In this document: positions 1 through 35,865 of the stretch, piece after piece
How positions within the stretch are numbered: position 1 is the stretch's first letter
How the letters are laid out: every line of letters begins with the position of its first letter
IMG/VR virus record: IMGVR_UViG_3300009788_001279
Coordinates: 1-35,865 of that record
DNA from: a virus
Reading direction: 5' to 3' (one strand)
DNA: 35,865 bases
The notes under the pieces: model-generated
Database searches by the model: none
Told to the model about the DNA's origin: nothing
The model's input: only the letters and a program-made list of their open reading frames with translations
Position numbers and translations under genes: made by a program

Positions 1-566
1 AAAGACTGTGTAAACCATGTAGTTCCTATCTTTTCTGAACACTTCAACACTCCTCTGATTGCTTCTATATCTCCTATCGTTGTGCCATGCTCTATAAAGT
101 AAACTCTATTTGGTGACGTTGCGGCTAAAGCATATACCCGTAGCGGTTGAGACGCTCCAATATATACAGTTTCTAAAGTTGAAACGCCCCAAACAGTACC
201 ACCAAATGAAGTTGTTCGCCTGATGGTTCCTGGGTTCGTAGCATCAAATGCGACGGCTGTTGTACCATTCACGGCCACGTCTGAAGCAAGGGCTACCGGA
301 TCAAATTCGCCAACTTTGTCGTAAGTAAAATCATCAACCTTTTCTATATAAGAGATGCGTGAACCGATAGGTCCGTTCGCAAGCAACCATCCAGCTTTAT
401 AGCGTACTGACCTACTACTCCTTGTCCTGTAGTTAATTTCTGGACTGGAGGCACCAACCGGATTTAAGCTAACTCCAATAGAGTTTTGTTTTAATTCTAC
501 TTTTATAAAAGGAGTAGTGTTTTGTTTTTCACCCTCAAAGTTTACTGCGGAATTTCCTTTGATCAT
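1..566 (-). CDS. Tail-region protein, 3' end beyond the window
   Basis: An open frame starts at ATG 566-564 and runs off the left edge without a stop, giving the first 188 residues. The start overlaps the stop of the preceding gene by one base (TGATG), which suggests translational coupling. The product begins MIKGNSAVNFEGEK and is rich in Val, Thr, Ser and Gly, as expected for a beta-rich virion protein. It lies after the tape measure and one small gene, where siphoviruses carry distal tail, tail-associated or fibre proteins. I do not recognise the family, and the missing C-terminus prevents a firmer call. Confidence 0.75.
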   Translation of the reverse strand, partial: MIKGNSAVNFEGEKQNTTPFIKVELKQNSIGVSLNPVGASSPEINYRTRSSRSVRYKAGWLLANGPIGSRISYIEKVDDFTYDKVGEFDPVALASDVAVNGTTAVAFDATNPGTIRRTTSFGGTVWGVSTLETVYIGASQPLRVYALAATSPNRVYFIEHGTTIGDIEAIRGVLKCSEKIGTTWFTQS

Positions 567-997
567 CAATCAACCGATGACAAAGTTAAAGATATGCGAA
601 ATTCTGTGCCAAGTGGATTTGGTCTTGGAGGATTATGTATTGATAAATCATGACTGCCAACAGGTATGACATTATATGTCACGCCCCACGGTGTAACCAG
701 AATGATTGGCATACTAACACCCTGGGCACCAAGGTAGTTATCAAGATCATCCAGCCGTGAAAGTCCTAACCATGTTGTTTCACCAACCTCTGACGCACCT
801 GCCTTCACGGTATATGTGTTATCAAGAGCGATAGTAAGTGACAAGCTAAAATGCGTATTACCAAGCACACTACTTGTACGTGAGTTTTGCGTTTCACTTA
901 CTGAATTCTTAAGTGGTATGCCACGAGAAATATCACCCTCAACATAGTCGTAAAACCTGCCATTAATTAATACACCGTTGTATGGGTCTATTATCAT
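566..997 (-). CDS. Small putative distal tail protein (143 aa)
   Basis: This 143-residue, beta-rich protein starts at an ATGA overlap with the tape measure stop. Position directly after the tape measure is typical of distal tail or tail-tip components. It has no signal peptide or membrane segment. Features include an N-terminal DPYNGVLINGRFYDY stretch and a C-terminal region with a Pro/Asn-rich turn (HNPPRPNPLG) before a last strand. The family is not recognised; the tail assignment rests on gene order and composition only. Confidence 0.7.
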   Translation of the reverse strand: MIIDPYNGVLINGRFYDYVEGDISRGIPLKNSVSETQNSRTSSVLGNTHFSLSLTIALDNTYTVKAGASEVGETTWLGLSRLDDLDNYLGAQGVSMPIILVTPWGVTYNVIPVGSHDLSIHNPPRPNPLGTEFRISLTLSSVD

Positions 998-2871
998 GCT
1001 GCTGCGTTCATAAGTAAGTTGCTAAACATATTCATTTCTTGTCCCTTTCCTCTATCTCCTCCGAAAGATACACTCCCAAAGTTATTATTAACAGTGCTAC
1101 TGTTGCCAAGTCCTTTAATAGCATTTACTATCTCTTTAGAGCCTTGTACACTACTAGCTGCAAGTCCTGTAGGGGCTATCGATGACGGCTCATTAAGATT
1201 CAGTTCGCCGACAATAGCCTCACCTTCAGACAGATTCGCCTTCTGGAATTCCTCTGCAGAAACTTCCTGGCCTCCAATAAAGAATCCACCTTCACCACCA
1301 GTGCTTGCCGAGAAGTCCGGTATACCAGTCAACCCTCGAATTGCATCAGCAACGCCTTTGATCTTTGATCCTACTTCAATTAATTCGTCAATTTTGGAAA
1401 TAAGATCTGTTACAAAACCAAATATATCACCTATTGCAGTACCAAAGTCTTCAAATCGTTGAATCATTTCGTTTATCTTCTCAGGGTTATCTTCTATCCA
1501 CTTTATAAACTCATCTAATTTGTCTATCAAAATAACAGCTGCATTAAATGCTTCTTCCAAACCTTTCTCAGCTATTTCTTTAAATGCATCTTTAACTTGA
1601 GGGCCATGGGTTTCCCATATGGCTCTTAGCCTTCCTATCAATTCATTCAGTTTACCTTTGATTTCATCTATCTGAGGGCCGAATCTTTCTTGCATTTCAG
1701 CAAGCCAAATACGAAAGCTACTATCAGCATTAGTAACCTGAAACTCCAAGTCACCAATAGCACCTGCTATGAACTCAGCAGCCTGTTGTGTTACTCCTAA
1801 CCCATCAACCGCATCTACAAGTCGAATTTGAAACCCTTCCCATGCTGATGTTACTGTTAGTAATGCGCCTTCGAGACCACTTAATTTGATATCTGCCATT
1901 TCTTCAGCTGCACCTCCTGAATCAATGAGATCATCCGTAAAACCCCGTATACCATCACCACCTTCCTTTATTAGAATATTCCATTCCTGAAATGCTTCTG
2001 CGCCAAACAAAGCAGACAATGCGGCATTTTGCTGTTCTTGGGTCATACCCTCAAAAGCTTTCTTCAAATCATCAACTATAATATCGATTGAGTTCATATT
2101 ACCATCCAGATCGAAGAATTCAATATTCAAATCGTTCATTGCTTCTTCCATTCTAGCTGTAGGTGCCGCCAACCTCGTTAATGATGTACCTAATGCCCTA
2201 GTACCGAGGCTGCCCTTTAATCCATTATTGGCCATAATACCAATAATCGCTGAGGCTTGTTCTAGGCTGATTCCCATTGAAGCAGCCGTTGGACCCAAAA
2301 AGTTCATAGCATCTGCGAACTGTATCATGTCGGTATTGGAACTCGTTACGGTTTTGGCTAGTACATCAACTACTCTGTCAGTATTCTTGGCTTCTATCGA
2401 GAATTGAGCCATAATGTTAGTAGCAATATCAGCAGAACTCGCAAAATCTAATCCTGAAGCTGATGCTAAATTTAATATGCTTGGAGTCGCGGCAAGTATT
2501 TCGTTAGTTTCCAATCCTGCCATAGCCATAAAACCCATTGCATCAGCAACCTGTACAGCTGTGAACTCTGTGTTTGAACCAAGGTCAAGAGCCAGCTCAC
2601 TCAACGTTTCAAATTCATCCCCAACAGTACCTGTTAGGGCTTTGACATTAAGCATTGATGTTTGGAAATCTTTGGCAGTGGTAACGGCACCACTTATGAA
2701 GTTCGCTACGGATTTAAAACCAAACTCCAAAGCTCTCAATCCTAATTCAACACCCTTGATAATAGCCGTGGCTTTCAGAAAGCCATTAGAGATATCATTG
2801 ATACTACTCTTGGTATTACCCTTATCAACCGATACCCTTATTTTTAAATCTGTGTTAGTTGTTGTTCCCAT
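994..2871 (-). CDS. Tail tape measure protein (TP901-like)
   Basis: This 625-residue protein sets tail length and is threaded through the tail tube during assembly. Residues about 65-330 match the conserved TP901-type tape measure region: a helical start around FQTSMLNVKALTG, then Ala/Gly-rich helices around FTAVQVADAMGFMAMAG and LEQASAIIGIMANNGLKG. Long amphipathic helices and a Gly/Ser/Asn-rich C-terminus follow. Its start overlaps the end of the frameshifted tail chaperone product by 17 bases, the usual order chaperone then tape measure. At the usual ~0.15 nm per residue, 625 residues would predict a tail of very roughly 90-95 nm (inference). The start codon has no Shine-Dalgarno sequence. 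Confidence 0.93.
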   Translation of the reverse strand: MGTTTNTDLKIRVSVDKGNTKSSINDISNGFLKATAIIKGVELGLRALEFGFKSVANFISGAVTTAKDFQTSMLNVKALTGTVGDEFETLSELALDLGSNTEFTAVQVADAMGFMAMAGLETNEILAATPSILNLASASGLDFASSADIATNIMAQFSIEAKNTDRVVDVLAKTVTSSNTDMIQFADAMNFLGPTAASMGISLEQASAIIGIMANNGLKGSLGTRALGTSLTRLAAPTARMEEAMNDLNIEFFDLDGNMNSIDIIVDDLKKAFEGMTQEQQNAALSALFGAEAFQEWNILIKEGGDGIRGFTDDLIDSGGAAEEMADIKLSGLEGALLTVTSAWEGFQIRLVDAVDGLGVTQQAAEFIAGAIGDLEFQVTNADSSFRIWLAEMQERFGPQIDEIKGKLNELIGRLRAIWETHGPQVKDAFKEIAEKGLEEAFNAAVILIDKLDEFIKWIEDNPEKINEMIQRFEDFGTAIGDIFGFVTDLISKIDELIEVGSKIKGVADAIRGLTGIPDFSASTGGEGGFFIGGQEVSAEEFQKANLSEGEAIVGELNLNEPSSIAPTGLAASSVQGSKEIVNAIKGLGNSSTVNNNFGSVSFGGDRGKGQEMNMFSNLLMNAAA

Positions 2872-3393
2872 TATCTCGCTGAGTGCTCAAGTAACGTATT
2901 AGTTTCTCCATCTTTATATTTGGCTGTTTATCAATATCTGTAAATGTCCAGCCATACTTATCGACTAAAGCCATTTCAGATAAATCATATCTATCATCTA
3001 CTTGTACCTTCCCCGTCAGCCCTTCGAACCACCTGATACAGGCTTTTGTCCATTTTTTTTTACTTCGCCTGATAAAGTAGATGATTCAATAATTTCCTGT
3101 ACAATTGGGAATACCTTTTGTGTATCGGTACTAGGTAGATCCATGAACGCATTGTAAGGATCGTCAACTACATTTCCATCCTTATCTTTTAATTCTACCA
3201 AAACCCTCTCAAGTACAAACTCTTGTCCATTAAGCAATGCTGCAATTCCAGCTTTCTTTTGCTCCTCACTAGGTAGTCCAAAGGTAAGCTCAAGTAATTT
3301 CTTGTTATACTCCCTATATGTTCTAGTATCCAAGTATCCCCGTAGTTCAACTGTGTAGCCGGATTCCTCCAGCTTTATTATTTTGTTATCCAT
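2855..3393 (-). CDS. Tail assembly chaperone, -1 frameshift fusion (gpGT-like)
   Basis: A -1 shift on the heptamer A AAA AAA (3061-3055) continues translation in an open frame that begins KWTKACIRWFEGLTGK and ends at TAA 2857-2855. The fused product has about 179 residues: 113 from the first frame and 66 from the second. The second-frame segment is protein-like (ALVDKYGWTFTDIDKQPN, then a charged helix) and fills the otherwise empty gap before the tape measure, overlapping its start. This is the arrangement of lambda gpG/gpGT, where a few percent of ribosomes shift and the T part contacts the tail tube protein. The frame is seen directly; use of the shift is inferred. Confidence 0.85.
3016..3393 (-). 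CDS. Tail assembly chaperone, unshifted product (gpG-like)
   Basis: This 125-residue protein lies between the tail tube and tape measure genes, the position of the lambda G/T-type tail assembly chaperone. It is mostly charged and helical, starting MDNKIIKLEESGYTVELRG. Near its end the message contains nine A residues (3061-3053). There the zero frame reads GTA AAA AAA AAT and ends 13 codons later at TGA 3018-3016. The upstream AAAGGA is one of the few Shine-Dalgarno-like sequences in the window. The chaperone role comes from gene order and the slippery site, not from sequence recognition. Confidence 0.85.
   Translation of the reverse strand: MDNKIIKLEESGYTVELRGYLDTRTYREYNKKLLELTFGLPSEEQKKAGIAALLNGQEFVLERVLVELKDKDGNVVDDPYNAFMDLPSTDTQKVFPIVQEIIESSTLSGEVKKNGQKPVSGGSKG
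3053..3061 (-). promoter_or_regulatory. Programmed -1 frameshift site (A9 slippery run)
   Basis: Nine A residues on the message, phased as GT(A AAA AAA), give a perfect X XXY YYZ slippery heptamer. Downstream, a short CCTG...CAGG stem and an AGCC...GGCT pairing could stimulate the shift, though neither is strong. The shift joins the two halves of the tail assembly chaperone. Confidence 0.85.
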
Positions 3394-3416
3394 TAGTTTT
3401 TTCCTTTAATTAAAAG

Positions 3417-3471
3417 AATGCGCCTGTCCAAAAATGACTCATGAACATGAGGGAAAATGAACAGGCACATT
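3417..3471 (-). terminator. Long hairpin between tail tube and tail chaperone genes
   Basis: The inverted repeat 3417-3427 / 3461-3471 forms an 11-bp RNA stem on the minus strand, fully paired if one U-G wobble is allowed. The loop holds a second perfect 5-bp hairpin (ctcat/atgag, 3438-3451). The message then reads CTTTTAATT, a weak U tract. The hairpin lies 10 bases after the tail tube stop, and 23 bases before the chaperone start. It probably attenuates transcription after the abundant tail tube gene or protects that gene's mRNA 3' end. Confidence 0.65.
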
Positions 3472-3480
3472 CATTAAACA

Positions 3481-4461
3481 TTACAAAGCCGCACCAACGG
3501 TTTGTGTAATATCAATCAATGAACTTGTGCCAGTGTTTAGTTTTCCCATGAACTCAACTTCCTCCATTGAATACTCACCCGCTTCATATGGTCTGACATT
3601 ACTTGTCATCTCAGTTCGTGGTACGTCTATTCTCAAAGTGTATGGTGTTACTCCTGCGATTAATCCCGCACATGATGGAAGCACTATATCAAATCTTAAG
3701 TAAGCTTCTGTACAACCATGTTGCAATTCTACAAAACTTGTACCCTCATGGAATATCTTGAACTTACCTGATACTGCTGGAATCTTAGGATCTGATCTTG
3801 CAGCATCACGACTACCCGACAAGAAAGATGATTCCAATCCATTCTCGTATTTAACATTCCAACTTTCAACTTCCAGTGTAGTAAACTCAACGCCATACGT
3901 TGCGCCTTGGTGAACTGTAATAGTAGCATCTGCAAATACCATAGGTCTGATAGTTTCTCCAATCAAGTCCTGCATCGATGTACCTACATTACTTTGAATC
4001 TTCCCTTCAGTATTTAATGTGAATTCAAGTTTATTGTCGCTCGCGGTTATATCAATTGCTGATGCTCTCACTCCATTAAATGTCTCCTGTGAGTTATTTC
4101 TATCAAAGTTAATAGATTTAGAGATCATCGTACCATCAGTATTCTGATTATATGTTCTTAGTGTTGCCGAAGTTCCAACAGCAGTATTGGTAGCTATTGT
4201 TCCCAATGCAAGTTCTAACATATGATGCATCGTTCTAGGAGTTGCAAACCCTGTGAGGTCACCGGTTACAACGTTCTTCATTCTAACGATTCGTTCACGT
4301 CCTTTAATAGATGTTGTTGTATCCTCAACCACTTCCTTCTCAACGATCTTATTAAGCGTAGAAGTCTTAATATGTAACCGCTCTGAATTAGAGGCCACTG
4401 AAACGCCCCAAGTTGATTCATCACCAATACCTATGTCTTTGTAAATAGTCTGATGTGCCAC
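3481..4461 (-). CDS. Major tail tube protein
   Basis: This 326-residue protein begins MAHQTIYKDIGIGDESTWG at a GTG codon. It has the composition and N-terminal pattern (tube subunit, early Gly/Trp turn, then mixed beta strands) of phage tail tube proteins. Its position supports this: after the tail terminator-like and virion morphogenesis genes and before the tail chaperone and tape measure. No sheath gene precedes it, so the tail is probably non-contractile. The start has no Shine-Dalgarno sequence and an A/T-only leader. A structured hairpin follows the stop, fitting a highly expressed gene. The family assignment is by order and general resemblance. Confidence 0.82.
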   Translation of the reverse strand: MAHQTIYKDIGIGDESTWGVSVASNSERLHIKTSTLNKIVEKEVVEDTTTSIKGRERIVRMKNVVTGDLTGFATPRTMHHMLELALGTIATNTAVGTSATLRTYNQNTDGTMISKSINFDRNNSQETFNGVRASAIDITASDNKLEFTLNTEGKIQSNVGTSMQDLIGETIRPMVFADATITVHQGATYGVEFTTLEVESWNVKYENGLESSFLSGSRDAARSDPKIPAVSGKFKIFHEGTSFVELQHGCTEAYLRFDIVLPSCAGLIAGVTPYTLRIDVPRTEMTSNVRPYEAGEYSMEEVEFMGKLNTGTSSLIDITQTVGAAL

Positions 4462-4479
4462 TATATTTTTATTTAAAAA

Positions 4480-4959
4480 TTAAATTGCTTGTGAAGCTGT
4501 TTCTTCTTGTGTAATAGTCAATGTTGCTGTCACATTCTCATCACCTGGTATCCTATCATCATTATATGTAATTGATATATCTGGTTGTCTTACCCCGTAT
4601 CTTTGCAAGTTATTTCGTATAATATATCTAATTGTATTCGTCTTTAAACTTCCATCAGCTTTACGTCCATCCATTATTCTTGCTAAAAATAGATCGCCAG
4701 TTTCTTGATCAGCACTTCTGTAAACCTTTAATTGCATATTCTTTGTAAGTATAACCTCAATCGTGTGTGTCGGCTGATCAATAAGCCCCGTCGCTATTTG
4801 CGTTATATCTGTCGATACTGGCTTAACAAACACAGCTCCCTTATTAGTAATGTCCTTTCCTATCTCGATTTCAGGTAATCCAAAAATATAATACTGGACA
4901 TCTCTTTTTTCTAAATTGCTTTCAAGATCCTCAAGAATCTTATCTATTATAAAAATCAT
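4480..4959 (-). CDS. Probable tail terminator / neck protein
   Basis: This 159-residue protein is coded between the virion morphogenesis protein (ATGA overlap) and the tail tube gene. That is the position of tail terminators, which cap the tail tube and join it to the head. It starts MIFIIDKILEDLESNL and has alternating strands and helices around VFVKPVSTDIT and HTIEVILTKN. Its length suits tail terminators, but I see no diagnostic motif, so the name rests on synteny. Confidence 0.6.
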   Translation of the reverse strand: MIFIIDKILEDLESNLEKRDVQYYIFGLPEIEIGKDITNKGAVFVKPVSTDITQIATGLIDQPTHTIEVILTKNMQLKVYRSADQETGDLFLARIMDGRKADGSLKTNTIRYIIRNNLQRYGVRQPDISITYNDDRIPGDENVTATLTITQEETASQAI

Positions 4960-5399
4960 AATGCCCTTCGTAATTGTCTAGTAATATCTTCTGCCGCGAG
5001 TAATCCTGCCGCCTTTGTAACTTTATCACTTATTCCCATAATCTGTCGTTGTGGTACGTTTCTCTTCCGATCACCTTGCTGGTGGGTCTTCATATATGGC
5101 ACCTTATTCGTCATTTCAGCATCATTGGAGCTAGATTTAGTAACAAATCCTTTCCGTAATTTGCCTGTTCTCACAAGGATCGGTCTCGCTGGTGGGAATC
5201 CTTCGCTCTTTCGATCCTTTCTCGTAGAAGCTGCTAGTGGTTTCCATCTTCCATATATTCCACCCTGCTGTCTAAAGTTCAAGTCCGCTTCGCCCTTAAC
5301 AGCTTTAATGGTTTGTGTCATTGTATTTTTAAAGTTCAAGTTTCCAAGAAAGTTTTTTAATCCTCTACCAACACTTGTACTAATAGTTATCTTTGCCAT
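4956..5399 (-). CDS. Virion morphogenesis / tail completion protein (Mu G-like or HK97 gp10-like)
   Basis: This is a basic 147-residue protein. The segment GGIYGRWKPLAASTRKDRK (about residues 45-65) followed by ILVRTGKLRKGF is typical of phage virion morphogenesis proteins (Mu gpG and relatives), which have W-x-P-L-x-x-S/T and L-x-x-T/S-G-x-L-R motifs. The later segment with HQQGDRKRNVPQRQIMG matches the family's H-Q-x-G...P-x-R-x-F/I-x-G pattern. It is coupled to the genes on both sides by one- to four-base overlaps. Family members complete the head-tail joint. Confidence 0.83.
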   Translation of the reverse strand: MAKITISTSVGRGLKNFLGNLNFKNTMTQTIKAVKGEADLNFRQQGGIYGRWKPLAASTRKDRKSEGFPPARPILVRTGKLRKGFVTKSSSNDAEMTNKVPYMKTHQQGDRKRNVPQRQIMGISDKVTKAAGLLAAEDITRQLRRAL

Positions 5400-6235
5400 T
5401 AGTTTTGTATTTGTGGCTCAGGTATATCTTGTACCCCTGGCTGTTCACTGTTTACATTCTGCTGCCAGTTCTTACGTCTAAACTTCTCCTCTGTAATATC
5501 GTACAACCGGCCATTTACTCTGCCACCTGATTTGAATAAATTATTACTATTGATCCTTTCTTCGTCATTACGACTAATTACTTGCCCATTGTCATCAACT
5601 AATTGATAGCTTGGCCTACAAATCATACCAATCTCACCAACATCTGGTGCAATTGCAACGTTCTTAACTAATGATGCATCGGTTCCCGTACCCATCAACT
5701 GTTCATATAGTGCATAACCATCAGCCGCCGTATCTCTGGAGCCAACACCATAGCCACGTATCATGAGAAATGCAGCAGATAATCTACTTGCGTACCCTGT
5801 GAGTACAGAGGGGATTGGGGCTATTGGTAAGTTATAGCATAAGGATAAACGTTGGTTAATCATGCTTTCAGCCCTCAACCTATGATTCTCTATATCCTGA
5901 CTCTCTATCGGAGACGTTGAATAGCTGATTGTTAACGAGCTGCCACTAACTGGTGGCGTATCTAGTGTCACTGATCCAGAGTCAATATCTATTGCAGTAA
6001 CATTCACTCTAGAAACTCCACTGATACCATCAAGACCAATGAATACTTTCACATCACTCACACCTGCAATAGTATTGCCTGTATTAAACTCAGGTACGAA
6101 CTTAACATTATCATCCGCCTGCACGTGGAATGTTGTTGCGCCACCTGCAGTTGGACCGAGTATAAAACTGTCCTTGTTATACCTATATTGAAAGCCAGCT
6201 TCAACCCTGATTTTCTCGTGGGTTGTTAGTGCCAT
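5399..6235 (-). CDS. Head-tail connector-like protein with DUF1320 (Mu gp36)-like C-terminal half
   Basis: The protein has 278 residues. The region around NHRLRAESMINQRLSLCYNL and PIPSVLTGYASRLSAAFLMIRG (about residues 116-160) resembles Mu gp36/DUF1320 adaptors, in which a helix containing a short I-x-x-R-L-x-x-x-Y-x-L-P motif precedes a helix spanning the hydrophobic core. The first ~110 residues are beta-rich and look like an added domain, since DUF1320 proteins are usually about 140 residues. It starts directly after the stop of the small gene following the capsid gene. An adaptor role between portal and tail is inferred from family and position. Confidence 0.68.
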   Translation of the reverse strand: MALTTHEKIRVEAGFQYRYNKDSFILGPTAGGATTFHVQADDNVKFVPEFNTGNTIAGVSDVKVFIGLDGISGVSRVNVTAIDIDSGSVTLDTPPVSGSSLTISYSTSPIESQDIENHRLRAESMINQRLSLCYNLPIAPIPSVLTGYASRLSAAFLMIRGYGVGSRDTAADGYALYEQLMGTGTDASLVKNVAIAPDVGEIGMICRPSYQLVDDNGQVISRNDEERINSNNLFKSGGRVNGRLYDITEEKFRRKNWQQNVNSEQPGVQDIPEPQIQN

Positions 6236-6406
6236 TTATTTCTTTTTATCAGTGATCGGTTTAGGTTCTGGTTTACTTGCTCCAGCTTTTTCAACTTTTA
6301 CAACATGATTATGTTGAAGAAGTCGCTCTTTACTCTCATCAGTTTCCTCTACAACTGTCTGTAACTCACCATGAATATCCGTATAAGTAATTTTGAACTT
6401 ATCCAT
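6236..6406 (-). CDS. Small protein following the major capsid gene (56 aa)
   Basis: The first ATG after the capsid stop is at 6406-6404 and gives 56 residues starting MDKFKITYTDIHGELQ and ending in a Lys/Pro-rich tail (KPEPKPITDKKK). An upstream ATG in the same frame would need a 170-base overlap with the capsid gene and is unlikely. Small proteins of this type are common between capsid and connector genes. The function is unknown. A GC-rich hairpin lies between the capsid stop and this start. Confidence 0.7.
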   Translation of the reverse strand: MDKFKITYTDIHGELQTVVEETDESKERLLQHNHVVKVEKAGASKPEPKPITDKKK

Positions 6407-6440
6407 TTCAGTATTCTGTAAAATATATTCCGATTGGACA

Positions 6441-6458
6441 GGAGGGATTTCTCCCCCC
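6441..6458 (-). terminator. GAAA-loop hairpin just after the major capsid gene
   Basis: On the minus strand GGGGGGA and TCCCTCC form a 7-bp stem (one G-U pair) closed by a GAAA tetraloop, a very stable GNRA loop. It begins 12 bases after the capsid stop. No U tract follows, so it is more likely an mRNA-stabilising or attenuating element than a complete terminator. Confidence 0.6.
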
Positions 6459-6470
6459 CATCCTTTGACT

Positions 6471-7493
6471 TTAGAATTCGTTAGGTTGTAATTCCCTATG
6501 TCGTTCGAAGTCTTCAAGATCTGGATCAGGGAACACAGTAATCCCATGAAGCCTTGCACTTCTTGGATCTCCTGGGTTCCAGTCAAATCGACCGAATACA
6601 CCAAACGCAAATTCATTTCTCCAGAAACCTGTATCAGAATCATCTAAGAGTTGTGTGAACTTAAGATTCTCCCATCCAGGACTTACACTATGAGAAAGAA
6701 CTTTAATTGGTTTCATTGATCCATTTGAAAGATCGAACCCATACCACTCACTATCACCAATACCATAGTCCTGTTCCATGATACCGAAAGTACCCTGGAA
6801 TACATTAGTTGTATTAGAACCTTTGATAGTGTCAACCTCAACAGTAAACTGTGAGTTTGCAATCTCCCTTGCAGTTTTAGCATTATCAGTACCACGTTTT
6901 ACGGCGATATCTGTAAGCTTCATTCCAAGAACATGGTCTCTATCAGTTTTAAGCTGAGCGAAATGTAATTGTTCTAGTTGAATAGTAATTGCATCGACCT
7001 GTGAACCACCTGTTTCGAAGTTAGTCCATAATGTTCCATGTGTTGCACCTTTTGAATCAGTGTATACATGATTACGACCAAAGAACTGGTTAGTATCAAA
7101 AGACTTGTAACTAGTCCCTCTACGAAGATGCTCTTCTGTTTTCCGTTGCATTGAAACTTCTACAGCTTGGCCAAATTCTCCGATCTTACGTCGTAGAACT
7201 CCGCCAGACTGATCATCATCAAGAACTTGTCTTTTGATAGTTTCAGTCATTTCCCAGTCATCTAATGTAATGACTGATTTGTATTCGAAGAATACACTTG
7301 GTTGTCTTTCACCTCTGAACCGTCTAAGCTCTGTCTTGTCACCATAGAATATTTCAGTTTTAGCTGAAGAGGTTGTTGGAACCACTTCAATCAACTGACG
7401 CCACTCTTGAGCAACCATAGCTTGACGGCCATCTTCAAAAGATACCGCCAAATCAGCTCTTAGACTTTCAGGAAATACTCCCTTAGTTATCAT
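6471..7493 (-). CDS. Major capsid protein (Mu gpT-like)
   Basis: This 340-residue protein resembles the Mu-like major head subunit family. It has an N-terminal helix region (ESLRADLAVSFEDGRQA), a long acidic segment resembling the E-loop and spine helix around DDQSGGVLRRKIGEFGQAV, and the FGRNHVYTD signature (about residues 139-147) typical of gpT. It follows the protease/scaffold and decoration genes, the expected head order. No processing site is obvious. The start has an A/T-rich leader and no Shine-Dalgarno sequence. Confidence 0.88.
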   Translation of the reverse strand: MITKGVFPESLRADLAVSFEDGRQAMVAQEWRQLIEVVPTTSSAKTEIFYGDKTELRRFRGERQPSVFFEYKSVITLDDWEMTETIKRQVLDDDQSGGVLRRKIGEFGQAVEVSMQRKTEEHLRRGTSYKSFDTNQFFGRNHVYTDSKGATHGTLWTNFETGGSQVDAITIQLEQLHFAQLKTDRDHVLGMKLTDIAVKRGTDNAKTAREIANSQFTVEVDTIKGSNTTNVFQGTFGIMEQDYGIGDSEWYGFDLSNGSMKPIKVLSHSVSPGWENLKFTQLLDDSDTGFWRNEFAFGVFGRFDWNPGDPRSARLHGITVFPDPDLEDFERHRELQPNEF

Positions 7494-7512
7494 AATTGAT
7501 TATTAATAAAAT

Positions 7513-7989
7513 TTAATTCTGAACCTGCGCCCATGAAACACCACGATTATGAGGCATTCCATTAATAGCGTTGTCAATCCGGATCCTATATGTTGATGCT
7601 GTAGGGAATCCAACAATCTCACCAACTGGTAATGCTGGTGCTGCTGCTGATACACCAACTGTTTGATCATCAAGCCCGTAAGCAATTTGACCAATATGAG
7701 CTGATACACCAGTTCCTTGAGCTTCAAAGGTATATTCTCCTTTTTTGAACACATTAAGTGTCTCTTGACTTGCGCCTAACCCTGAAGATAAATCTACACG
7801 ATTATCAGCTACTCCAATAAACCGAGCATTGGATGCTCCTACACCTTGCACTAGAGGTCTAATACCTGTTCCAAGTGCACTATACATTTGTAATGTATCT
7901 TTATAGTAGGTAAACCCACTTGCTCCACTATATGGAACCAATTCTGATGGTTGACGTTCGCCAAACCTATCTTGTGTTGCTGCTGCCAT
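7513..7989 (-). CDS. Capsid decoration protein (DUF2190-like)
   Basis: This 158-residue protein is Gly/Ala/Val-rich. It has the repeated pattern of DUF2190 proteins: a strand region IRPLVQGVGASNARFIGVAD, then KKGEYTFEAQGTG, then IGQIAYGLDDQTVGV and VGEIVGFPTASTYRIRID. It sits between the protease/scaffold and the major capsid gene, as decoration proteins usually do. Family members trim the outer capsid surface and stabilise it. The chemical role is structural; no catalytic residues are expected. Confidence 0.8.
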   Translation of the reverse strand: MAAATQDRFGERQPSELVPYSGASGFTYYKDTLQMYSALGTGIRPLVQGVGASNARFIGVADNRVDLSSGLGASQETLNVFKKGEYTFEAQGTGVSAHIGQIAYGLDDQTVGVSAAAPALPVGEIVGFPTASTYRIRIDNAINGMPHNRGVSWAQVQN

Positions 7990-8065
7990 GACTAATTGTA
8001 ACTAATTTAAATTTTGGAGCCTCGGACCATCTCTCATCACAATCTGATCCAAGTACTATGTTTTG

Positions 8066-9055
8066 CTATTGTTTGTTAACATTAGCACCCTTAATTACTT
8101 TCTCATTCTTTTCATACCACTTATCGAATTCCTTATCGCTCATTTCTTGATGTCGTTCCTTAAGTTCAATCTTCAGTTTGTCTGATTTCTCAGCGGTTTC
8201 AATCTCAACTCCTTTTTCGCTGAATTCAACGACAACAGGAGCTTTAGAAAACAACTCATCAAGTTGTTCCACAAGAGTTGACTTTTTTCCCTCAGACAAT
8301 TCCATCACTGCACTATTATTTGCACATAGATTAATATACGCATCCTGTTGTGCCGGTGTAATTTTGCCTTCAGATAGAAGAGCTGTGAACTTTGCTTCTG
8401 CATTCTTTCGTGCCATCTCCTTGTCACGAGTAGTAGCTTGCTCTTCGAGTTCCACTATTCGATCCCTCATTGATTGCATTTCTGATGCATCTACTGTTTC
8501 TGCAGCTTCTTCAGCTTCTTTAGTTTCGGGAGCTTCCTTCTCAGGTGCTTCCTCCGCTGTAGCCTTTTCGTCTACTTCTGCAGTATTTGTTTTATCATCT
8601 TTCATGATATTTATTTCTGATAAATTAATTGTAAGTACGCCCTTTTCCTCCGATAACTCGGTGAAAGGAGCTAGTCCTTTAATATATGGATCTGGTACAA
8701 GTGCTACATGTCTTAATGCTGGGCCTATTGGCTTCCCAGTCTCATGGTCCACAGCGTCCTGATCAATCCTTACTGAAACGTCGTTATACTTCTGGATCTC
8801 ATCTTTATCTATATCTAAGTTTGCATATAGCCCATCCTCTTTTATTGATAGATCCGATATGTTTTTATTTACAATTAGGTATGGGTTCTTAGCTATCTCA
8901 TCGTTATTGACATGGCCACGTACAACAGGAGCAAATGGTGATTTCTCATAGTTAGAAACGATCTTTTCGACATACTCTTTATCAACTTGAAGCTTGTCAT
9001 CTGGCAATCCTTTATAGTTCCATGTACCAAAGCGAAGTAGTTGTTTCTCATACAT
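8066..9055 (-). CDS. Prohead protease fused to scaffold (Mu gpI-like)
   Basis: The protein has 329 residues. The N-terminal part (about 1-150) follows the Mu I-type protease pattern: VVRGHVNND with a candidate catalytic His48, NDVSVRI with candidate Ser94, and RHVALVPDPYIKG (His116) aligned to the family's ALTN-P block. The C-terminal part (about 155-329) is acidic, Ala/Glu-rich and predicted coiled coil, fitting an internal scaffold. An in-frame Met151 (ATG 8605-8603) begins precisely the scaffold half, as in Mu where gpZ starts inside gene I. It begins 16 bases after the U tract of a strong terminator hairpin. Confidence 0.82.
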   Translation of the reverse strand: MYEKQLLRFGTWNYKGLPDDKLQVDKEYVEKIVSNYEKSPFAPVVRGHVNNDEIAKNPYLIVNKNISDLSIKEDGLYANLDIDKDEIQKYNDVSVRIDQDAVDHETGKPIGPALRHVALVPDPYIKGLAPFTELSEEKGVLTINLSEINIMKDDKTNTAEVDEKATAEEAPEKEAPETKEAEEAAETVDASEMQSMRDRIVELEEQATTRDKEMARKNAEAKFTALLSEGKITPAQQDAYINLCANNSAVMELSEGKKSTLVEQLDELFSKAPVVVEFSEKGVEIETAEKSDKLKIELKERHQEMSDKEFDKWYEKNEKVIKGANVNKQ

Positions 9056-9070
9056 AACTGTATATATAAT

Positions 9071-9125
9071 AAAAAAAAGGCCTCTATATTACGCACCACA
9101 TAGTGATGAACACAATATAGAGACC
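9071..9125 (-). terminator. Intrinsic terminator ending the carbohydrate island
   Basis: On the minus strand GGTCTCTATATT (9125-9114) pairs with AATATAGAGGCC (9090-9079) over 12 bp with one U-G wobble, and is followed at once by eight U residues (9078-9071). The 23-nt loop can form a further small hairpin (AUCAC/GUGGU). This is the strongest terminator in the window. It separates the carbohydrate genes from the capsid genes only 16 bases before the protease start, so the capsid genes need read-through or a promoter that I cannot identify here. Confidence 0.85.
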
Positions 9126-9157
9126 TGGTTGTTTTAGTCGGTCTTTTATTTAATTAA

Positions 9158-9505
9158 CTAACAGTACCAAGATTTATAAGCTTTTGTCAAGTTTATTGCT
9201 CGTATGGCTTTGATGATTTCTTTTCTAGCATTTCCGTATGTCTTCAATACAGTCATATCTAGACACATTCTTACTTCTTCAGATATATCGTAATAAGTAT
9301 CCCCACATTGACCTGCTGATTTAATAGTTTGCACTACTAATTCGCGTGGATAATCAAAATCTACATAATAATTCATATCAGAAAGTCGTTTTATTAGTTT
9401 ATCAATAAGTTTGATTTCTTTTGTTGTAACTATTATGTGGAAATCGACGTTGACTCCATTAGGTTGTGATGTTGAAATATCACTGTATTGTTTCTGGCCC
9501 TTCAT
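9158..9505 (-). CDS. Protein of unknown function, last gene of the carbohydrate island (115 aa)
   Basis: This is a 115-residue soluble protein with an N-terminal beta strand (VNVDFHIIVTTKEIKLIDKL) and two helical stretches. It has two Cys residues in the middle (GQCGD and VRMCLD) and a final Cys. It starts at an ATGA overlap with the preceding gene and ends 33 bases before the terminator stem. The family is not recognised. Confidence 0.65.
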   Translation of the reverse strand: MKGQKQYSDISTSQPNGVNVDFHIIVTTKEIKLIDKLIKRLSDMNYYVDFDYPRELVVQTIKSAGQCGDTYYDISEEVRMCLDMTVLKTYGNARKEIIKAIRAINLTKAYKSWYC

Positions 9506-9708
9506 TCGTTTATTTTATTACTATAGAAGTTTAAGCTACTAACCCCTGCAATAATGCTTTGATCTTGTATAGAATTGATAACACCTTTACGAAAATCAAT
9601 AACAAGCCTTGTAGTAAGACTCTTTTCTCTAATCTCAACAGTACGTTTATCAAGGTATTCCAAATAAATATCTTGCAATTTGTTTTCTATCCCAATATCT
9701 TTTCCCAT
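9502..9708 (-). CDS. Small protein of unknown function (68 aa)
   Basis: This 68-residue protein begins MGKDIGIENKLQDIYLEYLDKR, a charged amphipathic helix, followed by TTRLVIDFRKGVIN, which looks like a beta strand and turn. It overlaps the end of the preceding glycosyltransferase by 22 bases and the next gene by four, which supports translation. No family is recognised. Confidence 0.62.
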   Translation of the reverse strand: MGKDIGIENKLQDIYLEYLDKRTVEIREKSLTTRLVIDFRKGVINSIQDQSIIAGVSSLNFYSNKINE

Positions 9709-10676
9709 TTTTTAATCTGTTTTTTCATATCAAAATTCTTTTTAACGTATTTCTTATTCCTAAGAATACTCTTCTTGCCTTTGAATGTATCTTGCCCCAC
9801 CTGCTGTCCTATTAATGCATCAAAGTCGATAAAGTCATTTACTGTTTCTTGCATACCTCCGAGTCTCCTCACAACCGGGATACATTCACAGTACTGAGCT
9901 TTTACAGCATTGATACAGAACAACTCATTGCGTGGTGCATTGCATGGCAAACACCAATAGTCTGACTTCCAATATAACTTACATAGATCATCGTTAGTAA
10001 GTCTACCAAGCATTTCAATTCCTTCCTGTTCCATTAGTGTGTTCATGTACTCCTTCCATTTCTGAGCATTTGCATTTCCTTTATTAGCGAGGTCGTATGA
10101 TTCCCATCCATAAGTGATATATAGCTTTTTCAAACTTAACTTCTCTTTAACAGTACCCCATACCTTAAGTAAGTCTTCTAGGCCACGATCAAGACTTGTC
10201 GAATACAACATGGTACCCTTTTCCTTCTTAACTTTGTTTCTATCAAGTCTTTCGTAGTCAGCCCAAATATATGTACGTTCGACTGGTATATTGGGTATAT
10301 TCATTTGTGATTTATGCCAATCACTAATAACCGATACGTTATCCACATTCTGGATATCAAGATCACTCCAGTCTTCTATATCAGCTGTCCAGTGTATGAT
10401 CTTTTCTGAGTTAATCGATTGGAGAAGAACCTGACGGTACTTGAATGATATGAATATATCCGAATGCTCCCATGGTTTAAACTTACGATAATCTTCGTAC
10501 TTAACACCATCGAATGTCCCATGTACACCGTTATGGTATATGGTGATGTCGTACTTTGGTGATAGTTCTCTTGCCCATTCAATTAGTTTCTCTTCACTTC
10601 CTCCTATACCAGTTTCAAGATCAGCTGCGGTCCATCCTTCAAATACTAGGTTAGTGTATACTCTTATTGTTTTCAT
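9687..10676 (-). CDS. GT4-type glycosyltransferase (329 aa)
   Basis: I chose ATG 10676-10674 (MKTIRVYTNL), which gives a typical first beta strand and overlaps the previous gene by 26 bases. The protein has a GT-B layout: an N-terminal half with TGIGGSEEKLIEWARELS (donor-side glycine turn), a linker, then YSTSLDRGLEDLLKVW and KLYITYGWESYD, and GRLTNDDLCKLYWKSDYWCLPC leading to the acceptor/donor pocket (NELFCINAVKAQ). It is clearly paralogous to the C-terminal domain of the 816-residue protein at 20264-22714. The likely role is transfer of a sugar made by this island; donor and acceptor are unknown. Confidence 0.85.
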   Translation of the reverse strand: MKTIRVYTNLVFEGWTAADLETGIGGSEEKLIEWARELSPKYDITIYHNGVHGTFDGVKYEDYRKFKPWEHSDIFISFKYRQVLLQSINSEKIIHWTADIEDWSDLDIQNVDNVSVISDWHKSQMNIPNIPVERTYIWADYERLDRNKVKKEKGTMLYSTSLDRGLEDLLKVWGTVKEKLSLKKLYITYGWESYDLANKGNANAQKWKEYMNTLMEQEGIEMLGRLTNDDLCKLYWKSDYWCLPCNAPRNELFCINAVKAQYCECIPVVRRLGGMQETVNDFIDFDALIGQQVGQDTFKGKKSILRNKKYVKKNFDMKKQIKKWEKILG

Positions 10677-10827
10677 TTTCCTTTGGTAGATCAAATAATA
10701 AATTCCCCTTATAAACATCTAGGCTTAATGCTTTGTGTAGACCTTCCCATACTCGTAGACCCATCTCTGCGCGTTTTTTCTGTCGCATCCTTTCTATCTC
10801 TTTAAACTGTGACCTATATGTCTTCAT
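10651..10827 (-). CDS. Small basic helical protein (58 aa)
   Basis: The start ATG 10827-10825 overlaps the methyltransferase stop as ATGA, giving 58 residues beginning MKTYRSQFKEIERMRQKKRAE. The first half is a highly charged helix; the second has VYKGNLLFDLPKE. It overlaps the following glycosyltransferase gene. Function unknown; the tight overlaps on both sides argue that it is translated. Confidence 0.6.
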   Translation of the reverse strand: MKTYRSQFKEIERMRQKKRAEMGLRVWEGLHKALSLDVYKGNLLFDLPKENENNKSIH

Positions 10828-11438
10828 TTGGTCTTTACTATTATACAAAGCTGATCATCACGTCTCACAGATTCTATAATAGTACCGTAATTACTCATAA
10901 AGTCATCAAGTTCTTCCTTGCTATAAAGCCTCACATGCTCCTGGTTTCTATCAGCATCTCGTATACCATGACGGCCATCAATATCCGGCGTTGAGATCAA
11001 TACATACCTACCCGCCTTAGTTAACTTATCCATAAGCTTTGTAGGACTGACAACATGTTCTAGCACCTCCATACAGCTCACCGTATCAGCTATGATTCCC
11101 TCTGGTAACTGTTCGCCAGTACCAACGATGAATGTAACCTCAAGCCCTGCTTCTCTAGCTTTTAACTTAGCCTCATCAATAGCATCCTCGCTTGGATCTA
11201 TACCAACACATTCAATACCTTCGGCAGATAATGTGATACATTCGTAACCGTCTTTACAGCCTACACTGATGTGTGACCTACTAGCGATCTCGTGCACCCA
11301 ATTACGCATCCATGCAACACGATCAAGCATTTTATGTGCATGTAATGACTGCTCTAATGGCATAAAGTTACCATCTGATTTCGCGTAGTATTCTTTATTT
11401 TTTTGTGGATCTAGTAACTCTTTATTTTTTGTTTTCAT
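10824..11438 (-). CDS. SAM-dependent methyltransferase, class I (204 aa)
   Basis: This 204-residue protein has the Rossmann methyltransferase motifs. A glycine-poor motif I reads ISVGCKDGYE, the post-I acidic loop reads CVGIDPSEDAIDEA, motif II/III contains TFIVGTGEQLPEG, and motif IV reads VSCMEVLEHVVSPTKL, as in Methyltransf_11/25 enzymes. The segment LISTPDIDGRHG follows as motif V. The first Gly of motif I is replaced (VGCKDG), close to the variation seen in UbiE-like enzymes. It is coupled to the split transketolase C gene by a 17-base overlap. It probably methylates a sugar or glycan hydroxyl; the substrate is inferred only from context. Confidence 0.83.
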   Translation of the reverse strand: MKTKNKELLDPQKNKEYYAKSDGNFMPLEQSLHAHKMLDRVAWMRNWVHEIASRSHISVGCKDGYECITLSAEGIECVGIDPSEDAIDEAKLKAREAGLEVTFIVGTGEQLPEGIIADTVSCMEVLEHVVSPTKLMDKLTKAGRYVLISTPDIDGRHGIRDADRNQEHVRLYSKEELDDFMSNYGTIIESVRRDDQLCIIVKTK

Positions 11439-11988
11439 ATTTTCCTTTGTAATAATCTACATGTCCCCCTTCAGTGGGGTATTTATCTTTAATATGTAAG
11501 TTGGTTTCGAATTCCCTGTTTTCACCAAAGCGACCAACACGTAAGTACTTAGGTCGTGTTACTTCTTTCTTTACCTCAGCAATCAGGTCTTCCTTAGTAT
11601 CAGGTGTTACAACATCTATATTCAACAATGAATTCATAATCTGTTCATCTTCAATAGCAAAGTGACTAACTCCATGTTGCTCATAATCAAAGCCCGTACC
11701 TACGCCAATAACAGTTACCGGCAAATCCATTACGCATAAATCAAGCTTAATTTCTTCAACACATTTCAGATAGAAACAACACATGGTGTAGGTATATACC
11801 TTCTTTCCTGATAATGCGAGTCCTGCAGCGATATTAATCATTGATGATTCCGCTATACCTATGTTGATAAGACGATCCCCCATAACTTCCTGCAATGGTT
11901 CTAGCAGTCCAAAGCCCACATCAGCTGTTAAGAAGTATGTATTTTCGTCATCTTGTTTTATAAGTTGATTGATTAGTGTTCTTCTCAT
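11422..11988 (-). CDS. Transketolase C-terminal-type subunit, pyrimidine-binding domain only (188 aa)
   Basis: Residues 1-~150 match the transketolase Pyr domain. TADVGFGLLEP and RLINIGIAESSMINIAAGLALSGKKV contain the conserved catalytic Glu (GIAE) that activates thiamine diphosphate. TVIGVGTGFDYEQHGVSHFAIEDEQIM carries the expected G...H...ED motif, and VVTPDTKEDLIAEV follows. Usual C-terminal subunits run to about 300 residues with a third domain. This one stops after the Pyr domain, followed by a short tail, so the family's last domain is absent. It should work with the N-terminal subunit at 12753-13517 to transfer a two-carbon ketol unit. The gene starts at an ATGA overlap. Confidence 0.85.
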   Translation of the reverse strand: MRRTLINQLIKQDDENTYFLTADVGFGLLEPLQEVMGDRLINIGIAESSMINIAAGLALSGKKVYTYTMCCFYLKCVEEIKLDLCVMDLPVTVIGVGTGFDYEQHGVSHFAIEDEQIMNSLLNIDVVTPDTKEDLIAEVKKEVTRPKYLRVGRFGENREFETNLHIKDKYPTEGGHVDYYKGKYENKK

Positions 11989-12182
11989 AATCCTTTTGTA
12001 ATTAACTTAGGTTCCGGATCTGGAACTAATACTTCAGAAGTATAATGATCATTCTCCCAGTACATTAGTCTATACATTGATCCTTCTTGATATACCCCAA
12101 CAAATTCAATGTTAGCATGATTTATAAAATCTTCCAGGTCTTTAACATCGAATAACCTAGCATGGAACTTAGGTGGATTCAT
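11985..12182 (-). CDS. Small protein between the transketolase subunits (65 aa)
   Basis: This 65-residue protein begins MNPPKFHARLFDVKDLEDFIN and has an alternating strand pattern (IEFVGVYQEGSMYRLMYWEN). It is joined to both neighbours by ATGA overlaps. I do not recognise a family; similar one-domain small proteins are common in phages. Confidence 0.65.
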   Translation of the reverse strand: MNPPKFHARLFDVKDLEDFINHANIEFVGVYQEGSMYRLMYWENDHYTSEVLVPDPEPKLITKGL

Positions 12183-12769
12183 TGCTTAATAATCTCAAAT
12201 AAACCATATTGACCTTCACGCCATAGCTCCACTTTATAACCTCGCTCTGTACAAAATTCATCAACAGCCCTTGTTACACCATCATGGCCATAGTCATGAC
12301 CAATGATATGATCAGTTACGATATCAGCCATGAGTAGTTCCATCAAAAGTGTTTGATATCGATGATCGCCATCTATCCATACGATATCGAATTCGTGACT
12401 TAACACAACTGATATCGAATCCCAACCTAACGATCTTGATTGTATGACTTCCATGTAGTTAGCATAGTCACCAACGTTCTCAAGTAGTAGGCTCTTAGGA
12501 TGTGGTTGATACCCCCAGGCAGTATCTTCTTTTTCAAAGTCTTCAAATATGTCTACGATATAATGCTTGCCACCACGTGTGTTTTCTTTCTCATGTTTGT
12601 CCATCATTGCACCAAACAAATAGCTCGTCATTCCTTTGTACGCTCCTATCTCAAGAGTATTTCCACCCTGGTACTTTTCATTGATATAGTTCCAGATTAA
12701 CTCTAGCTCACCTATAAGCATCTGCTTGTCTTCATTGAGTGCATGAGCTTCGTTAATCACGTTGTTCAT
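12179..12769 (-). CDS. Class I SAM methyltransferase, Methyltransf_24-like (196 aa)
   Basis: Motif I is GNTLEIGAYKGMTSYLFG (residues about 36-53), followed by an acidic strand end YIVDIFEDFE. The family's metal/substrate block IVWIDGDHRYQTLLMELLMA is at about 128-147, then IIGHDYGHDGVTRAVDEF. These features match the O-methyltransferase group that includes macrocin/CmcI-like and Methyltransf_24 enzymes. The gene overlaps the transketolase N gene by 17 bases. A sugar O-methyltransferase role is likely from its context. Confidence 0.83.
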   Translation of the reverse strand: MNNVINEAHALNEDKQMLIGELELIWNYINEKYQGGNTLEIGAYKGMTSYLFGAMMDKHEKENTRGGKHYIVDIFEDFEKEDTAWGYQPHPKSLLLENVGDYANYMEVIQSRSLGWDSISVVLSHEFDIVWIDGDHRYQTLLMELLMADIVTDHIIGHDYGHDGVTRAVDEFCTERGYKVELWREGQYGLFEIIKQ

Positions 12770-13517
12770 CTTCTCTCTGTTCCTCTAATAGTTTAAATTT
12801 TTTATTTCTTTCTTTAGTTAGTGTCTCAACTTGAGCGTCAAGTTCTTTGTCTCTCTTATCAATGACAGGATATTCCTTCATCCAGATATCGTAAACCTCT
12901 TGAGTCACTTTAGTATAGTGTGATTCCATAGTTCCTGCAATATCGCCCCAGGCTTCACCCTTTGTACCATTAAATGTTTGAAACCAGTTATGGCTGAATA
13001 AATTTAGATCTTCTCGCCTGCTCTCACTAAATGCTTGAAGTCGGTTATGGTCTACTACAACTATAATATTGTTTAGCTTTAACTTGTTTGCTATCTTTAA
13101 AGACGAAAGCGTAGGGCCGCAGTCTAGTTCACCATCACTCATATAAACAACCACCAACCTATCCGGATTGGCAATTGCATATCCAATACCAATGCCAAGG
13201 CCGTGACCCAAGCTTCCAGTTGATGCATAAATACCATACTTTTTACTAAGTGTTGAATGTTCACTGAGTCCTCCGTCTTGGTAGTAAGTATCCAATACTT
13301 CGTCTGGTAATATACCAAGTTCATTGAGTATTACGTACTGAGCAAGAACACCATGCCCTTTTGAGACAATATGGATATAGTCAGGGCTTTGATTGTACAT
13401 TCTACACAAAGGACGTACCAGTGTGAGAGCCGAGGCGATATGACCAACCCCGGTCTTTAATCCGATATCCATGATACGTTGTTTAATCTTGCCGTAATCT
13501 AACTTTTTCTTCGACAT
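12753..13517 (-). CDS. Transketolase N-terminal-type subunit, TPP-binding (254 aa)
   Basis: The N-terminal ~190 residues match the transketolase thiamine-diphosphate domain: LKTGVGHIASALTLVRPL, IVSKGHGVLAQY, the STGSLGHGLGIGIGYA block, and the Mg/TPP motif MSDGELDCG...VVVDHN. In the Mg motif the usual GDG is SDG, a mild departure. The last ~45 residues form a charged coiled coil (ELDAQVETLTKERNKK), unusual for this subunit. The partner C-terminal subunit is two genes downstream. Split transketolases are known in special sugar and antibiotic pathways. Confidence 0.85.
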   Translation of the reverse strand: MSKKKLDYGKIKQRIMDIGLKTGVGHIASALTLVRPLCRMYNQSPDYIHIVSKGHGVLAQYVILNELGILPDEVLDTYYQDGGLSEHSTLSKKYGIYASTGSLGHGLGIGIGYAIANPDRLVVVYMSDGELDCGPTLSSLKIANKLKLNNIIVVVDHNRLQAFSESRREDLNLFSHNWFQTFNGTKGEAWGDIAGTMESHYTKVTQEVYDIWMKEYPVIDKRDKELDAQVETLTKERNKKFKLLEEQREDEQRD

Positions 13518-13608
13518 AATCTATTTCTATTGGTTTAGGTTGTTGCCAGAAACAGCTACCACGTTTAGTATTCGTGATACCCGTTATATAACATTTGAAT
13601 ATATTCAT
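13483..13608 (-). CDS. Tiny overlapping ORF (41 aa)
   Basis: ATG 13608-13606 overlaps the preceding 22-residue ORF's stop as ATGA, and the frame ends 35 bases inside the transketolase N gene. The 41 residues begin MNIFKCYITGITNTKRGS and contain two Cys and a WQQPKP turn. It fills an otherwise empty gap in a compact operon, which favours translation, but it could be only a coupling peptide. Confidence 0.45.
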   Translation of the reverse strand: MNIFKCYITGITNTKRGSCFWQQPKPIEIDYVEEKVRLRQD

Positions 13609-13673
13609 TTCTTTTTCTTTCCTCCTTTACTTCTTTTAGTTCTTTTTGTTTTCCCTCCGCTTAGATGTGGCAT
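13605..13673 (-). CDS. Tiny highly basic ORF (22 aa)
   Basis: ATG 13673-13671 lies six bases after the stop of the epimerase gene. The frame gives 22 residues, MPHLSGGKTKRTKRSKGG followed by four Lys, and ends in an ATGA overlap with the next ORF. The peptide is almost entirely Lys/Arg/Gly/Ser/Thr. It could be a nucleic-acid-binding peptide or a leader without function. Confidence 0.4.
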   Translation of the reverse strand: MPHLSGGKTKRTKRSKGGKKKK

Positions 13674-13679
13674 AATTAT

Positions 13680-14498
13680 TTATACATTAAGTAATTGCTT
13701 CATTTTATCCGTATTGGCACTCCAATGTCTAGGCTCATATTGTGATTGTTTATAAGTTCCCCAAATCACTTCTGCTAATCCATGGTCAATATTGTCTACC
13801 ACCCTCATATTGGACTGTTGATACCCACTACCTACATTGATAACCTCGCCATATATATGAGAAGAGTGTATGAGCCTTTCGATGGCAACGCAAACCGTAT
13901 TGATAGGTATATAATCTCTTGTATTTGTAGAAGCTGCAAAGCCCTTCATGTCTGTATCACCTCTTACTGCAGATTCGTATATGTTCTTGAAACTATGGCC
14001 CCCTTCACCCGTAACCGTGAATAACCTCAAAGTATTAAATCCCAGCTTCTTAGCATATAAAGTGACCATTAGCTTAGCTACTCCGTATGTATTAATAGGC
14101 TCACATATCATATCTTCTTTCATAGGCTCGTCCTTCACACCATACTCAGATGATGACCCTAAATTGATAACCGGTATTCCTCTATCTTTACATTGTTGTA
14201 GGAAGTTACAACTAAGTTCTGCAAACTCTAGATGCTTTGGTGCATGTAGGTCTTTTTCTCTTAGCCATGCACAGTGTACTACGATATCAGGTTTCCTTTT
14301 AGGAACAGCCACTGTGTTCGTACTCTTATCGTAAATTTCAACAGGTCTTAATAGTTGGTAATTATCCAACCTACTCCAATCTTCTTTCATAAACTCTTTA
14401 GTACTAATCGTATCTACCTCGTAGTTAAGTTCGCCTAAGTATTTCATTAAGTGCCCCCCTATGAAACCTGTTGACCCGCTAATGAGAATATTTGTCAT
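13680..14498 (-). CDS. Extended SDR: NAD(P)-dependent sugar epimerase/reductase (272 aa)
   Basis: The nucleotide-binding motif GSTGFIGGHL lies at residues 8-17. NLGSSSEYGVKDEPMKED carries the catalytic Ser/Thr region, and TYGVAK is the YxxxK catalytic pair. TRDYIPINTVCVAIERLI is the usual SDR substrate-domain helix. SSSEYG and PMxE are features shared with 4-keto-sugar reductases such as CDP-abequose and CDP-paratose synthases (RfbJ/RfbS), but with general epimerases too. Next to an RfbH-type dehydrase, a role as C4 reductase or epimerase on the deoxygenated sugar is attractive; this is inference. At 272 residues it is short for an extended SDR (usually 290-350). Confidence 0.85.
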   Translation of the reverse strand: MTNILISGSTGFIGGHLMKYLGELNYEVDTISTKEFMKEDWSRLDNYQLLRPVEIYDKSTNTVAVPKRKPDIVVHCAWLREKDLHAPKHLEFAELSCNFLQQCKDRGIPVINLGSSSEYGVKDEPMKEDMICEPINTYGVAKLMVTLYAKKLGFNTLRLFTVTGEGGHSFKNIYESAVRGDTDMKGFAASTNTRDYIPINTVCVAIERLIHSSHIYGEVINVGSGYQQSNMRVVDNIDHGLAEVIWGTYKQSQYEPRHWSANTDKMKQLLNV

Positions 14499-14704
14499 TG
14501 TTTCCTCCCTATGTGAAAAAATTTACAGAACTTACATTTATATGACTTCACGATATCGGGTTTACTCTCTGTTACTATTTTAGCTTCCTTGCGAGTATTA
14601 TACCTAAGTTTCCCATAACATGATGCTAGCTCTAGGTTTGTGGTGGTGTTACCCTTTCGCTTCTGCTGTCTTATCCACTTTTTCTTACCTATCTTGCCAA
14701 TCAT
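14495..14704 (-). CDS. Small zinc-ribbon-like protein (69 aa)
   Basis: A basic N-terminus (KIGKKKWIRQQKRKG) is followed by ASCYGKLRYNTRKEA and a YKCKFCKFFHIGRK end. The Cys, CxxC and His pattern fits the small phage/bacterial zinc ribbons with a K-x-Y...A core and a C-terminal Y-x-C-x-x-C-x-x-F/W-H-x-G-R. Both ends overlap neighbours by four bases. Such proteins bind zinc and perhaps nucleic acid; no direct role in sugar metabolism is apparent. Confidence 0.68.
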   Translation of the reverse strand: MIGKIGKKKWIRQQKRKGNTTTNLELASCYGKLRYNTRKEAKIVTESKPDIVKSYKCKFCKFFHIGRKQ

Positions 14705-15945
14705 ATATACCTATCTAAAAAGTTAGTAATAACATTCTTCATATGAGCACGTTCCTTCTTGCCAATAGCAGGATGCACACCAATCCAAAATGCATTCATC
14801 ATTATATCATTACTTACCTCGAAACTTTCCGCTACTCTATAACCACTCTTCTTCCACAACACAGGCTGTCTTGTTATGTTTCCACAAAAGAATGCTCTAC
14901 TTTGAATTCCATATTCTTCTAAATACTTAACCATATCATCTTTTAAGAATGGTGCTGCCGGTTTTAGTTTCACCACATAACCGAACCAACTTGGTTTAGA
15001 CTGTGGATAAGATGTGGGTAGGTCAAACCATTGTTCATAGTTTGCAAAGACCCCTTTAAGAAAGGCATGATTCTTCCTTCGGGTTTTAACAAACCCCGGC
15101 AATCGTTTCATCTGTTCCACTCCTAGTGCTGCTGATATATCAGTACCTTTTAAATTAAACCCCATCTCGGAAAATGTATTCTTATGATCATATCCATGAG
15201 GCAGCCCACCTAGTTGATGCTCGTATCTAATACCACATGTGTTATCACATCCAGGAGCGCACCAGCACTCGCGGCCCCAGTTCACAATAGAAGTTATAGC
15301 TCTGTGTAGTATCGGGTCATTTGTATAAACAGCACCACCTTCACCTACCGAAATCTGATGTGCAGGATAGAAACTCGATGTTCCTATATCTCCTATTGAT
15401 CCCGTTCTTTGCCCTTCCCATTCACCACCTAAGCAATCGCAATTATCTTCTATCACCCATAACCTATGCCTTTCAGCAAGCTCCATAATAGCATCCATAT
15501 CAGAGGGATTACCTAAGTTATGTGCAAACATAAGAGCTCTGGTTTTTGGCCCTATCATATCTTCGACTTGCTTGATATCAATACTCCACTTATCATCTAC
15601 ATCAACAAACGTAGGGATAGCACGTGCGTAATATATTGGTGATACAGTTGTAGGAAAACATAACGCTGGTGTAATAACTTCATGCTTAGGAAGCAATCTC
15701 CTATCTTTATCTATCCATTGAGTAGTTAAAGCCATGATAGCTGCAAGATTGGCACTGGATCCACTATTAGTCAACGTGACATACCTGACACCTAAATACT
15801 TCGAAAGCTTTCTTCTGAACTGTGCAGCCCACGGTCCTTCTGCCCAACGTCCGCTTTGTATCGCCTGCGTAGCAGCATCTATTTCTTCTTGTCCATGCAC
15901 TTGCTGTGCTGGGTTTATTATAATGTTATTTGTTTTTGTATCCAT
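14701..15945 (-). CDS. rfbH: RfbH/E1-type nucleotide-sugar 3-dehydrase (PMP and [2Fe-2S])
   Basis: This 414-residue DegT/DnrJ-fold protein is close in pattern to RfbH (CDP-4-keto-6-deoxyglucose 3-dehydrase, E1). The PLP lysine is replaced by His196 in SSFYPAHQISVGEGGAVY, the hallmark change that turns an aminotransferase into a C3-deoxygenating enzyme. The iron-sulphur motif is complete: C169, C227, C229 and C237 follow the E1 spacing C-X57-C-X-C-X7-C (region WGRECWCAPGCDNTCG). ITPALCFPTTVSP, ALMFAHNLGNPSDMDAI and FCGNITRQPVLWK are also E1-like. In known pathways E1 removes the C3 hydroxyl with an E3 reductase, en route to 3,6-dideoxyhexoses. No E3, cytidylyltransferase or 4,6-dehydratase gene is seen here. 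The start overlaps the epimerase gene by 28 bases. Confidence 0.93.
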   Translation of the reverse strand: MDTKTNNIIINPAQQVHGQEEIDAATQAIQSGRWAEGPWAAQFRRKLSKYLGVRYVTLTNSGSSANLAAIMALTTQWIDKDRRLLPKHEVITPALCFPTTVSPIYYARAIPTFVDVDDKWSIDIKQVEDMIGPKTRALMFAHNLGNPSDMDAIMELAERHRLWVIEDNCDCLGGEWEGQRTGSIGDIGTSSFYPAHQISVGEGGAVYTNDPILHRAITSIVNWGRECWCAPGCDNTCGIRYEHQLGGLPHGYDHKNTFSEMGFNLKGTDISAALGVEQMKRLPGFVKTRRKNHAFLKGVFANYEQWFDLPTSYPQSKPSWFGYVVKLKPAAPFLKDDMVKYLEEYGIQSRAFFCGNITRQPVLWKKSGYRVAESFEVSNDIMMNAFWIGVHPAIGKKERAHMKNVITNFLDRYI

Positions 15946-16880
15946 TCGTAAGTGATCTTCATACCGGCTTTAAATTTCATCTTAGGTTGCCAGCCTATAC
16001 TCATAATTTTATCTTTACTGAAGCTACGATTTGCCACACCAACGGGACCATCAATATACTTCTTCTCTATTTCTTTTCCCGAAATACTAATTACTGTATC
16101 AGTAAGTTTCTCAACTGTTACCTCATCATAAGTTCCTATGATCGTTGGTCCTTCAAGATCTGACCTCATGAGTTTGATAACACCATCAACAAGATCATTT
16201 ATGTATACGAAGTTCCTCATAGCTGACCCATCACCCCATACTTCAACTGAATCACCATCTTGCGCGCGTATAGCCTTGCGACATATAGCAGCGGGTGCTT
16301 TCTCTCTACCACCATCCCATGTACATTCAGGACCATAGACGTTTTGAAACCGTGCAACCCGTACCTTTGTATTAAATTGCCGTCCGTAAGCTTCGACTAC
16401 TCGCTCTGAATATAGTTTTTCCCATCCATACTCATTGTCTGGATTAGCGGGGTATGCATCGCTTTCGTCTAATGTTTCTCCTTGTTTCACATCTCGGTAT
16501 ACACACACCGAACTTGAGTAGAAGTATCGTGCAACCTTCGCCTCAGTAGCAGCTTTGATCATATTAATATTAATCAGTGCATTATTAGTTAGACAGTCAA
16601 CCTCGTTACTTCCTATGAACCCCATGCCACCCATATCTGCTGAAAGTTGATACACCTCATCAAACTTGGGTGAATTATATCTGTACTCTCTTAGAACATG
16701 TACAGCATCTTGACAGTTCTTATAATCTCTCAGATCTAATTGTAAGAACTCATCCGCATCTGTATACGGATACTCTTTGATATCCACAACTCTAACCCAG
16801 TTATCTGGATTCTCTTTTAGTTTTCTTACTAGGTGATGGCCTACGAAGCCCGATCCACCCGCAACTAAAATTCTTTTCAT
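15918..16880 (-). CDS. GDP-mannose 3,5-epimerase-like SDR (320 aa)
   Basis: I chose ATG 16880-16878 (MKRILVAGGSGFVGHHL), one base after the previous stop. The GGSGFVG motif binds NAD. The protein matches GDP-mannose 3,5-epimerase (GME) strongly: SADMGGMGFIGSN (about 80-92), SSSVCVYRD with Cys126 at the position of GME's catalytic Cys, YGWEK with Tyr151/Lys155, and GGREKAPAAICRKA with Lys194 at the catalytic Lys. Lys155 to Lys194 spacing (39) equals that in plant GME. GME epimerises C3 and C5 of GDP-D-mannose to give GDP-L-galactose or GDP-L-gulose. The phage enzyme may act on GDP-mannose or a relative; the substrate is inferred. Confidence 0.87.
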   Translation of the reverse strand: MKRILVAGGSGFVGHHLVRKLKENPDNWVRVVDIKEYPYTDADEFLQLDLRDYKNCQDAVHVLREYRYNSPKFDEVYQLSADMGGMGFIGSNEVDCLTNNALININMIKAATEAKVARYFYSSSVCVYRDVKQGETLDESDAYPANPDNEYGWEKLYSERVVEAYGRQFNTKVRVARFQNVYGPECTWDGGREKAPAAICRKAIRAQDGDSVEVWGDGSAMRNFVYINDLVDGVIKLMRSDLEGPTIIGTYDEVTVEKLTDTVISISGKEIEKKYIDGPVGVANRSFSKDKIMSIGWQPKMKFKAGMKITYEWIQKQITL

Positions 16881-16881
16881 C

Positions 16882-17082
16882 TTATTCCTCCATAAAGTAA
16901 TACGAATCTGCTGGTATCCACTTACCATCCAGCTTAATCTGACATTGAGACCAAAAGTCGTACTTGTTTTCAAATGAACTGTACTTGTTCTGGCATGTAC
17001 GATTATCCGTATATACAATCGACCCACCACATACACTTAGTATAAATACTAATGCACATAATGCAAGGATGATATCCTTCAT
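16882..17082 (-). CDS. Small membrane-anchored or exported protein (66 aa)
   Basis: An N-terminal hydrophobic segment (IILALCALVFILSVCGGSI, about residues 4-22) is followed by a polar domain with two Cys (RTCQNK and WSQCQIK) and LDGKWIPADSYYF. The pattern of a single membrane segment plus a small WxxCxxxxxGKWIP domain resembles small phage proteins of unknown role. SVCGG is not a clean lipobox, since Val precedes the Cys. It is joined to the preceding gene by an ATGA overlap. Confidence 0.68.
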   Translation of the reverse strand: MKDIILALCALVFILSVCGGSIVYTDNRTCQNKYSSFENKYDFWSQCQIKLDGKWIPADSYYFMEE

Positions 17083-17885
17083 AACCTGTCATAAAACTTA
17101 TCTAAAATAACTGATTCGATCTTTGCACATTGTGCAGACATTGAGTATTGTTGTACTTTCTCTTGAGCATTGTTAATCTGCTTAGTGATTACCGTGGAAC
17201 CCATTTTGTCCAAAAGCTCATCCAAGGTATTCCAGTATATAAAGTGCTCATGTTCTACAAAGCCAAGTTTCTCAATAAGATCAGTCTTTAGTCTTTTTTG
17301 AAATAAAGCTGCTCCTACAGCCATAGCTTCAAAGAACCTATTGTTAAGTATCATATCCCATGGCTCTGTAGGTTGATTTACTACAAATAGTGATCTGTTC
17401 ATTATATTAATATATTCACCCTTACTCTCTGCTTTACCAGTAAAGCAATCTGAATACTTAGCATGTAGCCGCGCCCATAGCTCTTTACGCTCTTCACTAT
17501 TAGGATGGCCTATCATTGCAACACTGTACTTATTATTACTAAAAGCTTTAACAAGATTATCATTGTAAGTAATTGGCATCAGAAGACTCTCCACGCCAAA
17601 CTTCTCCAAGATCTTCACACCATGCTCATAGTTACTACTAAACGTAAGGTCACATTTTCTAGCAATGTTAACTGACCTTTCGGCACCACCTGGCATATGA
17701 CTATCCATTGACCAAAATACTTTTAGACAGTCAGGACACTTTGGGATTCTATCCGAAAAGTCTTCACTACAATCCGCAAATAGTATAAAATCATATGACT
17801 CAGGGTTGATTATAATATCCTTCCGATCAATCCTGTCTATTGTATGCCCATTAGCTTCGAAGCCATCAGCAATCCATTCTGCCAT
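17079..17885 (-). CDS. Glycosyltransferase, probably frameshifted at its 5' end (268 aa from the internal ATG)
   Basis: From ATG 17885 the protein reads MAEWIADGFEANGHTID and has a GT-B-like layout: FILFADCSEDF, KVFWSMDSHMPGGAERS, SVAMIGHPNSEERKELWARL and NRFFEAMAVGAALFQKR, the last matching the donor-site helix of GT4/CgeB-like enzymes. The first beta strand is missing from this start. Another ATG at 17925, four bases after the previous stop, encodes MRIAVW and then goes out of frame. Skipping one base near 17905-17911 would join it as MRIAVWYTDWYGSMAEW, a normal glycosyltransferase start. A one-base insertion or sequencing error is likely; programmed shift is possible. Confidence 0.78.
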   Translation of the reverse strand: MAEWIADGFEANGHTIDRIDRKDIIINPESYDFILFADCSEDFSDRIPKCPDCLKVFWSMDSHMPGGAERSVNIARKCDLTFSSNYEHGVKILEKFGVESLLMPITYNDNLVKAFSNNKYSVAMIGHPNSEERKELWARLHAKYSDCFTGKAESKGEYINIMNRSLFVVNQPTEPWDMILNNRFFEAMAVGAALFQKRLKTDLIEKLGFVEHEHFIYWNTLDELLDKMGSTVITKQINNAQEKVQQYSMSAQCAKIESVILDKFYDRL

Positions 17886-17928
17886 ACTTCCATACCAGTC
17901 TGTGTATCCATACTGCTATTCTCATATG

Positions 17929-18180
17929 TCAATTAATATCGTAAATTCCAAAGTGTCTATATAACTTTTTCTTTTTCTCGGATGAATCAGTATATACGCC
18001 CGATGGTCTATACCGAACCATGAAATGATAATCATTTTCACTTACCTCAATCGGAATCATTGGTACTACCTCCTTCTGTTGTCGTATACAGTCATATAAA
18101 TAAAAAGCATGAAAATCTTCACCTACAATTGTACTTACCCACTTCCATCCATGTTTTTCACGGTAATAGTATTCTTTCAT
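17929..18180 (-). CDS. Small protein of unknown function (83 aa)
   Basis: This 83-residue protein is rich in Tyr, Lys and His: MKEYYYREKHGWKWV, then FYLYDCIRQQ and DYHFMVRYRPSGVYTDS. It is joined by an ATGA overlap to its upstream gene. No domain is recognised and there is no signal or membrane segment. Confidence 0.62.
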   Translation of the reverse strand: MKEYYYREKHGWKWVSTIVGEDFHAFYLYDCIRQQKEVVPMIPIEVSENDYHFMVRYRPSGVYTDSSEKKKKLYRHFGIYDIN

Positions 18181-18377
18181 ATCTTCTTAAAAGAATGAGG
18201 TAATCTATGATCTAAAACCTGATCAAATAGTTTATAATACTTCCTGTCAATCGATATGCAGCTATACCTATACCTAGATCCCCAGAAATTACTAATATAT
18301 TCTCTTTGTTTAATGATATACTCACCATTCCATATAAGATCTATTATCGTATCACCGACTTTTGCAATAGGTTTCAT
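18177..18377 (-). CDS. Small protein of unknown function (66 aa)
   Basis: This 66-residue basic, aromatic-rich protein begins MKPIAKVGDTIIDLIWNGEY. Short strands suggest a small beta fold. Both ends overlap neighbours by ATGA, so it is probably translated. No family is recognised. Confidence 0.62.
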   Translation of the reverse strand: MKPIAKVGDTIIDLIWNGEYIIKQREYISNFWGSRYRYSCISIDRKYYKLFDQVLDHRLPHSFKKI

Positions 18378-18496
18378 TCAGAGTATACAAATGTAATAAA
18401 ATGTTCATCATCACCAGGGGCTATGCCGAAACTTGGTCCATATCGGGCATTTAATAACGCAAGAGCAATGAATAACTTTCTGTGTGTAGGTCTCAT
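18374..18496 (-). CDS. Tiny protein (40 aa) between overlapping genes
   Basis: ATG 18496-18494 overlaps the methyltransferase stop (AAATGA), and the TGA at 18376-18374 overlaps the next ATG. The 40-residue product begins MRPTHRKLFIALALLNARYG, mildly hydrophobic, and ends with an acidic GDDEHFITFVYSE tail. The perfect chain of ATGA overlaps on both sides is good evidence for a real gene despite its size. Function unknown. Confidence 0.6.
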   Translation of the reverse strand: MRPTHRKLFIALALLNARYGPSFGIAPGDDEHFITFVYSE

Positions 18497-19077
18497 TTCC
18501 ACCCCCTCATCCCAATTGCAGGATAATCGTTAATATTATCTAGATCTTCAATATCATTAAAACCCGCCATAGTAAAGAATGCTCTTAGGCTTTGTGATGT
18601 ATATCCAGATCGATGTAATCCGTACTTATTCTTTTGACTACCAAACAGTTGACGTATACACCAATCCATCTCACCTTCTTCGTTATATAAATCAATGATG
18701 CCCTTTATGTCTGGTACGTGTACTCGCAACGAACCACCTGGTTTTAATAAATCCCGCCAATGTCTTAGTAGTTGTGCGCCTTCTTCGAACGTGAAGTGCT
18801 CAAGGATATGCATGCCAATAATCTCATCTATAGAACCATGCTCGTATGGTAGGTCACTTACATCTGCAAATCTATCGCAAACTACTTTCTTCATGTGATA
18901 CTTACCAGTCATAAAGTCACTCTTTGTAACATTATCTTTGTAGTACTTATCCATCGTTGTTATATTCTCCTGCACAAGATCGGGTCTATCTTCAGCAAGA
19001 AAGTGATGTGATAATTCAAGATCGATGTTTTCGCATCCATATAGATAAACTGTACCGCATGCTAAGTGTAACTTCAT
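18493..19077 (-). CDS. SAM-dependent methyltransferase (194 aa), polysaccharide-cluster type
   Basis: Motif I is MKLHLACGTVYLYGCENIDLE at the very N-terminus, as in the predicted methyltransferases of polysaccharide clusters (COG4627-like). DLPYEHGSIDEIIGMHILEHF is motif IV with the EHF signature, LLKPGGSLRVHVPDIKG is motif V/VI, and a C-terminal segment has HRSGYTSQSLRAFFTMAGF. The gene starts 2 bases after the stop of a 27-residue membrane peptide. It probably modifies a sugar or glycan made by this island. Confidence 0.84.
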   Translation of the reverse strand: MKLHLACGTVYLYGCENIDLELSHHFLAEDRPDLVQENITTMDKYYKDNVTKSDFMTGKYHMKKVVCDRFADVSDLPYEHGSIDEIIGMHILEHFTFEEGAQLLRHWRDLLKPGGSLRVHVPDIKGIIDLYNEEGEMDWCIRQLFGSQKNKYGLHRSGYTSQSLRAFFTMAGFNDIEDLDNINDYPAIGMRGWK

Positions 19078-19079
19078 TA

Positions 19080-19163
19080 TTAAAGTATTAAAAGTATTGC
19101 CAAAGTAAAAGCTAATAAGACATCAATACTAAGAACTGTAACTATAGTAGTCTTATCTTTCAT
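19080..19163 (-). CDS. Tiny single-pass membrane peptide (27 aa)
   Basis: ATG 19163-19161 overlaps the stop of the upstream glycosyltransferase as ATGA, and the frame ends at TAA 19082-19080, two bases before the next ATG. The 27-residue product is MKDKTTIVTVLSIDVLLAF followed by TLAILLIL: a short basic N-terminus and one uninterrupted hydrophobic helix. It fits a small membrane protein that could anchor a sugar-modifying complex or act on the membrane. Position and coupling support it. Confidence 0.6.
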   Translation of the reverse strand: MKDKTTIVTVLSIDVLLAFTLAILLIL

Positions 19164-19843
19164 TTCTCTGTATATCGATAATCTAAGTTCATATTATTAA
19201 ATGGGTACCTAAACGTTTCACTGTTAGCATCGCCACCCCACTTTGAGAGGTATCTACGTAGGTAAAACCGTAATCTATCATCATCGTTCCCTATAGTTCC
19301 TGCATATGGTGGATGATACCAAAGTACTACGTCCGGCTGTATAACGTCATATCCGGCTAGCTTACATCTATATATATAGTCGCGCTCTACAAACTCAACC
19401 GGTAAATATTCGTCAATCCTACCAACATCTTCAATAACACCCTTTCGTAACAAGAAACACGCGGGGTCAATCAAACCACTAGTAAGTTCTTTAGTGTACT
19501 TACGTTTACTGGACTTCTTCATAAATCTATTATAGTTCCGATCAACCTTGCCCGTAATTAGAGCCGAGTCTGGATTATCTTCTGCACATCGAACCATGTA
19601 ATCAATCGCATTTGGATCAGCTACAGTATCGTTAGCCGTAATCATCAAGTAGTCATATTCTTTCCCACGCCATGCATCTAAGAACTTATTCCACACACCC
19701 GCTACCCTTGTATCATACCGTTCATTATCTTCTATAACCTCAATGTCATTATCTTTGGTTATAAGTGAGTTCCTACATTCATCAGTCATTTGAACCTGTT
19801 CAGGCGTGTCTAATAATGCTGGTAGTAGTATCTTAATCTTCAT
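19160..19843 (-). CDS. GT2/GT-A-type glycosyltransferase (227 aa)
   Basis: I chose ATG 19843-19841 (MKIKILLPALLDTPEQ), which gives a proper first strand and overlaps the previous gene's end. YDYLMITANDTVADPNAIDYM carries the nucleotide-sugar/metal site, with AND in place of a classic DxD. LTSGLIDPACFLLRKGVIEDVGRID and EFVERDYIYRCKLAGYDVIQPDVVLWYHPPY match the acceptor-side ED-type motif (here ERDY) of family 2 enzymes. At 227 residues it is compact. The likely role is sugar transfer to a glycan; donor unknown. Confidence 0.8.
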   Translation of the reverse strand: MKIKILLPALLDTPEQVQMTDECRNSLITKDNDIEVIEDNERYDTRVAGVWNKFLDAWRGKEYDYLMITANDTVADPNAIDYMVRCAEDNPDSALITGKVDRNYNRFMKKSSKRKYTKELTSGLIDPACFLLRKGVIEDVGRIDEYLPVEFVERDYIYRCKLAGYDVIQPDVVLWYHPPYAGTIGNDDDRLRFYLRRYLSKWGGDANSETFRYPFNNMNLDYRYTEK

Positions 19844-20084
19844 GCTTTTCTTGTGGATGTACCTCGGTATGCAATAAATTAGCTTTATTAATAATATGCA
19901 TGACTCCATTCACATCAGTTATCTTTAACATCTCACTCTCGCAGATCGATTCACTAATAAGGTTCTTAACTGTCTTCTTTACTCCACCCTTATATATGAA
20001 TATCTGTGTGGTAAGTTTTCCTATGTAATTCACGCTTGATCTTAGATTAATATTATTATTTGGTTTTAACTTTAAGTCCGTCAT
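19833..20084 (-). CDS. Small protein of unknown function (83 aa)
   Basis: This 83-residue protein begins MTDLKLKPNNNINLRSSVN and has a beta-rich core (TTQIFIYKGGVKKTVKN, MLKITDVNGVMHIINKANL) that looks like a small OB- or SH3-like barrel. It overlaps genes on both sides by 11-29 bases. No family is recognised. Confidence 0.62.
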   Translation of the reverse strand: MTDLKLKPNNNINLRSSVNYIGKLTTQIFIYKGGVKKTVKNLISESICESEMLKITDVNGVMHIINKANLLHTEVHPQEKHED

Positions 20085-20256
20085 CTTTAGTTAGTATTCT
20101 TAATTTATCATCAACTAAATCTATTTTATTCTCAAGTATCTGCATGGACCTTTCCTCTATACAGCAGACACACATGTGGTACACCCTCATGAATAGTAGG
20201 TCCCAACGTGAACGATATATCTCATCACAAATTCTACATTGTTTTGACGTTGCCAT
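20056..20256 (-). CDS. Small Cys-rich, zinc-finger-like protein (66 aa)
   Basis: I chose ATG 20256-20254 (MATSKQCRICDEIYRSRW), seven bases after the stop of the large glycosyltransferase. CRIC and CVCC form a likely four-cysteine zinc site separated by about 20 residues, followed by an acidic coiled segment (MQILENKIDLVDDKLRIL). Longer starts in this frame would overlap the upstream gene with no gain. Function unknown. Confidence 0.65.
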   Translation of the reverse strand: MATSKQCRICDEIYRSRWDLLFMRVYHMCVCCIEERSMQILENKIDLVDDKLRILTKDDGLKVKTK

Positions 20257-20263
20257 AGCCCTA

Positions 20264-22714
20264 TTAATTATTATTAAACTCCTCATCCCATTGCTTAGCA
20301 AGCTTTGCCATATCATACTGCTTTCTTGACCATTTCATAAGTGGCGTACGTTTCTTCTCAAGCTCATTCTGATTCTTTAGTAAGTGGATAGTAGCATCTG
20401 CAATAGATGAAAGATCTACCTTTACACCGTACTTAGTACTCACCGTTTCGTTTAGAGCCGCATGTGGTGTACAAACAGGTACCGCACCCATTGATTGTGC
20501 AATCATGGCACCAATACAGGAGATCTCGTAGAACTCTGTTGGATAGATCCATATAGAAGACTCAGCTGCTAACTTATGGTGTTCGCCTTGGGTGACACGC
20601 CCGAGTTCTTGTACGCCTTCGCTATTAGCAATCATCTCAACCATCTTGGATTTAAAGTTTCGCATCCAATTTCCGCTCTCGGTCCCTTCTCGGCTATTCA
20701 TTAGTTTATCAAAAGTATTCCATCCGTATATAATCTTGAGCGTAGCTTCAGGCACTTCCTTTCTAATAGACGGCCACATCTCAAGTAGATTATCAAGCCC
20801 TCTATCATATGAGGAAGCATAAAACAACTGATATGGATTACGGGCAATAGTAGGCTTTGCCATAGAATCAGTAGCACTAAGGGCTACAGCTTTCTGCTCA
20901 TCCGCCCACTTCATAGCCAATGAATTCAAACCATTACTAGTCATGAAGAATATATCTTCATCTTCTATGCCATGGCTTTTCTTAATAACATCTTTATGTG
21001 CCTGACTAAGCACTATTCCTTTATCAGCTGAATAGAATATTGAAGCGTTAACATCTCCATAATGAGTATCATGTAACCATAGGTATTGTTTTTTAGCTTT
21101 TATGATCTTGGTAAATACATCCGGTCGTCTTAGTGATACGAATACATCACACTTCATTTCAGTATCCCATTTGCGATAGTCTTCATATCGTACACCATAG
21201 AACTCTTTGCCTGCAGCATTACCACATTGATTGTAAATAACTACTTTATTATCGAGTTTCACAAGTTCTCGTGCTATCTGTATTGTCATACCTTCGCTAC
21301 CACCAATGCCCTCCTTTATATCGCTCTCGCCATTCCACTCTCCAATCCCTTCGCCGGCCCATATGACAATAGACTTACTACCACTTAACTTTACTTTACG
21401 AGTCTTACGTCTATAATCATGCATGCTTTCCTCAATAATCCTTCTAACTGTTGGATCATCTAGCAAATCGATAGGAATGGCTTCACGTAATCTATCAGCA
21501 TGATTCATGTTATTGCCCGATTGTAAATAACGCATGATATGGTTTATACCATTGATCGCTTGATTCCTTAGAATATCCTTCTCAATCATAAACTTCTCTT
21601 GCTTAACGTTCTCATCACCTGTCATCTGTAGTAACTCATTAATAAGCTCTGAAGCTTGTTCTATCATTCCTTTTTGTAAATACGCATTAATCTTAATACG
21701 TCTTGGAAGTATGACATATTCTAACTCATTAATTGGCAATGTAGTGTTAGGCAAGTCCCTTCCTAAAACCTTATCAGCATAATGAATTGCTTCATCCCAT
21801 TCACCAAGCGTTGTGTATGCCTCGGCCAGTATAATGTATGAATCTGAAAATGCATTATCGTACTGCAATGCCATGCTCGCGCTCGCAATAGCCTTGTCGA
21901 GTTCCCCTAAGCTCATATATGCACGTGCCATTTTAATATGCACTTGATATAGAATCCCTTTATTGTCAGTCTTTCTATCGAGGTATAATTGGTAGTACTT
22001 CAAAGCTTGTTCGTATTCTTTATGCTCCCAAAAGTCATATGCATAGTGGCTAAGCATTTCATTATCCATATTTTTAATACCTTCTTCTTCCTCCTGCGCT
22101 TTCATTATTAAATGATTACGTCTACCTGTCTCTAGTACATTTTCATTCTCTCGCTCATGCTGTACATAAACCTGGTCGTTTTCAAATACGTTCACCCTTT
22201 GTTCAGCCTTAAAGTTCTCATGTACACGATTGGCCCACTTACCTTTAATACTTAAATCTATTATTCGTTCTCTTTTCTGAACAACAGGCTTGAGGTTGCC
22301 ATCACCTTTGGCGTATACGTATGTTAGTACACAAAAGTGAAGATTCTCATTGTTCATTTGTTCGACTAGAATGGGAATACCTTCAGGGTTTACAAGTACA
22401 TCATCTGAGTCAATCCAGAACGCATAGTTAGCTTTAGCCTTTTTAGCTAGTTTAAATGAATCATTTCGTGGGGATGCAAAATCTCCTAGTATCTTGTGTC
22501 CATTGACTTCAACAAACTTATAATCGGGGTTTACTTTAACATGGAATTCTTTAACATTATACTTACACCAGTCCTTCCAGACTTGCACGGTATTATCAGA
22601 AGATCCAGTATCAACTAGGCAATAAGCATCAAAAATACCTTTTGTGGAGTTTAGGGTACGTATGATCTGCTTTTCACGATCCTTAGCGATCATACAGAGA
22701 GCAACTTTGTTCAT
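20264..22714 (-). CDS. Three-domain glycosyltransferase: GT2, TPR, GT4 (816 aa)
   Basis: The N-terminal ~190 residues are a GT-A (family 2) domain: KVALCMIAKDREKQIIRTL, CLVDTGSSDNT, then FWIDSDDVLVNPEG with the DxD metal site at about 102-105. The middle (about 205-380) has TPR repeats (EQALKYYQLYLDRK, ARAYMSLGELDKAIASA, LAEAYTTLGEWDEAIHYA). The C-terminal ~370 residues are a GT-B (family 4) domain: SIVIWAGEGIGEWNGES, GIGGSEGMTIQIAREL, YASSYDRGLDNLLEMWP, IYPTEFYEISCIGAMIAQS. SunS-like GT2-TPR proteins are known, and a GT4 extension makes a bifunctional enzyme that could add two sugars in sequence. It is the first gene of the island, after a promoter-like site. Confidence 0.9.
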   Translation of the reverse strand: MNKVALCMIAKDREKQIIRTLNSTKGIFDAYCLVDTGSSDNTVQVWKDWCKYNVKEFHVKVNPDYKFVEVNGHKILGDFASPRNDSFKLAKKAKANYAFWIDSDDVLVNPEGIPILVEQMNNENLHFCVLTYVYAKGDGNLKPVVQKRERIIDLSIKGKWANRVHENFKAEQRVNVFENDQVYVQHERENENVLETGRRNHLIMKAQEEEEGIKNMDNEMLSHYAYDFWEHKEYEQALKYYQLYLDRKTDNKGILYQVHIKMARAYMSLGELDKAIASASMALQYDNAFSDSYIILAEAYTTLGEWDEAIHYADKVLGRDLPNTTLPINELEYVILPRRIKINAYLQKGMIEQASELINELLQMTGDENVKQEKFMIEKDILRNQAINGINHIMRYLQSGNNMNHADRLREAIPIDLLDDPTVRRIIEESMHDYRRKTRKVKLSGSKSIVIWAGEGIGEWNGESDIKEGIGGSEGMTIQIARELVKLDNKVVIYNQCGNAAGKEFYGVRYEDYRKWDTEMKCDVFVSLRRPDVFTKIIKAKKQYLWLHDTHYGDVNASIFYSADKGIVLSQAHKDVIKKSHGIEDEDIFFMTSNGLNSLAMKWADEQKAVALSATDSMAKPTIARNPYQLFYASSYDRGLDNLLEMWPSIRKEVPEATLKIIYGWNTFDKLMNSREGTESGNWMRNFKSKMVEMIANSEGVQELGRVTQGEHHKLAAESSIWIYPTEFYEISCIGAMIAQSMGAVPVCTPHAALNETVSTKYGVKVDLSSIADATIHLLKNQNELEKKRTPLMKWSRKQYDMAKLAKQWDEEFNNN

Positions 22715-22735
22715 GAGTCTATTCGTTTATATTTA

Positions 22736-22764
22736 AAGGTAACAAGAACGTAACACGTTGTCAA
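22736..22764 (-). promoter_or_regulatory. Promoter-like sequence before the carbohydrate island
   Basis: The minus strand has TTGACA at 22764-22759 and, 20 bases after the TTG, TACCTTTA (22741-22734), five of six fixed bases of the Bacteroidota -7 element TAnnTTTG with the usual spacing. As a sigma-70 site, TACCTT at 17-base spacing is weak. The spacer contains a perfect AACGT-GTT-ACGTT hairpin, which could be an operator. It lies in a 75-base gap between a fibre-region gene and the first glycosyltransferase. Confidence 0.5.
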
Positions 22765-22789
22765 CTATTTTCTAATGATTTCTATTTAG

Positions 22790-23047
22790 TTAGTAATTTC
22801 CATAAGGTCGATGCTGGCTGGGTATGGGTTTCCACCCCATGCTTTTCTCTGGATCGAGATTCGTACATTGATAACAGATATATGTAAAGTTTCCGACTAC
22901 TACTTTACCTGCTAGTGTCATTTCATTATCGATGACGAGCTTTTGGTATTGAATACCTTCGATGGTCCATGGATCTTTTGGTTCTATTACTCTAGATTCT
23001 TGAGCGTACATATCGTTGAATTGTAAAGCAGCTTGCTGTAGTGTCAT
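22790..23047 (-). CDS. Small protein at the end of the fibre block (85 aa)
   Basis: ATG 23047 overlaps the stop of the preceding structural gene by one base (TGATG), so I prefer it over the ATG six codons upstream. The protein begins MTLQQAALQFNDMYAQES and contains CYQCTNLDPEK, which might bind metal, and a C-terminal WKPIPSQHRPYGNY. It is the last gene before the promoter of the carbohydrate island. It may assist the virion protein next to it; family unknown. Confidence 0.65.
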   Translation of the reverse strand: MTLQQAALQFNDMYAQESRVIEPKDPWTIEGIQYQKLVIDNEMTLAGKVVVGNFTYICYQCTNLDPEKSMGWKPIPSQHRPYGNY

Positions 23048-24471
23048 CAAAATAGTTCCTTCCAAAGTAAATCAGCCGCAATCGTAGCTGAAGTAACGGA
23101 TGCCCCTGCAATTGTCAATGTTTCTCCAGGTGCTAGTACTATTTTAAAGTCTGATAGATTCTTGCTTTCCTTATCATTCTTACCTGCAAGATCAACATCT
23201 AAAATATCAATACCACCTGTAATGGTAGTACCTGCAACATCTATTTCTACAATACTATCTGTAGTATTGATATCGTTCCATACAGGTGTACCTCCTAATG
23301 TCGCATTCTTGATTAATCTGACACCACCGAGGTTATTTGCTGCATTGGCTTCTATAGCAGCACCTACATTCTCCACAAGGAAGTCTATAAAGTTTGTTTT
23401 ACCAGCATATTGAGTCTTATTTCTTATTGTGAATATTGCAATCTCAGTAGTAACCAAGCTCTTTAGTTGAGTTCCTGATGAAAACTGTGGCTGGTGAAGT
23501 TCGATGTGTTCTGTCTTACCTTCTACAAAGTACCCATATGATGCCGACTTAACAGTGATGTTATCTGTTGTTGCTTTGTTATCTGCAAACATAGAAAAAC
23601 TCAAGTTAGGATTGAACATAGAAGGTACTGTGTTTTGATTAGCGTACTCAATAGTGTGGACTGGTACAAATTGATTTCTTGCTTTATCTGATTCAACCCA
23701 CAATCTAATTGGACCACCGCCTAACCACTGATATTGTATTGCAAATATATTAAGTTTTGTATGATCCAGTGTCATGCCTGATTGTCCTGTTCCATCTAGT
23801 GGGTCATCCCAATCAGCTTGTGCTACTGTGAACTTAACATCATTCTGATATCTATGTAAACCGAAAATAGTGCCTTCGTACCCAATCATGAGTCCATTCA
23901 CGAAGCTTGCAGATGAACCAACTTCGTCGCTTAATCCGATTACCATACATGTACCTGCAGCAGGTGCTGAGAATAAAGTTGAAAACCTGAGTAATCCACC
24001 TAATCCTGATTTATATCTGGCATGTACCCGAGTTTGTAATAGTGCACCACTAGCAGTTGTAGTTGAAGTACTAACTACAGCCATAGCTTCTGCCTGTGTG
24101 ACAGTGCCACCATTATTAGTGGTATTGACGTTTAACTCCGTGTTATCCACAGTATATTCGAAAGTACCTAGAAATATAGGAGATAGCTCGGCAGTTCTTA
24201 AGTCGCCAAATGCGGATGTTGTTGTTGAGATATCAGTATTGATAATGTTCATGATTGCCTCACGAAGTTCTTCAGCACTCGTTACGACAGGCATAGTAAC
24301 TTCGTTAAAATCTAACACCACTTTTTGTCCTGATGCATCGTATACTTGTACCAGATCTGTTGGGGTTCTTGGAACGACGAAGACTGAAGCGTTTTGTTTG
24401 GCAATATTACGTATTACGCCATCAACATCGAACTTAACTGTCTTGCCATCTTCTGTAATTTGAGTTGTCAT
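23047..24471 (-). CDS. Virion appendage or fibre protein, probable jelly-roll binding domain (474 aa)
   Basis: This 474-residue protein has an N-terminal ~100-residue region (KTVKFDVDGVIRNIAKQN, SAEELREAIMNIINTDIST) and a central beta-rich domain: RFSTLFSAPAAGTCMVIGLSDEVG, GLMIGYEGTIFGLHRYQND and FAIQYQWLGGGPIRLWVES. The latter is the pattern of beta-sandwich binding domains in many phage structural proteins. The C-terminus is rich in Gly/Thr/Ile, with the end GETLTIAGASVTSATIAAD. It sits with the fibre genes, so a surface-exposed adhesion protein is likely. Family by pattern only. Confidence 0.75.
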   Translation of the reverse strand: MTTQITEDGKTVKFDVDGVIRNIAKQNASVFVVPRTPTDLVQVYDASGQKVVLDFNEVTMPVVTSAEELREAIMNIINTDISTTTSAFGDLRTAELSPIFLGTFEYTVDNTELNVNTTNNGGTVTQAEAMAVVSTSTTTASGALLQTRVHARYKSGLGGLLRFSTLFSAPAAGTCMVIGLSDEVGSSASFVNGLMIGYEGTIFGLHRYQNDVKFTVAQADWDDPLDGTGQSGMTLDHTKLNIFAIQYQWLGGGPIRLWVESDKARNQFVPVHTIEYANQNTVPSMFNPNLSFSMFADNKATTDNITVKSASYGYFVEGKTEHIELHQPQFSSGTQLKSLVTTEIAIFTIRNKTQYAGKTNFIDFLVENVGAAIEANAANNLGGVRLIKNATLGGTPVWNDINTTDSIVEIDVAGTTITGGIDILDVDLAGKNDKESKNLSDFKIVLAPGETLTIAGASVTSATIAADLLWKELF

Positions 24472-25787
24472 TATTCGTCTTGTAGTACTATAAAAATAAG
24501 AGTTGATGCTGCCGACCCATCTGTTGTGGTGCTACCTACAGCTTTAAATGCTCCGCGTGAAGTCACGCCAGCCATTCCTTTTACGTTTACAATCGTTGAG
24601 TTCTCGTATAAATCTTGTGGAAATCCCTTGATAAATACATCATTAGAAAATGCACCTAGTGCGACATTAAAAGTGGCATCACCACCCTTTCCTACCGTGG
24701 TAGTATACGATTCAAAAGTAGCTAGCTTCCCGTCAGGCACAATGTACCTACCACCTTGGGAAACCTCGTTTCCTTGTTTTATTATTAATTTTCTTTTTGA
24801 TACGGTGTCTGGCACACCACCTGTCAAATCGTCAGATTCAGCTATGTAGATATCCCCTTGTAGTGGGGTAGATCCTAGATTGAATGCTTGTTGTACATGG
24901 ATATGTGGACCTCCTGATATAGCTACTTGAGATTGCCCATTTGTGAAGCCAAATACAAGTACTCTACCGTAATTAGCATCTAGCATATCGATAAATAGTA
25001 AGTTACCCACATCTGAAGCACTAGTGCTGGAAATGAATAATGTTGTTGCGGTATCGAGAAATGCATAAGTTCCACCTAATCCGCTAATGTCTTGATCACC
25101 CAGAGAGTTTAAGAGGTTTTCATTACGGCCAAAGACAACTACATTGTCGAAGCCTGGAGCTTGACCATTGGATAGAGCGTGCAGCCAGTCACGCGTGAAG
25201 ACATAGCCATTTTGATCTACCAAAGCTCTTGACTCCTTCCCGCCCGCACTAAATGAAGTAGTAAACGGCAATGGCATTTTACTTATAATATTACCACCAA
25301 CAGAAGCTATTTGATTTATAAACTTACTTCCATTACTTAACCTCACGGCTAACGGGTTATCCTCTTCTGTATATCTATCTAAATCAGCCTTAACATCGAC
25401 AGGCTTATCGAGTGTAGGGATCCTATCAGTAATCTTAGATACAATAGCATCTATCCATGCCGGTCTTTTTATACCAATACTTGCTGGAAATTTGATTGGT
25501 CTAACTTCTTGCAGATTGACTACTTCAACTTTTTGCTTCTTGGACGCTTTCTGCTCAGGGACTTTTAGTGTTATCGAACTAATAGCATTAATTAGTTTTC
25601 TATTTTGCCTCTCACTTAGATTTGTCAGCTGCTTAACAGACTCAACCAAATCAAGTTCTTTCGATTGTCTTAGTGCATTCTCCTGTAATGACTTTTGTTT
25701 CTGATCAAGTAACCGTGAGTAGTACTCCTGCTCGTCTTCAGGTAACTCATTAATGATATTTACTATTTCACTTACTGTTTTTGCCAT
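24471..25787 (-). CDS. Virion appendage protein, paralogue B (438 aa)
   Basis: The first ~190 residues are paralogous to the protein at 27656-28588: INELPEDEQEYYSRLL, VVNLQEVRP, PLAVRLSNGSKFINQI, GGNIISKMPLPFTTSFSAGG and KESRALVDQNGY all align. After this shared module the C-terminal ~245 residues differ completely and are beta-rich with Gly/Thr/Ser (NSLGDQDISGLGGTYAFLD, RGAFKAVGSTTTDGSAAS). The N-terminal part starts with a charged coiled coil and may dock the protein on the virion, with the C-terminus as a variable tip. The upstream AAAGGAAG is one of the few Shine-Dalgarno-like sequences. Confidence 0.78.
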   Translation of the reverse strand: MAKTVSEIVNIINELPEDEQEYYSRLLDQKQKSLQENALRQSKELDLVESVKQLTNLSERQNRKLINAISSITLKVPEQKASKKQKVEVVNLQEVRPIKFPASIGIKRPAWIDAIVSKITDRIPTLDKPVDVKADLDRYTEEDNPLAVRLSNGSKFINQIASVGGNIISKMPLPFTTSFSAGGKESRALVDQNGYVFTRDWLHALSNGQAPGFDNVVVFGRNENLLNSLGDQDISGLGGTYAFLDTATTLFISSTSASDVGNLLFIDMLDANYGRVLVFGFTNGQSQVAISGGPHIHVQQAFNLGSTPLQGDIYIAESDDLTGGVPDTVSKRKLIIKQGNEVSQGGRYIVPDGKLATFESYTTTVGKGGDATFNVALGAFSNDVFIKGFPQDLYENSTIVNVKGMAGVTSRGAFKAVGSTTTDGSAASTLIFIVLQDE

Positions 25788-25824
25788 CTTTGTTTTCTTC
25801 CTTTATCTATATATGGCAAGTAAA

Positions 25825-26163
25825 TCATGGTTTAGCCGGGTATATAACGTCACCTGGACTATCGTAATCCTGTGGTATATCTCTAAGAGATTGCCTATAA
25901 GTTCCCCATTCTGTTTGTTCTGAGGCGCTTAACTGTGAATCTTTTAGTTGGGTCCAATCCGAATCTACTAGCAACTTGCCACGTTCTGCTCTAATCCCAA
26001 CCCACTTCTGATTGTCTGTTTCGACATCAGCGGGTTCTGGTGTATTACCTTCGATAGCAAACCACCCCTGATACTCCTGCCAATCTCTATTTCCCTCATC
26101 ATCAGGAATAGAGGCTCCATCTAATACCCTTATCACTCCTGTACTACCGTTTAGTTTATACAT
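25825..26163 (-). CDS. Tail fibre assembly chaperone-like protein (112 aa)
   Basis: This 112-residue protein has the pattern of caudovirus tail-fibre assembly chaperones. WVGIRAERGKLLVDSDWTQL, then SEQTEWGTYRQSLRDIPQDY and a C-terminal VIYPAKP match the family's IRxxRxxLLxxxDWTQ and WxxYRQxLRDxPxQ blocks. It directly follows the fibre gene at 26180-27655. It probably helps fold or trimerise that fibre. Confidence 0.85.
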   Translation of the reverse strand: MYKLNGSTGVIRVLDGASIPDDEGNRDWQEYQGWFAIEGNTPEPADVETDNQKWVGIRAERGKLLVDSDWTQLKDSQLSASEQTEWGTYRQSLRDIPQDYDSPGDVIYPAKP

Positions 26164-26179
26164 AATATTTTTAGGTTAA

Positions 26180-27655
26180 TCATAGTTCAGCATCTGCAGT
26201 ATATTGAAATATTATCCTTTCATCTAAAGCAATGGCAGTTGAATCGGTATCGTCAACACTCAAAAATGAGAATCCATTGTCAGCCACGCCACCGGCTGTA
26301 ACTCCTTGTCTATCAGCAGCTCCAATCGCAATTGTACTCGTTACATTAACAGCGTTATGTTGGTAGATCAGTACAGTAGGCGCGTTTCTCATTCTGACAC
26401 CGAAAAGACTGCTCTGTTGTATACTCCCAGCTGTACTACCAGCAGTAGCTGTTCTAGTTTGAAATCTAAATGCACCGGCACTAGTGCTAGTACCGGGGTC
26501 AGTACCCGACTCATATGATTTTGCATAATACCTTAGACTCTTATTTAATTCACTGACTATGCTATTAGGAACGTAATCTGTTGCAGTAGCTCTTATCTCT
26601 AGTTTAACAGTTGCTAGATCGAGGATATCGCTAGTTGCAGCATCGGTGTCATCAACCCAAATGAACACTCCAATATTATTTAGTCCAGATGTGTCTAAAG
26701 AGATACCATTAATAGTAAATGTTTGGAAACTCGCTGCTAATGCCAAATCAGTCGCCGTATTCTCAAAAGTCCAGTTAGCTACGAGTGTTGGGTTAGCGCC
26801 TTCTGATCCCCACGCCGATACAACATCGCTAGTTACGCTATCTGCAGTTCCGTCCCACGAAACTACGGCAGCCCTTATATTACGAATAGCAGCGCCTGTG
26901 GTTTTCGCTTGAAACGAAAGCGATACACTCTTACCCCTGAGAGGTATTGAATCCTGGGCTTCTAATATCGTTAGATGTCCAAACTTCCTGTCCGCTGTTG
27001 CTACAAGAGACCTTTGGTAATATCTAGCTCCCTCAGGAGGAGAAGATGTTTGTTGGCTTACGTCCACTGTATCATTTCCATCAGACAACAAAATCCACCT
27101 ATCAGTTAGATACGTATCATCATTGTTGAGAGTTACTGTTCCTGCTGTGAAGGAAGTGCCACGTTGCCATACATCAAAACCCCCATTAATAAGTATGTTC
27201 TGACCTATGCCACCAGCACCAGCACTTACTGCGCGCCACCTAGTAGTTGTACTATCATACTGCAAGACTACAACACCATCTGCTGCTATTGTTCTGTCTG
27301 CTTCTAATGCAAACCTATTAGCAGCCGTAGAACTAGCGTTCTCGTCTTTTAATACAATATCAAAACTTCCAATGTTATGTATTATAATCAACCTACCATC
27401 CGTTCCACCAACAAGACCCGTGATGTCTCTACTCGCATCTGTTGATAACCTTAATGTCGATGCATCCGCGAGACCTGTAGGGTTAAAGTTGTCTTCGTTA
27501 GATGTGATCTGAGCAGGTGAAATATCACCACTCAATTGTAATGCCTTACTGATGTCTAGGTTTCCTGTGATGGGATCGTTAGAAGCATCAATCTTAAGGT
27601 ATCTCTTATCTAAAACACCTACACCTGGTTGTGAGTGCCATCCTGGGCTAGACAT
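26180..27655 (-). CDS. Tail fibre protein (491 aa)
   Basis: The N-terminal region VGVLDKRYLKIDASNDPITG and NLDISKALQLSGD has the short repeat typical of fibre shafts. Residues about 150-175 carry the fibre-type motif QNILINGGFDVWQRGTSF followed later by TDRWILLSDG, a pattern found in many phage fibre and receptor-binding proteins just before a beta-sandwich domain. The remainder is Thr/Ser/Ala/Gly-rich and beta-dominated. The next gene is a tail-fibre chaperone. This is the best candidate in the window for a receptor-binding protein. It starts directly after the preceding stop. Confidence 0.85.
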   Translation of the reverse strand: MSSPGWHSQPGVGVLDKRYLKIDASNDPITGNLDISKALQLSGDISPAQITSNEDNFNPTGLADASTLRLSTDASRDITGLVGGTDGRLIIIHNIGSFDIVLKDENASSTAANRFALEADRTIAADGVVVLQYDSTTTRWRAVSAGAGGIGQNILINGGFDVWQRGTSFTAGTVTLNNDDTYLTDRWILLSDGNDTVDVSQQTSSPPEGARYYQRSLVATADRKFGHLTILEAQDSIPLRGKSVSLSFQAKTTGAAIRNIRAAVVSWDGTADSVTSDVVSAWGSEGANPTLVANWTFENTATDLALAASFQTFTINGISLDTSGLNNIGVFIWVDDTDAATSDILDLATVKLEIRATATDYVPNSIVSELNKSLRYYAKSYESGTDPGTSTSAGAFRFQTRTATAGSTAGSIQQSSLFGVRMRNAPTVLIYQHNAVNVTSTIAIGAADRQGVTAGGVADNGFSFLSVDDTDSTAIALDERIIFQYTADAEL

Positions 27656-28588
27656 TTAGACTACGAAGTAAAATAAACGTTGATTAGCTGTTGATCCTAT
27701 TGCAAAGGCTGTAGTTGGCGTATCCACTTTTAGCAACATGCCTTCTCCTGCACCTAATTCAAAACCATCTGTAACATCAGCTGCACCACTAGTAACATCT
27801 GAATTACCTATATATATGATGCCCGCATTACTATTGCCGGCCTTTAGTTGCACACCGAACGTTGCAGCTATAGATGTACCAGTTATTTGTATCGCAGATA
27901 TGCCAATTCCTGTTTTCCCACCGTGATCAAATGTAGGCGCTACCTCCACAGCCGGTGGAACTGTCACGCTTACACCGGGAGATGTCAAAACATCTACTTG
28001 TATATGGCCATCAGTATCCACAAGTGCCCGGCTCTCTTTGCCACCTGATGCAAACGATGTTGTGTATTGGAGTGGTGCCTTACTAATTATATTGCCGACT
28101 CCCCTAGTAAGCTGTGTTATGAACTTATTACCATCACTAAGTCTCACAGCAACAGGACTCTCAGGATCAAATATATCAAAAGTGCCAAATATACCGTTAA
28201 TTGATTTCTCTAATCTATCCGTATTTGTCCGTAATTCTGATACCAACCATTCTTGCTCTTCAATCTTACTAATTTGAAATGTATTGGGGAACTGCATTTC
28301 TTGAAGGTTAACTACTTTTACTTCTTTCTGTGGATTAATCTGCTTAGTCTTCTGCACTTCTGGAACTTTGACATCAATAGCATCAATAGCTTTTAGTATT
28401 TTATCGTTCTGTTTTGAACTAGAGTTAACGGCTTGCTTCATGTCCTCACCTAATTGTACAAATTCAGCCTTTCGTATTTCTTCTACATGTAGCCTCTCAT
28501 TCTTACCTCTAAGAATATCTTTGTAGTATTCTCTCTCTTCAGGTGGAAGAGCATCGATCATGCTTTTAATTTTCGCTATTTTCTGCAT
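27656..28588 (-). CDS. Virion appendage protein, paralogue A (310 aa)
   Basis: This protein shares its N-terminal ~190 residues with the protein at 24471-25787 (IDALPPEEREYYKDIL, KVVNLQEMQFP, PVAVRLSDGNKFITQL, GNIISKAPLQYTTSFASGG, KESRALVDTDG). Its C-terminal ~120 residues are a different Gly/Thr/Val-rich beta domain (GKTGIGISAIQITGTS, GFELGAGEGMLLKVDTP). The N-terminus is a helical, charged coiled coil. It starts inside the end of the portal gene and may attach to the portal or neck region (inference from gene order). Confidence 0.78.
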   Translation of the reverse strand: MQKIAKIKSMIDALPPEEREYYKDILRGKNERLHVEEIRKAEFVQLGEDMKQAVNSSSKQNDKILKAIDAIDVKVPEVQKTKQINPQKEVKVVNLQEMQFPNTFQISKIEEQEWLVSELRTNTDRLEKSINGIFGTFDIFDPESPVAVRLSDGNKFITQLTRGVGNIISKAPLQYTTSFASGGKESRALVDTDGHIQVDVLTSPGVSVTVPPAVEVAPTFDHGGKTGIGISAIQITGTSIAATFGVQLKAGNSNAGIIYIGNSDVTSGAADVTDGFELGAGEGMLLKVDTPTTAFAIGSTANQRLFYFVV

Positions 28589-30986
28589 TTAATTCGTTTA
28601 TTAAGAATGATATCTTGTCTTCCTTATAATCTCTTGCACCAACTGAATCGATTAAGCTTAGTATTCTACGTTCTTTTTCCTTCAGTATCACACTAGTAGG
28701 ATCTTCAAACGTTGTAACACTTGAGAATACTGGTAACCCATTAGGCTTGCCATCCACTACGAAGTTAAACTCTTCCTGCTCCTTATTGGTGATAGGTGTG
28801 AATATGCTTCTGCATCCAAAATGATTCGGTGGAAATAGTAGGGCAAAGTCAGGGTCAGTCTCTTGGAACACCTTACCATCAAGTGATCTGCAGAAGTTAG
28901 TAGTTCGGCTATCGAGTATAGCTGTATATCTAAATGCGAATATCATGTCTTGGTTCTTATCAAACGTAATACCGCGTCCTCTATTCATCATACCAGGAAC
29001 AAGTATTATAATAGTCGGACCAAGTACTGTATCGAAGAAGTTATCATATTCCTCTTCTAGTAATAGTTCAGTTTCGTTCTCAGGTCTATTAACATCAAGT
29101 GATTCGTTAGCAACGTTCTGTAAACGGAATCCTAACCGTGCCTCTTGCTCATCAACTACCATTCCAACACGATCAGTAACCCCTTGTCTATCTTTATTAG
29201 TAGTAGTCGGTATCTTTACATCGAGTTCATTTGCAGCACTGATCTTCCCGAATTCTAGCATTTCAAATGCTATTGCAAGTAGTTCCTCTGAATAAGTATT
29301 CTCTTCTTGTAACTCGACTGTTTGTCTACGAATGCTTGATCTACCATTACGAGCTGCCACCAAGTAGTCATTAATGATGGCTGCTTTTTGTCGTGATAGT
29401 TTCCGTGCTAATGTAATCCTTGCACGTGCTTCTGTATCTCTTAGTTTATTCTTTATATCAACAAGCTTAACCTTTTCCTCATCTGGAAATAATGGGCGCA
29501 TCATTGGCTCGTCTACAAGTTTAGATTCTAATAGACCACGTTGCAACCCAGCTTTCTCACGAAGTATATCCTGATCTTGTAAATGTATATGAGTAGCTTT
29601 GTCCTCGGATAAATTAGCCTGAGGATTAGCTTCTGCTTGCTGCTTCTTAGATTCCATTAACATCTCAGCTTGTTGGTCTTCTCGATCCTGCTCTTTTTGG
29701 GTGTTCTCTTCGATTTCAGTCATCAAGTCCTCTTCATCAACATCAAGACCAATACTTTCGCCACTCTTTGCAATTATCTGAGTCTTAACAGAATCAGGTA
29801 TATTACCTTTCTTCGTTAGTTCTAATAGTGCTGTATGTAGTAGTTCAACGGAGTCATCTCTAATCTTATTTACTTTTAGTGTAGGATATACACCACGATC
29901 AAAGTTGATCCTGATAAGAGAGGCAATTATCTGATTCCAAGGCCTTTCAATAAGTATTTCAGCTACTCCTTGTAATCCTTCTTTAAAGAAATCCACCTGT
30001 GATTCACCAAGTGCTCTACTGCCTGACTCTGATGTTGTGCTTCCTAAATCAATGAACTGAGCTAATACTGATTTGGCAATGAGTGAGTAATGTAAATTGA
30101 TCATATCTTTACCCACAGCCATTACGGCAGGGTCTGCTAGCTCTTCAAAAGTTACTTCCATTTTATCCTCAGGAGCTACAAATACCGTTTCTTGTTGCAC
30201 CTTAGATAATGTCTCAATAACTTGGTCTACTTCCTCCTCGCTCATATTACCCTTGCTCTTTACGTATCGAAACTTTGATGCACCAAACTCATGTCCTACA
30301 TGATTAAGAAACATAGCTTTATGGACCTTATCATAGTGATACCAGGCTGCTCTTAGTCCTGATCTGCCATATAGTGAACCAAACTCTTCACCGAATGTTG
30401 ATTTAACAACTTTGAGAAGGCTTGGTGTATTCTTTACAGTTACATCAATGTGCTTTGATCCTAAGTTTGTCTTTTGGTGAAATCCTATAAAGTGACCATT
30501 ATCATTAACAATCAGCTTCATACCGTCATCGCCCGTAGCTGCTCTTGGTGCTACACGATCAATAAACACTTGATTATCAACTTGTTTATATACTAGTTCG
30601 AAAACTCTATATCCCTCAATAAAAGCACGTAACATTGTACGGTTTACATCTACAATAGGAGTGGCCATCCCGTTCTTAGGAATGGGAGCAAATAGAACTC
30701 TTTCTATGAACTCTTTTTCCTCGGAGGGCTCTGCTGTTTCTACTTCTGGGTCATCCTGAACGGTAAGCCCTGCTGAATGAATAGCGGTTGTGATAGCATT
30801 GTATATCATCTGCACCTGACCATCATTGTCTACCATACGGCGGTAGTCCTCTATTGTGAGATCATCAACACGATCTTCTTCCATCCTAAACGAGTTAATC
30901 ATCCTTTCACCACCTATACCAATAGAAGTGGTCTTTATCTTCTTTTTAACATTAACTCGGGGGGTTTCTTCTTGTAAATCAGCCAT
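28566..30986 (-). CDS. Portal protein fused to a Mu F-like minor head protein (806 aa)
   Basis: Residues about 40-450 match DUF935/Mu gp29-type portals: QVQMIYNAITTAIHSAGLTV, DRVAPRAATGDDGMKL, YGRSGLRAAWYHYDKVHKAM, and GSTTSESGSRALGESQVDFF. A charged linker (about 455-560) leads to a helical region. The Mu F/SPP1 gp7 signature is at about 690-745: FRYTAILDSRTTNFCRSLDGKVF followed by FPPNHFGCRSIFTPI. Portal and MuF proteins are usually separate; here one gene makes both. It forms the DNA entry ring and an internal minor head component. It follows the large terminase gene after a 58-base gap. Confidence 0.9.
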   Translation of the reverse strand: MADLQEETPRVNVKKKIKTTSIGIGGERMINSFRMEEDRVDDLTIEDYRRMVDNDGQVQMIYNAITTAIHSAGLTVQDDPEVETAEPSEEKEFIERVLFAPIPKNGMATPIVDVNRTMLRAFIEGYRVFELVYKQVDNQVFIDRVAPRAATGDDGMKLIVNDNGHFIGFHQKTNLGSKHIDVTVKNTPSLLKVVKSTFGEEFGSLYGRSGLRAAWYHYDKVHKAMFLNHVGHEFGASKFRYVKSKGNMSEEEVDQVIETLSKVQQETVFVAPEDKMEVTFEELADPAVMAVGKDMINLHYSLIAKSVLAQFIDLGSTTSESGSRALGESQVDFFKEGLQGVAEILIERPWNQIIASLIRINFDRGVYPTLKVNKIRDDSVELLHTALLELTKKGNIPDSVKTQIIAKSGESIGLDVDEEDLMTEIEENTQKEQDREDQQAEMLMESKKQQAEANPQANLSEDKATHIHLQDQDILREKAGLQRGLLESKLVDEPMMRPLFPDEEKVKLVDIKNKLRDTEARARITLARKLSRQKAAIINDYLVAARNGRSSIRRQTVELQEENTYSEELLAIAFEMLEFGKISAANELDVKIPTTTNKDRQGVTDRVGMVVDEQEARLGFRLQNVANESLDVNRPENETELLLEEEYDNFFDTVLGPTIIILVPGMMNRGRGITFDKNQDMIFAFRYTAILDSRTTNFCRSLDGKVFQETDPDFALLFPPNHFGCRSIFTPITNKEQEEFNFVVDGKPNGLPVFSSVTTFEDPTSVILKEKERRILSLIDSVGARDYKEDKISFLINELNAENSEN

Positions 30987-31008
30987 GGAATGGTATTAAT
31001 TATGTAAC

Positions 31009-31018
31009 ATGCTAGCAT
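31009..31018. repeat. 10-bp palindrome ATGCTAGCAT, copy 1
   Basis: This perfect palindrome lies in the 58-base gap between the large terminase and portal genes. The same 10 bases occur again at 32847-32856 in the gap upstream of terS. Both copies have ATTTGTG or its complement close by. A dimeric regulator could bind here; this is inference. Confidence 0.5.
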
Positions 31019-31044
31019 ATTTGTGGATAGTTGATCAAGGGTAC

Positions 31045-32469
31045 TTATTTACCATACTTACGCTTGCCTCCACCTTTGATTACACCACCTGAACCTGAGA
31101 TGGCAATCATAATAGTACCAACAAGGCTATCAACCCAATCGTCATGAGCCGCCTTAGGGAACTGTATGATCTCAGAATTAAACTGTTGGTGATTCTTATG
31201 GAACTTGACAGTCCCATTTTCTGTATAAACAGATACCGCTTTAGCCCTTGTAACCTTATCTTTAAGCTGTTCGATTGGTACCATGGGGGGGTATATACCT
31301 TCTTTATTTCCTTCTTTTTGAGCAGTCTGGAAAAACCAATCTTGAAAGCTATTTGTTTCAATACCAATAGTCTTATGCTTATACTTTTTGTAATAGTTAA
31401 AGAACCAAGCAAGTATATCTTCAAGTTTTCCCTTCATACGTTGTGGATCAACCACATACAATGAACCATTCTCTCTATGCCGTGCGAGTGTAACCATAGC
31501 ACAGTAATCATTGATTTCTTTTTCTCTTGCTGATAGATCCAAGTAGGTAAAACAATCACAAAAGTTAAGGTCTACATCTTGCTCGTAAAATTCATTAGTG
31601 AATAGTATTTGTGACGATGGGTCCAATGGGTTGTTCATGAACTCTGATTCAAATGCTAGTGATCCTATTTCATCCTTTTTGATCTCAAGTTTATCAAGCG
31701 ACCACATATCAGGCCATAGAGCATGATTACCTTCAATGGCTCTATATAGTTTGCTATACCAGCCTTTAGGTGGGCTCTCTACCAAGTTCATTAGTAAAGA
31801 ATCGAAGTGAAGAATAGTACCGACAATGATTACTCTAGTATCAGTACCACCAAGATTTAATATGCTCTTTGTATAGAGGTTCTTAAGCTTCTCACGTTGT
31901 TCAGGTGATTGTACATTCTCATCGTTTTCTAGATCATCTAGTACAATCAGATCAGGTCTACTCTCTTTATGTCTTACACCTCTAAACTTCGAATTTGCAC
32001 CTAGGGACATTACTCTAACACCTGTTGTTGTGATGATATCGTGTGAGGTCCATTTTTGTTTCTCGCTAGCTGATGGTGGCATATAGCCCGCAACCTTGCC
32101 GAAATCATCAATGATCTTTTCATTCGTTTCTAATTCAGCAACAACCGATCCAAGTAGTGCTGCTGATTGGGTATGTGTATCTGAAATCAGTAGTATGAAT
32201 TTTTTCTTTTGATGAAGTATGCACCAAAGAACATATACGAGTGAGAAGGTTGTAGATTTCCCGTGTGATCTTGGACATGCGAGAATGATATTCTTTCTTC
32301 CTTCGAGTAATTCTATCCATTCGCCGTGTAGTGATCCCGGTCCAATATTAGTAGTGATATAGTGGGGAAGATACCACGAAGCAAAGAATGCTAGATCTTC
32401 CTCAGTTACCTTTCTTCTTAGGTCTTTTGATGCGAGAAACTGCTTCCCTAAACTCTTTAAGCTTGGCAT
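31045..32469 (-). CDS. terL: Large terminase subunit (ATPase and nuclease)
   Basis: This 474-residue protein packages phage DNA into the prohead. The Walker A motif ACPRSHGKST is at 64-73, and Walker B PDLIVLDDLEND is at about 172-183. IIVGTILHFDSLL is a coupling motif. The nuclease half has YLDLSAREKE (Asp311), TIGIETNSFQDWF (Glu371) and AAHDDWVDSLVG (acidic cluster at 443-447). The start overlaps the small terminase by 68 bases, with no later Met that keeps the N-terminal helix. Its relatives serve Mu-like and other siphoviruses. Confidence 0.94.
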   Translation of the reverse strand: MPSLKSLGKQFLASKDLRRKVTEEDLAFFASWYLPHYITTNIGPGSLHGEWIELLEGRKNIILACPRSHGKSTTFSLVYVLWCILHQKKKFILLISDTHTQSAALLGSVVAELETNEKIIDDFGKVAGYMPPSASEKQKWTSHDIITTTGVRVMSLGANSKFRGVRHKESRPDLIVLDDLENDENVQSPEQREKLKNLYTKSILNLGGTDTRVIIVGTILHFDSLLMNLVESPPKGWYSKLYRAIEGNHALWPDMWSLDKLEIKKDEIGSLAFESEFMNNPLDPSSQILFTNEFYEQDVDLNFCDCFTYLDLSAREKEINDYCAMVTLARHRENGSLYVVDPQRMKGKLEDILAWFFNYYKKYKHKTIGIETNSFQDWFFQTAQKEGNKEGIYPPMVPIEQLKDKVTRAKAVSVYTENGTVKFHKNHQQFNSEIIQFPKAAHDDWVDSLVGTIMIAISGSGGVIKGGGKRKYGK

Positions 32470-32818
32470 CTTGAATTATATTTATGGTATCTATATTAAT
32501 TGTGGTATCACCTTCTTTCGATTTATCTTTATCCTTACTATCGTGTTTTGTCATTCCCAACATATCAGCACCGAGTTTTAGCTCCTGTATCCTATTGCCT
32601 TCCTTTGCTTCAATGTCATCCTTAACAGAGTTAGCAATAAGTTCAGGTGTAAGTCCGAGCTCTATGCACAGCTCCTTGTATCCGTTACTCTCCGTGAGTT
32701 CTTTTGGGGTGTTTGCGGTATTAGGGCTATAGCCTACCTCCCTCATTACTGCACTAATACTTTTCCCAGGGTTCTCCAGGGTTTTCTTTACTGCTCTTTT
32801 CTGTTTCTGAGTAGCCAT
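32402..32818 (-). CDS. terS: Small terminase subunit
   Basis: This 138-residue protein begins with a DNA-binding helix-turn-helix (MATQKQKRAVKKTLENPG, then AVMREVGYSPNTANTPKELT), a pattern common in terminase small subunits. A central helical oligomerisation region (IANSVKDDIEAKEGNRIQELKLGADMLGM) follows, with a basic C-terminus RIKRPKKKGN. It is directly upstream of the large subunit with overlap. It recognises the packaging site and recruits the large subunit. The start has no Shine-Dalgarno sequence. Confidence 0.86.
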   Translation of the reverse strand: MATQKQKRAVKKTLENPGKSISAVMREVGYSPNTANTPKELTESNGYKELCIELGLTPELIANSVKDDIEAKEGNRIQELKLGADMLGMTKHDSKDKDKSKEGDTTINIDTINIIQDAKLKEFREAVSRIKRPKKKGN

Positions 32819-32846
32819 AACTTGGGTGGATTTTATTCATGAATAT

Positions 32847-32856
32847 ATGCTAGCAT
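32847..32856. repeat. 10-bp palindrome ATGCTAGCAT, copy 2
   Basis: This perfect palindrome lies within the divergent promoter region and overlaps the expected transcription start of the terS promoter, about 5-14 bases downstream of its -7 element. A protein bound here would block terS transcription. The first copy lies before the portal gene. Confidence 0.5.
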
Positions 32857-32860
32857 AACA

Positions 32861-32891
32861 CAAATATAAAGTAGTTATCAATATGGATCAA
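32861..32891 (-). promoter_or_regulatory. Bacteroidota-type promoter for terS
   Basis: The minus strand reads TTG (32891-32889), 20 bases, then TATATTTG (32868-32861), a perfect match to the Bacteroidota -33 TTG / -7 TAnnTTTG consensus at its usual spacing. It points toward terS (start 32818) and probably drives the head operon. The TTG lies in the first codons of the divergent holin-like gene. Confidence 0.6.
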
Positions 32892-33146
32892 TTCATACAA
32901 GTACTAAATGAGTCTGGGTTCCCTGTTTTCGCAGTTCTTGCACTAGGAGCATATATATATTGGCAAACAGTATACATAAGGGGAATTAGCAGAGAGCATA
33001 GAGATGACTACAAAGAGATCACGAATAGTTTTACAAAGGTACTAATAGAAACTAAGGATCTTCAGGCGAAACATAATGTAGCACTCGATAACATTATCGA
33101 CACACAAAAAAAAATCACTGATCGCATATATAGCACGGGTAAATAG
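32883..33146 (+). CDS. Holin-like small membrane protein (BhlA/UviB-like pattern, 87 aa)
   Basis: This 87-residue protein has one N-terminal membrane segment (GFPVFAVLALGAYIYWQTVY, about 12-31) followed by a charged, mostly helical tail with a coiled-coil heptad pattern (YKEITNSFTKVLIETKDLQ). The arrangement resembles BhlA/UviB-type holins and small phage membrane proteins. It is the first gene of the plus-strand lysis cassette, 28 bases before the peptidase. A holin or peptidase-helper role is likely from position. Confidence 0.72.
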   Translation: MDQFIQVLNESGFPVFAVLALGAYIYWQTVYIRGISREHRDDYKEITNSFTKVLIETKDLQAKHNVALDNIIDTQKKITDRIYSTGK

Positions 33147-33174
33147 GCGGTAATACTTTTGTAAGAAACATATC

Positions 33175-33939
33175 ATGAACTTAAGAAAACCATTCGATAG
33201 TTACGAGAACCGAGTTAAAACCTCCGATTATATACTAGTGAAGCATCCTGCATGTGACTATGCTATGCCCACAGGAACTAAGCTATACGCTATAGCTGAT
33301 GGTACCGTTACGGGATACGATCCAGTCAATGGTGAGCTATGGTATGACCTGAAGACTCATTACGATTGGGATATGGATGGGCAATGTATTAAGTTAAAGA
33401 CCGTGGTTTATGCTCATTGTTCTAAGGTTAATTATAAAATAGGTGATTCATTTAAAAAAGGTTCTATAGTAGCTTTATCAGGCGATAAAGGATTATCTAG
33501 TGGCCCTCATTTACATCTATCATTTGGAGATATTGATAATCAAGGGATTAACCCAGAAGCTATGGCGGGTTTTATATTGGTACAAGATGAAATTGATAAA
33601 CTAAACGAAGATTTGAAAAAGTTACAAGCTGAATACGATGATTTAGATGCTAGGAATACCAAGAAAAGAGAAAAGATTGCGGTGTTAGAAGCTAATGTAG
33701 AAAAGTTACAATCGGATTATGATGTTCTTTATGGAGAGAAAGTTGCTCTTGAGATCAAAGTAACGGACATGGAGGATGTTATTGGTAAGCAAGATAAGAA
33801 GATAAAAAGACAAGCGGAGCAGATTACAAAGCTTGAGAAAGCATTGCAGGATTGCAAGAGCGATAAACCAGATAACGTCATTGTAATAATATTCAATAAA
33901 TTTTCTAAGTTTTTTTCAAAAGATAATGGAAAGAATTAA
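33175..33939 (+). CDS. Endolysin: M23 peptidase with C-terminal coiled coil (254 aa)
   Basis: The N-terminal ~140 residues form an M23 (LytM-type) zinc peptidase domain. Zinc ligands are His24 and Asp28 (VKHPACDYAMPTGTKLYAIA) and His114 (SGPHLHLSFGD), with catalytic His81 (YAHCS) and His112. Such enzymes cut peptide cross-bridges of peptidoglycan. From about 141 to 225 the protein is a long charged coiled coil (INPEAM...EDLKKLQAEYDDLDARN), and it ends in a basic, Phe-rich tail. There is no signal peptide, so it probably needs the neighbouring holin-like proteins. A weak TACTTTTG promoter-like element lies 14 bases upstream of the start. Confidence 0.9.
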   Translation: MNLRKPFDSYENRVKTSDYILVKHPACDYAMPTGTKLYAIADGTVTGYDPVNGELWYDLKTHYDWDMDGQCIKLKTVVYAHCSKVNYKIGDSFKKGSIVALSGDKGLSSGPHLHLSFGDIDNQGINPEAMAGFILVQDEIDKLNEDLKKLQAEYDDLDARNTKKREKIAVLEANVEKLQSDYDVLYGEKVALEIKVTDMEDVIGKQDKKIKRQAEQITKLEKALQDCKSDKPDNVIVIIFNKFSKFFSKDNGKN

Positions 33940-34126
33940 GGGCTTCGGCTCAAGTCTATTATCACGTAAGCTAATACTTACTGTTGCAGTAGGTATCACC
34001 ACCGTCTTGAATGCTCACTATAAGTGGGGCATGAGCGAAGGTGATATTATGATGCTTGTTATAGGGGCAGCAGCCTATGTAGGTGTTGAAGGTGCACGTG
34101 ATATAATAGAAACAAATAAGGAGTAG
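33926..34126 (+). CDS. Holin-like two-segment membrane protein (66 aa)
   Basis: This 66-residue protein has two hydrophobic segments (KLILTVAVGITTVLNAHY and IMMLVIGAAAYVGVEGA) separated by a short loop (WGMSEGDI). The layout matches small class-II-like holins found after endolysins in phages of Gram-negative bacteria. It overlaps the peptidase gene's end by 14 bases. With the gene at 32883, there are two membrane candidates for lysis; which is the holin is not settled. Confidence 0.75.
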   Translation: MERIKGFGSSLLSRKLILTVAVGITTVLNAHYKWGMSEGDIMMLVIGAAAYVGVEGARDIIETNKE

Positions 34127-34150
34127 TTGGCTTTAAGGCCAAATAATTTT
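34127..34150 (+). terminator. Hairpin after the lysis cassette
   Basis: TTGGC (34127-34131) and GCCAA (34138-34142) form a 5-bp stem with a 6-base loop directly after the stop of the second holin-like gene. It is followed by AT-rich ATAATTTT. The stem is short, so it may be only a weak terminator for the plus-strand cassette. Confidence 0.4.
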
Positions 34151-34157
34151 AGTCTAG

Positions 34158-34229
34158 TTAGTTATTGAAACTAATTGGGAGATCTACTGGTATATCAAGT
34201 ATAGCCGGTGGCTTCAAAGACGTAAACAT
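34158..34229 (-). CDS. Possible tiny ORF or remnant (23 aa)
   Basis: ATG 34229-34227 gives 23 residues, MFTSLKPPAILDIPVDLPIS plus FNN. The same frame stays open upstream for 11 codons (LEQTNPPTYSG) back to a TGA and could be joined to the end of the 52-residue gene before it by a -1 shift at its last codon. The protein-like quality suggests a real tail of a frameshifted gene or a tiny gene. Evidence is thin. Confidence 0.25.
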   Translation of the reverse strand: MFTSLKPPAILDIPVDLPISFNN

Positions 34230-34258
34230 TCCGCTATAAGTAGGTGGGTTAGTTTGCT

Positions 34259-34417
34259 CTAATCAAAATCCATTTCGAAATCATCTTCATCCATGTACGC
34301 ACTTACATGATATAAGTGTGTGTTATTTTTTGCTCTTGCGTGTCTTGGACATAGCTCAGACATAGCAAATTGTACCTTTTCCCCACATCGAGGGAATATG
34401 CAATACTTCTGTTTCAT
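34259..34417 (-). CDS. Small zinc-binding protein (52 aa)
   Basis: ATG 34417-34415 starts a 52-residue protein beginning MKQKYCIFPRCGEKVQFAM, followed by SELCPRHARAKN and an acidic tail ending in DEDDFEMDFD. CIFPRC and CPRH provide three Cys and one His, a likely zinc site. Its 5' untranslated region (34418-34533) is strongly structured, with two mutually exclusive pairings that would expose or hide the sequence just before the start. Confidence 0.65.
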   Translation of the reverse strand: MKQKYCIFPRCGEKVQFAMSELCPRHARAKNNTHLYHVSAYMDEDDFEMDFD

Positions 34418-34426
34418 TTTTATAAT

Positions 34427-34527
34427 CCCAATACCGAAAATCCAGAATAACCTGAGTTACCCAGACCCTGGGTATTAGGATCGGGTGTACAAAGCCGATC
34501 ACTAATACTGTTTCACTGCCTAGTGAA
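34427..34527 (-). ncRNA. Structured RNA leader with alternative pairings
   Basis: On the minus strand this stretch holds hairpins: TTCACT/AGTGAA (34512-34527); a 13-bp stem GTATTAG-T-GATCGG / CCGATC-CTAATAC with a 10-base loop (34472-34508); and ACCCAG/CTGGGT (34459-34473). CCTAATACC (34479-34471) can instead pair over 9 bp with GGTATTGGG (34435-34427), which ends 10 bases before the ATG of the small zinc protein. This is the layout of an attenuator or riboswitch-like switch. The region has no convincing protein frame. Confidence 0.5.
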
Positions 34528-34533
34528 GGTATA

Positions 34534-34674
34534 CTAATTTGTATCATATTCCATTTCTTCTTGCAACAGTTGATCTTCTCTCATGCTATCAATCACTTCA
34601 AGGTCTAATAGTGACTGTATACCACTAATATCACCTGGTGACCTGTATGGTTTAGGATTTGGACTTCCTGACAT
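34534..34674 (-). CDS. Small acidic protein (46 aa)
   Basis: ATG 34674-34672 overlaps the end of the previous small gene and gives a 46-residue product beginning MSGSPNPKPYRSPGDISGIQ and continuing as an acidic helix (DLEVIDSMREDQLLQEEM). It has no recognised domain. Its place in a chain of overlapping genes supports expression. The structured RNA begins about 7 bases after its stop. Confidence 0.55.
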   Translation of the reverse strand: MSGSPNPKPYRSPGDISGIQSLLDLEVIDSMREDQLLQEEMEYDTN

Positions 34675-34807
34675 TATTTTTCTTTTTAATAATAAATTCC
34701 TCTGGATTTTCTATTAAGTATCTAATCATCACTACAAACTCCAAGTCGTTTAACACTCTATCAATCAATGCCCTTCCTAGGTACTTTTCCACTTCTGGCT
34801 TCTTCAT
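34652..34807 (-). CDS. Small basic protein (51 aa)
   Basis: ATG 34807-34805 overlaps the previous stop (TTATGA), and the 51-residue product begins MKKPEVEKYLGRALIDRVLN, continuing with a helix (EFVVMIRYLIENPEEF) and a Lys/Asn/Ser-rich basic end. It runs 23 bases into the next gene. No family is recognised. Confidence 0.55.
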   Translation of the reverse strand: MKKPEVEKYLGRALIDRVLNDLEFVVMIRYLIENPEEFIIKKKNNVRKSKS

Positions 34808-35205
34808 AACTCCTCCACGCTAATGTAGTTATTTTCTAGACAGTATAATACTGCTTGTGCTACGAGATCTGGTAAATGACCGCCAAGGCCATCACCAATT
34901 TGTAATACTGAATCACCATAAGATATACGTAATTCTGAACCATAGATATCGCTGTCGTACCAACCTAAACCCAATTTTCTTTCTTCGTACTCATGACAAT
35001 CACAGCCACACCCATGAGGAATTGACTCAGGGAGGTATTCCCATAAAGTCTGAAATGAGTAACAAGGAACAACATCTTTATCTGGTAAGTTATAGACTGT
35101 AATACCTCCTCTAAACCAGCACCACATTGCATCCTTTAAGAACCCCACCTCATCCAGCTTCCGACTCACCTCGTAACTTGTCACTTCTTTCTCTAGGTTA
35201 GTCAT
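34804..35205 (-). CDS. Phage accessory protein of unknown function (133 aa)
   Basis: This 133-residue protein begins MTNLEKEVTSYEVSRKLDEVG and contains VPCYSFQTLWEYLPESI, a Cys-rich PHGCGCDCHEYEE segment, a Trp/Tyr/Asp stretch and a C-terminal LPDLVAQAVLYCLEN. The overall layout (helix, then P-x-x-x-LWE-x-LP, then a beta region, then a closing helix) resembles a widespread small phage protein family of unknown role. The GCGCDCHE insertion is unusual and could bind metal. It starts at an ATGA overlap. Confidence 0.7.
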   Translation of the reverse strand: MTNLEKEVTSYEVSRKLDEVGFLKDAMWCWFRGGITVYNLPDKDVVPCYSFQTLWEYLPESIPHGCGCDCHEYEERKLGLGWYDSDIYGSELRISYGDSVLQIGDGLGGHLPDLVAQAVLYCLENNYISVEEL

Positions 35206-35399
35206 GGTATATATTCAATACCATCTATATTACATGGATCACTAATTTGTACTTTATTCGACGATTTACCTAATTCCTCCAATAAGCTATCTAATTCTGG
35301 AGAGTAGCGAGCGGGACCCATATTATACTTAATCTTATATATAGCACACTGCCACCCTGCGATATAGTACAATATGGCTTTTAACTGATTAACCTTCAT
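35202..35399 (-). CDS. Small protein of unknown function (65 aa)
   Basis: I chose ATG 35399-35397 (MKVNQLKAILYYIAGWQC), which overlaps the previous gene's end by 11 bases. A mildly hydrophobic N-terminus (AILYYIAGWQCAIYKI) precedes MGPARYSPELDSLLEELG and a beta end. No family is recognised. Confidence 0.6.
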   Translation of the reverse strand: MKVNQLKAILYYIAGWQCAIYKIKYNMGPARYSPELDSLLEELGKSSNKVQISDPCNIDGIEYIP

Positions 35400-35544
35400 C
35401 TTTAATGTAATAATAAAAGCCAAATACTAAATGTACTACCAAGATTACTGTAGGCCCTTCAAGAGATCGATCATTCGAGTGTGCTATATCAAGCAGTATA
35501 GCCCAGAGGATCATTGCTATATAATGAAATTGCCACTCATTCAT
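35389..35544 (-). CDS. Small two-segment membrane protein (51 aa)
   Basis: I chose ATG 35544-35542 (MNEWQFHYIAMILWAILLD), which overlaps the preceding stop by eight bases. Two hydrophobic segments (FHYIAMILWAILL and TVILVVHLVFGFYYYI) are separated by a polar loop (AHSNDRSLEGP). It is a small inner membrane protein of unknown role. Confidence 0.6.
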   Translation of the reverse strand: MNEWQFHYIAMILWAILLDIAHSNDRSLEGPTVILVVHLVFGFYYYIKDEG

Positions 35545-35737
35545 CTTTAAACTCCTCATTGTAAGGTACGAAGGTTTCCGATACACTAATTGAGCAGGAA
35601 TTGGAATCAATATGCCCAGTAGTGATTGATGAAGAAGTATAATATAGCCAACCATTTGGAACTCTTTTGACTGACCCAATGCCCTCAATGTTAATTATCT
35701 CATGCAGCTTCATCTTGTAGATATTTTTATTTTTCAT
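35537..35737 (-). CDS. Small beta-rich protein (66 aa)
   Basis: The 66-residue product begins MKNKNIYKMKLHEIINIEGI and continues with SVKRVPNGWLYYTSSS, DSNSCSISVSETFVPY and an acidic end. The RVPNGWLYY turn and later strands resemble small phage proteins around a W-x-Y/F-hairpin. It overlaps the stop of the repeat-containing gene by 11 bases. Function unknown. Confidence 0.6.
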   Translation of the reverse strand: MKNKNIYKMKLHEIINIEGIGSVKRVPNGWLYYTSSSITTGHIDSNSCSISVSETFVPYNEEFKDE

Positions 35738-35865
35738 GGCTTTCTTTTAAAAGTTGTACTAATTTCTTCGCTTGTCGTTTATAAGCATCATCAGCAGCAT
35801 CATCAGCATCATCAGCAGCAGCAGCATAAGCAGCATAAGCAGCAGCATAAGCAGCAGCAGCATAA
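35727..35865 (-). CDS. C-terminal end of a protein with an Ala/Tyr/Asp repeat; 5' part beyond the window
   Basis: The frame enters from the right edge and ends at TAA 35729-35727. It encodes AAAYAAAYAAYAAAADD, then a short Asp/Ala stretch, then YKRQAKKLVQLLKESHEK. Ala is always GCT, Tyr always TAT and Asp always GAT within the repeat. Ala/Tyr/Asp-rich tails followed by a basic helix are seen in some small phage proteins, whose main domain is N-terminal. That domain lies outside the window. Confidence 0.65.
   Translation of the reverse strand, partial: YAAAAYAAAYAAYAAAADDADDAADDAYKRQAKKLVQLLKESHEK
35783..35865. repeat. Trinucleotide repeat (GCA/TCA/TAA units) at the right edge
   Basis: On the plus strand the last ~80 bases consist of GCA units interrupted by TCA and TAA. 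On the minus strand they are in-frame GCT, GAT and TAT codons of the partial gene. The repeat runs up to the window edge, so its full length is unknown. Confidence 0.8.

Follow-up and report, generated by a model that had tools for sequence, protein, structure and literature searches.

The window analysed here is the whole of a 35,865 nt stretch from an uncultivated phage whose head is of the Mu-like type (IMG/VR record IMGVR_UViG_3300009788_001279). Between positions 11422 and 15945 it carries genes for an E1-type 3-dehydrase (RfbH), an SDR (SDR1), the two halves of a split transketolase (TktN and TktC) and a SAM methyltransferase of the Methyltransf_24 type (MT24). An earlier reading made without database searches, called the sequence-only reading below, had taken this group as a possible phage pathway for a deoxygenated, C2-branched and methylated sugar. 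All of the named genes were found to be intact open reading frames with these boundaries on the minus strand, where the other window genes given with coordinates below also lie, and they are matched by the corresponding profiles. The further methyltransferase gene said to overlap tktC was likewise found; it is of the Methyltransf_23 type (MT23) and the overlap amounts to 17 nt.

RfbH (14701..15945, 414 aa) passes the NCBIfam RfbH equivalog model NF011936 with 502 bits at a cut-off of 423 and matches the solved E1 structures 3bcx and 3bb8 with 362 and 358 bits, respectively. As in a PMP-type enzyme, the PLP lysine is replaced by a histidine, His196, which is invariant across 131 aligned sequences. 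The [2Fe-2S] cysteines of E1 enzymes follow the spacing C-X57-C-X-C-X7-C. Cys169, Cys227, Cys229 and Cys237 of RfbH have exactly this arrangement, which is conserved with the E1s. Judged by its sequence, the window RfbH is thus a true [2Fe-2S] E1-type 3-dehydrase.

SDR1 (13680..14498, 272 aa; PF01370, 79 bits) is an extended SDR of the reductase/epimerase type with the active-site motif GSSSEYG..YGVAK. A 4,6-dehydratase activity of SDR1 was considered and rejected, because the T/S-D-E triad of the dehydratases is missing. A second SDR gene, SDR2 (15918..16880, with the likely start ATG at 16880), encodes a protein resembling GDP-mannose 3,5-epimerase, which matches the solved enzyme 2c59 over the full length (247 bits over residues 3-318). 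It is regarded as accessory and is not part of the cassette in the related phage L224 described below.

MT24 (12179..12769; PF13578) lies between tktN and tktC, and MT23 (10824..11438; PF13489, 61 bits) is followed by a GT-B glycosyltransferase of the Glycos_transf_1 type (9687..10718; PF00534). Upstream of SDR2, a glycosyltransferase-like protein (17079..17885; PF13524), a SAM methyltransferase of the Methyltransf_11 type (18493..19077; PF08241), a GT2-like glycosyltransferase (19160..19909; a weak PF00535 match just below the cut-off) and a large two-domain glycosyltransferase with TPR repeats (20264..22714; PF00535, TPR and Glyco_trans_1_4; PHROG 13126 and 2170) are encoded. A 4,6-dehydratase, a cytidylyltransferase and an E3 reductase were not found in the window, so that the host would have to supply them. 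In particular, rfbF and rfbG, which stand for CDP-glucose and the 4,6-dehydratase in a yersiniose-type pathway, are absent from the window, and the E3 partner gave no Pfam match among the larger window reading frames that were scanned.

The split mini-transketolase and its viral relatives

TktN (12753..13517, 254 aa) is the compact PP-domain half of the transketolase and scores above the gathering score of PF00456, and TktC (11422..11988, 188 aa) is the Pyr-domain half (PF02779, Transket_pyr, 60 bits). The AlphaFold models of the two chains have pLDDT values of 91 and 88, and their best PDB fold matches are 6yak chain AAA and 6yaj, respectively. In sequence as well as in fold, the closest solved relatives are the two chains of the split transketolase of C. 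hydrogenoformans, in which the PP and Pyr halves are also carried on separate chains. The claim that both transketolase halves are present therefore holds for the PP and Pyr domains, but both chains are reduced compared to the C. hydrogenoformans enzyme: an internal stretch of the PP domain is missing from TktN, and TktC stops after the Pyr domain, so that the second chain has no transketolase C-terminal domain.

The TPP/Mg and proton-relay residues are distributed over the two chains. In E. coli TktA numbering, TktN keeps the equivalents of H26, H66, H100, D155, N185 and H261, and TktC keeps those of R358, D381, E411, F437 and H473. The equivalents of H461 and D469, residues which E. coli TktA has and with which the characterised C. 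hydrogenoformans enzyme aligns, are lost. The TPP enzyme of the window is of the transketolase type and not a YerE-type decarboxylase. TktN also carries the substitutions G154S and E160C, the latter at a position where 46 of 47 minimal TktN proteins keep the glutamate; from the sequence, these two changes may lower its activity. In a first alignment the His261 segment of TktN appeared to be lost. Decay of the gene was rejected, since a fuller alignment of 47 minimal TktN proteins with E. coli TktA places a conserved histidine (‘xHY’) at this position.

Viral relatives were found with alignment queries alone; scans with the single TktN and TktC sequences matched none. Minimal split transketolases with a short TktN and a Pyr-only TktC occur in 48 of 81 viral loci, and in the transketolase tree the window enzyme falls into a virus-only group of such proteins. 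Seven scored catalytic, TPP and metal positions (H26, H66, H100, D155, G156, N185 and H261) are kept in 47/47 minimal TktN, and the five TktC residues listed above are kept in 49/49 minimal TktC. Of the clustered viral TktN genes, 80 in all, 38 have an SDR gene directly upstream, as do 34 of the 47 minimal ones, and the dehydratase triad is found in none of these 38 SDRs. Most phages with a minimal transketolase do not carry RfbH. As judged from these alignments and neighbourhoods, a virus-only lineage of minimal split transketolases, common in uncultured phages, retaining its catalytic residues and usually lying directly behind an SDR gene, is what is new here.

Conservation of the cassette and linkage of RfbH to transketolase

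The gene order RfbH-SDR1-TktN-MT24-TktC-MT23-GT4 is identical in the window and in two other IMG/VR phages, L223 and L224, with protein identities mostly between 44 and 62% (54 and 62%, respectively, for RfbH; 49-50% for SDR1). MT24 holds the same position in all three, and the place of the cassette, ahead of the head genes for a Mu-like protease and gpT, is also shared. The SDR1 motif recurs in the TktN-adjacent SDRs of L224 and of the Paenibacillus locus L171. L223 encodes its own TIGR01181-like 4,6-dehydratase with the catalytic triad. The glycosyltransferase-like protein and the Methyltransf_11 protein are conserved in L223 and L224, as are the GT2-like (53-60% identity) and the large two-domain (44-47%) glycosyltransferases. 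MT23 and the GT-B glycosyltransferase are shared in addition with L008, a 7.2 kb contig without RfbH or transketolase. The GC content is flat across the window (36-43%). An assembly of the cassette by chance was rejected because of this flat GC content and the order conserved in the two other phages, and the latter indicates that the cassette is maintained.

A search for conserved adjacency of rfbH, tktN, tktC and the SDR gene found co-occurrence in phages and in bacteria; the outcome named as refuting by the sequence-only reading, a transketolase that never occurs together with rfbH, did not appear. TktN and TktC lie within 10 kb of RfbH in 5 of 80 bacterial loci, compared to about 0.2-0.6 expected from genome density, in a strict count that leaves out L098 with its weak TktN 8 kb away. 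The gene order in Paenibacillus L171 is rfbH-rfbF-rfbG-SDR1-like-tktN-tktC, and RfbH is also accompanied by a split transketolase in the bacterial loci L097, L173, L174 and L110. Two plasmids carry rfbH-tktN-tktC (L092) and rfbF-rfbG-MT-SDR::TktN fusion-tktC (L096). Since full-length transketolase-type frames are present elsewhere in the five chromosomal RfbH-linked genomes (L171, L097, L173, L174 and L110), the split copy linked to RfbH looks specialised. The RfbH-linked transketolases are spread over several branches of the transketolase tree.

Among viral RfbH loci, 4 of 46 carry TktN and TktC, compared to 0 of 76 control loci centred on GDP-mannose dehydratase and lacking an E1 (Fisher p 0.019), a comparison that is weak because the four positive loci form one clade. 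In the control set, TktN and TktC occur only in a locus that also carries RfbH. The linkage of RfbH to transketolase is thus a minority association in bacterial as well as in viral RfbH loci.

A candidate route to a branched sugar and its alternatives

We give about even chances to the reading that the cassette encodes a nucleotide-deoxysugar pathway of the phage, in which the split transketolase serves to make a C2-branched sugar. Host enzymes, and in L223 its own 4,6-dehydratase, would supply a nucleotide-bound 4-keto-6-deoxyhexose, from which RfbH together with a host reductase would take off the C-3 oxygen. With a ketose phosphate or hydroxypyruvate as the donor, the minimal transketolase would then add a two-carbon ketol to the C-4 ketone of the sugar. 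SDR1 would reduce a carbonyl of the branched product, at least one methyltransferase would methylate the sugar, and the phage glycosyltransferases would transfer it to a protein of the virion or to a host surface glycan. In yersiniose-type pathways, too, reduction by an SDR would follow branching by the TPP enzyme.

The basis of this proposal is formed by the gene identities, the folds, the retained catalytic residues, the conserved order and the recurrent linkage of E1 and transketolase. With a maintained cassette and a combination of RfbH and split transketolase that recurs in bacteria and other phages, the pathway suggested by the sequence-only reading is plausible. Its E1 and transketolase are linked physically and evolutionarily (both are present in three of three members of the window clade), whereas we infer that the transketolase is the branching enzyme and the E1 product its acceptor, and likewise the order of the steps, the product, its methylation and the final target. 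A broader version is put forward more tentatively: uncultivated phages would share a lineage of two-chain transketolases, consisting of a PP core and a Pyr-only chain, which is coupled to a reductase-type SDR and makes C2-branched sugars from nucleotide keto sugars, and in the window branch an E1 would feed it, yielding a deoxygenated, branched and methylated sugar.

Minimal transketolases without RfbH are common and some lie beside heptose-type genes, so that a supply of sedoheptulose-7-phosphate for a phage nucleotide heptose is a real alternative, if an unlikely one; RfbH and SDR1 would then work on another sugar within this glycan. A PfkB kinase (HldE-like) and/or SIS_2 (GmhA-like) gene is found near the transketolase in 19 viral TktN loci, among them the minimal enzymes of L227 (with a nucleotidyltransferase), L246, L254 (with a GHMP kinase) and L290, and the equivalents of R358 and R520 are kept. 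However, GmhA/HldE-type queries had no match in the window, L223 or L224, in all three of which RfbH directly adjoins the SDR-transketolase block, and the equivalents of H461 and D469 are lost. It is rather improbable that the product of E1 and SDR1 is a common 3,6-dideoxyhexose and that TktN and TktC build another component of the same glycan, such as another ketose or a branched tetrose. SDR-mini-transketolase modules without RfbH in many phages fit such a division, as does the rfbF-rfbG-rfbH cluster of phage L002 (IMG/VR), where a head module contains deoxysugar genes, as in the window, but no transketolase; against it stand the combined block conserved three ways and the independent RfbH-transketolase operons of bacteria.

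Transketolase signatures in ocean viromes have been read as boosting the pentose phosphate pathway (PMC4053976), and an auxiliary metabolic gene serving nucleotide supply in this way is very unlikely here, as the genes are embedded in a glycan cassette and belong to a virus-only group, and the encoded enzyme has neither the C-terminal domain nor equivalents of H461 and D469. Least probable of all, we consider, are decaying or non-catalytic remnants: both chains are short and the window TktN carries E160C and G154S, but the scored residues are kept throughout the minimal proteins and the predicted folds are confident.

The logic of a yersiniose-like branched sugar is already known, and a transketolase-based phage version of it would be new. 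In the pathways to yersiniose A (RfbF-RfbG-RfbH and YerE) and erwiniose (ErwE), E1 makes a CDP-3,6-dideoxy-4-keto sugar which a TPP enzyme branches at C-4; YerE adds acetaldehyde to CDP-3,6-dideoxy-4-keto-glucose (PMC12247030). In contrast to the single-chain, decarboxylase-type YerE and ErwE, the window enzyme is two-chain, transketolase-type and phage-borne, without its own rfbF and rfbG. The two-subunit transketolase Rif15a/Rif15b of rifamycin biosynthesis has a comparably specialised role, transferring C2 units from F6P or X5P to a ketone in vitro (PMC6002545), but it is bacterial, its acceptor is rifamycin S and the product rearranges to an ester. For the split transketolases of miharamycin and amipurimycin, which belong to Streptomyces secondary metabolism, a hydroxyacetyl branch on a keto sugar is a proposal only. 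A literature search for RfbH with transketolase, or for comparable phage glycan pathways, yielded nothing relevant.

If the proposed pathway is correct, phages would have a previously unreported way of making C-branched deoxysugars, in which a transketolase reduced to the catalytic core takes the place of the decarboxylase-type TPP enzymes of known LPS pathways. Displayed by virions or on the surface of the host, such sugars could influence recognition and superinfection. An enzyme of two short chains would also be useful for testing which parts a transketolase needs. It might further serve as a biocatalyst in making tertiary alcohols, an application so far only proposed for split transketolases (PMC12247030). 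The gene beside the Pyr-only ‘putative transketolase’ of Campylobacter phages gave no Pfam match when checked for a PP domain, and neither RfbH nor a recognisable TktN accompanies this protein; in phages CP21 and WX1, however, the Pyr-only chain is found in cultured phages.

The cassette and its genes

The 35,865-base IMG/VR virus record carries phage structural genes (terminase, portal, tape-measure, Mu-like protease and gpT head), and its nearest annotated phages are distant: the terminase matches D3112-like phages and a Campylobacter phage at about 31%, and the head protein reaches 23-29%. Since the window is a fragment, missing genes may lie beyond its ends. The genes named in the sequence-only reading were all borne out as intact ORFs on the minus strand, namely RfbH (14701-15945), SDR1 (13680-14498), TktN (12753-13517), MT24 (12179-12769), TktC (11422-11988) and MT23 (10824-11438), and curated models confirmed their identities. 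Its model score, its solved relatives and its active-site residues all mark RfbH as a true E1-type enzyme; residue assignments here and below rest on alignments.

TktN (254 aa) and TktC (188 aa) have split transketolases as their best matches both by sequence and by predicted fold (TktN: pLDDT 91, best match 6yak; TktC: pLDDT 88, best match 6yaj). In a published split transketolase, the Pyr chain also bears a separate C-terminal domain, which is regarded as a later addition (PMC7661550), whereas the window TktC ends after its Pyr domain. In the alignment TktN shows the substitutions G154S and E160C, which might reduce its activity; Ser-154 is common in minimal TktN proteins (41/47), while Cys-160 occurs in the window alone among these 47. 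TktC and TktN match PHROG 23258 and PHROG 18761, respectively, two families of unknown function which are therefore likely to be transketolase halves. The dehydratase triad is absent from SDR1 and from all 38 SDRs directly upstream of viral TktN genes, some of which do not match the full active-site motif; SDR1 thus fits a reductase or epimerase.

The gene order GT(large)-GT2-MT11-GTx-RfbH-SDR1-TktN-MT24-TktC-MT23-GT4 (the last a Glycos_transf_1 glycosyltransferase, 9687-10718 in the window), followed by the Mu-like protease, is shared with two other IMG/VR phages, L223 and L224, L223 having an extra dehydratase gene between RfbH and SDR1. Identities to L223/L224 are 54/62% for RfbH, 49/50% for SDR1, 54/49% for TktN, 54/48% for TktC, 59/52% for MT23 and 57/52% for GT4. 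MT24 is 37% identical in L223; between TktN and TktC of L224 (7944-8180) just 49 residues match in a single frame (57%), so this gene may be broken, frameshifted or misassembled. Contig L008, closer to the window by terminase (64%), carries MT23 and GT4, and neither RfbH nor transketolase was seen within its 7.2 kb. Outside the shared block, a GDP-mannose 3,5-epimerase-like SDR gene (15918-16880) adjoins RfbH; Synechococcus phage S-H68 and marine virus AG-345-D19 have genes similar to it (41-43%) in the vicinity of DegT-type dehydrases.

Minimal split transketolases of viruses

An alignment scan of viral contigs yielded 211 stretches with a TktN relative, of which 80, the best-scoring matches rather than random draws, were kept. 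Together with the window, 48 of these 81 loci have a Pyr-only TktC. In all the minimal enzymes scored the catalytic positions are retained, with H461 lost and S385 often lost (E. coli TktA numbering). A 143-row tree places them apart from the bacterial enzymes and the full-size viral ones, only two label changes being needed, and groups the window, L223 and L224 in one clade (SH-aLRT 100). The tree search was quick and short, the root was placed at the midpoint and many branches are weak, so the minimal form is only suggested to have a single origin.

A module of SDR, minimal TktN and minimal TktC adjoins the major head protein gene in 18 loci (L228, L240, L245 and about 15 more) and is often accompanied by an FkbM-type methyltransferase (21 loci). 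In Campylobacter phages L088 (11911-12360) and L089 (11914-12363) a 'putative transketolase' consists of the Pyr domain alone, and no PP partner could be recognised beside it; the next ORF, of 520 aa, is without a Pfam match.

Linkage of RfbH and transketolase

Among the 80 best bacterial RfbH loci, taken by score and not at random, five have strong TktN and TktC within 10 kb, as compared to 0.2-0.6 expected from the density of split TktN measured in two phyla (Poisson P ≤ 4e-4, general sugar-gene clustering being ignored). In Paenibacillus L171 the order is rfbH-rfbF-rfbG-SDR-tktN-tktC, and the SDR has the active-site motif of SDR1. Linkage also occurs on a Desulfobaculum plasmid (rfbH-tktN-tktC, TktN apparently truncated) and on four related viral contigs with a larger TktC. 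In a Paenibacillus cellulosilyticus plasmid (L096 7882-9789) an SDR is fused to TktN next to rfbF-rfbG; the fusion gene is annotated as SDR only. The RfbH-linked transketolases are spread over several branches of the tree. Long transketolase-type frames elsewhere in all five genomes with chromosomal linkage suggest that the housekeeping role does not fall to the linked split enzyme. Another IMG/VR phage (L002 6795-9920) has a complete rfbF-rfbG-rfbH set without transketolase between portal and minor head genes.

Proposed keto-sugar branching and the heptose alternative

In a known route to a branched sugar, E1 makes a CDP-3,6-dideoxy-4-keto sugar to which YerE then adds a two-carbon unit (PMC12247030). 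Rif15, a transketolase of two subunits, directs C2 from F6P or X5P at a ketone in vitro (PMC6002545). Keto-sugar branching by split transketolases is an untested proposal (PMC12247030). The pathway logic is already known; for the use of a transketolase-type enzyme, its occurrence in a phage and its minimal form, no description was found in the literature searched. In the phage, the C-4 ketone of the E1 product would receive a ketol through the TktN/TktC pair; reduction of a carbonyl by SDR1 would follow, and methyltransferases and glycosyltransferases would finish and attach the sugar. Virion glycosylation is attractive because the cassette lies inside the head gene block; modification of the host surface is equally open.

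The main rival is that the transketolase could supply sedoheptulose-7-phosphate in loci with HldE- or GmhA-like genes, which occur near transketolase in 19 viral loci, some with minimal enzymes. Since the window, L223 and L224 gave no match to such genes, keto-sugar branching is favoured for this clade. Of the pathway in the sequence-only reading, the linkage of RfbH and transketolase is supported, while ketol addition to the E1 product stands, overall, about evenly balanced between right and wrong. The minimal transketolases of L227, L246, L254 and L290 adjoin HldE/GmhA-like genes and genes for sugar kinases, which suggests that these phages make heptoses.
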